Shown here: piece by piece, positions 1-54,897 of the stretch
How the letters are laid out: the number at the start of each line of letters is the position of its first letter
Position numbering within the stretch: the first letter of the stretch is position 1
Assembly (NCBI RefSeq): GCF_003382685.1
Contig: NZ_QLVG01000048.1
Coordinates: 1-54,897, forward strand
Origin: Halorussus litoreus
GTDB taxonomy: Archaea; Halobacteriota; Halobacteria; Halobacteriales; Haladaptataceae
DNA: 54,897 nt
Reading direction: 5' to 3'
The notes under the pieces: model-generated
What the model was told of the DNA's origin: nothing
Database searches by the model: none
What the model saw: only the letters and a program-made list of their open reading frames with translations
Translations under genes and position numbers: made by a program

Positions 1-81
1 GAGCACAAGCTCCGCTCGACGCTCACCACGCTCGGGGTCATCATCGGCGTCGCGGCGGTCATCCCCTTCGGGGAATCCGAC
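1..81 (+). pseudogene. relic of a MacB/FtsX-like ABC transporter permease N-terminus
   Basis: Frame 1 from base 1 reads EHKLRSTLTTLGVIIGVAAV. This is the characteristic first membrane helix of MacB-type permeases, which in haloarchaea typically reads like 'LRS-LTTLGVIIGVAAVI' near the N-terminus. About 63 bases match. The frame then runs on without a stop, through a few unrelated residues, into the GTG start of the SDR gene at 82. The permease body is absent, so this is a truncated leftover. The upstream part of the gene lies outside the window. Family assignment rests on about 21 recognisable residues only. Confidence 0.55.
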
Positions 82-873
82 GTGACCGCACCATCTGACG
101 ACCACCCGACCGCGCTCGTCACCGGCGCGGCGAGCGGCATCGGTCGCGCGCTTGCGGCCGAGTTCGCCCGCGACGGCCACCACGTGGTGCTCGTCGACGT
201 CGACGAGGCTGGGATGGCGTCTGCGGCCGCAGACCTCGAAGCGAACTACGGCGTCGAGACGACCGAGATCGCGGCCGATCTCTCCGAGCGCGGGGCGGCC
301 CGCGAGGTGTACGAGTCGGTCCGCGAGGAGGGCCTGACGGTCGACGCGCTCGTCAACAACGCCGGCTTCGGCGTGTACGGCGAGTTCACCGACACCGACC
401 TCGACGCGGAGCTGGAGATGGTACAGTTGCACGTCGCATGCGTCACTTCTCTCAGCAAGCTGTTCGCCCGCGAGATGGCCGACCGCAGCGATGGTTCCAT
501 ACTCAACACCGCCTCGGTCGCGGGGTTCGCGCCGACGCCGACCGCCGCGGTGTACTCCGCGACGAAGCACTACGTGCTCGCGTTCTCGGAGGCGCTCGCG
601 GGGGAACTGGCCGACGACGGCGTGACCGTGACCGCGCTCTGCCCCGGCGAGACGAAGACCGGCTTCTTCGACCGCGGGAACGTCGGCGAGGCGGCGTTCG
701 CCGACGGCGACCTGATGGACCCCGAGGCGGTCGCCGCGGCGGGCTACGCGGGTCTCCAGCGTGGCGACCGGGTGGTGGTTCCGGGCGTGAAGAACAAGTT
801 CCGGCTGTTCGTCAAGCGCCTGCTCCCGCGGGCGGTGTACGCCCGAGCGTCGGGGCGGACGTGGAACGAGTGA
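82..873 (+). CDS. short-chain dehydrogenase/reductase (SDR)
   Basis: A classical SDR of 263 residues, the usual length. It should catalyse NAD(P)-dependent oxidation or reduction of an alcohol or carbonyl substrate in the cytoplasm; the substrate cannot be read from sequence. Visible features are the TGxxxGIG cofactor motif (residues 14-21), an Asp near 39 at the end of beta-2 (suggesting NAD(H) preference), NNAG (92-95), catalytic Ser145 and the YxxxK pair Tyr158/Lys162. The start is GTG at 82, because the Rossmann motif follows at the expected distance. The frame is open upstream and carries a permease relic, so a longer fusion product is formally possible but unlikely. Confidence 0.93.
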   Translation: MTAPSDDHPTALVTGAASGIGRALAAEFARDGHHVVLVDVDEAGMASAAADLEANYGVETTEIAADLSERGAAREVYESVREEGLTVDALVNNAGFGVYGEFTDTDLDAELEMVQLHVACVTSLSKLFAREMADRSDGSILNTASVAGFAPTPTAAVYSATKHYVLAFSEALAGELADDGVTVTALCPGETKTGFFDRGNVGEAAFADGDLMDPEAVAAAGYAGLQRGDRVVVPGVKNKFRLFVKRLLPRAVYARASGRTWNE

Positions 874-905
874 CTGTTCGGTCGGACGACGGAACTGAAC
901 CGCGA

Positions 906-1106
906 CTACTCCGATAGCTCCCACGCCGGGGGCTCACGGCCGAGTCGTCGCAGCGCCGCAGGGTAGCCGAAGGCGACGACCATCGCGACGATGATCCGCG
1001 GGATGAACCCGTCGATGCCGGCGGCTTCGAGCGCGAAGACGCCGACGAAGTATATCAGCAGCATTATCAGGAACTGGGGTAGCAACTGTCGCCACGCCGA
1101 AGCCAT
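906..1106 (-). CDS. small two-helix membrane protein
   Basis: A 66-residue protein with two hydrophobic segments (about residues 9-29 and 33-50) separated by a short Gly/Asp turn, and a charged C-terminal tail ending in acidic residues. It is convergent with the SDR gene and lies just downstream of the oxidoreductase gene on the same strand, about 85 bases away. No functional motif is visible. Composition and codon use match neighbouring haloarchaeal genes, so it is probably a real conserved hypothetical. Confidence 0.7.
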   Translation of the reverse strand: MASAWRQLLPQFLIMLLIYFVGVFALEAAGIDGFIPRIIVAMVVAFGYPAALRRLGREPPAWELSE

Positions 1107-1190
1107 GCGTCGAGAGACGGGCTTGGCGGTGTTAAGTGTGGGGAAACCGGTCGGTCGGACTGTTCGAGAACACGTAATTACCCACCGCAG

Positions 1191-2225
1191 TCACTCGAAG
1201 TGCGGGACGACTTCGTCGCCCAGTCGCTCGACGCACTCGACCATCCGGTCGGTGCCGACGCCGGGGTGGTACGTCCGGAATATAAAGTGGACGTCGTCGC
1301 CCAGCGCCTCGCGGTACTCTTCCAGTCCCTCGATGACCTGCTCGGGCGTGCCGAAGATGGCCTGGTCTTTCAGCTCCGCGACCCGTTCATCCGATAGCTC
1401 CTCGACCGGCTCGCCCGAGAATATCTCGGCGTAGCGGCGCTGGATGTAGAGGTAGCCCTCTTTCATCGCGTTCCACGCCTCTTCCTTCGAGTCGCCGACG
1501 AAGCCGTGCTGGAGCGCGTAGATCTGAAAGTCGTCCGCGGCGTCGCCGGCCTCGCTGGCGTCCTCGCGCAGCCCCTCCGCCTCGCGAACGTTGCGGATGT
1601 CCTCCACGCGCTTGCGGACGCCCCCGACCGAGAGCGCGGAGGGCGCACACCACGCGTCGGCGACCCGCGCCGCGCGCCTGACCGCGGGCTTGGCCGACCC
1701 GCCGTACATGACGGGAATCTCGGTGTCGGGCTTGGGCGTCACCGTCGCGTCGGGCGTCACGTCGTGGAATTCGGCGTCGTAGTCGAGCGGACCCTCGGAC
1801 CACGCCGCGCGGAGCAGGTCGGTCGTGTCGCCCAGTCGCTCGACGCGCTCGTCCTCCGGGACGCCGAACTGCTCGAACTCCTTCGGGTTCGAGCCGATGG
1901 CGAGCCCGAGCGTCAGCCGACCGTCGGCGAGCAGGTCCACGGTCGCGGCGTCCTCGGCGAGCCGCACCCCGTCGTACAGCGGTGCGAGCGCGATGCAGGT
2001 GCCGAGTTCGATATTCTCGGTTTCGGCCGCTAGCGCGCCGAGAGATGGCATCGTCGCCGAGAGGTAGCCGTCCTCCGCGAAGTGGTGTTCGGAGACCCAC
2101 GCGCTCGCGAGGCCCGCGTCGTCGATGGCCCGCCCGAGCGTCAGCATCTCGTCGTACAACTCGCTCGTCGAGCGGTCGTCGTCGGGTCGCCGCTGGCACG
2201 TGAACAGTCCGGTGCCGATGTCCAT
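1191..2225 (-). CDS. LLM-class (luciferase-like) flavin-dependent oxidoreductase
   Basis: A 344-residue protein of the bacterial luciferase-like TIM-barrel family. These use reduced flavin (FMN or F420) for monooxygenase or dehydrogenase reactions. The N-terminus MDIGTGLFTCQ, the SEHHFAEDGY segment near residue 45, the LGTCIALAPL strand and the ADGRLTLGLAIGSNPKEF segment are typical of the family. F420 is common in haloarchaea, but the cofactor and substrate are not determined here. The gene is monocistronic or co-transcribed with the small membrane protein downstream. The start at 2225 fits the N-terminal beta strand of the barrel. Confidence 0.9.
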   Translation of the reverse strand: MDIGTGLFTCQRRPDDDRSTSELYDEMLTLGRAIDDAGLASAWVSEHHFAEDGYLSATMPSLGALAAETENIELGTCIALAPLYDGVRLAEDAATVDLLADGRLTLGLAIGSNPKEFEQFGVPEDERVERLGDTTDLLRAAWSEGPLDYDAEFHDVTPDATVTPKPDTEIPVMYGGSAKPAVRRAARVADAWCAPSALSVGGVRKRVEDIRNVREAEGLREDASEAGDAADDFQIYALQHGFVGDSKEEAWNAMKEGYLYIQRRYAEIFSGEPVEELSDERVAELKDQAIFGTPEQVIEGLEEYREALGDDVHFIFRTYHPGVGTDRMVECVERLGDEVVPHFE

Positions 2226-2282
2226 AGCGGCGGGTCGACCGGAGCGACCTTAACCTTTGATAAGGAAGCTGATTGGCTTAAC

Positions 2283-2987
2283 TCAGCCCAGATCGATGTC
2301 GGCACCGCCGTCGTCGCCGGTGCTGGGGAGCATGCCAGCGATGGCGTCGGCGAACGACTCCATGCCGCGGGTCTGGTACCAGATCGTCCCCGGGCCGGTG
2401 AACTCCATCACGATGCCCTCGCCGGACAGCAGCGAGGACTTGAGCCCGCCGACCCGCCGGGCGTCGAAGTCGACGCTGCCCTCCCACGCGACCACGTTCT
2501 CGTTGTCGACGACGTACGACTCGCCGTGGCCGAGTTCGACCGTCTCGATGCCGCCGAACGCCTCGACGAACACGTCGCCGGTGCCCTTCAGCGCGAGCGG
2601 CGTGATGGACGCCCCGGCGAGCATCGACTTGAGCCCGCCGAACTCCGAGTCGATGTCGATCTCCGGGTCCGAGGCCAGATACGCCCCGTCGACGGCGTAG
2701 AGGGTGTCGCCGTCGAGTTCGTGGTGGTGGATGTCGCCTGGCGTCTGCGGCGAGAGGGTCACGGTTCCGGGTTCGTCCTCGGCCGTGAACTTGTTGGCGA
2801 ACGCGGACTCGCCGCCGAGCATCGACTTTGCGGAACTCAGGATGCCGTCCCGGGCGGTGCTGGTTTCGATGGCGACCGACGGCGAGTGGCTCACCATCGC
2901 GCCGGGCTCGGCCATGACGGTCTCTCCGCGAGATAGTTCGACGACGAGGTGCGCGTACGACGGCTGGTGGGTAATTTCTACCTGCAT
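2283..2987 (-). CDS. TIGR00266/AIM24 family protein
   Basis: A 234-residue protein of the AIM24 (TIGR00266) family, an all-beta double-stranded fold of unclear molecular role found across archaea and bacteria. Diagnostic stretches are the opening 'QVEITHQPSYAHLVVEL', 'AEPGAMVSHSP' near residue 30, repeated glycine-rich turns ('KSMLGGESAF', 'KSMLAGASITPL', 'KSSLLSGEGI') and 'FTGPGTIWYQTRG' near the C-terminus. The gene diverges from the methyltransferase gene across a 481-base spacer that holds a repeat element. Confidence 0.9.
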   Translation of the reverse strand: MQVEITHQPSYAHLVVELSRGETVMAEPGAMVSHSPSVAIETSTARDGILSSAKSMLGGESAFANKFTAEDEPGTVTLSPQTPGDIHHHELDGDTLYAVDGAYLASDPEIDIDSEFGGLKSMLAGASITPLALKGTGDVFVEAFGGIETVELGHGESYVVDNENVVAWEGSVDFDARRVGGLKSSLLSGEGIVMEFTGPGTIWYQTRGMESFADAIAGMLPSTGDDGGADIDLG

Positions 2988-3152
2988 GGGGATTCAGGAC
3001 GAGTAGTCGTCCGAATGGCAGTTGTCATGTCGCGGGCTTAATGGTTGGGGTCGGCCGCACGGTGGTTCTATTTCAATCGTCTCGAACGTCGATTTTCCTG
3101 CCGGGTGCGCGCTGACTTCCCTCTCCACCGGCGCACGCTGCTTCCCTCTCCA

Positions 3153-3321
3153 CACCGGCGCGTGCTGCGCGGCCTCCGTGCCGCGCCAAACTGCGCGAGG
3201 GACGAGCATCGCAGGCCGGAACGGAGTGGAGGCCGAGACGCGCAGGAGGCTGGGGAGGTTCGAGGCTCGCGGTTGCTGTGCGGACGCGGTGCGGTATCTT
3301 ATGACTCGGCAGTAGCTAGCT
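3153..3321 (+). repeat. family A nested-hairpin repeat, single forward copy
   Basis: Shares modules in the same order with copies near 8.2, 9.6, 17.7, 20.0 and 53.0 kb. It starts with a GCGCGTGCTGCGC-like end, followed by a GCGCGAGGGACGAG module, a GCAGGAGGCTGGGGAGG module, a G/C-rich GCTGTGCGG...GCGGTGC stretch, and finally GGCAGTAGCTAGCT at 3308-3321. It lies in the divergent spacer between the AIM24-type and methyltransferase genes. I see no open reading frame of note in it. Confidence 0.75.
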
Positions 3322-3347
3322 CGGAGTCACTCCGAAGAGAGGTCGCT

Positions 3348-3392
3348 CTCGCCGAATCGAATCTCGCCGAATCGAACCTCGCCGACTCAAAC
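3348..3392. repeat. 15-bp tandem repeat, three copies
   Basis: Three consecutive 15-base units beginning CTCGCCGAATCGAA. The second differs from the first only at its last base and the third by about three bases. They are followed by two copies of an ACCCTACACC-type unit up to about 3417. The array ends about 45 bases upstream of the methyltransferase TATA element, a position where regulators could bind. Confidence 0.75.
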
Positions 3393-3435
3393 CCTACACC
3401 GTCCGAACCCTACACCTCGACCTGTCGGACGCCCG

Positions 3436-3445
3436 GTTTTTATCG
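3436..3445 (+). promoter_or_regulatory. TATA element of the methyltransferase gene
   Basis: GTTTTTATCG is a haloarchaeal TATA-type element centred about 28 bases upstream of the ATG at 3469. That spacing predicts a leaderless transcript beginning at or next to the start codon. It supports the chosen start. Confidence 0.6.
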
Positions 3446-3468
3446 CGGCCACCCTCGAACGTCGAATC

Positions 3469-4299
3469 ATGAACGAGAACCTGTACGCCGAGTATCCCGA
3501 GGTCTACGACGCGCTGTACGCCGACAAGGACTACGAGGCAGAAGTACAGTTCGTCGTCTCGCGGTTCGAGGAGGCGACCGGGCGCGAAATCGACCCGCCG
3601 GAAGGCGCACACGAAAACCCAAACCCAAACGCAAACGCAAGCGCTAACGAAAACGTAAACGCAAACGATAATCCGACCACCGATTCCGACGCGCCCAGCG
3701 CACTTATCGTCGGCTGTGGCACCGGCGAGCACGCCACGCGGCTCCGCGAGCGGGGATTCGAGGTCGTCGGGGTCGACAAGTACCGGGCGATGGTCGAGCG
3801 CGCTCGCGGGAAGTCCGACGCCGAGTTCCGCGTCGGGGCGCTTCCGGACTTGCCCGACCTCTCCGCGTTCACCGCGGACGGATCGTTCGACCTCGTCTGG
3901 CTCCCGTTCACCGTGATCCAGCACCTCCGCCCGGACCAGATCGCCGATAGCTTTCACGCGTTAGGCGACCGGCTCGCCGACGGTGGCGTGCTGGTCTTCG
4001 ACCAGATCGCCAGCGACGGGGGTCACGACCCGCACCTCTGGACCTACCCCACCGAGGAGGGCACGTACGCCCGGCTGACTCAGATTCACGAGGTCGGGGA
4101 CGCCGAGCACCGCTACGACGCGCTGGTGTTCACGCCCGACGGCGAGTTCTTCGCGGACACACACCTGCTCACCGACTACGAGCCGGAGTACCTCGCGGGC
4201 GTCTGCGACGCGCTCGGCCTGTCGGTCGAACTCCACGGCTGGTACGATCCGGACGCCGAATCGGGCGCGGACGGCCACGTCGTGTTCGTCGCGTCCTGA
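3469..4299 (+). CDS. class I SAM-dependent methyltransferase with an Asn-rich insert
   Basis: A 276-residue methyltransferase with motif I LIVGCGTGEHATRL at residues 79-92, an acidic residue after beta-2 (VVGVDKY) and the post-motif 'FDLVWLPFTVIQHLRPDQ'. Substrate unknown. Between the N-terminal helix and the catalytic domain (about residues 49-69) lies a low-complexity Asn/Pro/Ala linker encoded by an AAC-rich six-base repeat. This codon pattern is unlike the rest of the gene. The linker does not interrupt the Rossmann fold, so the enzyme should be intact. Transcription is probably leaderless from the TATA element about 28 bases upstream. Confidence 0.88.
   Translation: MNENLYAEYPEVYDALYADKDYEAEVQFVVSRFEEATGREIDPPEGAHENPNPNANASANENVNANDNPTTDSDAPSALIVGCGTGEHATRLRERGFEVVGVDKYRAMVERARGKSDAEFRVGALPDLPDLSAFTADGSFDLVWLPFTVIQHLRPDQIADSFHALGDRLADGGVLVFDQIASDGGHDPHLWTYPTEEGTYARLTQIHEVGDAEHRYDALVFTPDGEFFADTHLLTDYEPEYLAGVCDALGLSVELHGWYDPDAESGADGHVVFVAS
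3612..3672 (+). repeat. AAC-rich hexanucleotide repeat within the methyltransferase gene
   Basis: About ten degenerate copies of a six-base unit (AACCCA, AACGCA, AACGTA and similar) encode alternating Asn with Pro, Ala, Glu or Val. The array is notably A-rich compared with the flanking coding sequence, consistent with slippage expansion of a linker. Confidence 0.75.
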
Positions 4300-4335
4300 C
4301 CGCTTGCTATCACCGAGCGAGACCTGGTGCCGGAG

Positions 4336-4812
4336 TTATCCCTGCGTGGTACCGCAGTCGGTGCAGGTCAGCTCGAAGCTGCCGTCCGGCAGCGCGACGT
4401 CGTGGGTGGTCTCGTCCTCGCACTCGGGGCAGTACGCCCGCGACTGGAGTTCGTCCCAGTCGTGGGTCGCCCCGGGAGCGCCGAGCGCCCAGCCCTCAAC
4501 GGTCGCCTCGTCGTCGTTGTACCCCTTCTGGAACTCGCCGGGCGGGAACCGGACCAGCTCGCCCGCCTCGACGACGACCTCCTCGCGGTCGAGCCCCACC
4601 TCGAACGTCGCGGTGCCGGACTCGACGTAGAACACTTCCTCCTGATCGTTGTGTCGGTGGAGCCCGCCCGAGAACGACTCACCGGGTTCGAGCTCGAAGT
4701 AGTTCATCGCGAAATCGGTGGTTCCGAGCGCCCGGGAGACGGGTTTCCGGACGCTGTGGACCTTCATCGGGTTGCGCTCGTTGTCCACGTCCTCGACGGC
4801 GACTTTCTCCAT
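4336..4812 (-). CDS. cupin domain protein with C-terminal zinc ribbon
   Basis: A 158-residue protein. Residues 38-105 form a cupin beta barrel: motif 1 has His52, His54 and the Glu58/Glu59 pair, and motif 2 is the 'VRFPPGEFQKGYND' region. Residues 128-153 add a zinc ribbon with Cys128, Cys131, Cys150 and Cys153, which single-domain cupins lack. It is probably a small cytoplasmic metal- and ligand-binding or regulatory protein; the ligand is unknown. The gene lies on the same strand as the ATP-grasp gene but is separated from it by 176 bases containing a strong palindrome, so it likely has its own promoter. Confidence 0.87.
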   Translation of the reverse strand: MEKVAVEDVDNERNPMKVHSVRKPVSRALGTTDFAMNYFELEPGESFSGGLHRHNDQEEVFYVESGTATFEVGLDREEVVVEAGELVRFPPGEFQKGYNDDEATVEGWALGAPGATHDWDELQSRAYCPECEDETTHDVALPDGSFELTCTDCGTTQG

Positions 4813-4884
4813 ACCACACCGTGTGGCGACGCCGGAAAAAGCGGTTCGGTCGCGCTACGGGCTGTTCGGTCGTATCGCCAGTTG

Positions 4885-4936
4885 CACGCGGCCGCCGCCG
4901 ACGACTCGGTGACGAGTCGTCGGCGGCGGCCGCGTG
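4885..4936. repeat. long perfect palindrome (24-bp arms, 4-nt spacer)
   Basis: Arms at 4885-4908 and 4913-4936 are perfect reverse complements around the spacer GTGA. The arm begins CACGCGGCCGCC. It lies 53 bases downstream of the stop codon of the ATP-grasp gene and 73 bases upstream of the cupin gene. It would form a very stable RNA hairpin in either direction and may act as a 3'-end or terminator structure. Confidence 0.85.
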
Positions 4937-4988
4937 CTCGCCTATCTGTGGTCCGGCCGTCACGCGTTCGCCGATTTTCCGGTCCGCC

Positions 4989-6275
4989 TCAGCGCCGGAG
5001 GAGCGTCTGGAACGTCGCGTGGAGTCCAGCCGGCCGACCGTCGGTCGGGTCCGCGGTCGGGCCGTCGGTCCCCGAGTTGGAGAGTTCGCCGAACAGGTTC
5101 GCCACTTCCTGGACGAACGGGCCGAGGTCGCTCGCGTCGAGGTAGTCGAAGCGCGGGTGCCGGACCAGCGAGGCGGCGACGGCGAGCGCGGTCCTCGGGA
5201 ACGACGGGCGGTCGACGAGCGGATAGTCGTCGGCGAGGATGCTGTGGAGGTGGAGCAGTTCGCCCCGGAGTAGGTGGCCGGCGATCCCGACCTCGTACGC
5301 GAGCGCAAGGTCCATCGAGCGCCCGGTCGCGCGCTGCCAGTAGAGCGCGGGGAAGTCGACGCCCGCCTGCACGGTGAACGGCAGCGACGACCAGAACCGG
5401 GGATTGACCTCCATCAGTCGGAACTCGCCGGTGTCCGGGTCGCGAAGGAACTCCACCATCGCGACGCCGTGCCAGTCCAGCTCGTCGAGCAGGTCGAGTC
5501 CCGCCGCCTCCAGATCCGGGATGTCGACCGACTCGCGGTACGCGCTCGGCCCGCCGCAGTACTTCCACCCGCGGCGCTGGAGGTGCTGGAACGTCGCGAC
5601 CGGTTCGCCGTGGTCGTACATCGCGAAGAAGCCGTACTCGTCGGCGGTCGGGACGTACTCCTGGACGAGCGGTACGTGGTCCATCCCGGCGACCACCTCG
5701 TCGCGGTCGAGGTGGTCGTCGGCGTCGACGTACTGGGTGGACGTCTCCACGTTTCGATTCTCGCCGAAGCGGTTTGCATACTCGGTGGCCTGCACCGTGT
5801 ACCGGGGCTTGACGACGAGGTCGCGGTCCCAGTCGTCCCAGTCGTCGAGCGTCCGCGTCTCGGGAGTCGCGACGCCGGCGGCCCTCGCGGCGTCGAACAG
5901 CTTCACGCGGTCCTGAGCGCCGCGGAGCGTCTCCAGCGAGGGCCACGGCGTCCCCACGTGCTCGGTCAGCGTCGCCTTGTTCCGGGCCAGCACGTAGACG
6001 TCGGCCTCGCGGAACGGGAGGATGGTCTCGATTCCCGGGCGTCTGGCCAGTTCCAGCACCGCCTCTTCGTACCCGTCGAGGTCGATGCTCGGGTCCGGGA
6101 CGGTGACGGTCTCGTCGCAGTGTCTGGAGGCGAATCCCGGCACGCTCTCGTCGGACGCGATGGCGACGGTTCGGACGCCGCGCTTCCCCAGCGAACGGAT
6201 GGCGGCGGTACTGCTCGCCGTGTCGATGGCTGGCACGATGGCTCCAGGCTCGGCCGAGGATCGGGGACGATTCAT
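4989..6275 (-). CDS. ATP-grasp carboxylate-amine ligase-like protein
   Basis: A 428-residue ATP-grasp enzyme. The N-terminal pre-ATP-grasp domain has a Rossmann-like start ('AIVPAIDTASSTAAIRSLG'). The central lid has 'LVVKPRYT' (near residue 150) and the 'LVQEYVPTADEYGF' hinge. The metal and ATP site is 'FRLMEVNPRFWSSL' (about 300-313), carrying the Glu and Asn that bind magnesium. These proteins couple ATP hydrolysis to ligation of a carboxylate with an amine; the substrate here is unknown. A hydrophobic stretch near the C-terminus could associate with membrane. Stand-alone gene. Confidence 0.87.
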   Translation of the reverse strand: MNRPRSSAEPGAIVPAIDTASSTAAIRSLGKRGVRTVAIASDESVPGFASRHCDETVTVPDPSIDLDGYEEAVLELARRPGIETILPFREADVYVLARNKATLTEHVGTPWPSLETLRGAQDRVKLFDAARAAGVATPETRTLDDWDDWDRDLVVKPRYTVQATEYANRFGENRNVETSTQYVDADDHLDRDEVVAGMDHVPLVQEYVPTADEYGFFAMYDHGEPVATFQHLQRRGWKYCGGPSAYRESVDIPDLEAAGLDLLDELDWHGVAMVEFLRDPDTGEFRLMEVNPRFWSSLPFTVQAGVDFPALYWQRATGRSMDLALAYEVGIAGHLLRGELLHLHSILADDYPLVDRPSFPRTALAVAASLVRHPRFDYLDASDLGPFVQEVANLFGELSNSGTDGPTADPTDGRPAGLHATFQTLLRR

Positions 6276-6426
6276 ACTCGCAAGTCGACCCCGTATCGCT
6301 TTGTTACACGGCTCCTGTCAAATTGCCGAACGGTAGAAGCCTCTTGGTAACTCTCGTCGCACGAGACGCGTTTCGGGTACGGGCCGCCTGAGAACAGTCA
6401 GGACCGGTCTACGCACGTGGTCCGAC

Positions 6427-7395
6427 CTACTCCAGCGGGTCGAGCCCGTGCTCCTCGCGGAGCGCGGCGACGTACGCCCGGAACCCGGTTTCGAGGTCGT
6501 ACTCGGGCTCGTAGCCCAGATCCTCCTGTGCGTCGGTCATGTCGAGCATCTGGGTCCACGGCAGTTCGCCCTCGTCGCTCACGTCGAGGTCGGCGTCGGG
6601 AACGATACTCCGCATCGTCTCGACTGCCTCGCGGATGGTCGCGACCTCACCGCGGACGTTGTAGATGCGCTGGCTCAGGTCCGCCTCGGGGGCGAACGCG
6701 GCCTTCCGGAACGCCTGGGCGATGTCCTCGACGTACTGCCAGTCGATGACCTGATCGCCGTACTCCACCGAGAACGGCTCGCCGACTGCCGGCTTCTCGA
6801 CGATGTTCGCGAGGAACGCCGAGCCGCCCGTCTCGCGGTAGGGGCCGTAGGCGACGGTCGGACGCAGGCCGACGTGGCTCAGGTCGTGGTCCTCGAAGTA
6901 CACCTTCGCCTGATGCTCGTTGTACTCCTTGGTCGCGCCGTACAGCGTGTCGGGGTACACCAGATCGTCCTCGTCGACCCAGTCGCCCTCGTAGTTGTTC
7001 GGCGGGGCGTAGACTGCCGCGGAGGAGGCCCACGCCACGCGCTCGACCTGATCGTCGAGGGTGCGGGCGGCCTCGAACACGTTGTTCGTGCCCATGATAT
7101 TGACCTCCGCCGCGCCGCGGGGGTTGTCCCGCGCGAGGTTCGTCAGTAGCGCCGCGAGGTGGACGATCCGCGTTGCGCCGGATTCTTTGACCGCCCTGAC
7201 GACGCTGGTCGGGTCGGTCACGTCCCCGCGGACGATCTCCACGTCGTCGGCGATGCCGAGCTTCGACAGGATTCGGTCGTCGGTCGAGAGGTCGTAGACG
7301 ACGACCTCGTGACCGTGCTCCACGAAGTCCTTCGCGACGTACGACCCGATGAAGCCGGTTCCGCCCGTGACGAGTACCGTCTCTGATTCGGCCAT
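6427..7395 (-). CDS. NAD-dependent epimerase/dehydratase (extended SDR)
   Basis: A 322-residue extended SDR. It has the Rossmann motif GGTGFIG (residues 11-17), Asp35 after beta-2 (NAD preference), the catalytic SSAAVY region (124-129) and the YxxxK pair Tyr152/Lys156. The C-terminal substrate domain is present. The likely activity is epimerisation, dehydration or reduction of a nucleotide sugar. The sequence does not fix the substrate, and no glycosyltransferases lie alongside. Its start is preceded by an A-rich stretch about 30 bases upstream. Confidence 0.9.
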   Translation of the reverse strand: MAESETVLVTGGTGFIGSYVAKDFVEHGHEVVVYDLSTDDRILSKLGIADDVEIVRGDVTDPTSVVRAVKESGATRIVHLAALLTNLARDNPRGAAEVNIMGTNNVFEAARTLDDQVERVAWASSAAVYAPPNNYEGDWVDEDDLVYPDTLYGATKEYNEHQAKVYFEDHDLSHVGLRPTVAYGPYRETGGSAFLANIVEKPAVGEPFSVEYGDQVIDWQYVEDIAQAFRKAAFAPEADLSQRIYNVRGEVATIREAVETMRSIVPDADLDVSDEGELPWTQMLDMTDAQEDLGYEPEYDLETGFRAYVAALREEHGLDPLE

Positions 7396-7482
7396 CGTGG
7401 GTTAGTGCGTTCGGACCTGTGAAAAAAGTGTATCAACTGTGGTGAGTGTGGTCCTCGACTTGGGACGTCCGGGGTCCTGCTC

Positions 7483-7968
7483 TCACGAACTTCGAGGCTC
7501 GGTCGCCAGCAGATACGCCAGCGCGCCCGCGAGCGCCGTCTCCGAGACGATGGCGAGGAACTTCACCGGCCCCGCGAACAGGTGGTCGAGTAGGAACGGA
7601 ATCAGCGGCCCGGTGTGGGTCGCCCCGTTGCCGAACAGCAGCAGCGGTCGGTGACCGGTCGCGTGCCAGACGAAGTAGCCGCCGACGTACACCACCATCA
7701 GGAGGATGCCGCCCGCGTAGAGCTGCCGGCGGTAACGCCCCTGCGCGGCTAGCAGCAGCCCGATGAACAGCGCGAGCGCGGAGATGACGAACAGCGGCCA
7801 GCGAAGGTCCCGCGGGACGAGAAATCCGGCTTGCAACCACCGGAGCCAGTTGTACAGTCCCATTGTGAGATGAACGACCGCGACGACGACCGCGAGGTGG
7901 GCCGCGACGAGGTAGATCGGCGCGGGGAAGTCCGACTCCATCGCGGGCGAGCCGTTCTCGGAAGCCAT
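7483..7968 (-). CDS. four-helix membrane protein, unknown function
   Basis: A 161-residue integral membrane protein with hydrophobic segments near residues 14-35, 50-70, 75-95 and 120-150. The ATG at 7968 is chosen because the 12 codons upstream (from 8004) are Arg-rich and unlike a conserved N-terminus. I do not recognise a named family. It is a single gene on the minus strand, downstream of a noncoding region that holds a truncated gene and a repeat. Confidence 0.75.
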   Translation of the reverse strand: MASENGSPAMESDFPAPIYLVAAHLAVVVAVVHLTMGLYNWLRWLQAGFLVPRDLRWPLFVISALALFIGLLLAAQGRYRRQLYAGGILLMVVYVGGYFVWHATGHRPLLLFGNGATHTGPLIPFLLDHLFAGPVKFLAIVSETALAGALAYLLATEPRSS

Positions 7969-8103
7969 TGACGGAACTCGGGAGCGCCGGGTCAAGGTTC
8001 TCACGGTTTTGCGCTCGGGTTTCGCGCTCGGGTTTTTGCGTTCGGATTTTCGGGCTCGGTTCTCGGCGGAGGTTTTTCAGTGATGGTGCGAAACGTTGGG
8101 ACG

Positions 8104-8325
8104 ATGGATTCGGAGTTGGGCGTTTGTTCTCGGGAAACGAAACGCCGCCACGAGTTCATCAAGCAGTGGGCCGAGTACGTCCGCACTCACGACGACGAGG
8201 AGTCTGCACGAGGGAACCGAGCTCAGGCTCGGCAGTCGCAGCCCGCGCAGGCCGGAGGCCCAGCAGGACCGTCTGCCGGTGGACGAGCGAACGGAGTGAG
8301 CGAGGAGGCTGGGGAGCTGTGAAGT
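8104..8325 (+). pseudogene. 5' remnant of a small protein gene running into a repeat element
   Basis: From the ATG at 8104 the frame reads MDSELGVCSRETKRRHEFIK and then an acidic WAEYVRTHDDEE segment, up to about 8200. It has normal haloarchaeal composition and looks like the helical start of a short cytoplasmic protein. The frame then enters family A repeat sequence (from about 8203), becomes Gly/Ala/Gln-rich junk and stops at 8325 after 'SEEAGEL'. I infer that repeat insertion or a repeat-mediated deletion removed the 3' half of the gene. The repeat-encoded tail may still be translated. Confidence 0.5.
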
Positions 8326-8361
8326 TGCGGCGACTCATATGCATCGGCAGTAGCTAGCTTC
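8203..8361 (+). repeat. family A nested-hairpin repeat, single forward copy
   Basis: Contains the GCACGAGGGA-like module, a hairpin of the GAGCTCAGGCTC type, the GAGGAGGCTGGGGAG module and the terminal GGCAGTAGCTAGCT at 8348-8361, in the same order and orientation as the copy at 3153-3321. It directly abuts and truncates the small gene starting at 8104. Confidence 0.7.
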
Positions 8362-8651
8362 ATCCTGTCGAAGATTTCTGTTTCGAGGGCTCTGTTGACA
8401 CCTTCAATAGGTGATAGGTTACGACGATTATGCTGAATAGCAGGCGCATATCTCGTGCGGACTCACATCCCTGTTTCAGGGGAAGGCAAATCGGTCAGGA
8501 CAGACGAACGAGGTATCACGACAATCGGATGTATGATTCCTCTATTACAGGAGTGGCATTCTGAATGGAGAAGTTGGCTCAGCAATGAGTATCGCTGATG
8601 CCGAGTCATTTTCAGGGGAAGTATTAGTTGGCCGTGTCTTGTACGTCCAAT
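8362..8651. other. AT-richer noncoding spacer
   Basis: Clearly lower in GC than the rest of the window and continuous in composition with the UspA gene that follows. No convincing gene is seen. The string GGCTCTGTTGACA at about 8388-8400 resembles ends of some IS6-type insertion sequences, but no transposase or partner inverted repeat was found. Confidence 0.45.
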
Positions 8652-9362
8652 ATGGAACATCCAACCGTCCTCGTATTCGTCGAGTTTCCGGATCCCAAGT
8701 TCCCTACAGGGGGGTTCCTCAACCATCTTGCATACCCGGATGCAGAACTTGTCGGATTTTACAATCTCGATGACGGCGAGTCTGTCCAAGAGGTACAGGA
8801 CGAATACGAAGAGGAGTTCACCACGGAATTGCGAAACCAGGCCGAACAATTCGAGCAGCGAGGAGTACGGACGGACTTCGACTTCGTTTTCAACCATGAT
8901 CGGGGCGAAGCACGACAAAAAGTCGCCGAAAGCCATGAGGTTGATGCGATTCTCATGCCGGGTGGAGCGAACACGCTTGGCAAAGTATTGATGCCTTGCC
9001 GTCACACAAAGAATGCGGAAGAGAAAGTGTCCACTCTTCTTAATATCATTGATCGTGATGACCTAATCTCAGTTGATCTCATACACATAGCCGATCCAGA
9101 TGATCCAGAGGGAAAAGACGAGGGTAAAAGAATTCTCAAGGAGATGACTTCGGTCCTTGTAGATCAAGATATCCCATCCGTACAAGTCAACCGGGAGGTG
9201 CGAACAGGAAGAGATATCTCATTTGAACTGAATCAAGCCGCTCGCAATTATGATCTCGTTGTACTAGGTGAAACCGAGCAGGATCTTGGAGATAATATCT
9301 TCGGCCCGGTAGGCGATTATATTGTCGACGAACGAGACGTTCCAGTCTTGATCCTTCGGTGA
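8652..9362 (+). CDS. two-domain universal stress (UspA-like) protein
   Basis: A 236-residue cytoplasmic protein with two Usp-like alpha/beta halves. The first is about residues 1-125, opening with 'PTVLVFVEFP' and closing with 'VDAILMPGGANTLGKVLMP'. The second is about 130-236, with 'NYDLVVLGETEQDLGDNIFGPVGDYI' and the closing strand 'VPVLIL'. The canonical GxxGx9GS ATP motif is degenerate, so nucleotide binding is uncertain. The ATG at 8652 is preferred over an upstream TTG at 8628 because it opens the conserved beta strand. The gene is much more AT-rich than its neighbours, with A/T third positions common, suggesting acquisition from a lower-GC archaeon. Confidence 0.83.
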   Translation: MEHPTVLVFVEFPDPKFPTGGFLNHLAYPDAELVGFYNLDDGESVQEVQDEYEEEFTTELRNQAEQFEQRGVRTDFDFVFNHDRGEARQKVAESHEVDAILMPGGANTLGKVLMPCRHTKNAEEKVSTLLNIIDRDDLISVDLIHIADPDDPEGKDEGKRILKEMTSVLVDQDIPSVQVNREVRTGRDISFELNQAARNYDLVVLGETEQDLGDNIFGPVGDYIVDERDVPVLILR

Positions 9363-9560
9363 GTATCACCCGTCAAGAGCTTCGTTCTCGATATTGGATA
9401 GCAGCCCTTACATTTTATTGGCAGTTCTACTGACTGGCCTATTCATCTAAATCGGTGTGTAACCAACGATGACCGACTGCTGAGTTCATCCTCTGTATGC
9501 AGCACGCAGTTTGTATCAGCTTCCGGGGGTTTCAACAGAACCGTTGTGAGGGAATCTGAG

Positions 9561-9810
9561 CTAGCTACTGCTTGGACCTCGGCGTGACCGCAACCGCACA
9601 CAGCACCGGCAGGGCAAGCTCTGCCGAGCCTGCGCTCACGTCCGTTCGCGCAGACACCGAAGCTCGTCCTCCCCAGCCTCCTGCGCTTCTTGGGCTTTGC
9701 CCTGCGATGTCTGCGGGCGACCCCCGAGTCGCCCGCACGGCACGCGAGGCGCACTGGGCCTCGCCATGCTCGTCCCTCGCGCGCGAGCAACGCGCGCGCC
9801 GGAGCAGAAA
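9561..9810 (-). repeat. family A nested-hairpin repeat, single reverse copy
   Basis: Begins AGCTAGCTACTGC at about 9561 and continues with modules that are reverse complements of those in forward copies: CTCCCCAGCCTCCTGCG, CTCGTCCCTCGCGCGCGAGC and CGCGCGCGCCGG. Internal hairpins include AGGGCAAGCTCTGCC-type and GGGCGACCCCCGAGTCGCCC-type units. It lies between the convergent UspA and TPP-enzyme genes, within a 502-base spacer that holds nothing else recognisable. Confidence 0.72.
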
Positions 9811-9864
9811 GTGGAGTTCACAAAGAGCGGGAACCCGTGGGCTCTCCCGAAAATTCAGTTGTCT

Positions 9865-11562
9865 TTACTCGTGAAGCCCGCCCACGGAGGCGTAGAACGA
9901 CGACTGGAGCTGCTCGGCCATGTCCTCCTCGCGGTCGATGCGGGCGTCTATCACGGTCGGTACATCACTGTCCTTCCCCTCGCGGAGCGCATCGGCCAGT
10001 TCGTCCGGGGTCGTCGCCCGGATCCCCTCCGCGCCGAAGCCCTCCGCGACTTTCACGAAGTCGGTGTCGTGGAACTCCACGCCCGCGATGTCGCCGTTGG
10101 CGTCCTGCATCTGGCGAACCATCCCGAGGCTGGTGTCGTTGAGCACGACGAAGGTGGGCGCGACCCCCTGCTCGACCGCGGTCTCGACGCTGGTCATCGT
10201 CATGGTGAACCCGCCGTCGCCCGCGACGCCGATCACGTCCCGGTCGGTCGTGATCGCGGCCGAGACTGCGGCCGGGGTGGCCCAGCCCATCCCGCCGACG
10301 CCGCCCGAGCCGAAGTAGGTCCGAACGCCCGGCGTCTGGAGGTAGTTCAGTAGCCAGAAGCGGTTGTTCCCCGAGTCGGCGGTGACGATGGTGTCCTCGT
10401 CCACGGCGGCCTCGATCTCCTTCACGGCGCGCTGGGGTTTGATGGGCGAGGCCTCGGACTCGCAGGCCGGGGCCGAGAACGACTCGCGGGCCGATTCCGC
10501 GCGGTCGCGCGCCCAGTCGTTGGTTCCTCCACCTGCGTCCGCGAGCGCTTGCAGGCTCTCGGCCGCATCGCCGATGAGTCCCACATCCGCGGGGTACACC
10601 CAGCCGGCGTTCTTCGTCGTCACGTCCGCGTGAACGATGGTCTGCTCGTCGGGCCGGACGAAGTCGGGGGCCTGCCAGTTGGTGTCCATCGGGTTCATCC
10701 GACAGCCGACCACGAGCAGGCAGTCGGCCTCGCTCACGACCTGATTCGCGCCTTCGTGGCCGAACGAGCCGATGACGCCCGCCGCGAGGTCGTGGGTCTC
10801 GGGGAGCGTGGACTTCCCGAGGTAGGAGGTCGTCACGACCGCGCCGTAGGCTTCGGCGACCGACTCCAGTTCGTCGTAGGCCTGCGCGGCGTGGACGCCG
10901 TTGCCCGCGATGATGACGGGTCGCTCGGCATCGGCGAGCGCCGCTGCGGCGTCGGCCACGTCGTCGCCGGTCGGCGCGGCGTCCCAGTTGCGGACCTGCT
11001 CGTCGGCGTCCCAGACCGGCGGCACCGGGTCTTCGGGCACCTCCTCGGTGATGGCGTCGCCGTCGAGGACGACCGCCGTGGGGCCGGGCCGCCCGGCGGT
11101 CGCGTGCTTGAACGCCAACTGGACGCTTCGGAGCGTCTCGGTCGGCGAGCGCGGGAACCAGTGCTCTTTGGTCACGCCGTCCAGAATTTTGGGGAGGTCG
11201 AGACCGCCGTAGTCCCCGCGGGCCTGCTGGTACGGCGCGAGCGTGGAGTAGTCGCCGCGCTCGCTGGCCTCGGTGAGGACGACCATCGGCGATGAGGAGA
11301 GCCGGGCCTCCATCTGGCCGATGGTTCCCAGACTCCCGATCCACGGCCCCTGACCCGCGAGCACGCCGGGATTCTGGGTCAGACGACCGTGGACCTCGGC
11401 CATCACGCTCCCCTCGCGCTCGTCGCGCGGGCGGACCACGCCGATGTCCGTCTCCGGAAGCTCGTCGAACAGTTCGATGATGCGGCCGCCGGGGTAGCCG
11501 AACACGTACTCGACGCCGAGTTCTTCGAGTTGAGCGACGAGCGCCTCGTTCGTCTCGGTCAT
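9865..11562 (-). CDS. thiamine pyrophosphate-binding enzyme (acetolactate synthase-like)
   Basis: A 565-residue member of the acetolactate synthase/benzoylformate decarboxylase superfamily. It has an N-terminal PYR domain (1-170) with the activating Glu in 'DEREGSVMAEVHGR', a middle domain (about 190-330; 'RPVIIAGNGVHAAQAYDELE') and a C-terminal PP domain with the GDG...N magnesium/TPP motif near residue 448 ('GVAGDGGF', then 'VVLNDTS'). It catalyses decarboxylation or ligation of a 2-oxo acid; the substrate is unclear. No ilvN regulatory subunit or ilvC is adjacent, which argues against a role in branched-chain synthesis. Confidence 0.9.
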   Translation of the reverse strand: MTETNEALVAQLEELGVEYVFGYPGGRIIELFDELPETDIGVVRPRDEREGSVMAEVHGRLTQNPGVLAGQGPWIGSLGTIGQMEARLSSSPMVVLTEASERGDYSTLAPYQQARGDYGGLDLPKILDGVTKEHWFPRSPTETLRSVQLAFKHATAGRPGPTAVVLDGDAITEEVPEDPVPPVWDADEQVRNWDAAPTGDDVADAAAALADAERPVIIAGNGVHAAQAYDELESVAEAYGAVVTTSYLGKSTLPETHDLAAGVIGSFGHEGANQVVSEADCLLVVGCRMNPMDTNWQAPDFVRPDEQTIVHADVTTKNAGWVYPADVGLIGDAAESLQALADAGGGTNDWARDRAESARESFSAPACESEASPIKPQRAVKEIEAAVDEDTIVTADSGNNRFWLLNYLQTPGVRTYFGSGGVGGMGWATPAAVSAAITTDRDVIGVAGDGGFTMTMTSVETAVEQGVAPTFVVLNDTSLGMVRQMQDANGDIAGVEFHDTDFVKVAEGFGAEGIRATTPDELADALREGKDSDVPTVIDARIDREEDMAEQLQSSFYASVGGLHE

Positions 11563-11669
11563 TGGCCGAGGTGACTCCCGCTGGTGACTTTGGTCTGTCG
11601 CTTCCCGGACCTGTTCAGGGAGTCCGTCACGGCTTCGTGCGTTCCGAATTCAGTCTCTGTCATCGCTGC

Positions 11670-12833
11670 TCAATCCCCATCCGCCGTCGTATCGGTTGCC
11701 GAGTCGTCGAGGCTCCCGGTGTCGAAGCCGCTCCAGTCGATCTTCCGCTGGAAGTACAGCGCCACGTTGACCAGCCCGAGTAACACCGGCACCTCGATGA
11801 GCGGGCCGACGACGGTGGCGAACGCGACGCTCGACCCGACGCCGAACACCGCGACCGCGACCGCGATTGCCAGTTCGAAGTTGTTCGACGCGGCGGTGAA
11901 CCCGATGGCCGTCGTGGTCGAGTAGTCCGCGCCAATGGCCCGTCCCATGCCGAAGCTCACGAAGAACATCACGACGAAGTAGACGGTAAGCGGGACCGCG
12001 ATGAAGAGGACGTCGGTCGGCTCGGCTACGATGGTCTCGCCCTGCATCGCGAACATCACGACCACCGTGAACAGCAGCGCGATCAGCGTCAGCGGGCTGA
12101 CGCTCGGTACGAACTCTTCGTCGTACCACTCGGTGGACTTGGCCCGCGTGCCCGCGAACCGCGAGAGGATGCCGGCCGTGAACGGGATGCCGAGGAAGAT
12201 CGCGATGGCCTCGAACACCTGCATGGGGGTCACGTCGAACGACTGGATTCCCGCAGCGAGCGTCTCCAGTCCGAGTGAGGACGGGACCGCGAGCGCGAAG
12301 AACCAGACGTACACGCCGTAGGTCAGGATCTGGAACACGCTGTTGAACGCGACCAGTCCGGCGGCGTACTCCGCCGAGCCCTCCGCGAGTTCGTTCCAGA
12401 CGAGCACCATCGCGATGCACCGGGCCATCCCGATGAAGACGAGTCCGAGGAAAAAATCCGGGCGCGCGGGGAGTCCGGGGACCACGCCGCCGAAGAAGAT
12501 CACCGCCAGCGCAAACATCAGCGTCGGGCCGATGAGCCAGTTCTGGACGAGGCTCAGCCCGAGCACCTTCAGGTTCCGGAACACGGTGGGGAGCTGGCCG
12601 TAGTTCACCTTCGCCAGCGGCGGGTACATCATCAGGATCAGCCCGACCTCGACGAGGTGGAACGCCTGAATCGGCTCGGTGACAGACGGCGCGAGGTAGC
12701 CGAGGCCGACGCCCACGGCCATCGCGGCGAAGATCCAGACGGTGAGGTACTTGTCGAGGAGGTCCATCGACCGCGGGTCGCCGCAGTCGGGACAGCCACA
12801 ATCGGGGCCGTGGTCGTGTGCGACGTTGCTCAT
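11670..12833 (-). CDS. arsB: ACR3-family arsenite efflux transporter
   Basis: A 387-residue, roughly ten-helix transporter of the ACR3 (BASS superfamily) type, expelling arsenite (and possibly antimonite) across the cell membrane. Family signatures are 'GMARCIAMVLVWNELAEGS' with the conserved transport Cys, 'ALVAFNSVFQ', and 'SNNFELAIAVAVAVFG' with the conserved Glu. The N-terminus has a His/Cys cluster (HDHGPDCGCPDCGDP, about residues 6-20) not present in all homologues, which may bind metalloid or metal. Its ATG overlaps the TGA of the upstream ArsR gene by four bases, so the two are translationally coupled. Confidence 0.93.
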   Translation of the reverse strand: MSNVAHDHGPDCGCPDCGDPRSMDLLDKYLTVWIFAAMAVGVGLGYLAPSVTEPIQAFHLVEVGLILMMYPPLAKVNYGQLPTVFRNLKVLGLSLVQNWLIGPTLMFALAVIFFGGVVPGLPARPDFFLGLVFIGMARCIAMVLVWNELAEGSAEYAAGLVAFNSVFQILTYGVYVWFFALAVPSSLGLETLAAGIQSFDVTPMQVFEAIAIFLGIPFTAGILSRFAGTRAKSTEWYDEEFVPSVSPLTLIALLFTVVVMFAMQGETIVAEPTDVLFIAVPLTVYFVVMFFVSFGMGRAIGADYSTTTAIGFTAASNNFELAIAVAVAVFGVGSSVAFATVVGPLIEVPVLLGLVNVALYFQRKIDWSGFDTGSLDDSATDTTADGD

Positions 12834-13249
12834 TCGCCCTCACCCTCGCTTTGTAAGGCGTCGTCCCGTTTCACGCGATCAGCAACTTGCAGGAGGTCGC
12901 CCGCGAGGTCGGTCGCGCGGTAGTACCGCCAGTTGCCCTCCTTCCGGCGGGCGACCAGTCCCGCGTCGACGAGGTCCGAGAGTGCGTGACTCACCGCACT
13001 CTCGCTCACGTCCACGAGCGGTTCGAGCTCACAGACGCACAGTTCGTCCTCGGCGGTCGCGAGGACGCGCGCAAGCCGGTAGCGCGTCTCGTCGCCGAGC
13101 ACGGCGAACACCGGTCGCGCCCGGTCCTCGGCGAACGCGTTGTCGGCCAGCGAGTCGAGTTCGCCGAGTCGGCGTTCCACGTGCTCGTCGCAACACTCGC
13201 CGATGGAGTCGGCGAGCAGCCGTCTGATTCGATTACTGGACTCTGCCAT
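12830..13249 (-). CDS. arsR: ArsR/SmtB-family metalloregulator
   Basis: A 139-residue winged-helix repressor. The sensor Cys71 and Cys73 lie in the ELCVCEL motif at the start of the recognition region, the classical arsenite/metal site of ArsR. A second pair, Cys19/Cys20, sits near the N-terminus. The HTH covers 'DVSESAVSHALSDLVDAGLV' (80-99) and the wing 'RKEGNWRYYR' (102-111). The ATG at 13249 is chosen because upstream frame extension (to 13945) is only antisense to the epimerase gene. It forms an operon with the arsenite pump, overlapping it by four bases, and should repress its own operon through the dyads upstream. Confidence 0.92.
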   Translation of the reverse strand: MAESSNRIRRLLADSIGECCDEHVERRLGELDSLADNAFAEDRARPVFAVLGDETRYRLARVLATAEDELCVCELEPLVDVSESAVSHALSDLVDAGLVARRKEGNWRYYRATDLAGDLLQVADRVKRDDALQSEGEGE

Positions 13250-13253
13250 CGGA

Positions 13254-13316
13254 ATTCGATTGAATGGGAATTCAGATAGTAATTCCGGTCTGAATGTGGA
13301 TTCAGATGGTTCTCGG
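13254..13316 (-). promoter_or_regulatory. putative ArsR operator with overlapping dyads
   Basis: Directly upstream of the arsR start lies a cluster of related half-sites: GGAATTC, GGAATTCAGA, TCTGAAT and GGATTCAGA. ATTCAGA and TCTGAAT form a 7-bp inverted pair about 12 bases apart, and GGAATT/AATTCC a second, nested pair. The region is distinctly AT-rich for this genome and occupies the expected promoter position for the arsR-ACR3 operon. Confidence 0.6.
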
Positions 13317-13379
13317 CAGTGAGATGGGTCGGTCGCAGTCTCGGAACAAAATAGCGGCGAGAGGAGTAGGGGCGACAGC

Positions 13380-14309
13380 TCAGGCCAGTTCGTCGTACAG
13401 CTGCTCGGCCGCGGTCCGGACGGCCTGCGCGCTCTCGCGCTCGGGCGACCAGCCGATAGCGCTCGCCTTCTCGATGGAGAGGCGCATCTTCGGCACGTCG
13501 CCGGTCCAGCCGCGGTCGCCGCCGGTGTACTCGAACTCGGGGTCGCAGCCGACCACGTCGCTGACGAGTTCCGCGATGCGCGTGACCGAGATGGTCGTGC
13601 GCGTGCCGAGGTTGTAGCGATTGACGGGGTCGTCGGTGTGCTCGACCACGTGCTCCATCCCGGCCACGCAGTCCTCGACGTGGAGGTAGGACTTCTCCTG
13701 CCGGCCGTCGCCGAGGATGGTGAGAGAGGTGGGGTCGTCGAGCAGTTTCTCGATGAAGTCCGAGATGACGTTGTTTCGCTGGTGGGGCCCGACCACGTTC
13801 GAGAACCTGAACATCCACGTCGTGAAGTCGTGTGAGTGGGCGTAGGTCGAGAGAAGGCCCTCACCGGCCAGCTTGCTCGCGCCATAGGTGCTGACCGGGT
13901 CGAGCGGCGCGAAGTCCTCGGGCGTCGGCCGGGGTGCCTCGCCATAGACCGCCGACGAGGAGGCGAACGCGATCTTCGAGAGGCCGACCTCGTCCATGCG
14001 TTCGAGCAGGTTGTACACCATCGCGTTGTTGTGTTCGAACACTCTGCGATGGTCGCCCCGGTTCACGTCCGAGAGCGCCCCGAGGTGGAAGACGAGATCC
14101 ACGTCGGGTGTGACGACTTCGGCCGCGTCGTCGGGGTCCGTGAGGTCAGCCTCCACGAACTCGGCTGACTCGGGAACCCACTCGCGCTTGCCCTTCGAGA
14201 GATTATCTGCAACGCGCACGTCGTTGTCCTCGGCCAGCGACTCGGTGAGGTGGGTGCCGATGAGGCCCGCGCCACCGGTCACGAGAATCGACTTTCCGGA
14301 GAGGTTCAT
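13380..14309 (-). CDS. NAD-dependent epimerase/dehydratase (UDP-glucose 4-epimerase-like)
   Basis: A 309-residue extended SDR. It has a GxxGxxG Rossmann motif (residues 12-18, TGGAGLIG), Asp35 after beta-2, catalytic Ser in 'ASSSAVYGE' (116-124), and the YxxxK pair Tyr142/Lys146. 'FSNVVGPHQRNNVISDFI' and 'YLHVEDCV' match the UDP-sugar binding region of GalE/WbpP-like enzymes. It probably interconverts a nucleotide sugar for surface glycans. It is related to, but not a close copy of, the epimerase at 6427-7395. Stand-alone, upstream of the arsenite operon promoter. Confidence 0.9.
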   Translation of the reverse strand: MNLSGKSILVTGGAGLIGTHLTESLAEDNDVRVADNLSKGKREWVPESAEFVEADLTDPDDAAEVVTPDVDLVFHLGALSDVNRGDHRRVFEHNNAMVYNLLERMDEVGLSKIAFASSSAVYGEAPRPTPEDFAPLDPVSTYGASKLAGEGLLSTYAHSHDFTTWMFRFSNVVGPHQRNNVISDFIEKLLDDPTSLTILGDGRQEKSYLHVEDCVAGMEHVVEHTDDPVNRYNLGTRTTISVTRIAELVSDVVGCDPEFEYTGGDRGWTGDVPKMRLSIEKASAIGWSPERESAQAVRTAAEQLYDELA

Positions 14310-14480
14310 GCGGGAAGTAGCGACGGAGCAACGGATATATCTTTACGTTCGGGGTCTCGCTCTGGGTTTCCTGTCGGCTTCCTCGGTGGACTTCGGACGA
14401 TCTGAGATCGACGCTCGACCTTCTCGCGAAAGCAGACAAAATAAGGAAACGCGCGACCCTAAAACCGAACTGAAAGCTCG

Positions 14481-16961
14481 TTACTCGTCCTCCACGCGCC
14501 GAATCCGCTCGCGAACCCTGTTCGGCGTGAACGGAATTTGGTCGGCTTTCACCCCGAGTGGCTCCAGCGCGTCGTTGATCGAACACGCGATGCTCGCCGG
14601 GGCGTCGATCATCCCGCCTTCTCCCGTGCCTTTGGCACCCGTCTCGGTGAAGGGCGAGGGCGTCTCGCTGTGGTCGAGTTCCATCTCGGGCACGTTCTCG
14701 ATGGAGGGCAGCCGGTAGTCGAACAGCGTGATGGCCTGGGGCTGCCCCGACTCGTCGTAGCCGAACTCCTCCTGGAGCGCCGCGCCGATGCCCTGCGCGA
14801 GCCCGCCGTGGGCCTGCCCCTCGACGATCATCGGGTTGAGCTGGGTGCCACAGTCCCGGAGCGAGTAGAGCTTCAGGATCTCGACCTCGCCGGTGGTCGC
14901 GTCGACCTCCACGATGGGCGCGTTCGCGGCGAACGCCGCGGTCGGATACACCGGGAGCTTCCGGGCGAGGGCTTCGTCGAAGTCCTCCAACTGGGTCGCG
15001 GGGTGCTCGTAGTCGTAGCTCGCGCTAGTCAGTCGGTCACCGCGGTCGCGGTCGTGACTGACCAACTCCGCGAGCGTAAGCGACTCGCCAGTCACGCGCT
15101 CGACCGCGCCGTCGCGGTAGGTCACGTCGCGCTCCGGGCAGTCCCACACCTCGCTCGCGAGCGTTTCGAGATTCTCGGCGAGCGCTCGCCCGAGACCCTT
15201 CGCCGCGCCCGAGACCATGACCGCCATCCGGGACGCCGCGGAGCCGTACTCCGTGGGGGCCGCCGCGCTGTCGAGGTAGTCGACCTCGATGGCACTCGGG
15301 AGAACGCCGAGTTCGTCGGCGAGCAGCTGGGTCACCAGCGTCTGATGACCCTGCCCGGACGAGTCGGTAGCGAGGTGCGCGAGAACGGTTCCGTCCTCGC
15401 GGACCTCCGCACGGAGATGTTCCGGGAGCTCTGCCACGTCGTCGCGGTCGCGGTCGGCCAGCGACTCCCTGTCCGAGCGCTGGCGGTCGGTCCAGTCGGC
15501 CCCCGAAACGCCCGGTTCGATGTGGACCGTGGGACGCACGCCGCGGTATTTTCCTTCGGCTCGCCTCTGCTCGACGATCTCGGGGTCGAGCAGCCCGCCG
15601 TCGCGCTCCGATTCGATCTTCTCCTGTACGTGCGCGAGCGCGGCCGGGAAGTCCCCCGAGTCGTAGACGTTCTTCGAGGGGAGTTCGTACGGCATCTGGT
15701 CGGGGTCGATGAGATTTCTCCTGCGGAGTTCGTCGGGGTCCATCCCCACTGCCTCGGCGGCCTCGTCGACGATCATCTCCAGCGCGTACAGGTGGGCGGG
15801 CACGCCGAAGCCCCGGTAGGCGGTCTGGCAGGTCTTGTTCGTCAGCACGAGGTCGTACTCGTAGCGGGCGTCGCGCACGTCGTAGGCGTTCGACAGCACC
15901 GAGAGGGGCTTGAGCACCTGATTCACGGGGTAGCGTGGCCACGCGCCGAAGTCGTCGACGAACCAGAAGTCGAGGCCGCGGATCGTCCCGTCGTCGTCGA
16001 CCGCGAGCTTCACGTCGTACTCGCGCTGGGTCGAGTGCATGTCTCCGCCCTGCAGGTTCTCGATTCGGTCCTCCACGAACGCGACGGGCCGGCTCAACTC
16101 CTTGCTCGCGATCGCGGCCAGACAGCAGTAGCGGTGGATGGCGATCTTCGTGCCGAAGCTCCCGCCAACGTCCGGCGGCACGTCGAGGTGGACGTCGTCG
16201 GGGTCGTAGCCCAGCGTCTCGTACACCGTGTCGTCGACGAGCGTGTGCAACTGGATGTTGCAGTCGACCGAGAAGGTGTCGGCGTCCTCGTCGTAGTCGG
16301 CCACCACGCCCGCGGTTTCGAGCGGAACCCCCGATATCCGGCCCCACGAGTACGAGCCCTCCACGACGTGGTCGGCCTCGGCGAAGGCGGCCTCGGGGTC
16401 GCCGAACGTCAACTCCTCGTGGTCCCCGACGTTGGTGCCCACGTCCTCGTGGACCAGCACGTCGTCGTCGCGGGCCTCGCGGGGGTCGATCACGGGGTCG
16501 AGTTTGTCGTAGGACACGTCCACGAGGTCGACCGCGTCCTCGGCGACGTAGCGGTCGTCCGCGACCACGGCGACCACGGGTTCGCCCACGTACCGGACCG
16601 TCCCGTCGGCAAGCGACCACTCCTCGAAGCCGTGCAGCCCGGTCGGCATCGGGTTGTACTCGCCCTTGAGATCCTCGGCGGTCAGCACGAGGTGACAGCC
16701 CGGATGGTCCTCGGCAGCGCTCGCGTCGATCTCCTCGATCTCGGCGTGCGGGTGGACGCTCCGGTACAGCGCCATGTGGAGCGCGCTCTCGGGCGCTTTG
16801 TCGTGGACGTACTCGGCCTCGCCGGTGAGGATGCGCCGATCCTCGACCCGGTTGAGCCCCCGACCGGTGAACCGCTCATCGCTCCCGACCTCGCCCGGGC
16901 TGTCGCTTTCGGGGTCGGCTGCGGCGTCCGCGCTCGCGTCGGCGTCGGGCCGCGAACTCAT
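14481..16961 (-). CDS. molybdopterin-binding large subunit of a xanthine dehydrogenase-family hydroxylase
   Basis: An 826-residue large subunit of the xanthine dehydrogenase/CO dehydrogenase family. The N-terminal a/b-hammerhead domain begins 'GRGLNRVEDRRILTGEAEYV' (about 32-51). AYRGFG near residue 379 resembles the xanthine/aldehyde oxidase signature rather than the AYRCSFR loop of true CO dehydrogenase. The catalytic base Glu lies in 'GTGEGGMID' near 782. It hydroxylates a carbon centre using water; the substrate is unknown. The ATG at 16961 overlaps the TGA of the 2Fe-2S subunit gene by four bases. The preceding acidic tail (residues 1-30) is probably disordered. No FAD subunit gene is adjacent. 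Confidence 0.92.
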   Translation of the reverse strand: MSSRPDADASADAAADPESDSPGEVGSDERFTGRGLNRVEDRRILTGEAEYVHDKAPESALHMALYRSVHPHAEIEEIDASAAEDHPGCHLVLTAEDLKGEYNPMPTGLHGFEEWSLADGTVRYVGEPVVAVVADDRYVAEDAVDLVDVSYDKLDPVIDPREARDDDVLVHEDVGTNVGDHEELTFGDPEAAFAEADHVVEGSYSWGRISGVPLETAGVVADYDEDADTFSVDCNIQLHTLVDDTVYETLGYDPDDVHLDVPPDVGGSFGTKIAIHRYCCLAAIASKELSRPVAFVEDRIENLQGGDMHSTQREYDVKLAVDDDGTIRGLDFWFVDDFGAWPRYPVNQVLKPLSVLSNAYDVRDARYEYDLVLTNKTCQTAYRGFGVPAHLYALEMIVDEAAEAVGMDPDELRRRNLIDPDQMPYELPSKNVYDSGDFPAALAHVQEKIESERDGGLLDPEIVEQRRAEGKYRGVRPTVHIEPGVSGADWTDRQRSDRESLADRDRDDVAELPEHLRAEVREDGTVLAHLATDSSGQGHQTLVTQLLADELGVLPSAIEVDYLDSAAAPTEYGSAASRMAVMVSGAAKGLGRALAENLETLASEVWDCPERDVTYRDGAVERVTGESLTLAELVSHDRDRGDRLTSASYDYEHPATQLEDFDEALARKLPVYPTAAFAANAPIVEVDATTGEVEILKLYSLRDCGTQLNPMIVEGQAHGGLAQGIGAALQEEFGYDESGQPQAITLFDYRLPSIENVPEMELDHSETPSPFTETGAKGTGEGGMIDAPASIACSINDALEPLGVKADQIPFTPNRVRERIRRVEDE

Positions 16962-17518
16962 TCGTCGTCCGCCTCCCCGGAACCGGGATGGTCGCTCGCG
17001 TCCGTCGTCGCACCGTCCTCCAGCCGGTCGGCCGCGCGATTCACCGCGTCGTAGATGTTCTGATAGCCGGTGCATCGACAGACGTTGTCCGCGAGGCCGG
17101 CCTCGATGTCGTCGCGGTCGGGGTCGGGGTTGTCGTCCAGCAGTTCCTTGGTCGCCATCACGAACCCGCTGGTGCAGAAGCCACACTGGAGCGCGTGCTC
17201 CTCGTGGAACGACTCCTGAATCGGGTGGAGCGCGCCGTCGTCGGCCAGCCCCTCGACGGTCTCGATTTCGGCACCGTCGACCTGCACCGCGTAGGTCAGG
17301 CAGGACTTGACGGCTCGGCCGTCGAGCAGGACGGTACAGGCCCCGCAGACCCCGTGCTCGCAGCCGACCCGGACGCCTCGAAGCCCCTGCCGGTCCCGCA
17401 GGAAGTCCGAGAGCTTGTGCCGGGGTTCGACCTCGGCGGCGACCGACTCGCCGTTTATCGTCAGCGAGATCTCCTCGGTGGGGTACTCGACGGGGGCATG
17501 GGTGTCGTCCGCACTCAT
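16958..17518 (-). CDS. 2Fe-2S subunit of a xanthine dehydrogenase-family hydroxylase
   Basis: A 186-residue electron-transfer subunit with both expected clusters. The plant-ferredoxin-type site is Cys53, Cys58, Cys61 and Cys73. The second, alpha-helical site is Cys112, Cys115, Cys147 and Cys149 (CGFC...CRC). It relays electrons from the molybdenum centre of the large subunit. An in-frame ATG at 17533 would add five residues. The ATG at 17518 is preferred because the TATA element lies about 30 bases upstream of it, giving a leaderless transcript. The C-terminal tail (about 165-186) is acidic and low-complexity. Confidence 0.92.
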   Translation of the reverse strand: MSADDTHAPVEYPTEEISLTINGESVAAEVEPRHKLSDFLRDRQGLRGVRVGCEHGVCGACTVLLDGRAVKSCLTYAVQVDGAEIETVEGLADDGALHPIQESFHEEHALQCGFCTSGFVMATKELLDDNPDPDRDDIEAGLADNVCRCTGYQNIYDAVNRAADRLEDGATTDASDHPGSGEADDE

Positions 17519-17546
17519 GGTAGATGATGACATATATCTGGAGGGC

Positions 17547-17554
17547 GGATAAAC
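17547..17554 (-). promoter_or_regulatory. TATA element of the molybdenum hydroxylase operon
   Basis: On the minus strand GTTTATCC lies about 30 bases upstream of the ATG at 17518. This is the spacing of a haloarchaeal leaderless promoter, and it supports the shorter start for the 2Fe-2S subunit. Confidence 0.5.
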
Positions 17555-17663
17555 GTTGTCCCGATACGATGGGTCACTGTCGGCTATCGCGGGGGTTTCG
17601 GGCGTTGAGTTGGTGTTTCTGATGGTGTTTTCACCTGTGGCGTGCGCTGGCTTTCCTTTCCCT

Positions 17664-17967
17664 CCCGGCGCGTGCTGGCGTCTGCGCGAGCGAATGCGAG
17701 CGCAGGCTCGGCGGTGCTTCGCTCTACCGGTGCCGAGCAGTCACGCCGAGGCGCAAGCAGTAGCTAGCTCCGACCCAGCATTCAATCAGAGAATCACGAA
17801 GCTAGCTACTGCCGAGGCACGTGAGTCGCCGCAGCCTCACACCGCCCCAGCCTCCGCGTTCGCTCCCGTCGGTCGCTCACTCGTCCACCGGAGGACGAAC
17901 TGCGTCCGCCGAGCCTTGCCTCGCTTCGCTCGGCAAGACCTCGCGCGCGTTGCTCGTGCGCGACGAC
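17664..17967. repeat. family A repeat, facing inverted pair
   Basis: The left arm (17664-17769) runs forward from CCCGGCGCGTGCTGG to GCAGTAGCTAGCT. The right arm (17800-17967) runs in reverse from AGCTAGCTACTGC to GTTGCTCGTGCGCG. The arms face each other across a 30-base A-rich spacer, forming a large interrupted palindrome. Small hairpins are embedded (GCGAGCGAATGCGAGCGC, CTTGCCTCGCTTCGCTCGGCAAG). It fills the spacer between the divergent hydroxylase operon and the nucleotidyltransferase gene. Confidence 0.75.
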
Positions 17968-18049
17968 ACAAGAAAGATGAGGAACGTGAGAATAGCGAAA
18001 CCCTAGACGAGGATTTTAGCCGTCCACCCACCAATATCCGAGGAGAGCG

Positions 18050-18646
18050 ATGACACTGGGCGTTCTGCTCGCGGCCGGAACCGGGTCGCGGTTCGCGGAG
18101 TCCGGCGCGGACAACAAACTCCTCGCGGAAATCGACGGCGACCCGCTCGTCACACACGCGGCCCGAACCCTCACTGAGTCCAGCCTCGATAGGAGTATCG
18201 CAGTCGTAGGCCACGACCGCGAGCGCGTCGCGGACGCCCTGCCGCCTGAAATCGAGGCCGTCGCCAACCCCGACTACGAGGCGGGACAGAGCACCTCGGT
18301 TCGCAGAGGGGTCGAAATTGCCCGGGAAAAAGGGGCCGACTCGGTCCTGTTCGCGCTCGGGGACATGCCCCGCGTCGCGGTCGAGACGGTCGACGCGGTC
18401 GTTCGGGAGTACCGAGCGGTCGAAAACGCTGACATCGTCGCGCCGCGCTACGAGGGCCAGCGCGGGAACCCCGTGCTGTTCGACGGGCGGTACTTCGGCG
18501 CGCTCGCGGACGTGACGGGCGACCGCGGCGGTCGGAACCTCCTCGAATCCGAACCGGTGGCGTGGGTCGAGGTCGACGACCCTGGCATCCACCGAGACGT
18601 GGACACCGCGGCGGATCTGCGGAACCTCCAGGGCCTGCGCGAGTAA
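18050..18646 (+). CDS. MobA-like nucleotidyltransferase (molybdenum cofactor cytidylyl/guanylyltransferase type)
   Basis: A 198-residue NTP transferase fold protein: 'GVLLAAGTGSRF' with the nucleotide-binding loop, Lys in 'DNKLLAEIDGDPLV', the metal-binding Asp in 'ALGDMPRV', and 'APRYEGQRGNPVLFD' typical of MocA/MobA-like enzymes. It probably attaches CMP or GMP to molybdopterin for the neighbouring hydroxylase. The genes are divergent from the hydroxylase operon and convergent with xdhC, so the three transcription units form a functional neighbourhood rather than one operon. Confidence 0.88.
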   Translation: MTLGVLLAAGTGSRFAESGADNKLLAEIDGDPLVTHAARTLTESSLDRSIAVVGHDRERVADALPPEIEAVANPDYEAGQSTSVRRGVEIAREKGADSVLFALGDMPRVAVETVDAVVREYRAVENADIVAPRYEGQRGNPVLFDGRYFGALADVTGDRGGRNLLESEPVAWVEVDDPGIHRDVDTAADLRNLQGLRE

Positions 18647-18670
18647 CGAGTTCCCAAGAGATCCGCTTCG

Positions 18671-19873
18671 TCAGGACGAGTCGGGGTCGAGGTCCGGTCG
18701 GGGATGAATCGGCCCTTCGGCGGTTGCGAGCCGACCACCGTCCCGGCCGTTGGCGACCGCCAGCACCTCGCCCACGACCGAGAGCGCGATTTGGGCCGGC
18801 TCGCCGCCGCCGAGGTCGAGGCCTACCGGCGTCGAGATACGCTCGCGATCGGCGTCAGACAGCTGGGTGCCCGCCGCAGCGAACTCCTCGCGCATCTCCT
18901 CGAAGCGCTTGCGCGGTCCCATCAGGCCGATATACGGCGCCTCGGTGTCCAGCAGCGCGTCGAGCGCGAGTCGGTCGTCCACGAAGTTGTGCGACATCAC
19001 CACGGCGTAGGTTTCGGCCGGGCGCGAGATGGCCTCGGCAACGTCCGGCGGTCGCGTGGCGAGGATCTGGTGGGCCGCGGGGAACTGCTCGGCGTCGGCG
19101 CGCGCACCGCGGCCGGTCGCCACCGTGACCCGGAATCCGGCGTCGCGGGCGAGGCGCGTGACGGGGCGCACGTCCGGGCTGTGGCCGAAGACGAGCAGTT
19201 CCGGTACTGGTTCGAGGCCGTCGACGAACAGCTCCGCAGTCCCGCGGTCGGTCTCGACCGCGAGGGTGTCCGAGCGCCCGGTCTCGGCGAACTGGCGAGC
19301 CTCGTCCCGGACCGCGTCGAGTACATCGTCCGGAATCGCCGGTCTGGCCTCGGCCGCGTCGACGCCGCCCGACTCGTCCACCAGCGCTCGTGCGCCGACC
19401 GGCGCTTCGGGGCGGTCGCTGTCTGGATTGTCGGCGTCAGGGGAGTCGCCGTGGCCGACCACCGTCAGCAGGGCCACGCGCTCGCCGTCGGCCACGCGGT
19501 CCAGCGCTGGCCGGAAGCTCGCGTCGGCGGGCTCGACCAGCACGTCGATGACGCCGTTGCAACCGAGCCCGAACCCCCACGTGTCGTCCTCGCCGGTCAG
19601 GTCGAACGTCTCGCGCAGCGGGCCGGATTCGAGGGCCTGCTTGGCGAGGTCGGCGACCGGGCCTTCGAGACAGCCGGCGGTGATGCCCCCGACTCCCTCG
19701 CCGCCGGTATCTCCTGCGAGCACCCGCTTCGCGCCTGGGCGGCGGTAGGCCGACCCCTCGACGGCCGAGACGGTGGCGACCGCCGCCCGGGAGTCGGCCT
19801 CGACGGCTTCGCGAAGCGCCTCGCGGACCGCCAGCGTGCTCGCGCTCCACGAATCACCCGTCGCGTCGTCCAT
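18671..19873 (-). CDS. XdhC/CoxF-family molybdenum hydroxylase maturation factor
   Basis: A 400-residue XdhC family protein, which protects and inserts the sulfurated molybdenum cofactor into hydroxylases. The N-terminal XdhC_CoxI domain has 'AVATVSAVEGSAYRRPGAK' and the 'GLGCNGVIDVLVEP' signature (about 110-125). The C-terminal Rossmann domain has 'LLVFGHSPDVRPVTRLARDAGF' and ends with 'ISTPVGLDLGGGEPAQIALSVVGEVLA'. The ATG at 19873 is preferred to an in-frame TTG five codons upstream. Its proximity to the hydroxylase subunits and MobA-like enzyme supports the role. Confidence 0.9.
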   Translation of the reverse strand: MDDATGDSWSASTLAVREALREAVEADSRAAVATVSAVEGSAYRRPGAKRVLAGDTGGEGVGGITAGCLEGPVADLAKQALESGPLRETFDLTGEDDTWGFGLGCNGVIDVLVEPADASFRPALDRVADGERVALLTVVGHGDSPDADNPDSDRPEAPVGARALVDESGGVDAAEARPAIPDDVLDAVRDEARQFAETGRSDTLAVETDRGTAELFVDGLEPVPELLVFGHSPDVRPVTRLARDAGFRVTVATGRGARADAEQFPAAHQILATRPPDVAEAISRPAETYAVVMSHNFVDDRLALDALLDTEAPYIGLMGPRKRFEEMREEFAAAGTQLSDADRERISTPVGLDLGGGEPAQIALSVVGEVLAVANGRDGGRLATAEGPIHPRPDLDPDSS

Positions 19874-19980
19874 GACCTGTGGTAGCAAATCCGAGCATTT
19901 AGGTGTTGGTGTGAACGTGTAGGGTCGCTCGGGGGTGAGTTGGGTTTCTGTGACTGGTGGATTCGAGATGGTCGCGCCGA

Positions 19981-20338
19981 ACCGCGCGGGGTCTGCGCGA
20001 GTGAACCGAGCGCAGGCTCGTCGGAGCTTACTCGGACGGTGGGCGAGGACCGCAGGCCACAGACCGAGGACCGCAGGAGGCTGGGGGTCCGAGGCCCGCG
20101 GTCGCGGTGCGGTTTCGGTGCTGTGTGGTCACGGTTGCGGTGCTGTGCGGTCACGGTTGCGGTGCGGTTGCGGTCTCGGTGTTTCCGAGGCTCAAGTAGA
20201 AGGTAGCTTCTTCGTCCGTCCTCCGTCCGTTTCGTTCAGCGAAGCTAGCTACTGTCGACACACATGAGTCGCCACACCCGCCCTCTCCAGACTCCGCGCT
20301 CACTCGCTACGCTCGTTCATTGGTTGCGCGCGCCGGGT
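19981..20338. repeat. family A repeat, facing inverted pair
   Basis: The left arm (19981-20209) contains GTCTGCGCGAGTGAACCGAGCGCAGGC-type hairpins, the CGCAGGAGGCTGGGGG module, and several direct copies of GGTCACGGTTGCGGTGC, ending in a degenerate CAAGTAGAAGGTAGCTT. The right arm (20243-20338) starts AGCTAGCTACTG and ends GGTTGCGCGCGCCGGG. The spacer is 33 bases. It lies in the 576-base gap between xdhC and the arylsulfotransferase-like gene. The rest of that gap is purine-rich and without a recognisable gene. Confidence 0.72.
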
Positions 20339-20449
20339 TTGTACCAGTTGTCGAGAAGAACGACCGTATATGACGAGAGAGACGACCCGAGCACCGATAA
20401 CGAGAGGGACGAGAAGAAAGAGAGAGCGGCGCGAACGATCGAGAGCGAT

Positions 20450-21904
20450 TCAGGCGAGTCGGCTCTTGACGCCGCCAGCGATGCGCTGCCGGTTGTACAC
20501 CACTTCCGAGAGCAGCCAGCCGAGCAGCACGATGGCGGCCAGCACGGCTCCCACGAAGTCCCACGGGCCCATCCAGACCGGGCGGACCCACGGTGCGATC
20601 TTCGACCAGCGGTTGGCGAACCAGTCGACCTGCTGGGTGACCGGCGTGCCCGCGAACGCCCCGCTCAGCCACTGCGAGAAGGTGAGCCGGTCGCCGGTGC
20701 CGGGGATCAGCCCCGCGCTCCCGGAGATGCTGTACTCGCCCTCGGCGTTCTGGTCGGCGATGGTCGGGCCGCTGGACTCCTCGTCGAGCTGCATCCGTGT
20801 CGAATCGTACGGGGCCCACGGCGCGTAGAACTCCCAGACGATCTCGCCCTCGGGCGTGACTTCCAGCACGCGCTGGTTGTTCGAGTCGGTGATCAGCGTG
20901 TTGCCGTTCGGCAGGCGGTCGGCGTCGCGCGGCCAGTTGAAGTCCTGGCTGCCGCCGAGCTCCCACGTCTGCTTCCACTCGCCGTCGCGCTTGGCGTACT
21001 CGACGATGCGGTCGTTCTCGCTGTCGGCGACGGTGATAGTGGGCGTCCCGTTCTCGCTCAGGTGGAAGTCGGGGTTGTGTTGCTCGTGCATCACGTCGTA
21101 GTTGTTGTCGCTCCCGAGCTGCATGTCGACATTCTTCGTCGAGCGGTTGATGACCAGCACCTGGTCCATGTTCCGCGGCGAGATGAGATACTGACCGTCG
21201 GCGATCTTGTCCACGTCGTTGACGTGGGTCCAGTCGTTGCTCGGCGGCTCGGCCGCGTAGTCGCCGCCCATGTCCTCGGTCCAGTTCGTGTTGTCCTCGA
21301 ACTGCCACTCCCAGGTGATTTCGTCGGCTTCGCGGTCGTAGATGAAGATGCGGTCCTCGTTCTCCTCGCTGGTCGTGTTGTAGTTGCGCATGTTGGCGAC
21401 CAGGATCTCGGATTCGTTGTTGATGAGGTCCGCGTCGTGGGTGTCGTGGACACCCTCGAAGCGCTGCTTCCAGACGATCTCGTCGGTCTCGGGGTTGTAC
21501 TCGTAGACGGTGCTGGCCCCGTTGGCGGTCCCGCTGACGAACACGTTCCCGTTGTCCAGCGAGTCCACGTCGTAGAACCACGTCACGTCGAGGTCGGCTC
21601 CCTCGTGGACCCACTCGACGTCACCGCGGGGGCCGACGCCGACGATCCGGGCGGGCTTCTTCCCGTTGGCTTGCCCGGCGAACTTGAACCCCTGTATCGA
21701 GATGACGGTCGTCCCGTTCGCTGGGTCCTCGATGGTTCCCTTCTGGAGGTCGGTGTTCGAGGGTTCGTAGGTCAGCGCGGAGACCGCCGAGGGCGCGAGC
21801 AGCGAGAGGATGACCAACAGTACGACGCCGCGGACCAGCCACGGCCGCGACAGGTGCGGCTTCCAGTCGTTCGGCATACACCCCGATACACCTACCCGCG
21901 ACAT
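20450..21904 (-). CDS. arylsulfotransferase (ASST)-like membrane-anchored beta-propeller protein
   Basis: A 484-residue protein with an N-terminal transmembrane segment (about residues 20-46, 'RGVVLLVILSLLAPSAVSAL'), an extracellular region with propeller repeats ('VEWVHEGADLDVTWFYDVDSLDNGNVFVSG', 'RDADRLPNGNTLITDSNNQRVLEVTPEGEIVWEFY') and a C-terminal membrane helix (about 445-470). The His-containing 'MHEQHNPDF' and the overall layout match ASST-like family members. Whether it has sulfotransferase activity cannot be told, and it could be a structural or PQQ-like propeller protein. Stand-alone. Confidence 0.82.
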   Translation of the reverse strand: MSRVGVSGCMPNDWKPHLSRPWLVRGVVLLVILSLLAPSAVSALTYEPSNTDLQKGTIEDPANGTTVISIQGFKFAGQANGKKPARIVGVGPRGDVEWVHEGADLDVTWFYDVDSLDNGNVFVSGTANGASTVYEYNPETDEIVWKQRFEGVHDTHDADLINNESEILVANMRNYNTTSEENEDRIFIYDREADEITWEWQFEDNTNWTEDMGGDYAAEPPSNDWTHVNDVDKIADGQYLISPRNMDQVLVINRSTKNVDMQLGSDNNYDVMHEQHNPDFHLSENGTPTITVADSENDRIVEYAKRDGEWKQTWELGGSQDFNWPRDADRLPNGNTLITDSNNQRVLEVTPEGEIVWEFYAPWAPYDSTRMQLDEESSGPTIADQNAEGEYSISGSAGLIPGTGDRLTFSQWLSGAFAGTPVTQQVDWFANRWSKIAPWVRPVWMGPWDFVGAVLAAIVLLGWLLSEVVYNRQRIAGGVKSRLA

Positions 21905-22022
21905 ATGGGTTTTGTCCTCTTTCCCCGGGAGGGCGGTGGTAATCTGTCGCTAACCGTGACCGGACTGGGAAACTTCTGGTGGACCGGAGCTTTCCGTTGA
22001 TCGAGAGGAGGTTCTTATGAAC

Positions 22023-22062
22023 CGAGTACGTCCGAGTATGTGCGAGTATGTCCGAGTATGTG
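22023..22062. repeat. 10-bp tandem repeat, four copies
   Basis: Four head-to-tail copies of CGAGTATGTS (the first reads CGAGTACGTC). Units one and three end in C, while two and four end in G. The period equals about one helical turn. The array lies about 120 bases upstream of the ASST-like gene start and about 290 bases before the TFB promoter, in the divergent spacer. Confidence 0.8.
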
Positions 22063-22340
22063 CGATTTTCGTGCGCTCGCGCGAACAACTTTTACGAGTC
22101 GTTCGCGCAGGTGTCCGAGGAGGAGGCAGCGTCGTATCTCGACGGCTGAAGTGATGGGAACGTTCCGCCGCAGGGAGAGTATTGCTCGAATCGGACACAA
22201 CAACTTCCGAATCAGACAGTTCGTCGAATTGCCGGTAATCGGTGCCACGGTGGTTCTGGACGGCCTGAAATGCCACTACGAGGCCGCGCAAGAACCGGCC
22301 GAACCTGCCGCGTCCGAGTGTGAAGTACCCACACGACAGC

Positions 22341-22356
22341 GAAAGGTTTAAATACA
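22341..22356 (+). promoter_or_regulatory. BRE/TATA promoter of the tfb gene
   Basis: GAAAGG (BRE-like, purine-rich) is followed directly by TTTAAATA at 22347-22354, one of the clearest archaeal core promoters in the window. Initiation about 25 bases downstream would give a leader of about 70 nt before the ATG at 22450, unusual in an otherwise mostly leaderless genome. The leader is pyrimidine-rich near CTTCTTCAGGTTTTCTCCACC. Confidence 0.75.
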
Positions 22357-22449
22357 TATCGGCCTTACTGTTGGTTAGGAAGTGAGGCTTCCGGAGCTTC
22401 TTCAGGTTTTCTCCACCTCCCGGGAGTACCTCTCAGCCCACCATCAACC

Positions 22450-23496
22450 ATGACGAGTACACGCATCCGAAGCTACGACGCGGAGAACGGGGTAACTGAA
22501 CGCACTGACGAGACCGACCGGACCGACGAGAGCCAGCGAACCGCCGACGAGCGGACGGCCGACGAGACGGTCGGGGAAGACGAGCAGGTCGGCGAGGACC
22601 AGCAGGTCTGCCCCGAGTGTGGCGGCGACCTCGCAACCCACGACAACGAGACCGTCTGTGCCGACTGCGGCCTCGTCGTCGAGGAGGACAACGTCGACCG
22701 CGGGCCGGAGTGGCGCGCGTTCGACTCGAAGGAGAAGGACGAGAAGAGCCGGGTCGGTGCCCCGACCACGAAGATGATGCACGACAAGGGGTTGTCGACC
22801 AACATCGGCTGGCAGAACAAGGACGCGTACGGCAACTCGCTCGGCAGCAAGCAGCGCCAGAAGATGCAGCGCCTGCGCAAGTGGAACGAGCGGTTCCGCA
22901 CGCGCGACTCGAAAGAGCGCAACCTCAAGCAGGCGCTCGGCGAGATCGACCGCATGGGGAGCGCGCTCGGCCTCCCAGAGGAGGTACGCGAGACCGCGTC
23001 GGTCATCTACCGGCGCGCGCTCGACGAGGACCTCCTGCCCGGCCGCTCCATCGAGGGCGTCGCGACCGCCGCGGTGTACGCCGCGGCCCGACAGACCGGA
23101 ACGCCCCGCTCCATCGACGAGGTGGCGAACGTGAGCCGGATCGACGAGATGGAGTTCAAGCGGACGTACCGCTACATCGTCCGCGAGCTCAGCCTCGAAA
23201 TCCAGCCCGCCGACCCCGAGCAGTACGTCGCCCGGTTCGCCAGCGAACTCGGCATCTCGGACGAGTCGGAGCGCCGCGCTCGCGAACTGCTCCGCAACGC
23301 CAAGCGCAAGGGCCTCCACAGCGGGAAGTCGCCCGTGGGCCTCGCGGCCGCCGCGGTGTACGCCGGCCCGCTCCTGACCAACGAGAAGGTGACGCAGGCC
23401 GAGGTCAGCGAGGTCGCGCAGGTGAGCGAAGTCACCATCCGGAACCGGTACCACGAACTGCTCGAAGCCAGCGAGAGCGGCGTCGTCCCGGCCTAA
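22450..23496 (+). CDS. tfb: transcription initiation factor IIB (TFB)
   Basis: A 348-residue archaeal TFB that bridges TBP and RNA polymerase at promoters. An acidic N-terminal extension (residues 15-50, Thr/Asp/Glu-rich) precedes the zinc ribbon with Cys54, Cys57, Cys70 and Cys73, the B-finger/reader ('GPEWRAFDSKEKDEKSRVGAPTT', in two adjoining parts) and two cyclin repeats (about 145-235 and 240-335). Haloarchaea typically encode several TFB paralogues, and this is a full-length, canonical one. A strong TATA promoter lies 100 bases upstream. Transcribed alone, divergent from the ASST-like gene. Confidence 0.96.
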   Translation: MTSTRIRSYDAENGVTERTDETDRTDESQRTADERTADETVGEDEQVGEDQQVCPECGGDLATHDNETVCADCGLVVEEDNVDRGPEWRAFDSKEKDEKSRVGAPTTKMMHDKGLSTNIGWQNKDAYGNSLGSKQRQKMQRLRKWNERFRTRDSKERNLKQALGEIDRMGSALGLPEEVRETASVIYRRALDEDLLPGRSIEGVATAAVYAAARQTGTPRSIDEVANVSRIDEMEFKRTYRYIVRELSLEIQPADPEQYVARFASELGISDESERRARELLRNAKRKGLHSGKSPVGLAAAAVYAGPLLTNEKVTQAEVSEVAQVSEVTIRNRYHELLEASESGVVPA

Positions 23497-23628
23497 ACGC
23501 TGATTTTTGAGGGTGTTCTGGGCGAATCGCCCAAGGAGCGGACCGGTTGGTCGTTCGAATTGTCGGCACCCGATTACACTCGTGAGAGCCGTTCGATAGT
23601 CGAACTGCCGTGCGATGCAAGCACGTAA

Positions 23629-23638
23629 TTTTTATTAG
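23629..23638 (+). promoter_or_regulatory. TATA element of a truncated gene
   Basis: TTTTTATTAG is centred 26 bases upstream of the ATG at 23659, ideal for a leaderless haloarchaeal transcript. The downstream reading frame ends after 14 codons. Confidence 0.55.
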
Positions 23639-23658
23639 AGGCTTGTCTCGACACGAGT

Positions 23659-23703
23659 ATGACTACTCCCTCGTCGTTAGTCGACGTGCTGCGTCGTCTG
23701 TGA
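23659..23703 (+). pseudogene. 14-codon remnant of a gene truncated at a repeat
   Basis: The frame MTTPSSLVDVLRRL ends at TGA where family A-like repeat sequence begins. The opening resembles N-termini of haloarchaeal membrane proteins that continue 'LVDVLRRPEYTGENRC...', from memory of the family; this needs a database search. With an intact promoter and start codon but no body, the simplest reading is a gene whose remainder was lost with repeat insertion or deletion. Confidence 0.45.
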
Positions 23704-23818
23704 ACTGCGTTCGCAGCGCAGCGAGAGCCTGCGGCGTCTCGCAAGCCTCGCCCTCCGCTACGCTCCGGGCGGCGCTACTCGTCTCTCTCGCCTGTTACTC
23801 GCGCGCGCTGGGTAGTTA
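23681..23818 (-). repeat. family A repeat, partial reverse copy
   Basis: Carries CTCGCCCTCCG, GCTCCGGGCGGCG, CTACTCGTCTCTCTCG and a GCGCGCGCTGGG end. The order and orientation match the right arm of the inverted pair at 53.4 kb (CTCGCCCTCCG, TACTCGTCCCTCGCGCGC and GCGCGCGCCGGG). The AGCTAGCT end is absent. It sits between the convergent tfb and uspA genes. Confidence 0.6.
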
Positions 23819-23863
23819 TAATAAATACGTGTGACCGGGCCAACTACTACGAGTCGCGTCCAC

Positions 23864-24304
23864 TCACTCCTCGACTTCTTCCTCGCTCGCCCGAACCGTC
23901 AGCACCGGCGCGTCCGAGAGTCTGACCACCTTCTCGGCCACGCTGCCGAGCACGTAGCGCTGGAGGCCGGTCCGGCCGTGGGTGCCCATCACAACGAGGT
24001 CCACGTCGTGGTCGTCGACGTAGTCCAGAATCGTCCGGTGGGGAAGCCCCCGGATCACGTCGCTTCGCGCTTCGACGCCCACGTCCGCGGCGCGCTCGGC
24101 GAGGTCGCCGGTGAGTTCCTCGCCGCGCTCCCGGAGCTCTTCGACCACCGTCACTGGACGGAACTCGCCGGCGTCCCCGGACACGTCGATGACGTGGAGC
24201 AGATGTAGTTGCGCGTCGTACGTGTCCGCGAGGTCGAGCGCCTGCTCGAACGCGCGGTCGGCTCCGCGGCTACCGTCGGACGGGACGAGGATGTTCTCGT
24301 ACAT
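23864..24304 (-). CDS. universal stress protein (UspA)
   Basis: A 146-residue single-domain UspA. It opens 'MYENILVPSDGSRGADRAFE', and has 'VDLVVMGTHGRTGLQRYVLG' followed by 'SVAEKVVRLSDAPVLTV'. The ATP-binding GxxGx9GS-type motif (here GTHGRTGLQRYVLGS, about 113-127) is intact, so it should bind ATP. The ATG at 24304 matches the family N-terminus, and the extension upstream to 24670 is antisense to the DUF2267 gene. Divergent from the DUF2267 gene with only 99 bases between, suggesting shared control. Confidence 0.93.
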   Translation of the reverse strand: MYENILVPSDGSRGADRAFEQALDLADTYDAQLHLLHVIDVSGDAGEFRPVTVVEELRERGEELTGDLAERAADVGVEARSDVIRGLPHRTILDYVDDHDVDLVVMGTHGRTGLQRYVLGSVAEKVVRLSDAPVLTVRASEEEVEE

Positions 24305-24403
24305 ACGTCCACCGTCGGAGTCCAGCGTAGAAAGTGCTTGGATAATTCCCGCGGTCTGGAACCCGCCGTCAGCTCTTTCTCGGGGAGCGTGGTACCGCCG
24401 GGC

Positions 24404-24799
24404 ATGAAGTACGACGACTTCATGGGACAGGTCCAGAATCGCCTCGAACTGCCGGACACCGGCCGGGCCGTCCGGGCGACTCGGGCCGTCCTCCAGACGC
24501 TCGGCGAGCGCGTCCAGAAAGGCGAGGCCACGGACCTCGCCGGCCCGCTCCCGATGGAGGTCGACTACTACCTCACGTCGGCCGACCACGGCGAGCGGTT
24601 CGACTACGACGAGTTCCTCTCGCGCGTGGCCGACCGCGCCAGCGTGGACGAGTCCGACGCTAACTACCACGCGCAGGTCGTGATGGGGTTGGTCAGCGAA
24701 CTCGTCTCCCGAGCCGCGGTCGAGGAGATCCGGGCCCAGCTCCCCGAGGACTTCGAACCGCTGTTCGGACTGATCGACGCCGAGGAAGTCGAGGAGTAG
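24404..24799 (+). CDS. DUF2267 domain protein
   Basis: A 131-residue, mostly helical acidic protein of the DUF2267 family ('DDFMGQVQNRLELPDTGRAVRATRAVLQTLGERV', in two adjoining parts, then 'EATDLAGPLPMEVDYYL'). Two related halves contain the repeated pattern of a short helix, 'xFxxVxxR', and a loop. Molecular role unknown. The ATG at 24404 opens the conserved MKYDDF start. Divergent from uspA, which is consistent with a stress-related role, but that is inference only. Confidence 0.88.
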   Translation: MKYDDFMGQVQNRLELPDTGRAVRATRAVLQTLGERVQKGEATDLAGPLPMEVDYYLTSADHGERFDYDEFLSRVADRASVDESDANYHAQVVMGLVSELVSRAAVEEIRAQLPEDFEPLFGLIDAEEVEE

Positions 24800-24849
24800 G
24801 GAGTAGAGTGTAGGGGATGGAAAAGTCGTACGCCAGCAGGGGTGCGCGT

Positions 24850-25902
24850 TCAGACCGTCATCTCCATCTCGCCCATCTCGACGAACGCGGTCTCGTACCC
24901 CTCGTGGCGCGAGATCTGGGGCGGAGCGTCCACGGTCACGGTCAGCGAGTCGCCCGACTCGACGCCGTCGATCGCCGCGCCGTAGTGATAGCCGAGGTCC
25001 GGGTCGATGCCGGCCAGCAGCACGTCGTCGTACACCGATTTCCCGTCGCGGGTCAGCGTCGCCGACAGCGACATGAACGGGAGCGGGTAGCGGTTGTACG
25101 GCGTCCGGGGCGACACCGCGAGGTAGGTCGTCCCGTCGTCAGCGAACTCGGGCGTCGTGTCGGGCGCGAACGCTACGAAGTCGGCGTCGCCGGTCGTCCC
25201 CGTGCCGAGGACGTTCGGCAGGTCCCCGCGCTCGGGGGCTCGCGACATCGGCATCTCCATCTCCATCGGCTCTATCGCGCCGGGGTCGCCCATCCTGTCG
25301 GGGAACTCCTCGTACGTGAGATTCGAGAGCTGGTCTCTGGTGTGCTCGAACTCCACTTCGACGGTGACGCCCTCTTCGAACGCGCCGGCCAGCCCGCCCA
25401 TCGCGCGGGCCTGCATGGCTTCGACGTCGAGGCGCGCGGTGTACGTGCCGTCGCCGTCGAGCGCAACGTTGTCGCCGAAGTGGTAGCCCATAGTCTGCGA
25501 GAGCATGGGCCACAGCGGTCGGGAGTCGACCTGCTCGCCGTCCTTCAGCACGTCGGCGGAGACGTCCGCAGTGGGGAGGACCGTCCCCGTCTCGTCGTCC
25601 CAGATTGTCGCCATCAGGTGGGCGCTCACGTCTTCGGAGACCCGCGCGAGGTTGGTGTCCCTGGCGGAGATGTTCCAGAACGCGTGGGGCAGGCTGTACA
25701 TCAGGCCCAGCCTGTACCGGCCCGACCCGCCCATCCCGAGCATCGCCATCCCGTCGATGTGACCCGGGTAGTACACCGTTTCCGCGCGGTCCTCGACGGT
25801 CGTGAACTGCGAACTCGACTCGGTCTCGAACGTCCCGGAACACCCTGCGAGCCCCGCGAGCCCGAACGTCGCCCCCGCGGCGAGCACGTCGCGTCGTTTC
25901 AT
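24850..25902 (-). CDS. Tat lipoprotein of the P19/iron transporter-like (DUF7350) type
   Basis: A 350-residue exported protein. The signal carries the twin Arg at residues 3-4 and an LAGC lipobox with Cys21, so it is probably an extracellular lipid-anchored protein. Two immunoglobulin-like parts follow. The region 'YYPGHIDGMAMLGMGGSGRYRLGL' (in two parts) and the Met/Glu stretch MEMEMPM near 215 recall the Met-rich copper/iron sites of P19-type iron transport proteins. Haloarchaeal homologues are often labelled iron transporter; no permease lies next to it. The last residues (MEMTV) are also Met-rich. Confidence 0.75.
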   Translation of the reverse strand: MKRRDVLAAGATFGLAGLAGCSGTFETESSSQFTTVEDRAETVYYPGHIDGMAMLGMGGSGRYRLGLMYSLPHAFWNISARDTNLARVSEDVSAHLMATIWDDETGTVLPTADVSADVLKDGEQVDSRPLWPMLSQTMGYHFGDNVALDGDGTYTARLDVEAMQARAMGGLAGAFEEGVTVEVEFEHTRDQLSNLTYEEFPDRMGDPGAIEPMEMEMPMSRAPERGDLPNVLGTGTTGDADFVAFAPDTTPEFADDGTTYLAVSPRTPYNRYPLPFMSLSATLTRDGKSVYDDVLLAGIDPDLGYHYGAAIDGVESGDSLTVTVDAPPQISRHEGYETAFVEMGEMEMTV

Positions 25903-25990
25903 CGTTCGGCCATTGCGGCGACGGGCGAATACCGATTCTGGTTCGTGCGTCGAAAACTCCCTCGGCCGTCGCCCGTGGGGCGGCGATTCA

Positions 25991-27865
25991 CTACGCCACG
26001 TGCTCGTCGAGGAACGCCGCGATGCGCTCGAACTGCTCGATGCGGTTGTCGAGCTTCGTGGTGTGGTGGCCCTCGTCCTCGAAGATGCACGTCTCGACCG
26101 GCACGCCCCGCTCGGCCAGTTCGGCGGCGATCTGGCGAGATTCGGCGACCGGTACGCGGGGGTCGTTCTCCCCGTGCTGGACGAACAGCGGGCAGTCGAT
26201 CTCCGCGACCGAGTGGATGGTGCTGATGGATTCGAGGAGGTCGCGGTCGTCCTCGAGGGACCCGTACTCGGCTTCGCGATGCGAGCGCCGCCAGTCGCCC
26301 GTATTCTCGAGGAACGTCACCCAGTTGGCGATGCCGACGAACTCCACGCCGGCGGCCCAGAGGTCCGGGTACTCGGTCAGCGCCGCCAGCACCATGAAGC
26401 CGCCGTACGACCGGCCGTACGCCACCACGCCCCCGGAATCGATCTCGGGCCGGTCGGCGAGCCAGTCGACCGCCGCGGCCATGTCCTCCACCGAGTCCAT
26501 CCGCTTTGCCACGTCGTCGAGCGCGGCGTACTCCCGGCCGTAGCCAGACGATCCGCGGACGTTGGGCTCGAAGACGGCGTACCCCGCGTCGAGGAAGTAC
26601 TGCCGGATGGGCCGGAACCACGGCCGGCGCTGGTGGTGCGGGCCACCGTGAACGTCCACGACGACCGGGATCTCGCTATCGGCCGAGTTCTCCCTCGCTC
26701 GCTCGGGGAGCGTGACGTACGCCGGAATCTCTCTCCCATCGAACGTCTCGTACCGCACGAGGTCGGGCGAGTCGTAGGCGTCGAGCGAGAGCCCGCCGGT
26801 CGACGGTCGGGTCCAGCGCTCGACTGCTGGTGACGCCGCGCTCGCGAGCGCGGCGTCACCAGCAGTCGAGGCGTTTGCGGTGGGTTCGACCACGAACACC
26901 GAGTGGTTCAGATCGGGGGCGGAGACGGTCGCGGCGACGCGCTCGCCGTTCGGCCCCATCGCGAGGTCGTGGACCACGCCGTCGGGAAGGTCGACCTCGA
27001 CCGTGGTCGCGCTTGCGCCGTCGGACTTTACATCGGAAAGCTCGCCGACGCGGAGTTCCGAGTAGCCGTCGACGTTCCGAGTGAGCGCGACCCGCCCCGT
27101 TTCGGCGTCGAGCGCGAGGCCGTCGACGCTCCAGTCATCTCCGGAGACGACCGTCTCGGCAGCGAGCGAGTCGAGGTCGATCCGGACGAGCTCCTTCTGG
27201 TCGCCGTTCGCGTCGCTGACGCAGTAGATGGCGTCTCCGCTGGGGCCGAACGCCGGCTGGCGATACCGGACGCTCTCGTCGTGGGGCGTGACGTGTCGGC
27301 GCTCGCCCGTGGCCGCGTCGACGACGTAGAGGTCGTCGTCGGAACTCGCGCGCGCCTTCGAGACGAGCAGTCGGTCGCCCGACGGGCTCCAGCCCGCGAC
27401 GCCGAGGAAGCCCTCCTCCTCGCCCTCGCGGACGAGTTCGGGCTCTTCGGAGCCGGCGTCTGCATCCATCGCGTACAGGTCGAACCGCGCGCCCTCGCTC
27501 CGATTGGCCGCGAACGCGACGCGGTCGCCGTCTGGGTGCCAGCCGCCCCAGCTGTGGATGGCGTCGGGCCGGTCGGTCAGCTGTTCGATGCCGTTGTCCG
27601 CGGGGTCGAGGACGAACAACTGGTCGTGCTCGTCGGCACCCGCGTCCTTCCCGAACGCGACCCGGTCGCCCGCGGGCGACCACGAGACGAACGACACCCG
27701 CTCGTCGTAGAACGTGCGCTGGCGGGGCCACGCCTCGGGTTCGTCGGTGGTCCAGATCTGTTTCGTGCCGGTCGTGTCCGCGAGGAAGGCCAGCCGGCCG
27801 TCGGGCGACAGCGTCGGTGCGGCCGTCTCGCGGGCGGTCAGGTAACGGCGGACGTCGTGAGCCAT
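25991..27865 (-). CDS. S9-family peptidase (prolyl oligopeptidase/acylaminoacyl peptidase-like)
   Basis: A 624-residue serine peptidase. A seven-bladed beta propeller (residues 1-360; repeated 'SPDGRLAFLAD', 'SWSPAGDRVAF', 'GWSPSGDRLLVS' blades) gates a C-terminal alpha/beta hydrolase domain. The catalytic triad is Ser about 485 in GRSYGG, Asp about 568 in 'GENDPRVP' and His about 598 in 'EDEGHHTTK'. It probably cleaves short peptides in the cytoplasm. The ATG at 27865 is chosen because residues upstream are Ser/Thr-rich and unconserved. A 52-bp perfect palindrome falls in frame in the propeller-hydrolase linker. Confidence 0.9.
   Translation of the reverse strand: MAHDVRRYLTARETAAPTLSPDGRLAFLADTTGTKQIWTTDEPEAWPRQRTFYDERVSFVSWSPAGDRVAFGKDAGADEHDQLFVLDPADNGIEQLTDRPDAIHSWGGWHPDGDRVAFAANRSEGARFDLYAMDADAGSEEPELVREGEEEGFLGVAGWSPSGDRLLVSKARASSDDDLYVVDAATGERRHVTPHDESVRYRQPAFGPSGDAIYCVSDANGDQKELVRIDLDSLAAETVVSGDDWSVDGLALDAETGRVALTRNVDGYSELRVGELSDVKSDGASATTVEVDLPDGVVHDLAMGPNGERVAATVSAPDLNHSVFVVEPTANASTAGDAALASAASPAVERWTRPSTGGLSLDAYDSPDLVRYETFDGREIPAYVTLPERARENSADSEIPVVVDVHGGPHHQRRPWFRPIRQYFLDAGYAVFEPNVRGSSGYGREYAALDDVAKRMDSVEDMAAAVDWLADRPEIDSGGVVAYGRSYGGFMVLAALTEYPDLWAAGVEFVGIANWVTFLENTGDWRRSHREAEYGSLEDDRDLLESISTIHSVAEIDCPLFVQHGENDPRVPVAESRQIAAELAERGVPVETCIFEDEGHHTTKLDNRIEQFERIAAFLDEHVA
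26819..26870. repeat. 52-bp perfect palindrome inside the S9 peptidase gene
   Basis: Arms 26819-26844 and 26845-26870 are perfect reverse complements with no spacer, centred on CTCGCGAG. Each arm is 26 bp. On the coding strand it encodes an Ala/Ser-rich linker (STAGDAALASAASPAVE) between the propeller and the hydrolase domain, so it does not disturb the fold. It resembles the palindromes placed after genes elsewhere in the window. Confidence 0.88.
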
Positions 27866-27981
27866 GTTGTCGGGGTCGGGGCGAGCGCAAGAAAAGGTGT
27901 GGGTCGCGGAACTAGACGGCTGATTCGAATTTGCTTCTGGCGTTGGCGTCGAGTTCGGGCGTGCTCCTGTCGTCATGTCTT

Positions 27982-28103
27982 CGAAAGCCCTCGGCGCGCT
28001 CGCGGTCGCTCAGCGACATCTCCTCGTTCGCTTCGCTCACTCGGAGAGGGGTCGCTGAGACGACCAAGTAGAACGCGAGCGCGCCTCGCCCTTTCATCCG
28101 CCA
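27982..28103. repeat. family B intergenic repeat
   Basis: Starts CGAAAGCCCTCGGCGCGCTCG, contains an internal hairpin made of GTCGCTCAGCGACA and GGTCGCTGAGACGACCAAG parts, and ends GCGCGCCTCGCCCTTTCATCCGCC. The same start, GACGACCAAG-like middle and CCCTTTCA-TCCGCC end recur at 33611-33830. It lies between the S9 peptidase and FAH genes; the rest of this 345-base gap holds no gene that I can see. Confidence 0.7.
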
Positions 28104-28210
28104 GGACTGCGGCTGGTCGGCCAGTCCACGCAGAGTGGAATCTTCCGTTTCCGAAAACGTGCTGTCGTCGGTCGCTGCCGTAGCGAATAGTCGAACTCCT
28201 CGGCTCGATC

Positions 28211-28942
28211 TCAGTCCTCACTGACGCCGTGGCGGAGTACGCCCACGCCCTCGACCTCGACCTCGACGGTGTCGCCGTCCTCGATGGGCGCGACGCCCGA
28301 CGGCGTGCCGGTCGAGACCACGTCGCCCGGTTCGAGCGTCACGTAGGTCGTGATCTCCTCGACGAGCTCCGGGACGGTCCAGATGAACTCCGCGCGCGAG
28401 GAGGACTGGCGCGTCTCGCCGTTCACTCGGAGTTCGACCGCGGCGTCGTCGGGCACCTCGTCGGGCGTGGCGAGGACGGGGCCGAGCGGCGCGGAGTTGT
28501 CGAACGCCTTCCCGCGGACCCAGTTCTGCTCGCGGCGCTGGTCGTCGCGGTTCGACACGTCGTTCATGCAGGTGAAGCCCGCGACGTAGTCCATCGCCTC
28601 GTCGGCGCTCACGTTCCGAGCCTGCTCGCCCATCACGAAGGCGAGTTCGGCCTCGTGGTCCACGCGCTCCTTCCCGGCGGGCAGGGGAACGGTGTCGCCG
28701 TGGCTCGACAGCGCGCTCGGCGGCTTGAGGAAGAGGAGCGGGCGGTCGGGAACCTCGCTGTCGCGCTCGGCGGCGTGGTCTGCGTAGTTCAGCCCCACGC
28801 AGACGATCTTCGAGGGCTCGGCCGACGGGAGCACGTCGATCTCGGACTCGTCGTAGGTTCGGCCCGCAGCGCGAATCCCGTCTTCGGTCCACTCGCCGAC
28901 GCGCGTGCTGCCTGCGGGGTCGCGGAATCTGACTTCTCGCAT
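28211..28942 (-). CDS. fumarylacetoacetate hydrolase (FAH) family protein
   Basis: A 243-residue FAH-domain enzyme, which hydrolyses or decarboxylates 2-oxo/beta-diketo acids with a divalent metal. Seen: 'KIVCVGLNYADHAAE' (about 45-59), 'LLFLKPPSAL', the metal-binding 'DHEAELAFVMG' (about 95-105) and 'NDVSNRDDQ' (about 127-135), the 'GKAFDNSAPLGP' substrate loop and the C-terminal 'GDVVSTGTPSGV'. The N-terminus is shorter than in fungal/animal FAH, as is typical for prokaryotic members. The substrate is not determined, and no aromatic-degradation genes adjoin. Confidence 0.92.
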   Translation of the reverse strand: MREVRFRDPAGSTRVGEWTEDGIRAAGRTYDESEIDVLPSAEPSKIVCVGLNYADHAAERDSEVPDRPLLFLKPPSALSSHGDTVPLPAGKERVDHEAELAFVMGEQARNVSADEAMDYVAGFTCMNDVSNRDDQRREQNWVRGKAFDNSAPLGPVLATPDEVPDDAAVELRVNGETRQSSSRAEFIWTVPELVEEITTYVTLEPGDVVSTGTPSGVAPIEDGDTVEVEVEGVGVLRHGVSED

Positions 28943-29079
28943 GGTCGGTGGTGTGCAGCGTGACGGTAAAGAGGTTCGCGGTCCGGCGAATACTTCGGGG
29001 TTCTTTACTGGGATTTTGGACTCGTTGGTTCGGACCTTACGCGAGTCTCGGAATCATAGCTAAGGATTATATTTTGATT

Positions 29080-29226
29080 CCGGCGCGTGCGAGCAACGCG
29101 CGCGCGAGGGCTGTGCGAGTGAAACGACCGCATGCTCTGCAGTCGCAGCACGCGCCGGAGTGGAGCGTCGAGGGTTGTGGCGGGGGAGTCGAGGGTAGCG
29201 CGATTCGACCCGGAGTAGAAGCTACC
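29080..29226. repeat. family A repeat, degenerate copy
   Basis: Opens CCGGCGCGTGCGAGC and contains GCGCGCGAGGGCTGTGCG, GAGTGAAACGA and CAGCACGCGCCGGAGTGG, with GTAGAAGCTACC near the end in place of the AGCTAGCT core. Modules are rearranged relative to the other copies. It sits in the 299-base gap upstream of the FAH gene and downstream of the DyP-like gene. Confidence 0.55.
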
Positions 29227-29241
29227 GAAACTCGAAACCCG

Positions 29242-30576
29242 TCACGACGGATTCGAAGTCGGAAGCGCCCGATGTTCACGCGGTGGGAGCAGGAAGTTCC
29301 CGCGGCGCAGCACCTCCATGTACTGCAAAATTCCGTTGTTGTTGCGCTGGCCGACCGCCGAGCGCTCGGCGAGGTCCGTGCCGTTCATCGCGTCGCGGGT
29401 GTCCACGAAGTCCGAGATGGTGCGCTGAAGCGAGACGAAGTGGAGGCTCGCCTGCCCGTCGTCGCCGTTCTCGTCCCTGTCTGTCGAGTCGAAGTCCCGG
29501 CGGATCATCAGCGGCGAGCCGTCCTCGTCGCGGGCGCGGGCCGACTTCTGGGAGTGGCCGACCGAGCCTCGCGTGCGGGCGTGCTCCTCCGCGTGGGCGG
29601 GACAGCTCCGCTCTTCCATCTGGGAGGAGTCGCCGAGGTTGTCGCCCACGCCCTCCACCAGATCCTCCTCGGCGTGGACCGGGCAGAACATCTTGCTCAC
29701 GCGCTGGGACCGGCTGTCCTGCTGGTACCACTGGTCGAGGTTCAGCCGGATCTTCGAGAGCTGGTGGGTCGTCCCGCCCGCGAACGGCCCGTCCGAGATG
29801 GTCACGCGGTCCTCGGTGGCCTGATTCTTCCGATAGCCCGATTTGAATCCCATGTACAGCGGGGCCTCCTCGTCGACCGGCTCCGAACTCGGGATGCCGT
29901 CCACGTCCTGATTCTCGGCCGGCAGCCCCGCACCGATGAACCCTGTTCGCCGATCAACTCGCTCGAAGACCCCAGAAATGTCCGCGTCCATCTCGACGCC
30001 GTTGACCGCCGATTGTTCGCCCAGCAGGGCCTCCTCGGCGGCCAGCACCACGGGCGCGTGGTCGCTGGCGAGGTGGACCACGGCGTCCTGCTCGTCGAGT
30101 TCCGGCTCCTCGAACGAGGCGAGGGCTCGGGGTTTCTGCAAATCCACAGACGCCGGAAGCCCGGCGTCGAACCGCTCGAAGTACGACGGCGAGTAGCCGA
30201 CCGTGAACAGCAGACCGTCGTTGCCCCGCTTGTACGCCCGCTCCAGACTCCGGAACGCCGACTCGGCCGTCTCGCGCTCGGCGTCGCTCGGCGTCGCCTC
30301 GCCCGCGTAGTTCAGCAGGAGTAGGACCCGGTGGCGCGGCGCGACGACGTTGCCGTGGTCGTCCCGAGTGAGGAACTCGTCCCACGCGTGCTGGCGCGCG
30401 GGCAGCGTCGAGAGGTCGTCGGGCCCCTGCGCCACGTCAGGGCTGCCCCCACGGTCGAGACACGCCGACAGCGCGGAGGCACCCCCGATGGCGACCGCGG
30501 CCTTGGCGAACTGCCTGCGCGAGAGCCCGCCCTCTTCGCTTGGTCCGCTCGCTCCACTCGATCCGATGTCCTCCAT
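29242..30576 (-). CDS. Tat-exported DyP-like peroxidase (DUF7405 type)
   Basis: A 444-residue protein with a twin-arginine signal ('LSRRQFAKAA', residues 18-27) and a lipobox-like SAC with Cys39, so it is likely exported folded and anchored. The body has the ferredoxin-like pattern of dye-decolourising peroxidases: 'LLLLNYAGEATPS', 'LLFTVGYSPSYFERF', 'FIGAGLPAENQ', 'LMIRRDFDST', and the closing 'LHFVSLQRTISDFVDTRDAM' with 'RRGNFLLPPREHRALP'. The usual GxxDG motif is not obvious, so heme peroxidase activity is uncertain. The ATG at 30576 gives the best Tat signal. It is flanked by the divergent S9 peptidase gene. Confidence 0.78.
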   Translation of the reverse strand: MEDIGSSGASGPSEEGGLSRRQFAKAAVAIGGASALSACLDRGGSPDVAQGPDDLSTLPARQHAWDEFLTRDDHGNVVAPRHRVLLLLNYAGEATPSDAERETAESAFRSLERAYKRGNDGLLFTVGYSPSYFERFDAGLPASVDLQKPRALASFEEPELDEQDAVVHLASDHAPVVLAAEEALLGEQSAVNGVEMDADISGVFERVDRRTGFIGAGLPAENQDVDGIPSSEPVDEEAPLYMGFKSGYRKNQATEDRVTISDGPFAGGTTHQLSKIRLNLDQWYQQDSRSQRVSKMFCPVHAEEDLVEGVGDNLGDSSQMEERSCPAHAEEHARTRGSVGHSQKSARARDEDGSPLMIRRDFDSTDRDENGDDGQASLHFVSLQRTISDFVDTRDAMNGTDLAERSAVGQRNNNGILQYMEVLRRGNFLLPPREHRALPTSNPS

Positions 30577-30714
30577 CGCGCGAGAGTACGGGCGGGAGGT
30601 GAAAGGGGGTTCTGGTTCGCGCATCGAAACCATCGCCGAGACCGAAAATATAGCTATTCCAATAGAAATGCGCTTCTGGGAACCCTTTTGGTACCGGCGC
30701 GGGAGGGTGCTGAT

Positions 30715-32565
30715 ATGTCGGACCACGACACCGACGTTCTCGACGAACTCGCCAGCCTCCCGAGCTTCCACCACCCGACCGCGTCGCCCGACGGCGACGA
30801 GGTGGCGCTGTACTACGACGTCTCGGGTCGGAACGAACTCCACCTGCTGGACCTCGAGTCGGGCGACCGCCGGCAGCTCAGCGACGGGGAGGTCCCGCGG
30901 GACGCCCAGTGGTGGCCCCAGTGGAGCGCCGACGGTGAGCGCGTGTTCTTCCACGACGACGAGGGCGGTGACGAGCAAAACGACGTGTCCGCGCTCGACC
31001 GAGACGGGAACTACGAGCGCGTGGTCGACCTCGACGGCCAGACCATCCTCTTCGACGTCGGTGACGACGGCGAAACGCTGCTGCTCGGATCGTCGGCCGG
31101 CGGGCAGATGAACCTCTACCGCCACGACCTCCCGTCGGGCGAGACGACCCAACTCACGTCCTACGAACTCGGGGTCTCCGGAGGCGTCCTCTCACCCGAC
31201 TGCGAGAGGATCGCGTACGTGGCGAACGAGACCGACGACCTCGCGAACGACGACGTGTACGTGGCGGACGCGGACGTGACCGATCCCCGGAACCTCGAAC
31301 TCGGGGACACCGGGTCCGAGTCGTTCGCCATCGACTGGGGACCGGACGGCCGCCTGCTCGTCTCCGACGACGCGGAGAACTTCCAGCGCGCCGGCGTGTA
31401 CGATCTCCCGACCGATTCGGTGACGTGGTTCGGGGACCTCGACGCGGAGGAACAGCCCGTGACCTTCCTCCCCGGCGGCGACCGCTTTCTCGTCCAGCGC
31501 ACGCGTGACGCCGCGGTCGTCCCCGTGGTGTACGACGTCGAGACCGGCGATGGGCGGGAGTTCGACCTGCCCGAGGGCGTCTCGACGTTCACCCAACGGG
31601 CACCGATGAACCCCGTACTCGGCGACGGCCGCGTGCTGGTGGACCACCGGACGCCGACCCGGCGGTCGGAACTGCTCGCCTACGACCTCTCGACCGACGA
31701 GTACGAGACGCTCGTGGCGGCCGAGTACGGCGACCTCGACCCGGACCGGTTCGTCGACGCCGAGTACTTCACGTTCGAGTCCCACGACGGACTGGAGATC
31801 GGTGCGCTGAAGTGGGACTCGGGCGAGCGACCGTCGCCGCTGATCGTCACGCCCCACGGCGGCCCCGAGGGACAGGATAGGCTGGAGTTCGACCTCCGGA
31901 CCCAGTTCCTGCTCTCGCAGGGGTACAGCGTCCTCGAAGTCAACTACCGGGGCTCGATCGGTCGCGGCCGCGAGTTCAAAGAGCGACTGTTCGGCGACTG
32001 GGGCGGGGCCGAGCAGGAGGACATCGCCGAAGCGGTCCGGCGGGTCGCCGCGGAGGACTGGGTCGACGAGGACCGCGTGGCCGTCTTCGGCGGGTCGTAC
32101 GGCGGCTACTGCGCCTACTGGCAGATGGTGCAGTACCCCGAACTGTACGCGACCGGCATCGCGTGGATGGGCGTGACCGACCTCGAAGACATGTACGAGA
32201 ACACGATGCCCCACTTCCAGACCGGGCTGATGGAGCGGTATCTCGGCACGCCTGCGGAGAACCCGGACCGCTACCGCGAGCGAAGTCCCGTCGAGTACGT
32301 CGAGAACCTCGACGCGCCGCTCCTGATGGTCCACGGCGTCAACGACTCGCGGGTCCCCGTCTCGCAGGCCCGACTCTTCCGCGACGCACTGCTCGACGCG
32401 GGTTACGAGGAGGGCGAGGCCGCCGACTTCGAGTACGTCGAACTCGGTGAGGAGGGCCACGCCTCCTCGGACATCGGCCAGAAGAAGCGGCTGTTCGGGA
32501 TCCTGGACGACTTCCTCGACCGGCGGCTTCGCGGAGCGACCCCTGCCGCCGAACCCGGACAGTAG
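30715..32565 (+). CDS. S9-family peptidase (second copy)
   Basis: A 616-residue prolyl oligopeptidase-type enzyme, the second in 5 kb. The propeller (residues 1-350) has 'HPTASPDGDEVALYYDV' and 'PQWSADGERVFFHDDEG'. The hydrolase domain has Ser about 460 in GGSYGGY, Asp about 543 in 'GVNDSRVP' and His about 581 in 'EEGHASSD'. It is clearly a paralogue of, but not closely similar to, the one at 25991-27865. The ATG at 30715 is chosen for the acidic cytoplasmic start; no signal peptide is present. Divergent from the DyP-like gene. Confidence 0.9.
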   Translation: MSDHDTDVLDELASLPSFHHPTASPDGDEVALYYDVSGRNELHLLDLESGDRRQLSDGEVPRDAQWWPQWSADGERVFFHDDEGGDEQNDVSALDRDGNYERVVDLDGQTILFDVGDDGETLLLGSSAGGQMNLYRHDLPSGETTQLTSYELGVSGGVLSPDCERIAYVANETDDLANDDVYVADADVTDPRNLELGDTGSESFAIDWGPDGRLLVSDDAENFQRAGVYDLPTDSVTWFGDLDAEEQPVTFLPGGDRFLVQRTRDAAVVPVVYDVETGDGREFDLPEGVSTFTQRAPMNPVLGDGRVLVDHRTPTRRSELLAYDLSTDEYETLVAAEYGDLDPDRFVDAEYFTFESHDGLEIGALKWDSGERPSPLIVTPHGGPEGQDRLEFDLRTQFLLSQGYSVLEVNYRGSIGRGREFKERLFGDWGGAEQEDIAEAVRRVAAEDWVDEDRVAVFGGSYGGYCAYWQMVQYPELYATGIAWMGVTDLEDMYENTMPHFQTGLMERYLGTPAENPDRYRERSPVEYVENLDAPLLMVHGVNDSRVPVSQARLFRDALLDAGYEEGEAADFEYVELGEEGHASSDIGQKKRLFGILDDFLDRRLRGATPAAEPGQ

Positions 32566-32568
32566 AAG

Positions 32569-33081
32569 TCAGGGTTGCTCGACCAGCCCGTCGACCAGTT
32601 TTGTGAACCGGTCGACCATCCGCTCGGGCAGCGACGGCGTGATCTCCGCGAGCAGGTCGGCGGTCGCCTCTGGTCGGGCGAGTTCGAGCGCGACGCGGTT
32701 GCCCTCCCGGCGCTTGTCCACGAGGTCGCGCTCCACGAGTTCGTCGAGATGCCACTCGACCGTGCTGCGAGCCACGCCGAGTTCGTCGGCCAGTTCGCTC
32801 GGCGTCGCGGTCCCGGCGTCGAGCAGGTACGCCAGCAGGTCGCGGGCGGTCTCCCGCCGGAACATCGCGAGCGCGGCCCGCTCCCAGTCGTCGTAGGCCG
32901 GCGGGTAGAGGTGGGTCTTTCCCCGGATCTTCTCGCTGACCACGCTTCCCTCGCGCCGGAGGAGCTTGAGGTGGTACTGGACCTGTCCCGGAGCGAGGTC
33001 GAGCCCGCGCACCACGGCGTTGAAGTGGACGCCCGGGTTGTCGCCGACGTGGTCGGCGATTGCGCGGCGCGTCTCGTTCAC
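32569..33081 (-). CDS. transcriptional regulator with two winged HTH domains
   Basis: A 170-residue regulator. The first wHTH (residues 1-62) has 'NPGVHFNAVVRGLDLAPGQVQYHLKLLRRE' (in two adjoining parts). The second (about 75-150) has 'ATPSELADELGVARSTVEWHLDELVERDLV' (in two adjoining parts). Tandem wHTH regulators of this kind are widespread in haloarchaea and usually sit beside a membrane protein. No ligand site is evident. The 33078 ATG-TGA overlap with the upstream membrane-protein gene means both are one operon, and it ends 4 bases after the stop of the convergent S9 peptidase gene. Confidence 0.87.
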   Translation of the reverse strand: MNETRRAIADHVGDNPGVHFNAVVRGLDLAPGQVQYHLKLLRREGSVVSEKIRGKTHLYPPAYDDWERAALAMFRRETARDLLAYLLDAGTATPSELADELGVARSTVEWHLDELVERDLVDKRREGNRVALELARPEATADLLAEITPSLPERMVDRFTKLVDGLVEQP

Positions 33082-33521
33082 GGCTGGTCCCTCCTGTGGT
33101 AGTCCTCGGGCTCAGCAGCTGGCCTGCCACCGTCGCCTCGAACGGTTCGCGCGGAGCCGTCTTCGTTCCCGCCACCGCCGCCCTCTGACGACCGGCGGAC
33201 CGCCCGTGCGTCGTACACCGCGGCGACGACGAGCGCGGCCATCAGAGCGTCGAGGCCGTGCTCGACCCAGTGGTGAGCGACCGCGTCGACCGAGCCGGTC
33301 AGCGACAGCGCCGCCACCGCGGTCCGGGCGAGCAGGGTCGCCAGCGCCAGCGTCACCAGCAGGTACGACCGCGAGCGCCGCCGGGCCAGCGCCGCGAGCC
33401 CCAGCCCCAACAGGAGCGCCGAGCCGACGCCCGCGAGCCCGAGCAGTGCGGCGAACCCGAGGTCCGCACTCCCGGTGTGGCTCGCGTGGACAGGGAACCA
33501 GCCCGCGGGCGTGAGTTCCAT
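33078..33521 (-). CDS. four-helix membrane protein co-transcribed with the wHTH regulator
   Basis: A 147-residue membrane protein: hydrophobic segments near 22-45, 50-68, 82-104 (with a His pair in 'VAHHWVEHG') and a charged, Gly-rich C-terminal tail (about 112-147). It overlaps the downstream regulator gene by four bases, so it is the first gene of the pair. Similar membrane protein/wHTH pairs occur in haloarchaea, possibly a sensing membrane partner for the regulator, but that is inference. Confidence 0.78.
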   Translation of the reverse strand: MELTPAGWFPVHASHTGSADLGFAALLGLAGVGSALLLGLGLAALARRRSRSYLLVTLALATLLARTAVAALSLTGSVDAVAHHWVEHGLDALMAALVVAAVYDARAVRRSSEGGGGGNEDGSARTVRGDGGRPAAEPEDYHRRDQP

Positions 33522-33610
33522 GCCGTCGGATTGTCGCTGCGCGGATTTATCGGTTCGGGTGCGTCACGCGGTAGTGTTCAGATAAGGCAGTCAAACTGGG
33601 ACGGACTCCC

Positions 33611-33830
33611 CGAAAGCCCTCGGCGCGCTCGCCGCCGGAAGACGGTCCTGCTCGTCGCTTCGCTTCTGCGCGGGTTGCGACTGCCGAGGTCACGCTCGCT
33701 TCGCTCGCATGACGGTCGCTCAGGGGGATATCTGGCGCGCGCAGAACTGCGCGCGCCAGATAGTAGCCGCGCTGAGGCGACCAAGCGATGCGCGAGTGCG
33801 CCACGCCCTTTCAGTCCGCCGGAAGACAAA
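33611..33830. repeat. family B intergenic repeat with inserted hairpins
   Basis: Shares CGAAAGCCCTCGGCGCGCTCG at its start and GCCACGCCCTTTCAGTCCGCC at its end with 27982-28103, plus GGTCGCTCAG and GGCGACCAAG in the middle. It is longer because of extra hairpin modules, including a 16-bp-arm palindrome at 33729-33762 (TATCTGGCGCGCGCAG, two-base spacer). It occupies the left half of the 544-base gap before the zinc-ribbon gene. Confidence 0.7.
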
Positions 33831-33994
33831 CCGTGGCTTCCGAGCCTGCGGACGCTCCGCTCCCGCAGACACCAGGGTAGCGGTTGATTCACCGCACAAA
33901 GCAGGGCCTGGTCACGCGTATCTGACCACTGTCGGTCGCGCAGATTCCTCGATTCGGGCCGAGTTGCGAGCAGCGGAAACTGCGGTGTGGTCTC

Positions 33995-34035
33995 GACCGG
34001 TCCGGCGCGGCCGACTCGGCCGCGCCGGACCGGTC
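33995..34035. repeat. long perfect palindrome (20-bp arms, 1-nt spacer)
   Basis: Arms 33995-34014 and 34016-34035 are perfect reverse complements; the arm is GACCGGTCCGGCGCGGCCGA. It lies 30 bases downstream of the stop codon of the 48-residue zinc-ribbon gene, at a 3'-end position similar to four other palindromes in the window. Confidence 0.88.
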
Positions 34036-34065
34036 AGGGCGCTCACCGACCTTGTTTGGTGTCGC

Positions 34066-34212
34066 TTAGAGCAGCCGAGGATTCGGGGGTTCGATCTCGT
34101 GGCCGCACCGCGGGCATCGGTAACTGCCGGTCTCCCCGTCGTCGCCGTTGAACTTTCGCGTCGGGCCGACGTACCGGCAGTTCGGACACCGCCGGATGGG
34201 AAGCTGTATCAC
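34066..34212 (-). CDS. 48-residue zinc-ribbon protein
   Basis: A short gene with a GTG start at 34212 and a TAA stop. The protein has two CxxC knuckles (CPNC at residues 9-12, CPRC at 33-36) separated by a basic/Gly loop ('RYVGPTRKFNGDDGE', 'GHEIEPPNP' after), the hallmark of a single rubredoxin-like zinc ribbon. It could bind nucleic acid or a protein partner; the role is unknown. An in-frame TTG two codons upstream is the alternative start. The gene is bracketed by two palindromes, one 30 bases past its stop and one 17 bases before its start. Confidence 0.75.
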   Translation of the reverse strand: MIQLPIRRCPNCRYVGPTRKFNGDDGETGSYRCPRCGHEIEPPNPRLL

Positions 34213-34228
34213 GTCCAAAGCGACGGCC

Positions 34229-34282
34229 GGGAGCGGGAAAAGTCGCCCGCCGACGACTCGGCGGGCGACTTTTCCCGCTCCC
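34229..34282. repeat. long perfect palindrome (25-bp arms, 4-nt spacer)
   Basis: Arms 34229-34253 and 34258-34282 are perfect reverse complements around CGAC. The arm contains GGGAGCGGGAAAAGTCGCCC. It sits 17 bases upstream of the zinc-ribbon start and so would lie in its leader or promoter, unlike the other palindromes, which follow genes. Confidence 0.87.
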
Positions 34283-34339
34283 CGCCGGTTCGTGAGCCGA
34301 GTCGATCACCCCGGCGCACGCCGAGTGGGACTCGGAAAA

Positions 34340-34448
34340 CAGCGGAAATCGCGGGGTAGTACGTCGTCCCTAACAGCGGAAATTCCGGTGACGGCGCGGA
34401 GAGCCGACTGCGCCTCCGGGAGGGGCCGCCGGAGCAAAACAGCGGAAA
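34340..34448. repeat. dispersed CAGCGGAAA motif
   Basis: CAGCGGAAA occurs at 34340, 34374 and 34440, with a fourth related copy (GCAGCGGAAAC) at 33970. Two copies continue with nearly the same CGGGGT tail. They lie upstream of the beta-CASP gene within 210 bases. This gap (34283-34547) otherwise holds no gene. Confidence 0.55.
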
Positions 34449-34547
34449 CGGCGGGGTGGCCGGGACGGCCGCAGGTCGGCGGAGCGACCACGCACGAGTC
34501 GACGCCGAGCGCGGGACTCATCACTCTCCGGCCCCGAGGTCCGACGA

Positions 34548-35573
34548 ATGACGGTCCGACGCGAGGACGGTGTCCACATCGAGGCGGGGCAAACCTACGT
34601 CGCGGACGCCTCCAGCGCGGTCGGCGACGTGAACCTCGTGAGCCACGCGCACGCCGACCACACGTTCCGGACGGCTCCCGACACCGTGGTCTGCTCGGCC
34701 GAGACCGCCGCGCTGGTCGAAGCCCGGACCGGCGCGACTCTTCCGGAGTACCGCGAGGGAACAGACGAGGTGACGCTGTACCCCGCAGGTCACGTCGTCG
34801 GCTCGCGGGCCGCGCTGGTCGAGGCCGACGGTGCGGGCGACCCCGCAGGGGAGGCGCGACGCTACCTCTACACCGGCGACTTCTCGGTCCGCGACCGCCT
34901 CTACCTCGACGGGTTCGAGCCGGTCGAGGCCGACGTGCTCGTGATGGAGACGACGTACGGCGACCCCCGGTATCGGTTCCCGCCCGAGCGGGAACTCCAG
35001 GGCGAGATTCGCGACTGGCTGGCTGACAACGACGAGCGACCGCTCGTGCTGTTCGGCTACGCGCTCGGCCGCGCTCAGAAGCTCCAGTGGCTCGCCCGCG
35101 AGGCGACCGACCGCCCTCTGCTCGTCCACGAGTCGATCCGGACGGTGAACGACGCCATCGAGTCGGCCACGGGCCTCGACTTTCCCGCGGAGACGCTGCC
35201 CGCAGGTGACGACCCGTCTCTCGCCGACGGCGCGCCCGACCTCGCGGGCGACGAGATTCTCGTCCTGCCCACCCATCACTCGCGGAGCGACTGGGTCGAG
35301 GAGGTGGCCGAGCGCTACGACGCCCTGAAGGCGGGCTTCTCCGGCTGGGCGGTCGAGGAGTCGTTCCGCTACCGCGGGGGCTACGACGCGACGTTCCCCT
35401 TCTCGGACCACTGCGACTTCGACGAACTGGTCGACGTGGTCGAGGCGGTCGACCCGGAGGTCGTCTACACCCACCACGGATTCGCGGCCGAGTTCGCGGA
35501 CTACCTCACTACCCACCACGGCTACGACGCCCGACCGCTGCTCGGCGACCAGACGCGACTCGATCAGTTCTGA
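34548..35573 (+). CDS. beta-CASP/metallo-beta-lactamase RNA-processing factor (mRNA 3'-end processing-like)
   Basis: A 341-residue metallo-beta-lactamase-fold nuclease of the type labelled mRNA 3'-end processing factor in haloarchaea. Metal site: HAHADH at residues 33-38, later 'YTGDFSVRD' near 106 and 'FPFSDHCDFDEL' near 285 (beta-CASP-type Asp/His). The last His is in 'YTHHGFAAEF'. Expected to act as a 5' or 3' exonuclease or endonuclease on RNA; related proteins process DNA ends. No KH domain is present, so it is shorter than FttA/CPSF homologues. Stand-alone gene. Confidence 0.86.
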   Translation: MTVRREDGVHIEAGQTYVADASSAVGDVNLVSHAHADHTFRTAPDTVVCSAETAALVEARTGATLPEYREGTDEVTLYPAGHVVGSRAALVEADGAGDPAGEARRYLYTGDFSVRDRLYLDGFEPVEADVLVMETTYGDPRYRFPPERELQGEIRDWLADNDERPLVLFGYALGRAQKLQWLAREATDRPLLVHESIRTVNDAIESATGLDFPAETLPAGDDPSLADGAPDLAGDEILVLPTHHSRSDWVEEVAERYDALKAGFSGWAVEESFRYRGGYDATFPFSDHCDFDELVDVVEAVDPEVVYTHHGFAAEFADYLTTHHGYDARPLLGDQTRLDQF

Positions 35574-35664
35574 CGGGCGTTCGGGACCGCCTCTGACTTT
35601 CACCGATGCGGCAGCCCCGGCCCCGGTACCAACCTTTACCACGCTGAACTACCATGTTCGATAT

Positions 35665-36234
35665 ATGCCAGAAGTCGCAATCGTCGGCGGCGGCCCCGCC
35701 GGACTGAGCGCCGGACTGTTCACCGCGAAGAACGACCTCGACACGGTCGTCTTCGACACCGACGAGACGTGGATGCACAAGGCCCATCTGTTCAACTATC
35801 TCGGCATCGACTCGATGGACGGCACCGAGTTCGTGGAGGACGCCCGCGAGCAGGCCGAGGGCTTCGACGCCGACATGCGCGTGGGCGAGGAAGTCACGGC
35901 GGTAGAGCGCGTCGGCGATGGAGACGCTGGCGGCTTCACGGTCACGACCGACGATGCCGAGTACGACGCTACGTACGTCGTATTCGCGACCGGGACCGAC
36001 ACCGACCTGCTCGAAGATCTCGGCGTCGAGTTCACCGACGAGGACCTCGTGGACGTGGACCTCTCGATGGAGACCAGCGTCGACGGTGCCTACGCCACGG
36101 GCGCAATGATCCGGAATCAGGAGTGGCAGGCGGTCATCTCGGCGGGCGACGGTGGCGCGGCCGCGCTCGACATCCTCAGCAACGAGAAGGGCGAGCACTT
36201 CCACGACTTCGACGTGCCCGAGGACGCGGAGTAA
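35665..36234 (+). CDS. half-size FAD-binding oxidoreductase (thioredoxin-reductase-like)
   Basis: A 189-residue flavoprotein. The Rossmann FAD motif 'VAIVGGGPAGLSAGL' is at residues 4-18, followed by 'FDTDETWMHKAHLFNYLGI', 'FATGTDTDLL' and 'DGAYATGAMIRNQEWQAVISAGDG', which resembles the FAD domain of thioredoxin reductase. The NADPH domain and the CxxC redox pair are missing. It is therefore not a conventional thioredoxin reductase and may use another electron partner. Start ATG at 35665. Convergent with the lipoprotein gene downstream, which ends 28 bases away. Confidence 0.87.
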   Translation: MPEVAIVGGGPAGLSAGLFTAKNDLDTVVFDTDETWMHKAHLFNYLGIDSMDGTEFVEDAREQAEGFDADMRVGEEVTAVERVGDGDAGGFTVTTDDAEYDATYVVFATGTDTDLLEDLGVEFTDEDLVDVDLSMETSVDGAYATGAMIRNQEWQAVISAGDGGAAALDILSNEKGEHFHDFDVPEDAE

Positions 36235-36235
36235 G

Positions 36236-36287
36236 TTCAGAATCGCTCGCGAAGCACGTCCTTCAGAACCGCTCGCGAAGCACGCTC
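36236..36287. repeat. 26-bp tandem duplication at the 3' end of the lipoprotein gene
   Basis: TTCAGAA-CGCTCGCGAAGCACG at 36236-36261 is repeated, with few differences, at 36262-36287. The second copy encodes the last seven residues and stop codon of the minus-strand lipoprotein gene (VLRERF then TGA). The first duplicates them just past the stop and would encode an equivalent VLRERF-stop. Confidence 0.85.
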
Positions 36288-37618
36288 TTGACCTCGGAAC
36301 TCGTGGTCGGCGACGCGCGCGCCATCGCCCCGATCAGCACGTAAAGGCCGAGCTCCCGGTCGAGCCACGCGACCGAGACCTCGTCGTCGTCCGCGTAACC
36401 ACCGAGTTCGTCCTCGACGTACTCGAAGTCGCCGCTGATCGCCGCGACGAGCCGGAGGGTCAGTTCGTCGCCGGATTCCACGGCCTCTTCGACAGCCTCG
36501 AACGCTCGCTCTCGAATCCTGCGCACGTCCTCGCTACTCTCGACGGTGACGTGCTCGTCGTTCGCGACGCGCTCGCGCAGCGACTCGAACGCTTCCATCC
36601 GGACCAGCGTCTCGTGAGCCGACAGGACGACGCTGGCGCGCCGTCCGGTCGCCCGCTCCTCGTCGATCCCGTCGGCGTATTCGAACCCGCGATACAGGTC
36701 CTCGAGCGCGACCGCCACGGGCGTCCCCTCGATATCGCGGTCGACGAACGACGAGGCATCGCCGGGGTCGCCGTCCGGGAGCGACGCCCGCCGGTCGTCG
36801 AGTGTCGCGGTCAAGTCTTCCCCGGCGGCTTGGAGTCCGTCGCGAACGTCGCGGGGGTCGTCCAGCGAGTCGGCGTACCGCTCGAACACGTACTCGGCGT
36901 CGTCGAGCGCGGCCCGCGCCTCCCCGATTCGGCCCGCGAGTTCGGCCACGGTCGTCGGGTCCTCCGGCATGGCGCGGCTTCGCTCGGCCGCGCCCCTGGA
37001 TCTGCCGACGGCGTACGCGACCAGTTCCTCGACTTGCCCGTGAGCCAGCACCGTGCGGACGGGCTCACTGCCGACGTAGCGCCACTGGTGGCGGAACGCG
37101 TCGATATCGTCGCGGAGGTCGGGAACCGTGTCCAGCACGTCGGCGCGGGTCAGCCCGTCGTCGATGGCCTCCCATCCGGCGGCGACGCCGCGTGCGTTTC
37201 CGCGAGCGTCGCGGAGCCGAACCATCGTCTCCGCGTCCGTCGGCGCGTCGCGTGCGTCGTCGAGTTCGGCGGACGCGTCCTCGTATCGTCGCGAGAGCTC
37301 GTCGCGGATCGCCCCGTTGGGGATCTCCTCGTCGTCGAACGGCGCGGGCACCGACGAGAGGAGATCCCGTGCGTGGTCGGCCGACGCGTCGAGGTGCGAC
37401 TGCTCGACGTCGACCGGCAGCGTCTCGGCCACGGTCGGTGGGTCGGCCGAGAGCGCGTCCGCGAACGCTTCCCCGTCGATTTTGGGCGGCTCGTCCTCTG
37501 AGGAGAGACCGAACTCGTTGCAGCCCGCGAGGCTGGCGGCCCCGGCGAGCGCGAGGAACCCCCGTCGGGTCGCGCTGGTCGGTCCACGGCGTCTTCCATT
37601 CGACCGGCCCTCCGTCAT
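36263..37618 (-). CDS. exported lipoprotein, helical, unknown function
   Basis: A 451-residue protein with a twin-arginine motif ('SATRRGFLALAGAASLAGC', lipobox Cys33), so an extracellular lipid-anchored protein. The rest is almost entirely helical, acidic and rich in Ala/Arg/Glu, with long amphipathic stretches ('RDELSRRYEDASAELDDARD', 'DLTATLDDRRASLPDGD') and no recognised motif. It may be a surface coiled-coil or binding protein. The ATG at 37618 gives a proper signal. It follows the next lipoprotein gene by 13 bases, so the two probably form an operon. Confidence 0.82.
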   Translation of the reverse strand: MTEGRSNGRRRGPTSATRRGFLALAGAASLAGCNEFGLSSEDEPPKIDGEAFADALSADPPTVAETLPVDVEQSHLDASADHARDLLSSVPAPFDDEEIPNGAIRDELSRRYEDASAELDDARDAPTDAETMVRLRDARGNARGVAAGWEAIDDGLTRADVLDTVPDLRDDIDAFRHQWRYVGSEPVRTVLAHGQVEELVAYAVGRSRGAAERSRAMPEDPTTVAELAGRIGEARAALDDAEYVFERYADSLDDPRDVRDGLQAAGEDLTATLDDRRASLPDGDPGDASSFVDRDIEGTPVAVALEDLYRGFEYADGIDEERATGRRASVVLSAHETLVRMEAFESLRERVANDEHVTVESSEDVRRIRERAFEAVEEAVESGDELTLRLVAAISGDFEYVEDELGGYADDDEVSVAWLDRELGLYVLIGAMARASPTTSSEVKSVLRERF

Positions 37619-37631
37619 CGTTCGCCCTCTG

Positions 37632-38360
37632 TCATCGTTCGTCCTCCGTCGTGGTGTCGCTCGTTTCGGAGTCGGTCGTCTCGGTGGCGCTCGTCGCCGG
37701 GCCGAGGTTCGGCGGTTCGGTCGTGGTTCCGTTCTCGCGCTCGCGAATGCGCCGACGCTCGTCACAGCCGCGACTGCTCCATCCCGAGCCGTGGCTCGAC
37801 ACGCGGTCGGGGTCGAGCATGTCCGGGATGCGGATGAGCCACGAGACGCCGTCGCGCTCGTCGACGCGACAGTCGGTGTCGGCGTCCCGGTAGCGACCGC
37901 CGAACTGCGTCTCGACCTCCGTGGCCGACCACGCGACGTAGCAGAGTTCGGGCGACCGACACTCCTCGACGCTCCGGGACTCGACGTAGAGCGTCTCGGC
38001 TTCGAAGTCGGTGTCGGAGACGAACTCCCGGGCCTCGCCCGCCCCGTCGACGTCGGCGATGCCGAGGCGCTCGGCGACCGATGCGGACGCGACGAGGCCG
38101 CGCGAGCGCGCACGTTCCGGTCGACCAGCAGTCGTGGACTCGGTCGCGGTCTCGTCTTCGTCGCGAGGGAGCCACACCGGCGGTTGCTCGTCAGGGGCGC
38201 GCAGGTCGACCCTGTCGGGATCCCTCTCGACGTTCTCGCCGCGGGGGCTTCCGGGCGGGGCGTCCGAGGAGTCGCTCACCGACGACCGGCTACAGCCGGC
38301 GAGTCCTGTCAGGAGTGCGGCCGCTCCGCTGAGGAGTCGCCGCCGCGTTCGGGGGACCAT
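37632..38360 (-). CDS. exported lipoprotein, unknown function
   Basis: A 242-residue lipoprotein: 'RTRRRLLSGAAALLTGLAGC' signal with Cys23 as the lipidation site, then an acidic Ser/Pro/Asp-rich linker, a globular middle ('LYVESRSVEECRSPELCYVAW' in two adjoining parts, with Cys residues that could pair, and 'GGRYRDADTDCRVDERDG'), and a Thr/Glu-rich tail (about 215-242). Its TGA lies 13 bases upstream of the start of the helical lipoprotein gene. The two are probably co-transcribed from the promoter upstream of 38360. Confidence 0.8.
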   Translation of the reverse strand: MVPRTRRRLLSGAAALLTGLAGCSRSSVSDSSDAPPGSPRGENVERDPDRVDLRAPDEQPPVWLPRDEDETATESTTAGRPERARSRGLVASASVAERLGIADVDGAGEAREFVSDTDFEAETLYVESRSVEECRSPELCYVAWSATEVETQFGGRYRDADTDCRVDERDGVSWLIRIPDMLDPDRVSSHGSGWSSRGCDERRRIRERENGTTTEPPNLGPATSATETTDSETSDTTTEDER

Positions 38361-38802
38361 ACTGGGTAACCCGAATGACAGCCCATTAATTTTTTCGAGT
38401 CCTCGGCACGGATAGGGGGTTCCGGAGATTGGAACGTTCGACGCGGGTGACATTGTCTCACAGAGGTAACGGTAGGCGGAGTTTCACTTCCCGGCTCCGG
38501 CGGGGGGTCAGGGAGTCATTACTTGCCCGTGGCGACGGACCGCCCTCGACAGGAACGCGGAACCCGGAAAACGCTCGGCTTGCCAGTGACCGGGGGGAGA
38601 AACTACCCTCGCAGAGGGGGACGAATCGTCCCATGAACCGGTTTGAAAGGTATGAACGATTCGTGAACCGTCGGCGGAATCGGAACATCGGGACGTAAAC
38701 CCGCGTTGACGTGTTCCGAAACGGTTCGAATGAGCGGAACGCGGTTCAACCGAGTTACCGCTTGATGTGGGTGGACCGGCAGTGTACTGACGGGGAGAAA
38801 AA
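38361..38802. other. intergenic spacer without a recognised gene
   Basis: A 442-base gap between the divergent lipoprotein operon and the zinc beta-ribbon gene. 'CATTAATTTTTT' at about 38384-38395 is the probable TATA/promoter area for the lipoprotein operon. A 21-codon reading frame at 38634-38699 encodes a very basic peptide (MNRFERYERFVNRRRNRNIG), which I cannot support as a gene. No repeat family member or long palindrome is present. Confidence 0.5.
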
Positions 38803-39003
38803 ATGGCTACGAAAAACTCCACGTTCACGGAGACCATCGAGGAGTGCGAGTCCTGTGGACAACAGACGCCACACGACGTTCGCATCGAGATCCAGACCGA
38901 GAGCACGAAGACGGAGAACACGGAGTTCTCTCGCGAACCGTACCGAGTCACCGAGTGCGAGGAATGTGGAACGACCGAGAACAAGCGGATGAACAACGCC
39001 TGA
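38803..39003 (+). CDS. small zinc beta-ribbon protein
   Basis: A 66-residue protein with two CxxC pairs (CESC at 15-18 and CEEC at 52-55) flanking a polar, Thr/Glu-rich loop, consistent with a zinc beta-ribbon. Highly acidic, cytoplasmic, no membrane segment. It matches the pattern of a conserved haloarchaeal family (DUF7835-like by recollection). The role is unknown, though such ribbons often bind nucleic acid or ribosomal partners. ATG at 38803 follows a purine-rich GGGGAGAAAAA leader. Transcribed alone. Confidence 0.82.
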   Translation: MATKNSTFTETIEECESCGQQTPHDVRIEIQTESTKTENTEFSREPYRVTECEECGTTENKRMNNA

Positions 39004-39130
39004 AGCCGTTTTCCGTCGGGCGAATCGAGCACCGAGGAGCTTTTTCGGGTCGCCGTGTCGGCAGTGGCGGCAGTGTTACCAGCGTCAGCGATATCGCGAC
39101 CGCCGGAAAATACGTATCGCGGTATAGGAT

Positions 39131-40480
39131 TTACTCCTGCTCGAACGCGTCGGCCAACTCCGAGCGCATGAACTCCCGGCGGACCTTCCGGGCGCGCTCC
39201 TCCGAGAGGTAGTTCGACAGTACGACGCGGGGATCGTCGCTGCCCTGCTCGGCCGCGATGTCCTCCAGTCCCTCCAGCACGGCTTCCAGCGCCGAGGTGT
39301 AGGTGTCGTACCAGTACCGGCGACAGAGCTGTGGGCTCGGCCGCTCGCCCTCAATTTCCGCCGGAAGGTCGGCCCGCTCGGCGAGTTCCCGGAACCACGA
39401 CCAGATCGTCTCCCGGGTGGCGTGAGCTTTCGCGCCTTGTTCGGTGGGAAACAGGTGGCCCGACCACTCCTCGCGGGCCGCGAGTTCGTCGAGTCTGTCG
39501 TCGAGCGCGTCGAGGCCGTACACCACGTTCACCTCGCCGGGGCCGTTCTTCCGCTCCGCGAAGGTGACGTACGGCACTTCGTCGTCGGCAACGTCGCGGA
39601 CGAACTGCGAGACGTGGAGGCTCGCGACCTCGTTGGCTCGCAGGCCCCACGCGGCGAGCGCGACCACGAGCAGGCGCTCGCGCGGGCTCTCGGCCGCTCG
39701 AACGAGCGCGCGGACGTGCTCGGGCGCGAGCGGCGAGGGGTCCGAGTCGTCGGCCTGCCAGCGGAACTCCTCGTGGAGTCCCGTCGCGGGGTTGACCGCG
39801 GCGAGGCGACGCCCGACGAGGTGCTGGTACCAGCTGTCGACGACGCTCCGAACGCGAGTCTTGGTTCTGGCGTGGTAGTCCCGACCGTTCAGCCAGTCGA
39901 ACGCCGCATAGCACGCGCCGACCGCCTCGTGGGTCGGCGTTTCGGCGTCGATGGCGACCGGCGACAGCAGGTCGTCCTCGCCGTTGGCTTCGCGATACGC
40001 GCGCACGTAGAGATTCAAGCGGCGGCGCTTGGTCTCGATGGTCGACCGGCTGACCGCGTGGCGGGTCCGCCGCCGGTCGAGGAACGTCTCCAGCGCGTCG
40101 CGGGTGTCGGGGTCGTCGGTCGCCCAGTCGTACCCCGATTTGCCGCCGAGTCCGAGGTCCTCGCGCCAGAACTCGCCGAACGACCGGTCGTGGTGACGCC
40201 GGAGCGCGGCCAGAAACGCCCGCAGGCCCTCCTCGCGGAACCACTGGTGGCTGGGTCGGTCCGTCTCGGGGTCGCAACCCTCGGCTTCCAGACGGGGCGC
40301 GATCACCTCCCAGTAGAGTTCCCGGAACTCGTCCAGCGAGCAGGTCGTCCAGCGCACGCCCGCGAACGGGTCGCCGGTGGCGTTCGAGTCTTCCGAGTCC
40401 GAATTCGAGTCCGGTTCAGACCGCGAATCTGGGCTGCCGGCCGCGTCCGAATCCGAGTGGTCGGTCTCGGTCGCGGTCAC
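39131..40480 (-). CDS. tyrosine recombinase/integrase-like protein
   Basis: A 449-residue protein with an acidic Ser/Asp-rich N-tail (1-45), an N-terminal DNA-binding (SAM-like) region (about 60-230) and a C-terminal catalytic domain. 'WGLRANEVASLH' near residue 280 carries the first Arg. 'SPQLCRRYWYDTY' corresponds to the HxxR box, but the usual His is Gln. 'VVLSNYLSEERARKV' near the end likely carries the nucleophilic Tyr. The altered His box makes full recombinase activity uncertain. GTG start at 40480. No attachment site, tRNA or other phage genes are seen nearby. Confidence 0.8.
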   Translation of the reverse strand: MTATETDHSDSDAAGSPDSRSEPDSNSDSEDSNATGDPFAGVRWTTCSLDEFRELYWEVIAPRLEAEGCDPETDRPSHQWFREEGLRAFLAALRRHHDRSFGEFWREDLGLGGKSGYDWATDDPDTRDALETFLDRRRTRHAVSRSTIETKRRRLNLYVRAYREANGEDDLLSPVAIDAETPTHEAVGACYAAFDWLNGRDYHARTKTRVRSVVDSWYQHLVGRRLAAVNPATGLHEEFRWQADDSDPSPLAPEHVRALVRAAESPRERLLVVALAAWGLRANEVASLHVSQFVRDVADDEVPYVTFAERKNGPGEVNVVYGLDALDDRLDELAAREEWSGHLFPTEQGAKAHATRETIWSWFRELAERADLPAEIEGERPSPQLCRRYWYDTYTSALEAVLEGLEDIAAEQGSDDPRVVLSNYLSEERARKVRREFMRSELADAFEQE

Positions 40481-41020
40481 GCGCCGGTCCCTCCCACGCG
40501 TTCTCCGCGTCGTGTTTCAGATGCGCCGCGAGAGCCGGGGAGAAGCGGTCTCACTCCGCGCACCCGGATATTCAAGCAGGGCATAATCCACCTACTCGGC
40601 TCTTCTGTCTTATCAGTTATGGTTCCGTGGAGATAACGGTCCGCTGTGGCCTGTTAGACCCACGGAATATCGGCGGCCTACTGGCACGCAGAAGGTAAAT
40701 CACATAGCGATATACAAAATGGCTGGCGTGGGACGGTGAGACTCCAGAGGAGTTAGCAGGTCTGTAATGCGTGAATTTGACCGATTCGATCAGCGGATAC
40801 TGCCTCAGATTGTTCTCCGTACGGCCATTCTTGATATACTTCCAACTATGGAGGCGAATTTTTGAGACTTCCAGCAGTGTAGCCACTCAGGCAACCGCTA
40901 ACACGAATAGAGCACCTCACTACCCAATACCTGTTCTTGGGTTACCCGATCCGAAGACTCGTCATCCATATTGGGAACAACCAGAGACGATTTCAAAAAA
41001 GCGGGCTGTTTGAACGTGAT
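40481..41020. other. AT-rich spacer with only short unsupported frames
   Basis: Notably lower in GC than the neighbouring genes. An ATG at 40767 opens 32 codons (MREFDRFDQRILPQIVLRTA and onward, ending in ANF), and two other frames of 80-89 codons overlap it, but none resembles a known protein. The region lies directly upstream of the integrase gene. It may be debris of a mobile element, but no transposase or inverted repeat was recognised. Confidence 0.4.
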
Positions 41021-41287
41021 TCATCTGGACTCCTCATCTGCGACCGGCCCGAGGTACTCCCAGTGAGTGTCGTCTGTTCCGTCGGGTCTCGGTTCGTGTT
41101 GAATCCGATAGAGGATGTCTCGTGAATCACCATCTTCCGATGTTTCGGTGACTTTAACGAGGACGTGTTCTGGAGATGAGTCGGTTATTTCGTAGTCCAA
41201 CACACCGTCACGTGCGTCCAACTCTTCGTTCACTGCTCGCTTCAAATCGAAATCGTTCCCGTTACCACCGACCGGGGAAGGAACCAT
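41021..41287 (-). CDS. small acidic conserved hypothetical protein
   Basis: An 88-residue acidic cytoplasmic protein: 'FDLKRAVNEELDARDGVLDY' (about 13-32), then a beta-rich stretch ('HVLVKVTETSEDGDSRDILY') and a Trp-containing end ('DTHWEYLGPVADEES'). I do not recognise a named domain. Base composition is a little AT-richer than average but codons fit. It is divergent from the oxidase gene at 41569 across a region with 22-bp direct repeats. Start ATG at 41287. Confidence 0.65.
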   Translation of the reverse strand: MVPSPVGGNGNDFDLKRAVNEELDARDGVLDYEITDSSPEHVLVKVTETSEDGDSRDILYRIQHEPRPDGTDDTHWEYLGPVADEESR

Positions 41288-41391
41288 ACTGGTAGTTTCT
41301 CCCGGAGTGTATTGAATCCCGGACCCTCAAACGATACGTGGCCGTCCTAGAAGGTGATTTGCCATCACTATCATAACTACTGTCGTATGCA

Positions 41392-41434
41392 GTGAGGCTA
41401 GTAGTCTCAACCGGTGAGGCTAGTGGTCTCAACT
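41392..41434. promoter_or_regulatory. two 21-bp direct repeats upstream of the oxidase gene
   Basis: GTGAGGCTAGTAGTCTCAAC at 41392 and GTGAGGCTAGTGGTCTCAAC at 41414 differ at one base and are spaced exactly 22 bases apart, two helical turns. They lie in the spacer between the small hypothetical and subunit I. The placement and periodicity suggest tandem binding sites for a regulator. Confidence 0.7.
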
Positions 41435-41568
41435 TCTCACTGGCGTGGCGGGGGCGAGTAGCGGTGGCGGAAGGGCTGAACTGCGGCCACGTGGGAATTC
41501 CAGCAGTGAAACCTCGATCGAACATGTGCCGGACAACTTCGATGGGGGTTCGAGGACAACGCGGTCGC

Positions 41569-43419
41569 ATGGCGACCGTTCAACCGATTTCGTCGGTGGT
41601 GATGGCTCTCCTCCTGCTGGGGATCGGCCTCTGGTTACGCTCTGTAGAGGACTGGCAGTCGTACGCTCCCGCCGGGGCCGGCGGGACCAGTGGCAAGACT
41701 GGACACGCCGCCGAGAAACCGTCCGGGATAGTGCGGTGGCTGACCACCGTCGACCACAAGGACGTGGGACTGTTGTACGGGGTGTTCGGACTGCTGTCGT
41801 TCGCGTGGGGCGGCATCGCGGTCGTCCTGATGCGGACCGAACTCGTGACTCCGCCGGTGGACCTGCTCGGCGCGAACTTCTACAACGCGCTGCTGACCAC
41901 CCACGGAATCACGATGCTGTTCCTGTTCGGGACGCCCATCCTCGCGGCCGTCTCGAACTACCTGATACCCCTGCTCATCGGCGCGGACGACATGGCGTTC
42001 CCGCGGATCAACGCCATCGCGTTCTGGCTGCTCCCACCGGGCGCGCTCCTCATCTGGGGCGGCATCCTGCTCGAACCCCTCGGCGTGGGCGTCGAGGGCG
42101 CTCAGACCGCGTGGACACTCTACCCGCCGCTTTCGGTCGAGCAGGCCAACCCCGGCGTGGACCTGCTGCTGCTGGGCCTCCACCTGACGGGGGTTTCAGC
42201 GACGATGGGGGCGGTCAACTTCGTCACGACCATCTTCACCGAGCGCGGCGATGACGTGACGTGGGCGAATCTCGACCTGTTCTCGTGGACCGTCCTCGTC
42301 CAGTCCGGCCAGATACTGTTCTCGTTCCCGTTGCTCGGCAGCGCGCTCGTAATGTTGCTACTCGACCGGAACTTCGGCACGACGTTCTTCGCGGTCGACG
42401 GCGGGGGAGCGATGTTGTGGCAGCACCTGTTCTGGTTCTTCGGCCACCCGGAGGTGTACATCCTCGTGCTGCCGCCGATGGGACTCGTGAGCCTGATTCT
42501 GCCGAGATTCGCGGGACGAAAGCTGTTCGGCTTCAAGTTCGTCGTCTACTCCACGCTCGCGCTCGGGGTCTTGTCGTTCGGGGTCTGGGCCCACCACATG
42601 TTCGCGACCGGCATGGACCCCCGACTTCGGGCCTCCTTCATGGCGGTCTCCATCGCCATCGCGCTCCCGAGCGCGGTCAAGACGTTCAACTGGATCACCA
42701 CCATGTGGAACGGCCGGGTCAGGCTCACCGCGCCGATGCTGTTCTGCATCGGCTTCGTCGCCAACTTCATCATCGGCGGCGTGACGGGCGTGTTCGAGGC
42801 GGCGATTCCGGTCGATCTGGTGCTCCACGACACGTACCACGTCATCGCGCACTTCCACTACGTCATCATGGGAGCCATCGCGTTCGCGGTGTTCGCGGCG
42901 GTGTACTACTGGTTCCCGCTGTTCACCGGTCGGTGGTACCAGAAGACGCTCGCCAAGTGGCACTTCTGGCTGTCGATGGTCGGCACCCAGCTCACCTTCT
43001 TCCCGATGATCATGCTCGGCTACGGCGGGATGCCCCGCCGCTACGCGGGCTACGACCTCACGGTCGGTCCGGTGTCGTACTTCGCGGATCTCCACCAACT
43101 CGCGACCGTCGGGGTCTACCTACTCGCGCTCGGCCAGCTGATCTTCGTCTGGAACGTCGTCACCTCGTGGCTCGAAGGCCCCGCAGTCGAGAGCGGCGAC
43201 CCGTGGAACCTAGAGCAAGATGGACTGCGCACGCACGAGTGGGCGTGGTTCGAGCGCAAGCAGGAGACCGCGCTGACCGAATCGGACCAGACGATGGCCG
43301 ACGGCGGTGAGGTGAGCGAAAGCGGCGACGCGGTCGACAGCGGAAAAGTGCCCGACAGTGGCGAGGTGGCTGACGGCGGCGACGCGGTCGACAGTAGCGA
43401 GATGGCCGACGACAAGTAG
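41569..43419 (+). CDS. coxA: cytochrome c/quinol oxidase subunit I
   Basis: A 616-residue heme-copper oxidase subunit I, membrane-embedded with at least 12 helices and an acidic, low-complexity tail. Redox site: FFGHPEVYI (A-type, with the cross-linked His-Tyr pair and D-channel Glu), 'WAHHMFATGM' copper ligands, and 'HVIAHFHYVIMG' with the high- and low-spin heme His. It reduces O2 to water and pumps protons. The ATG at 41569 is chosen because the preceding residues are unconserved. The tail (about 575-616) repeats 'GDAVDSG'-like units. It has no adjacent subunit II of its own; coxB is 0.8 kb downstream. Confidence 0.94.
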   Translation: MATVQPISSVVMALLLLGIGLWLRSVEDWQSYAPAGAGGTSGKTGHAAEKPSGIVRWLTTVDHKDVGLLYGVFGLLSFAWGGIAVVLMRTELVTPPVDLLGANFYNALLTTHGITMLFLFGTPILAAVSNYLIPLLIGADDMAFPRINAIAFWLLPPGALLIWGGILLEPLGVGVEGAQTAWTLYPPLSVEQANPGVDLLLLGLHLTGVSATMGAVNFVTTIFTERGDDVTWANLDLFSWTVLVQSGQILFSFPLLGSALVMLLLDRNFGTTFFAVDGGGAMLWQHLFWFFGHPEVYILVLPPMGLVSLILPRFAGRKLFGFKFVVYSTLALGVLSFGVWAHHMFATGMDPRLRASFMAVSIAIALPSAVKTFNWITTMWNGRVRLTAPMLFCIGFVANFIIGGVTGVFEAAIPVDLVLHDTYHVIAHFHYVIMGAIAFAVFAAVYYWFPLFTGRWYQKTLAKWHFWLSMVGTQLTFFPMIMLGYGGMPRRYAGYDLTVGPVSYFADLHQLATVGVYLLALGQLIFVWNVVTSWLEGPAVESGDPWNLEQDGLRTHEWAWFERKQETALTESDQTMADGGEVSESGDAVDSGKVPDSGEVADGGDAVDSSEMADDK

Positions 43420-43450
43420 CACCGATCACTAGCAAAGTGGCTCCTCCACG

Positions 43451-43500
43451 CCGCGGGCGCTGGTGCGCTCCGACGAGTCGGAGCGCACCAGCGCCCGCGG
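43451..43500. repeat. long perfect palindrome (23-bp arms, 4-nt spacer)
   Basis: Arms 43451-43473 and 43478-43500 are perfect reverse complements around CGAG. The arm is CCGCGGGCGCTGGTGCGCTC plus CGA. It lies 31 bases past the stop codon of subunit I and 89 bases from the end of the convergent DUF6789 gene, well placed as a bidirectional terminator or 3'-end stabiliser. Confidence 0.87.
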
Positions 43501-43554
43501 AAGGTGTGGTATCGATCTCTCGAAGCGGGTCAGAAAAGCCGTCGTCAGTCGGTT

Positions 43555-43588
43555 CTACGCCGGCGGTCCGCCTACGCCGGCGGTCCGC
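43555..43588. repeat. 17-bp tandem duplication next to the DUF6789 stop
   Basis: CTACGCCGGCGGTCCGC at 43555-43571 is repeated exactly at 43572-43588, and both are followed by CTA, the stop codon (read on the minus strand) of the DUF6789 gene at 43589. Read from the gene, TAG recurs at the end of each unit. Confidence 0.85.
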
Positions 43589-44119
43589 CTACACCAGCGT
43601 GTCGGGCCGGTCGCCGAGGTAGTCGAACACTGCGCCGAGCGTGAAGCCGTACGAGAAGTGCGCGCCGAGGGTCAGCCCGAGGTAGAGCACCATCGCGAGC
43701 CCGGTGTACCCCTCGTAGAACGCCGGCGCGAACCCGGTCCACAGCACGAACCCGAACGGGAGGCCCTTCGTCGCGTACTTCTCGCCGGGAAGGTACGAGC
43801 CGATGGAGGCGAACAGCAGCGGCCACATCACCATCCCGGTCAGCAGGAACAGGACGAAGCCGACCGCGATGGGGCTCAGCGGGAGCAGCATGTTGAACCC
43901 GGTCAATTCGGCCAGCGTGCCGAAGCTCGACAGCTCGAACGCGCCGAGCGACCGGGCGATGAGTAACCCCACGGTCAGCGCGCCGGTGCCGACCAGCCCG
44001 CCGACGGCACCGATCATCCCGTCGGTGACGATGCCCGCGAGGTGGTCGAACTCCGGTTCCCCCACTTCCGTCACGTCCTCCGAGACATCGGCTGTCGACT
44101 CCCGTCGTTCCCCTTCCAT
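43589..44119 (-). CDS. DUF6789 family membrane protein
   Basis: A 176-residue membrane protein of the family annotated DUF6789 in haloarchaeal oxidase clusters: acidic N-tail, then helices near 28-50, 65-85, 95-115 and 130-165 ('LPLSPIAVGFVLFLLTGMVM', 'LAMVLYLGLTLGAHFSYGF'). It lies inside the oxidase cluster but on the opposite strand, divergent from coxB over 96 bases, so the promoters may be shared. A role in assembly or membrane environment is likely but unproven. ATG at 44119 is chosen because upstream residues are antisense to the coxB leader. Confidence 0.82.
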   Translation of the reverse strand: MEGERRESTADVSEDVTEVGEPEFDHLAGIVTDGMIGAVGGLVGTGALTVGLLIARSLGAFELSSFGTLAELTGFNMLLPLSPIAVGFVLFLLTGMVMWPLLFASIGSYLPGEKYATKGLPFGFVLWTGFAPAFYEGYTGLAMVLYLGLTLGAHFSYGFTLGAVFDYLGDRPDTLV

Positions 44120-44215
44120 GTTTAATGATAACACGTACCAATTCAAAAGCGTTCTTGCCGGCTCGCACTCGTCCGTTCGGAACCGATAAGTGTATGTGTG
44201 TTGTTGACGCACATC

Positions 44216-45016
44216 ATGACAGTTCCGGCCGACCCGATTCGGCCCTCGCTCGTCGCACTCCACCCGGCCCAATCCGGAATCATTCCCAGAGGGACGCGGG
44301 TCGAAGTGTTCCAGCAGATATTCGACGTCTTTCTGGTGCTCGGCACACTCGTCGGCGTCGTCGTCGTCGGATACATGGTGTACAACGCGTACAAGTACCG
44401 CGACGACGGTGGGGAGCGCCCCGACGACGCACCCAAAGTCGGCGAACTCCCGACCGGCGGTGGGGGCGGCCGGAAGCTGTTCCTCTCGTTCGGGCTGAGC
44501 ACCATCATCGTGGTCTCGCTCATCCTCTGGACGTACGGCACCCTACTGTACGTCGAGGACGAGGCGACGGTCGAGGGCGGTGACGACGTGCAGATCGACG
44601 TGGTCGGCTACCGGTTCGGCTGGGACTTCGTCTATCCGAACGGACACGAGACGAGCACGCTTCGCGTCCCGGCGAACGAGACGGTACAGTTGAACGTCAC
44701 ATCCGAGGACGTGTTCCACACGTTCGGGGTCCCGGAGTTACGGGTGAAGACCGACGCCATCCCCGGCCAGCAGACCCAGACGTGGCTCGAAGCCGAGGAG
44801 ACCGGGACGTATCGAGCACGCTGCTTCGAGATCTGTGGAGCGGGCCACTCCTACATGACCGCGGAGGTCGAGGTCATGCGACCCAGCGACTACGAGAACT
44901 GGTACGCGAACACCAGTGCGGAGAACAGTTCTGCGGTGGCCGGTCCGAGTGAGATCGGACCGCGGGCGACCGCCGGACCACGAGCCAGCGCCGTCTCGCA
45001 GGGGGTGGTTGGATGA
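44216..45016 (+). CDS. coxB: cytochrome c oxidase subunit II
   Basis: A 266-residue subunit II with two N-terminal transmembrane helices (about 35-58 and 88-110), then an extracellular cupredoxin domain. CuA ligands are intact: His in 'EDVFHTFGVP', and the CxExCxxxHxxM motif (CFEICGAGHSYM, about 202-213). It therefore accepts electrons from a soluble or membrane copper/heme donor rather than a quinol. The ATG at 44216 is preferred; a GTG 18 bases earlier is possible. Its TGA overlaps the ATG of the subunit I-III gene by four bases. Confidence 0.95.
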   Translation: MTVPADPIRPSLVALHPAQSGIIPRGTRVEVFQQIFDVFLVLGTLVGVVVVGYMVYNAYKYRDDGGERPDDAPKVGELPTGGGGGRKLFLSFGLSTIIVVSLILWTYGTLLYVEDEATVEGGDDVQIDVVGYRFGWDFVYPNGHETSTLRVPANETVQLNVTSEDVFHTFGVPELRVKTDAIPGQQTQTWLEAEETGTYRARCFEICGAGHSYMTAEVEVMRPSDYENWYANTSAENSSAVAGPSEIGPRATAGPRASAVSQGVVG

Positions 45017-47847
45017 CGGACGAAACGAGTGACCCGCGGACGGACGGTGGTGAGCGCGTGCGCGAATCTCGTCGGGGAGCGAAGCGGACCGACGGTGGCA
45101 CCGCGGCGGCGGGCCACGAGACCGACCACCACCACGGCCTGCCGGCCCCGTCGAGCATCAAGCGCTGGCTGGTCACGACCAACCACAAGGACGTCGGCAT
45201 CCTCTACACGGTCACGGCGCTGTTCTTCCTCGTGTTCGGTGGCGTGTTGGCCCTGCTGATGCGAGTCCAGCTCTGGACGCCCGGCGCGACCATCTTGGAG
45301 CCCCTGCAGTACAATCAAGCGGTCTCCGCCCACGGGCTCATCATGATCTTCTGGTTTCTCTCGCCGTTCGCGTTCGGGTTCGCCAACTACGTGGTGCCGC
45401 TCCAGATCGGCGCGAAGGACCTGGCCTTCCCACGGCTGAACGCGCTGTCGTACTGGCTCTACCTGTTCTCGGGCATCCTCTTCGGGGTGTCGTTCTTCCA
45501 GGGAGGCACCTTCGCGGGCGGCTGGACGATGTACGCACCGCTGAACCTCCCGGTGTACACGCCCAACATCGGTGCGAGCACCGCGGTGCTCGCGCTGTTG
45601 CTGTTCGTGGTGTCGGTGACCGTCTCGTCGGTCAACTTCCTGACCACGATGCACCGGATGCGCGCCGAGGGGCTGACCCTCAGACGGATGCCGCTGTTCA
45701 CGTGGACCATCCTGCTCACCACGTGGATGATGCTGTTCGCGTTCGCGGCGCTGCTGGCGGCGCTGATGATCCTCTCGGCCGACCGGCTCATCGGCACCCA
45801 GTACTTCGCGGCGACGGGCCACGCCGGGTCGCTGCTGTGGGCCCACCTGTTCTGGTTCTTCGGGCACCCGGAGGTGTACATCGTCTTCTTCCCGGCGCTC
45901 GGCGTGATGGCCGAGTGCTTCCAGACGTTCACCGGCAAGCGCATCGTCGGCCGGAAGTGGTTCATCGCGGCGATGGTGCTGGTGGCGCTCCAGAGCTTCC
46001 TCGTCTGGATGCACCACATGTTCCTGACCTCGATCAACCTCGAGATCAAGACGCTGTTCATGGCGACCACCATCGGCATCTCGCTGCCGTTCGACCTGAT
46101 GGTGTTCGCGCTCGTCTACACCATGCTGAAGGGGCGGGTGCGCTTCACCACGCCGTTCCTGTTCTCCTTTGGCGCGCTCGTCCTGTTCATCCTCGGCGGC
46201 ATCACGGGCGTCTTCCTCGGTGCGGTCGTGCTCGACTACGAGTTCCGCGGCACCTACTGGGTGGTCGCGCACTTCCACTACGTGATGGTTGGCGGCATCA
46301 CCGCGCTGGTCGGCGGCCTCTACTACTGGTACCCCAAGATGACGGGGAAGATGTACGACAAGTTCCTCGGGAAGCTCCACTTCGCGATGTACTTCGTCGG
46401 GTTCAACCTGCTGTACTTCCCGATGTTCGTCGCGTGGGAGACGCCCCGTCGGGACTTCGTCTACCCCGAGATCTACACGACGTGGCACCAGCTCTCGACG
46501 GTCGGGGCGTTCCTGCTCGGCGCGTCGTTCCTCGTGATGTTCTACAACCTCTGGGTCAGCCTCTCCACCGGTGAGGACGCCAGCGACAACCCGTGGCAGT
46601 TCTCGACCACGACCGAGTGGGCGATCCCCTCGCCCCCGCCACTGGAGAACTTCCCGGGCAAGCCGTCGTTCAGCAGCGGCTCGCTGGAGTTCCTGCCCGA
46701 CGGTAGCGACGCGGGCGACATCGAGCCAGCGGGTCCCGGCGGCCGCGAACCCGCGGCGACCGACGGCGGCGAAGCTACCACGGACGGCGGCGAAGCGGCG
46801 ACGGATGGTAGCGAAACCGACGCGGACGACGGAGAGGACGATGACGACGGGAAACTCGTGACCGACGGTGGCAGAGTGATGACCGACGGCGGACAGCCGA
46901 TGACCGACGACGAGCAAGTCGTGGCGGACGACGGGACCGCTGGCGCTGCCGACGCGAACGCTGGCGTCGCAGACGAGAAAGCCACGGACGGCGGAACGGT
47001 CACCGTCTACGACGAGCACGCGGCCGACGACGAGGAGCACGGCGAGGACCACGCGAGCATCTGGCCGTTCAGGATCGGCCTCACGTCGTTTCTCTTCCTC
47101 GTCGGTCTGTCGGGACTGCGCCAGGGGAGCTTCCCCGAGGGTCTCGAAGGCGGTGCGTACCTCGGGCTGACCGTGGTTGCAGGCGTCGGCCTGCTCTGGG
47201 CGCTCGTCGGGATGGGCCGCGAGGAGTTCCACGGCCTCGAAGGGCCGTTCGGCGAGAGCTGGCCGTTCACCGGGATCAACAACACGAAGCTCGGCGTGTG
47301 GATCTTCCTCGCGAGCGACGTGGTGCTGTTCGGCGCGTTCGTCGGCTCGTACGCGTTCATCCGCGTGGCGGAGGGCTGGCAGAACAACTGGCACCACCTC
47401 ATCCCGGCCGACCACGTCGTGCTCCCGGGGCTCATCAACACCTACCTGCTGTTGACCAGCAGCTTCACCGTCGTGCTCGCACTGGTGGCCTGCGAGAAGC
47501 GGAGCAAGTGGGGCCTCATCGGCTCGCTGGCGACGACGCTCGTGCTCGGGATCGCGTTCCTCATCAACAAGGCGATGGAGTGGCAGCACCTGTTCCACGT
47601 CCACAGCGAGGCGTTCCCCAACGGCTGGAACATCGGGACGAACGTCGCGTCGTCGACGTTCTACCTCACGACGGGGCTGCACGCGCTGCACGTCATCGCC
47701 GGGCTGGTAATCACGCTGTATCTCATCGCCCGCGCGTGGAACGGGGCGTACCTCGACGACGACCAGCCGGTCGAGCTGTTCGGCCTCTACTGGCACTTCG
47801 TCGACATCGTGTGGCTGTTCCTGTTCCCGCTGTTCTACATCCTGTAG
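45013..47847 (+). CDS. coxA: cytochrome c oxidase subunit I-III fusion
   Basis: A 944-residue protein joining subunit I (about residues 45-530) to subunit III (about 690-944). Subunit I has FFGHPEVYI, 'WMHHMFLTS' and 'VVAHFHYVMVGG' with all heme and copper ligands. The C-terminal part has the subunit III hallmarks 'GVWIFLASDVVLFGAF', 'FYLTTGLHALHVIAGL' and 'YWHFVDIVWLFLFPLFYIL'. An acidic low-complexity linker (about 570-680) with repeated TDGG units, Asp-rich runs and a short His segment connects them. Subunits II, I-III and IV of this operon probably make the complete aa3-type oxidase. Confidence 0.95.
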   Translation: MTDETSDPRTDGGERVRESRRGAKRTDGGTAAAGHETDHHHGLPAPSSIKRWLVTTNHKDVGILYTVTALFFLVFGGVLALLMRVQLWTPGATILEPLQYNQAVSAHGLIMIFWFLSPFAFGFANYVVPLQIGAKDLAFPRLNALSYWLYLFSGILFGVSFFQGGTFAGGWTMYAPLNLPVYTPNIGASTAVLALLLFVVSVTVSSVNFLTTMHRMRAEGLTLRRMPLFTWTILLTTWMMLFAFAALLAALMILSADRLIGTQYFAATGHAGSLLWAHLFWFFGHPEVYIVFFPALGVMAECFQTFTGKRIVGRKWFIAAMVLVALQSFLVWMHHMFLTSINLEIKTLFMATTIGISLPFDLMVFALVYTMLKGRVRFTTPFLFSFGALVLFILGGITGVFLGAVVLDYEFRGTYWVVAHFHYVMVGGITALVGGLYYWYPKMTGKMYDKFLGKLHFAMYFVGFNLLYFPMFVAWETPRRDFVYPEIYTTWHQLSTVGAFLLGASFLVMFYNLWVSLSTGEDASDNPWQFSTTTEWAIPSPPPLENFPGKPSFSSGSLEFLPDGSDAGDIEPAGPGGREPAATDGGEATTDGGEAATDGSETDADDGEDDDDGKLVTDGGRVMTDGGQPMTDDEQVVADDGTAGAADANAGVADEKATDGGTVTVYDEHAADDEEHGEDHASIWPFRIGLTSFLFLVGLSGLRQGSFPEGLEGGAYLGLTVVAGVGLLWALVGMGREEFHGLEGPFGESWPFTGINNTKLGVWIFLASDVVLFGAFVGSYAFIRVAEGWQNNWHHLIPADHVVLPGLINTYLLLTSSFTVVLALVACEKRSKWGLIGSLATTLVLGIAFLINKAMEWQHLFHVHSEAFPNGWNIGTNVASSTFYLTTGLHALHVIAGLVITLYLIARAWNGAYLDDDQPVELFGLYWHFVDIVWLFLFPLFYIL

Positions 47848-47964
47848 ACCAATGACCGGGAAATTCACCACGCGCTCGGCGCGCACAACCCCGCGAGGAA
47901 TCGCCCGCTCGATCACGGCAGACACGACTACCCGATCCACGCGACGCAACACCACGGAGGAACG

Positions 47965-48228
47965 ATGAGCCACCTCAGACTCTACACCGGTATCTTCGCC
48001 GCGCTGGCAGCGTTCGCGACCGCACAGGTGTTCGTCGAACAGGCGGGCGGACTCCCGTACTGGACCGCCTTTTGGGTCATCATCGCGCTGTCGCTCGTGA
48101 AGGCGGTGCTGGTGGCGTGGTACTTCCAGCACCTCAAGTGGGAGCCCAGATCGGTGTCGGCCACGATATTCACCGGCCTGCTAGCGGCCATCGCACTGAC
48201 CGCCGCGGCGGCCTACTCCATCCTGTAG
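47965..48228 (+). CDS. coxD: cytochrome c oxidase subunit IV family protein
   Basis: An 87-residue protein of three predicted membrane helices (about 5-24, 32-50 and 63-84) with 'VKAVLVAWYFQHLKWEP' in the loop after helix 2, matching the small bacterial/archaeal subunit IV (COX4_pro) family. It should stabilise the oxidase complex. It follows the subunit I-III gene by 117 bases that contain no gene, and probably belongs to the same transcription unit. Confidence 0.88.
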   Translation: MSHLRLYTGIFAALAAFATAQVFVEQAGGLPYWTAFWVIIALSLVKAVLVAWYFQHLKWEPRSVSATIFTGLLAAIALTAAAAYSIL

Positions 48229-48463
48229 GTCGTTCGGTTCGCGTCTCTCGACGGAGCGACGGACGAGCGACTCCTTTTCGCAGAACTCTCCTCGCAGACC
48301 CCGCTTGGTAGACTCCGCTTCGCCGAACGGCTGTCTTCGAGTCGGCCCGTGTTACCACCGCTCGGACCTCGTCGCGTCGCAACCGGCTCCGTATCCGGGC
48401 GTCGAGAGACGACAGCTGTTTCGCGTTCGTTAAGACGACGGCTGTTCCCCTTTCATCAGGTCC
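48229..48463. other. spacer without a recognised gene
   Basis: Between subunit IV and the palindrome at 48464, read on both strands, I see no reading frame with convincing composition, no repeat-family member and no RNA gene. It begins 3' of the oxidase operon and ends at the 3' side of the convergent small membrane protein genes. Confidence 0.5.
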
Positions 48464-48509
48464 TCACGTGCGCGTCCGCGGCGGCGCGCCGCCGCGGACG
48501 CGCACGTGA
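48464..48509. repeat. 46-bp perfect palindrome
   Basis: Arms 48464-48486 and 48487-48509 are perfect reverse complements with no spacer, centred on GGCGCGCC. The arm begins TCACGTGCGCGTCCGC. It lies 54 bases downstream of the stop codon of the minus-strand C2H2/membrane protein gene and 235 bases past subunit IV, again a convergent 3'-end position. Confidence 0.87.
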
Positions 48510-48563
48510 CCGTCGTGGACTGTGGATTGGCTTCGCACGAGAGAGTACAGAGGCGACACCATC

Positions 48564-48848
48564 TCACGCCTGCGCCATCGACACCGCGAGGTACGTGAAG
48601 AAGAAGAAGGCGTACACCGCGACCAGCGACGCGACTACCTTCAGGTGGTACACGAACAGGTCCTCGCGCTCGGCCTCCATCGCCGACTCGTAGGCCTCGC
48701 GCTCGTCGTCGGTCCAGCCGTCGTGCGCGTCGCCGACGTGGAGCGCCCGCAGGCGCTCGGTCCGGAACGGCCGACCGCAGTGGGGACACTGAACCGGCGT
48801 CTCGCCGTCGGGGACGTGGAAGTCGGTGTCGGGGATGGCGAGGCTCAT
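48564..48848 (-). CDS. C2H2 zinc-finger protein with a C-terminal transmembrane helix
   Basis: A 94-residue protein. A C2H2-like finger is at Cys21, Cys24, His37 and His42 in 'CPHCGRPFRTERLRALHVGDAH' (in two parts), followed by an acidic helix with Asp/Glu repeats and one membrane helix (about 69-90, 'VASLVAVYAFFFFTYLAVSM'). The zinc finger should face the cytoplasm. Its ATG shares its A with the TGA of the upstream gene, so the two are coupled. Members of this type accompany haloarchaeal oxidase clusters (DUF7410-like by recollection). Confidence 0.82.
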   Translation of the reverse strand: MSLAIPDTDFHVPDGETPVQCPHCGRPFRTERLRALHVGDAHDGWTDDEREAYESAMEAEREDLFVYHLKVVASLVAVYAFFFFTYLAVSMAQA

Positions 48849-49279
48849 CAGCCCCCGGAAACCAGCAGCTTCACCGCGACGACCAGTACGAAGAGCGAGC
48901 CGAACAGCCACGCGCTCAAGAGCGCGGCCTGCGCGCTGTGGACGCCGCGGCTGCGCGCCGAGCTGTACGTTCCCCAGAGCGCGAACCCGAGCAGGAGCGC
49001 GCCGAACGCCCCTGCCACCGTGGTCCAGCCACCGATTCCGGCCGCCAGCGAGGCGTCGCTGACGAGCAGCACCGCGCCGCCGCCGACGACGGCGACCATC
49101 AGCACGAATCCCGCCGACCACGTCGCGGGCGAGCCGAGCCCGCCGGACTCGCCGCGTCCGCCCGCCGCGGGCGCGGGTTCGTAGGTCCGCCAGTTTTCCA
49201 GCCGCGAGGCGAGCGCCCACACTGCGAGCAGCAACGCCCCGGTCACGAGGGCGCTCGCCAGATACCCTGTTTCGACCAT
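48848..49279 (-). CDS. four-helix membrane protein of the oxidase neighbourhood
   Basis: A 143-residue membrane protein: helices near residues 5-25, 53-75, 83-105 and 118-140, with a conserved-looking 'LENWRTYEPAPAAGGRG' loop after the first helix, close to the 'LEDWRSY' style seen after the first helix of oxidase subunit I. Its role is unknown, probably in oxidase assembly or the same membrane context. Start ATG at 49279. Co-transcribed with the C2H2 protein gene, with overlapping stop and start codons. Confidence 0.8.
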   Translation of the reverse strand: MVETGYLASALVTGALLLAVWALASRLENWRTYEPAPAAGGRGESGGLGSPATWSAGFVLMVAVVGGGAVLLVSDASLAAGIGGWTTVAGAFGALLLGFALWGTYSSARSRGVHSAQAALLSAWLFGSLFVLVVAVKLLVSGG

Positions 49280-49424
49280 AGCGTGCGTTCCTTGTGAGTT
49301 GTTCGACCGTATCCGGCATAAGTGTTAACTTTTACCAATGGGGGGGTGTCTCGGTCGGCCCCGCTGGTGGACCCTACCTCCGGCGACGGTCGGGCCGTGC
49401 TACTGGGTACCATTGTTCAGCCAG

Positions 49425-49433
49425 TTTTAATAG
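49425..49433 (+). promoter_or_regulatory. TATA-like element upstream of the 49500 reading frame
   Basis: TTTTAATAG lies 67-75 bases upstream of the ATG at 49500. Initiation about 25 bases downstream would yield a leader of about 45 nt containing a Shine-Dalgarno-like GAGGTGA at 49486-49492, seven bases before the ATG. Confidence 0.45.
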
Positions 49434-49499
49434 CCAACCCGTAAAATCCGAAGTTACGTCAGTCGCCCGGAGCCGCCGGGCGCACGAGGTGACGAATCC

Positions 49500-49694
49500 A
49501 TGACCTGCCCACCCAATCGGACTCACGCACTCGGCATCGGTGCCGCCAGTGAGTGGTCCGGGATTCCAGCGAACTTCGCCCGTTCCGGGCTCGACGCCGT
49601 AACCGGCGTGCGGGCCGGGCGGCCGAAGTTCGCTGGTCGGGTGGACGTCGTGGGCGACATCTATCGCCTTGTCGAGACCACTCCGACCGCGTAA
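49500..49694 (+). CDS. possible 64-residue protein overlapping a structured RNA region
   Basis: The frame has a TATA-like element, a GAGGTGA ribosome-binding site and an ATG start, giving a 64-residue cysteine-poor protein with no motif ('GIGAASEWSGIPANFARSG', then 'RPKFAGRVDVVGDIYRLVE'). However, the DNA itself folds strongly (13-bp inverted repeat at 49566-49636), so the frame may be accidental. It could equally be the leader of a structured transcript. I treat it as a weakly supported gene. Confidence 0.35.
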   Translation: MTCPPNRTHALGIGAASEWSGIPANFARSGLDAVTGVRAGRPKFAGRVDVVGDIYRLVETTPTA

Positions 49695-49795
49695 GGCGGC
49701 GGCCGACGGATCGACGTTCCGTCGCGCCCGCGTGCTTCGGCACGCGACGCCGGTCGGCTCGCTTCCTCCCGAATCCACGACCCGGAAGCGAGCCG
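49566..49795 (+). ncRNA. candidate structured RNA (hairpin-dense region)
   Basis: Four strong stems occur within 230 bases. First, a 13-bp outer stem, 49566-49578 with 49624-49636 (CCAGCGAACTTCG / CGAAGTTCGCTGG), encloses two inner hairpins. Second, a 6-bp stem is at 49705-49723. Third, a 7-bp stem with a UUCG tetraloop is at 49729-49746 (CGCGTGC-TTCG-GCACGCG). Fourth, a 12-bp stem is at 49755-49795 (CGGCTCGCTTCC / GGAAGCGAGCCG). They could form a non-coding RNA, or a leader or attenuator for the gene at 49949. It does not show RNase P or SRP RNA consensus blocks. Confidence 0.4.
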
Positions 49796-49948
49796 CGTGC
49801 GTCGGACGCGTGGTCTCGGACCCACGTCCTTCTCCGGCGCACTCTCCGGTAACTCCCGCCTTCGCGGATCGGACGAACCGGTAGCCGACACTTCGCTCCC
49901 GGACGAGCACCGAACCACCAGGTTACGCTCGTCGGGAGACCAAGACAC

Positions 49949-50254
49949 ATGAACGCACTCCAGATCGACGCGACAGCAGACCTCGAAGTCAACGTTCCGC
50001 GCGGCGACGACGGCACGCTCCAGGACGGCGTCACCACCGTCCTCGACCGGAGCGGCGCGGTCGCCCGCGCGGAGGTCGTCGACGTGAACGGCGTCAGGCC
50101 GACGCTCAACGACCTCCGCGTGGACGCCTCGGTTCGCGTGAGCGTCCGCCTCGACGAGACCGTCGAGGACGAGCGGGCCGCCGTCCGCGACGCGGTCGCC
50201 GACGGGTTCGGCGTCCAGACGGTCACCGCGGTCGAGACCGACCGCTCGGCCTGA
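49949..50254 (+). CDS. small acidic conserved hypothetical protein
   Basis: A 101-residue acidic protein with alternating beta-strand and turn patterns ('ALQIDATADLEVNVPRGDDG', 'AEVVDVNGVRPTLNDLRVDA', 'VSVRLDETVEDERAAVRDAV'), ending with 'GVQTVTAVETDRSA'. No signal peptide, membrane segment or named motif. Codon use is typical of the genome. Expressed from a region with a long, hairpin-rich leader. Followed by a small membrane protein gene on the same strand. Confidence 0.65.
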   Translation: MNALQIDATADLEVNVPRGDDGTLQDGVTTVLDRSGAVARAEVVDVNGVRPTLNDLRVDASVRVSVRLDETVEDERAAVRDAVADGFGVQTVTAVETDRSA

Positions 50255-50334
50255 CAGCCGGACCCCTCACGGTTCCCGCAGCGCGGGCTTCGACGCATCG
50301 CCAGCCGACCGAACCACACACCACACTCGGAACC

Positions 50335-50640
50335 ATGCGAGACACGCAGTACGCGACAGCACTACCGACTCGAACGACCCTACGGCACGCAGCAACGCAG
50401 ATCGTCGACGCCGCGGTCGGCTACGCCGTCTGCGCCGCCGTCGTCTGCGTCGCGGCCGCGACGTTCCTCGCGGCCGCGGCCGTGTTCGCGGTGGCTCTCC
50501 TCGCCACGGTCGCCGCACTGCCCGCGCATCCGCCCGCTCTGCTCGCGATCGCCGCGGTCACGACGGTCGCGCTGCACGCGCTCCCGCTACTCGCGCTCCG
50601 CGCCGCGGTTCGCGTCGCAGACGCGACCGCGGCCTGGTAG
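50335..50640 (+). CDS. small Ala/Val-rich membrane protein
   Basis: A 101-residue, strongly hydrophobic protein with a polar N-terminus (1-24) and two to three membrane segments (about 28-58 and 65-95) of mainly Ala, Val and Leu. It has no recognised domain. ATG at 50335 follows the previous stop by 80 bases on the same strand. A near-perfect palindrome begins 40 bases after its stop. The low-complexity composition means it could be over-called, though GC and codon periodicity support it. Confidence 0.6.
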   Translation: MRDTQYATALPTRTTLRHAATQIVDAAVGYAVCAAVVCVAAATFLAAAAVFAVALLATVAALPAHPPALLAIAAVTTVALHALPLLALRAAVRVADATAAW

Positions 50641-50680
50641 CGAAACCGCGGCGCGATAACGTAACCGCGGAGAACAGCCC

Positions 50681-50734
50681 GAACGCGGCCGCGACTCCGG
50701 TCGGCAGTCGCCGACCGGAATCGCGGCCGCGTTC
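50681..50734. repeat. long near-perfect palindrome (25-bp arms, 4-nt spacer)
   Basis: Arms 50681-50705 and 50710-50734 are reverse complements with a single mismatch, around the spacer AGTC. The arm begins GAACGCGGCCGCGA. It lies 40 bases past the stop codon of the small membrane protein gene, as for four other palindromes that follow genes in this window. Confidence 0.87.
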
Positions 50735-50834
50735 CGAAGCCACTACCCGGACCCGCCCGCTGGCACTCAAGCCCTCCTTGCCGCCCGTAAGGGCAGCCAT
50801 AACAATGGGAGCGCGGCCCAGAGAACGGGACGAC

Positions 50835-51143
50835 ATGGACCTGCTCAAAGACATCACGCGAGAACTACGGGGCGACGACGGGCCGTCTCGAAGCGACAGT
50901 CAGTCCTCTCGAAGCGACGGCGGATCGGCTTCCGACGGCGGCCGATCCGGCGGCGCGACCGCGGTTCGGGCCGACTCTACGGGCGAGACGACCGAACCGA
51001 ACGGTGCGAGCGACGACGCGTCCGACACCGATTCCGCGGGCGACGACACCCACGTCTGCTCGTTCTGCGAGACCGAATTCGACGCCGACCGACGAGCCTG
51101 TCCCGACTGCGACGCCGAGATCGTCCTTCGCGGCGCGCGGTAG
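50835..51143 (+). CDS. zinc-ribbon protein with a disordered acidic N-terminus
   Basis: A 102-residue protein. After a short helix 'MDLLKDITRELRGDDGPS' it has a Ser/Asp/Gly-rich low-complexity region (about 18-70) and a C-terminal ribbon with CxxC at 75-78 and 89-92 ('CSFCETEFDADRRACPDC'). A typical haloarchaeal zinc-ribbon protein; the partner is unknown. The ATG at 50835 is chosen because upstream residues (Arg/Pro-rich) are unlike a protein start. The GH5-like gene follows 115 bases downstream on the same strand. Confidence 0.72.
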   Translation: MDLLKDITRELRGDDGPSRSDSQSSRSDGGSASDGGRSGGATAVRADSTGETTEPNGASDDASDTDSAGDDTHVCSFCETEFDADRRACPDCDAEIVLRGAR

Positions 51144-51258
51144 GTCGACGGGACTCACTTTCTGCCGGCCAGAAATCCCGTATTTCCGGGGGAGTGCGGC
51201 GGGCCTACCGCCGGGCGGGCGAGAACTTTTAGGCCGGTCGCTGTCGTGGCAGTGAGCC

Positions 51259-52488
51259 ATGACCCGCCGGTACGCCCGCCGACAGTTCCTCCAGTCCGCC
51301 GCGGCGGCCGGCCTCGGCGCGACGGCGGGGTGTACGTCTCTCCTTTCTTCCGACAGCAGGCGCAACGACGCGAATCCGCCGGCCAGTCCGGCTCACCGAG
51401 ACGGACGGGGACAACCGCCGGAGACGAGCGAGCCCACGGATCCCATCGAAGCGGCGGCCGCGAACTACGACCCGGTGGACGTACGCGGCGCGCTGTACGT
51501 GCCTGCGCGTGCGTGGAACACGTTCCAGATGTGGCACGACTACGACCCCGCCGTGATCGAGCGCGATCTGGGCTACGCCGATTCGGTCGAGGTGAACGCC
51601 ATCCGGACCTGGGTCAGCTTCGAGCAGTACGAGCGGGACTCGGCGGCGCTCGAACGCGCCGTCGACCACTTTCTCGCGACCGCGGACGACTACGGCATCG
51701 AGGTGCTGTTCGGCCTGTTCGAGAGCGTGGGTCAGGAGCCCACCGAGGAGAACCTCCACGACACAGACCCGCTGACCGCCCCGCCGTGCCAGTCGCCGTC
51801 GAGCATCGTGATGCAGAACGAGTACCTGTGGGACGACCCCCGGGAGTACGTCCGCTGGTTCATGGAGCGGTACGGCGACGACGACCGGCTACTCGCCATC
51901 GAGGTGATGAACGAGCCGGGCTGGCTCCCCGACATGGAGCACTTTGCGGCCGGGATGTTCGAGACGATGGCCGAGCACCGCGGGTCGGTTCCGCTAACGG
52001 TCGGCTCGACCAGCCTGGCCAACAACGCCGAGTACGTCGACTGGGGGTCGGACGTGCTACAGTTCCACTACAACTTCCCGAACACGCGAGAGAAGTACCA
52101 CGACCTGCTCCCGCAGGCCACGCAACTGGGCCGGGACCTCGACGCGCCGGTGTACCTCAGCGAGTGGCAGAAGACCGCCGACTTCGGCTGGGACAGCTCC
52201 GCCGCCGTCGAGAACTGGGAGCCGGACTACGCCTCCATCGCGCCGGTGATCCACCGCCACGGCGTCGACAACTTCTTCTGGTCGCTCATGGTCAAGCCCG
52301 CCTACGTCCGATACATGCGCAAGCGCGGCATCATCAACGGCCTGTTCCACGAGGACGGCGCGGTGTGGAACGTCGACGACGCGCGGGCCATCAAGGCGAT
52401 GTCGGGCGATTCGGAGGTCGACCTGGACGAGCGCCGGGAGTGGCCCGACTGGGCGAAGAAGGTCGAACGCCACGCCCGCGGCGAGTGA
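51259..52488 (+). CDS. exported GH5-like glycoside hydrolase
   Basis: A 409-residue protein of the cellulase (GH5-like, clan GH-A) type, likely acting outside the cell on a beta-linked polysaccharide. A twin-arginine signal ('RRQFLQSAAAAGLG') and a lipobox with Cys25 predict lipid anchoring. The catalytic acid is Glu about 218 in 'EVMNEPGWLPD' and the nucleophile Glu about 302 in 'VYLSEWQKTAD', both in the positions expected for the family. The substrate (glucan, mannan or other) is unknown. ATG at 51259 follows GGCAGTGAGCC. No other carbohydrate genes adjoin. Confidence 0.87.
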   Translation: MTRRYARRQFLQSAAAAGLGATAGCTSLLSSDSRRNDANPPASPAHRDGRGQPPETSEPTDPIEAAAANYDPVDVRGALYVPARAWNTFQMWHDYDPAVIERDLGYADSVEVNAIRTWVSFEQYERDSAALERAVDHFLATADDYGIEVLFGLFESVGQEPTEENLHDTDPLTAPPCQSPSSIVMQNEYLWDDPREYVRWFMERYGDDDRLLAIEVMNEPGWLPDMEHFAAGMFETMAEHRGSVPLTVGSTSLANNAEYVDWGSDVLQFHYNFPNTREKYHDLLPQATQLGRDLDAPVYLSEWQKTADFGWDSSAAVENWEPDYASIAPVIHRHGVDNFFWSLMVKPAYVRYMRKRGIINGLFHEDGAVWNVDDARAIKAMSGDSEVDLDERREWPDWAKKVERHARGE

Positions 52489-52509
52489 GAACTCGCGTCT
52501 AACTACGGC

Positions 52510-52833
52510 TCAGTACAGCTCTCCGCCGAGCGGGACGTCCTCGTCTGGGCCGACCAGCACGGGGTGGCCCTCGTCGTCGGGGACGCCCACGGTCAGCGCC
52601 TCGCTCTTCTCGCCGGCGATGCGGACCGACCCGAGGTTCGTCGCGCAGAGCACCTGTCGACCCACGAGGTCGGCCGGCTCGTAGTTGTAGCCGGTCTGGG
52701 CGACCGACTGGACCACCTCGTCGCCGAGGTCGACCTGCAGGATGGCCATCTCGGGCTTGTTCGTCTCGGGGAACGACTCGGCGTCGACGACTTCGCCTAT
52801 CTGGAAGGTCGTCTCGAAGAGGCTCTCGGTCAT
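52510..52833 (-). CDS. tRNA-binding domain (CsaA/EMAP-II-like) protein
   Basis: A 107-residue OB-fold protein of the tRNA-binding domain family (CsaA/Trbp111/YgjH-like): 'FQIGEVVDAESFPETNKPEM', 'LQVDLGDEVVQSVAQTGYNY' and 'LVGRQVLCATNLGSVRIAGE', with 'KSEALTVG' close to the core. It probably binds tRNA or acts as an export chaperone-like factor; it is not fused to a synthetase. Convergent with the GH5-like gene (21 bases between stops). Confidence 0.9.
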   Translation of the reverse strand: MTESLFETTFQIGEVVDAESFPETNKPEMAILQVDLGDEVVQSVAQTGYNYEPADLVGRQVLCATNLGSVRIAGEKSEALTVGVPDDEGHPVLVGPDEDVPLGGELY

Positions 52834-52946
52834 GAGTTCGGGTATGGCGCGGCGTGACTTAAAGAGTGACCGCCGAGAGGATGGTTACGAGTTCGACTTT
52901 TCTTGAGTTCCAGACCCTCTATCGGTTACGAGGAGTGACCTCGACA

Positions 52947-53515
52947 CCCCGGCGCGTGCTGCGCGGCGTCTCGGCGAGCGTTGCGAGCCGAGGCTCGTGG
53001 GAGCTGTGCGCCCACGGCGTCTCGACGAGTGAAACGAGTCGAGGGTCTCAGCGCGTGCGCTGACGGCGCTCTCGTGCGCCGCGCAAAGCGCGCGAGGGAC
53101 GAGTAGCGTGGTTCGAGAGAGCTTCGCTCTCTCGTCATCCCGAAATTCTGTGATTTTCGGAGACAACGAAGCGAGCAACGCAGGCGGCTGGGGAGGTCCG
53201 AGGCTGCGGTGTCTGCGCGAGTGAAACGAGCGCAGGCTCGGCAGAGCTTGCTCTGCCGGTGCTGTGCGGTCGCGGTGCTGTCACGCCTCGGCTCAAGGAA
53301 TAGCTAGCTCAGTATTCTCACTCCCAGCGAAGTAGTTCGCCGCCAAGCTAGCTTCTGCTTGAGCCGAGACGTGACCGCAACAGCACCGCAACCGCGGGCC
53401 TCACGCCTCCCCAGCCTCCTGCGCTTCTCGCCCTCCGTTTCACTCCGGGCTGCGATACTCGTCCCTCGCGCGCTTGGGCGCGGCCATGAACGGCCGCGCC
53501 AGCGCGCGCCGGGGT
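52947..53515. repeat. family A repeat, large facing inverted pair
   Basis: The most complete copy. The left arm (52947-53309) runs from CCCCGGCGCGTGCTGCGCG through GCGCGAGGGACGAG, AACGCAGGCGGCTGGGGAGG and GTCTGCGCGAGTGAAACGAG to GGCTCAAGGAATAGCTAGCT. The right arm (53346-53515) starts AGCTAGCTTCTGCTTGAGCC and returns through CCTCCCCAGCCTCCTGCG and TACTCGTCCCTCGCGCGC to GCGCGCGCCGGGG. The spacer is 36 bases. At least five small hairpins (GTGGG..CCCAC, CTCGAC..GTCGAG, TCAGCGC..GCGCTGA, GAGAGAGC..GCTCTCTC and others) are nested in the left arm. It nearly fills the 759-base gap; no gene is seen. Confidence 0.8.
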
Positions 53516-53592
53516 GGAAAATCGGGACAGCGCACGCCGCGTAGATGGCCGAACCAGCGCGAGTTGCATGAAGATCGAGTTGCCGAATCGGA

Positions 53593-54309
53593 TTAAGAGT
53601 TCACCGAGCGCAGGCTCTCGGACTCGTTCACAGTCGCAGTTTCGACAACTGTCGCAGTCTCGTCCACTCCTCCGGACTCGCTCGGCCGTTTAACCCGAAT
53701 CTCGTTCTCGGAGAAGTCGTTACCCGTCAGCGTCGCGTTCTCGGCGTCCGCATAGATCCCCACGAGATTCCCCTCGATGGAGTTGTTCGCGACCGTGGCG
53801 CCCGTCACGTTCGCCAGCCGGATTCCGTAGGCGTTCGAGGCGGTCTCCACCTCTCGAACCGTCACCGAGCCGTTCGCCGCGCGGACGCCCGCGTGCCAGT
53901 CGGACACCGCGAGGTTTCGGACCGTTACGTTCTCGGCGTCGACCACGCCGACGCCCGCGGTGTGGCTCACGCCCCGGCCGTCGAGGGTGTTGCGGCCGCC
54001 GTCGAACGTCACATCGTCGGCCGTGATTTCGATGCACGATTGAGAGATGGCGGTCCCGCCGCCGTTTTCGACGTCGCTCGCCAGCACGTACGTCCCCGAC
54101 TCGTCGATGGTCGTGCAGGAGTAGATCTGCGTCTGGGCGGCGGACTCCGCACCGGCACTCCCGCCGGCCGGTCCGCCACCAGCAACGTCACTGGTCGCTC
54201 CTCCACCGGCAGCGAGCGCGGACCCCGGGCCCACGGCGAGCGCGAATCCGGAGCCGACCACGAGCGCGAGGACGAGAGCGGCAAGTGTGCGAGCGTCGCG
54301 GCGAGTCAT
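53593..54309 (-). CDS. exported right-handed beta-helix (NosD-like) protein
   Basis: A 238-residue protein with an N-terminal signal/membrane segment (about residues 8-34, 'LAALVLALVVGSGFALAVG') and an Ala/Gly-rich linker, then repeated strands of a parallel beta helix ('CIEITADDVTFDGG', 'AGVGVVDAENVTVRNLAV', 'ANVTGATVANNSIEGNLVGI', 'NATLTGNDFSENEIRV'). NosD-like helices bind carbohydrate or metal-center assembly factors. It is short for the family and lacks a clear C-terminal anchor. The end is Thr/Glu/Ser-rich. Function unknown. Confidence 0.78.
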   Translation of the reverse strand: MTRRDARTLAALVLALVVGSGFALAVGPGSALAAGGGATSDVAGGGPAGGSAGAESAAQTQIYSCTTIDESGTYVLASDVENGGGTAISQSCIEITADDVTFDGGRNTLDGRGVSHTAGVGVVDAENVTVRNLAVSDWHAGVRAANGSVTVREVETASNAYGIRLANVTGATVANNSIEGNLVGIYADAENATLTGNDFSENEIRVKRPSESGGVDETATVVETATVNESESLRSVNS

Positions 54310-54444
54310 GCACGCGCCAACGACGACGGCACAGTTATACCTCGTGGCGGTTCCGCGTGCAACTTCGGCGAGACTCGGCGGTAAACGAGGACTAACGCGG
54401 TACCCGACCCTCGACGGGTCCCGTCGCTCCGCCCGGACGCCCGC

Positions 54445-54588
54445 TCACCGTCCGCCGGTGCGGCACTGCTCGCAGACTGCCACCTCGGCCGAGATCGACC
54501 CGTCGGCAGGCCCGACGGGAAGGACCGTCACTGGGACGTACTCCCGACAGTACGCACAGCGCTCGATGGCCGTGATTCGCGTGTCCAT
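54445..54588 (-). CDS. 47-residue zinc-finger protein
   Basis: A short gene, ATG at 54588 and TGA at 54445. The protein has CxxC at residues 11-14 (CAYC) and CxxC at 39-42 (CEQC), with a 'REYVPVTVLPVGPADG' loop between, so a single zinc-binding ribbon. No membrane segment. Role unknown. It sits in the space between the beta-helix gene and the final partial gene. The upstream region contains TATAAATAAA, but the closest TATA on this strand is less clear. Confidence 0.7.
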   Translation of the reverse strand: MDTRITAIERCAYCREYVPVTVLPVGPADGSISAEVAVCEQCRTGGR

Positions 54589-54752
54589 ACGTCTCCCGTC
54601 AGACCCCCACTACTCAAATTTTACTCTGGCTGTCAACCTGTATAAATAAATCTTGTGGCCGAATCTCCGCTTCCCGCCCCCAATTTTTCAATGCGAAATT
54701 CGGTGTTCTTATAGCGCAAGCCGTTTAGTCCCGACGCCCGTAGCGCGGTTCG

Positions 54753-54897
54753 ATGACCGATTCCGAGGACGACCCGGGTAGCGAGGCCCCCGCGACGAGC
54801 GACGGGCGCGCGCGCGACGAGACGGCAGGCGAGTCCGGCAGCGAAAGTTCGACAGTCACCACAGATTCGTCCACGGCGTCGGCGGCCGACTCCGCGG
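54753..54897 (+). CDS. start of an acidic protein gene, truncated by the window end
   Basis: The ATG at 54753 opens an uninterrupted frame to the end of the window: MTDSEDDPGSEAPATSDGRA and onward, 48 codons and Ser/Asp/Thr/Ala-rich. This looks like the disordered N-tail of a larger haloarchaeal protein. A TTATAG TATA-like box about 45 bases upstream is consistent with promoter placement. Nothing can be said about function. Confidence 0.55.
   Translation, partial: MTDSEDDPGSEAPATSDGRARDETAGESGSESSTVTTDSSTASAADSA

What the first reader, a model, noticed from the sequence alone, without database searches (positions are those of the whole stretch)
26819..26870. 52-bp perfect palindrome inside a peptidase coding sequence
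A perfect palindrome with no spacer sits in frame in the linker between the propeller and hydrolase domains. It encodes a bland Ala/Ser linker on the coding strand and would be equally readable on the other strand. It looks like the gene-end palindromes elsewhere, but lies within a gene, suggesting the same process can insert them into tolerant linkers.
Basis: seen in the sequence. Interest (0 to 1): 0.65.

Follow-up and report, generated by a model that had tools for sequence, protein, structure and literature searches.

The report
Coding palindrome from local inverted copying
A salt-loving archaeon (Halorussus) carries a perfect 52-letter mirror palindrome inside a working peptidase gene, one of an estimated few hundred that its genome seems to write by briefly copying DNA backwards onto itself, a habit that is strong in some species of the genus and undetected in their sister species.

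Summary
The palindrome is real: 26-nt perfect arms, no spacer, at 26819-26870, in frame in an S9 peptidase gene. It is one of seven perfect palindromes with arms of at least 16 in this Halorussus window; Markov-shuffled sequence gives none.

None of nine congeneric orthologues has it. Across six further genes the palindromes are derived. Where polarity can be read, one arm is ancestral and the other is a new inverted copy: an in-frame insertion (FolC/FolP, epimerase, another species' copy of this peptidase) or an overwrite without length change (MutS). The excess is confined to spacers of 0-5 nt, arms are nearly always perfect, and arms covary at a shared site. This fits fold-back template switching rather than a mobile element, a terminator or an artefact.

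Activity is patchy: 16-21 per 100 kb in three Halorussus species, 6 here, none detected in several others including sister species, some in one related genus, none in 539 kb of other haloarchaeal families. Loss of Mre11-Rad50 does not explain it.

For this palindrome the template arm is unresolved. The mechanism is inferred.

The parts
26819..26870 (.). 52-bp perfect palindrome (26-nt arms, spacer 0), the finding
25991..27865 (-). S9 (prolyl oligopeptidase family) peptidase CDS, 624 aa; the palindrome encodes about residues 332-349, a turn in the last propeller blade
4884..4937 (.). perfect palindrome, arms 25, spacer 4, intergenic (between tandem - strand genes)
33995..34035 (.). perfect palindrome, arms 20, spacer 1, intergenic
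34229..34282 (.). perfect palindrome, arms 25, spacer 4, intergenic (30-nt arms with one mismatch at 34224-34287)
43451..43500 (.). perfect palindrome, arms 24, spacer 2, between convergent genes; absent at the syntenic place in G005
48464..48509 (.). perfect palindrome, arms 23, spacer 0, between convergent genes
50681..50734 (.). near-perfect palindrome, arms 25 (96%), spacer 4: probably the same kind, slightly decayed

Best explanation
The palindrome is the footprint of a local template-switch (fold-back) event. A growing or resected DNA 3' end folds back at a tiny self-complementary seed (for example CTC-CGC-GAG in MutS, or a TCGCGA core here), is extended 10-25 nt using its own upstream sequence as template, and then returns to its normal template. 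One arm is therefore an inverted copy of the other. Events that keep the reading frame and fall in tolerant loops, or that overwrite codons acceptably, survive. Further events at the same hairpin re-copy one arm from the other, which keeps the arms perfect. Shown: derived state, one-arm-ancestral structure in most cases where polarity is readable, in-place overwriting in MutS, spacer limit, near-binary perfection, covariation at one site, patchy distribution. Inferred: the replication or repair intermediate, the seed as start point, and an unknown genetic switch that makes the activity strong in some species and undetectable in sister species.
For: (a) Orthologue codon alignments. FolC/FolP: left arm (AALARQV) conserved across the genus, right arm an insertion absent from many species. 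Epimerase: right arm (VELY) conserved, left arm new. G001's own copy of this peptidase has a different palindrome whose left arm is ancestral and whose right arm lies in an 8-codon insertion. BirA (G017), a nitroreductase-like gene and a membrane protein show insertions, all in frame. (b) MutS: 22/22 pairs in G000 versus 8-13/22 in 17 relatives at essentially constant length; against the nearest relative (G005) the left arm differs at 3 sites and the right at 8; many relatives already hold CTC-CGC-GAG at the centre. (c) At the FolC/FolP site 8 species show covarying arms: 3 pairs changed on both sides, covariation score reached by 0/500 shuffles, above all slid controls. (d) Excess only at spacers 0-5; spacers 11-3000 resemble other families. 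(e) Arm 20: 18 perfect, 5 with one mismatch, 3 with two; shuffled 0/0/0. (f) Sequences mutually unrelated apart from one small family and short GC-rich matches. (g) Species-specific activity and arm length.
Against: For the focal palindrome the polarity (which arm was the template) is ambiguous: the right arm resembles SPxVER of some congeners, but the nearest relative has a long unrelated loop. The membrane-protein case (A) and the nitroreductase case (B) are not resolved arm by arm. No pair of closely related strains was available, so no event was seen within a species. The polymerase, the intermediate and the genetic switch are not identified. Covariation at the FolC/FolP site could also be independent events at one hot spot, and shuffles do not correct for relatedness. 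High-rate and zero-rate genomes both have canonical Rad50, so the obvious repair explanation fails.
Confidence: 0.74

Rival explanations
1. Hairpin-end processing: a break or nick gives a hairpin-capped end that is opened off-centre and filled in (like P-nucleotides in V(D)J joining or fold-back inversions at double-strand breaks), so the palindrome is a repair scar rather than a replication template switch.
For: Spacers of 0-5 nt only and GC-rich arms, mean 79% GC against about 67% in the genome, suit a hairpin intermediate; fold-back priming at breaks is documented in yeast (PMC10622511).
Against: Overwriting without length change in MutS needs a return to the original template over the homologous stretch, which is easier for a template switch. 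Mre11-Rad50, proposed to cleave hairpin caps in yeast, is present here.
Confidence: 0.12
2. Selected hairpins: the palindromes are functional structures such as terminators, mRNA stability elements or protein-binding cruciforms.
For: Intergenic DNA, including gene ends, is enriched over CDS; inverted repeats cluster at gene ends in many prokaryotes (PMC13155455).
Against: About half lie inside CDS at places that differ between species; the same genes in sister species lack them; sequences are unrelated; no T-run terminator was found around the focal one; no Rfam family in the window.
Confidence: 0.08
3. Insertion of a mobile palindromic element, like Rickettsia palindromic elements or REPINs.
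For: In-frame insertion into variable loops in several genes; one small repeated palindrome family (TATCTGGCG...) does exist in this genome.
Against: Apart from that family the palindromes share no sequence beyond short GC-rich matches; the focal 52 bp occurs once in the genome; in resolved cases one arm matches the orthologous coding sequence of its own gene.
Confidence: 0.03
4. Assembly or library artefact.
For: The window's genome is a 75-contig draft, and 5 of 22 sampled contig starts begin exactly at a perfect hairpin.
Against: The same features occur in near-complete genomes (G012 4 contigs, G017 5, G004 1) and are absent from others of similar quality; all orthologue-checked insertions keep the reading frame; arms covary between species. 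Contigs breaking at hairpins fits real structures that stop assembly.
Confidence: 0.03

Closest known systems
Template-switch mutations / quasi-palindrome correction (yeast coding genes PMC8604942; RNA genes PMC8794818)
   Same: One arm rewritten as the reverse complement of the other, from a short pre-existing inverted repeat, in one event; arms kept perfect by repeated events; known to change proteins.
   Different: Here arms reach 26-30 nt and events often add several to 15 codons. Density is 6-21 per 100 kb in some species and undetected in sister species and other families.
Coding palindromes in Nematomorpha mitochondrial genes (PMC6649704)
   Same: Many perfect inverted repeats inside protein genes, perfect-or-absent character, gains and losses between species, template switching or conversion proposed.
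   Different: Mitochondrial, longer (up to 284 bp), and both arms encode conserved residues; here chromosomal and archaeal, GC-rich, mostly with one arm ancestral and one new, spacer 0-5.
Rickettsia palindromic elements
   Same: Palindromic DNA in frame inside protein genes.
   Different: They are described as transposable elements (PMC6649704), and from general knowledge form related families of about 100-150 bp; here each palindrome is unique and copies its own flank.
Fold-back inversions / inverted duplications in Mre11- or Sae2-deficient yeast (PMC10622511)
   Same: Short inverted repeats of 3-15 bp at the centre prime inverted copying.
   Different: Those yield chromosome-scale inverted duplications; here the copy is 14-30 nt and Mre11-Rad50 is present.

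Membership tests
Template-switch mutation (TSM) footprint | Reverse-complement copy of adjacent sequence; one arm ancestral, the other derived | tested here: met
   FolC/FolP, epimerase, G001 peptidase, MutS; unresolved for the focal palindrome and for cases A and B
Template-switch mutation (TSM) footprint | Several clustered changes explained by one event | tested here: met
   MutS: 22/22 pairs against 8-13/22 in relatives; right arm 8 changes vs left 3 against the nearest relative
Template-switch mutation (TSM) footprint | Pre-existing short inverted repeat (seed) at the switch point | tested here: inconclusive
   CTC-CGC-GAG in many MutS relatives, CAGGTC-NNN-GACCTG in two FolC/FolP relatives, TCGCGA core in the G005 peptidase; not tested statistically
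Template-switch mutation (TSM) footprint | Dependence on replication fork or polymerase genotype | not testable with these tools
   needs mutation-accumulation or reporter experiments
Nematomorpha-type coding palindromes | Perfect inverted repeats inside translated genes, perfect-or-absent | tested here: met
Nematomorpha-type coding palindromes | Both arms encode conserved residues | tested here: not met
   met only for overwrite cases such as MutS; in insertion cases one arm is new
Rickettsia palindromic elements / REPIN / MITE | Family of related sequences at many loci | tested here: not met
   only the separate TATCTGGCG family is repeated
Intrinsic terminator | Stem-loop at the transcript end followed by a T-run | tested here: not met
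   focal palindrome is mid-gene with no T-run; about half of all are inside CDS
Consequence of Mre11-Rad50 loss | Mre11/Rad50 absent or with changed catalytic motifs in palindrome-rich species | tested here: not met
   canonical Rad50 in G000, G012, G017, G001 and G003; the metal-binding motifs of Mre11 look alike inside and outside the family

The most novel reading that the evidence does not exclude
Some Halorussus species carry a heritable, possibly horizontally exchanged activity (a polymerase, repair or mobile-element protein) that writes and keeps renewing perfect fold-back palindromes across the chromosome, inside genes included, and that is gained or lost between sister species: a natural on/off mutator that makes new protein loops.
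Probability: 0.35. Interest if true: 0.85.

Novelty: new variant of a known kind. Interest (0 to 1): 0.62.

Why it matters
Template switching at short inverted repeats is known, but usually as rare, small events. Here it appears to have left an estimated few hundred long perfect palindromes per chromosome in some species (extrapolated from samples: about 240 in the window's genome, about 760 in G012) and none detected in sister species. That makes Halorussus a natural comparison for finding what controls fold-back copying and palindrome survival, and for how new in-frame protein loops arise. It also warns that short-read assemblies of such genomes may break at these sites.

Tried and rejected
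1. Loss of Rad50: a first query with a divergent second Rad50 (from G012 contig 3) found it in only 3 of 18 Halorussus genomes, which looked like an explanation. The canonical Rad50 query showed it in the window's own genome and 109 of 116 haloarchaea, and the metal-binding motifs of Mre11 do not differ. Rejected. 2. Short zinc-hook model PF04423: too insensitive to say anything. 3. Mobile element: no shared sequence beyond short GC-rich matches. 4. Sequence motif: GAGTC is enriched about 3-fold in palindromes, but so are many GC-rich words (palindromes are about 80% GC); not pursued. 5. GC content as the cause: zero-rate genomes include 69-70% GC ones (G008, G010, G014) and high-rate ones are 65-70%. 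6. Terminators and RNA families: none. 8. The first alignment was spoiled by wrongly oriented loci and was redone.

Full report
WHAT IS THERE. Window 26819-26870 is a perfect 52-bp palindrome with 26-nt arms and no spacer. It lies inside a 624-residue S9 peptidase gene on the minus strand, 25991-27865. Orthologues place the genome in Halorussus, family Haladaptataceae. The segment reads STAGDAALASAASPAVE. An AlphaFold2 model (mean pLDDT 89.9) puts it in the turn between the last two strands of the final propeller blade, where confidence is lowest.

NOT CHANCE. Fourth-order Markov shuffles give no perfect inverted repeat with arm >=14 and spacer <=8 in three times 455 kb; the real sequence has about 26 distinct ones after removing homopolymer runs. 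The window has seven with arms 16-26 and none of 12-15.

GENOME-WIDE PROCESS. Sampling 676 kb of this genome gives 42 (6.2 per 100 kb). In the 635 kb classified with a simple codon-usage gene caller, 16 of 37 are inside CDS, 19 intergenic and 2 overlap a gene end. Intergenic DNA is enriched per base, as expected if many insertions in genes are removed by selection. Enrichment at convergent gene ends in this genome is not repeated in G012, where divergent intergenic regions have more. Spacers are 0-5 nt; at spacers from 11 to 3000 nt the counts are like those of other families, where only chance matches are expected. Arms are perfect or nearly so: for arm 20, 18 perfect, 5 with one mismatch and 3 with two, against zero of each in the shuffle.

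ORTHOLOGUES. Nine congeneric orthologues of the peptidase lack the palindrome. G001 has a different palindrome elsewhere in the same gene: its left arm is the ancestral sequence and the right arm lies in an 8-codon insertion. For the focal palindrome the polarity is not settled. Most congeners have a shorter loop, and the right arm resembles their SPxVER, but the nearest relative (G005) has a longer non-palindromic loop with the same central CTCGCGA. Six further genes were tested. FolC/FolP: conserved left arm, inserted right arm. Epimerase: conserved right arm, inserted left arm. BirA in G017: insertion beside the conserved ATS motif, left arm only partly matched in relatives. A nitroreductase-like gene and a membrane protein: insertions with the arms not individually resolved. 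MutS: no length change in most relatives; 22 of 22 pairs in this genome against 8-13 in 17 relatives, with the right arm carrying 8 changes and the left 3 against the nearest relative, around a CTC-CGC-GAG core already present in many relatives. All orthologue-checked insertions keep the frame.

CONCERTED ARMS. At the FolC/FolP site eight species have the inserted arm. Three pairs changed on both sides, and the covariation score was reached in 0 of 500 shuffles and by no slid control. This means either renewal of one arm from the other or repeated events at one hot spot.

WHERE IT OCCURS. Per 100 kb (arm >=14, spacer <=5): G012 21, G017 18, G001 16, G003 10, this genome 6.2, G004 3.7, G011 1.9, G005 1.0. 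No case was found in about 45-64 kb each of G002, G006, G007, G008, G009, G010, G013, G014 and G016. The related genus g2 gave 4 in 138 kb. Other haloarchaeal families gave 0 in 539 kb, and the loci of the conserved gene in other genera 0 in 284 kb. On a four-protein tree sister species differ sharply: G017 28 against G006 0; this genome 42 in 676 kb against G005 2 in 210 kb. Arm lengths also differ between species (median 21 here, 15 in G012). Samples are small for many genomes, so a zero means 'not detected in about 50 kb'.

MECHANISM. The pattern matches known template-switch mutations, in which the nascent strand folds back, copies its own arm and returns (yeast: PMC8604942; RNA genes: PMC8794818). 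It resembles the coding palindromes of Nematomorpha mitochondria (PMC6649704). The spacer limit favours an intramolecular hairpin. The polymerase, the moment (replication or repair) and the determinant of the species differences are inferred or unknown. I tested the obvious candidate: canonical Rad50 is present here and in the palindrome-rich species, and Mre11 metal-binding motifs look the same inside and outside the family. An earlier query with a divergent second Rad50 had misleadingly suggested loss.

ALTERNATIVES. A mobile element is disfavoured because palindromes share no sequence beyond short GC-rich matches and the focal one is unique in the genome. Function as a hairpin is disfavoured by changing positions inside genes. 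Artefact is disfavoured by frame keeping, by occurrence in near-complete genomes and by covariation. Five of 22 sampled contig starts begin exactly at a perfect hairpin, which suggests that longer palindromes break the short-read assembly and that the counts here are low.

NOVELTY. Searches of the held library found no report of this in haloarchaea or Halorussus, and a tree-of-life survey of perfect inverted repeats has no word beginning with 'halo' in its main text; this is limited to the papers held. I class it as a new variant of a known kind: the mutation type is known; its density, arm length and on/off pattern between sister species are the unusual part.

Noticed in passing
window 33729-33762; L093 4133; L097 13398; L263 7976: A separate repeated palindrome family, TATCTGGCG(TG)CGCGCAG-NN-CTGCGCG(CA)CGCCAGATA, occurs at four or more intergenic places in this genome; possibly a regulator site or a small mobile palindrome. 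A related core is at L097 7957.
   Followed up: partly
L090, L091, L092, L096, L099 base 1 (contigs C5, C6, C7, C27, C26): Five of 22 sampled contigs of this genome begin exactly at a perfect hairpin (arms 11-14), suggesting that longer palindromes terminate the assembly.
   Followed up: partly
L088 17183-17245; L097 7857-7914; L265 10386-10447; L268 1-27; L087 14133-14152: Unusual G or C homopolymer runs of 13-36 bases, some G-run beside C-run, scattered in this genome.
   Followed up: no
L159 (G012 C3:1-5000): A second, divergent Mre11-Rad50-NurA-like operon at the start of a 158-kb contig of G012; a 97% identical Rad50 occurs in another family (G040 C5), suggesting transfer on a plasmid.
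   Followed up: partly
L094 3789-6620 (G000 mutS): The mismatch-repair gene mutS itself carries a 47-bp palindrome that replaces several codons in place.
   Followed up: yes
window 44306-49279: A segment of about 5 kb, including a 945-codon gene, seems absent at the syntenic place in G005, where its flanking genes are about 0.7 kb apart.
   Followed up: no
L227 and L236 (G003 C2): The epimerase gene with its palindrome is present twice on one contig of G003, with identical palindromes; the second copy matched only to residue 327 of the query.
   Followed up: no
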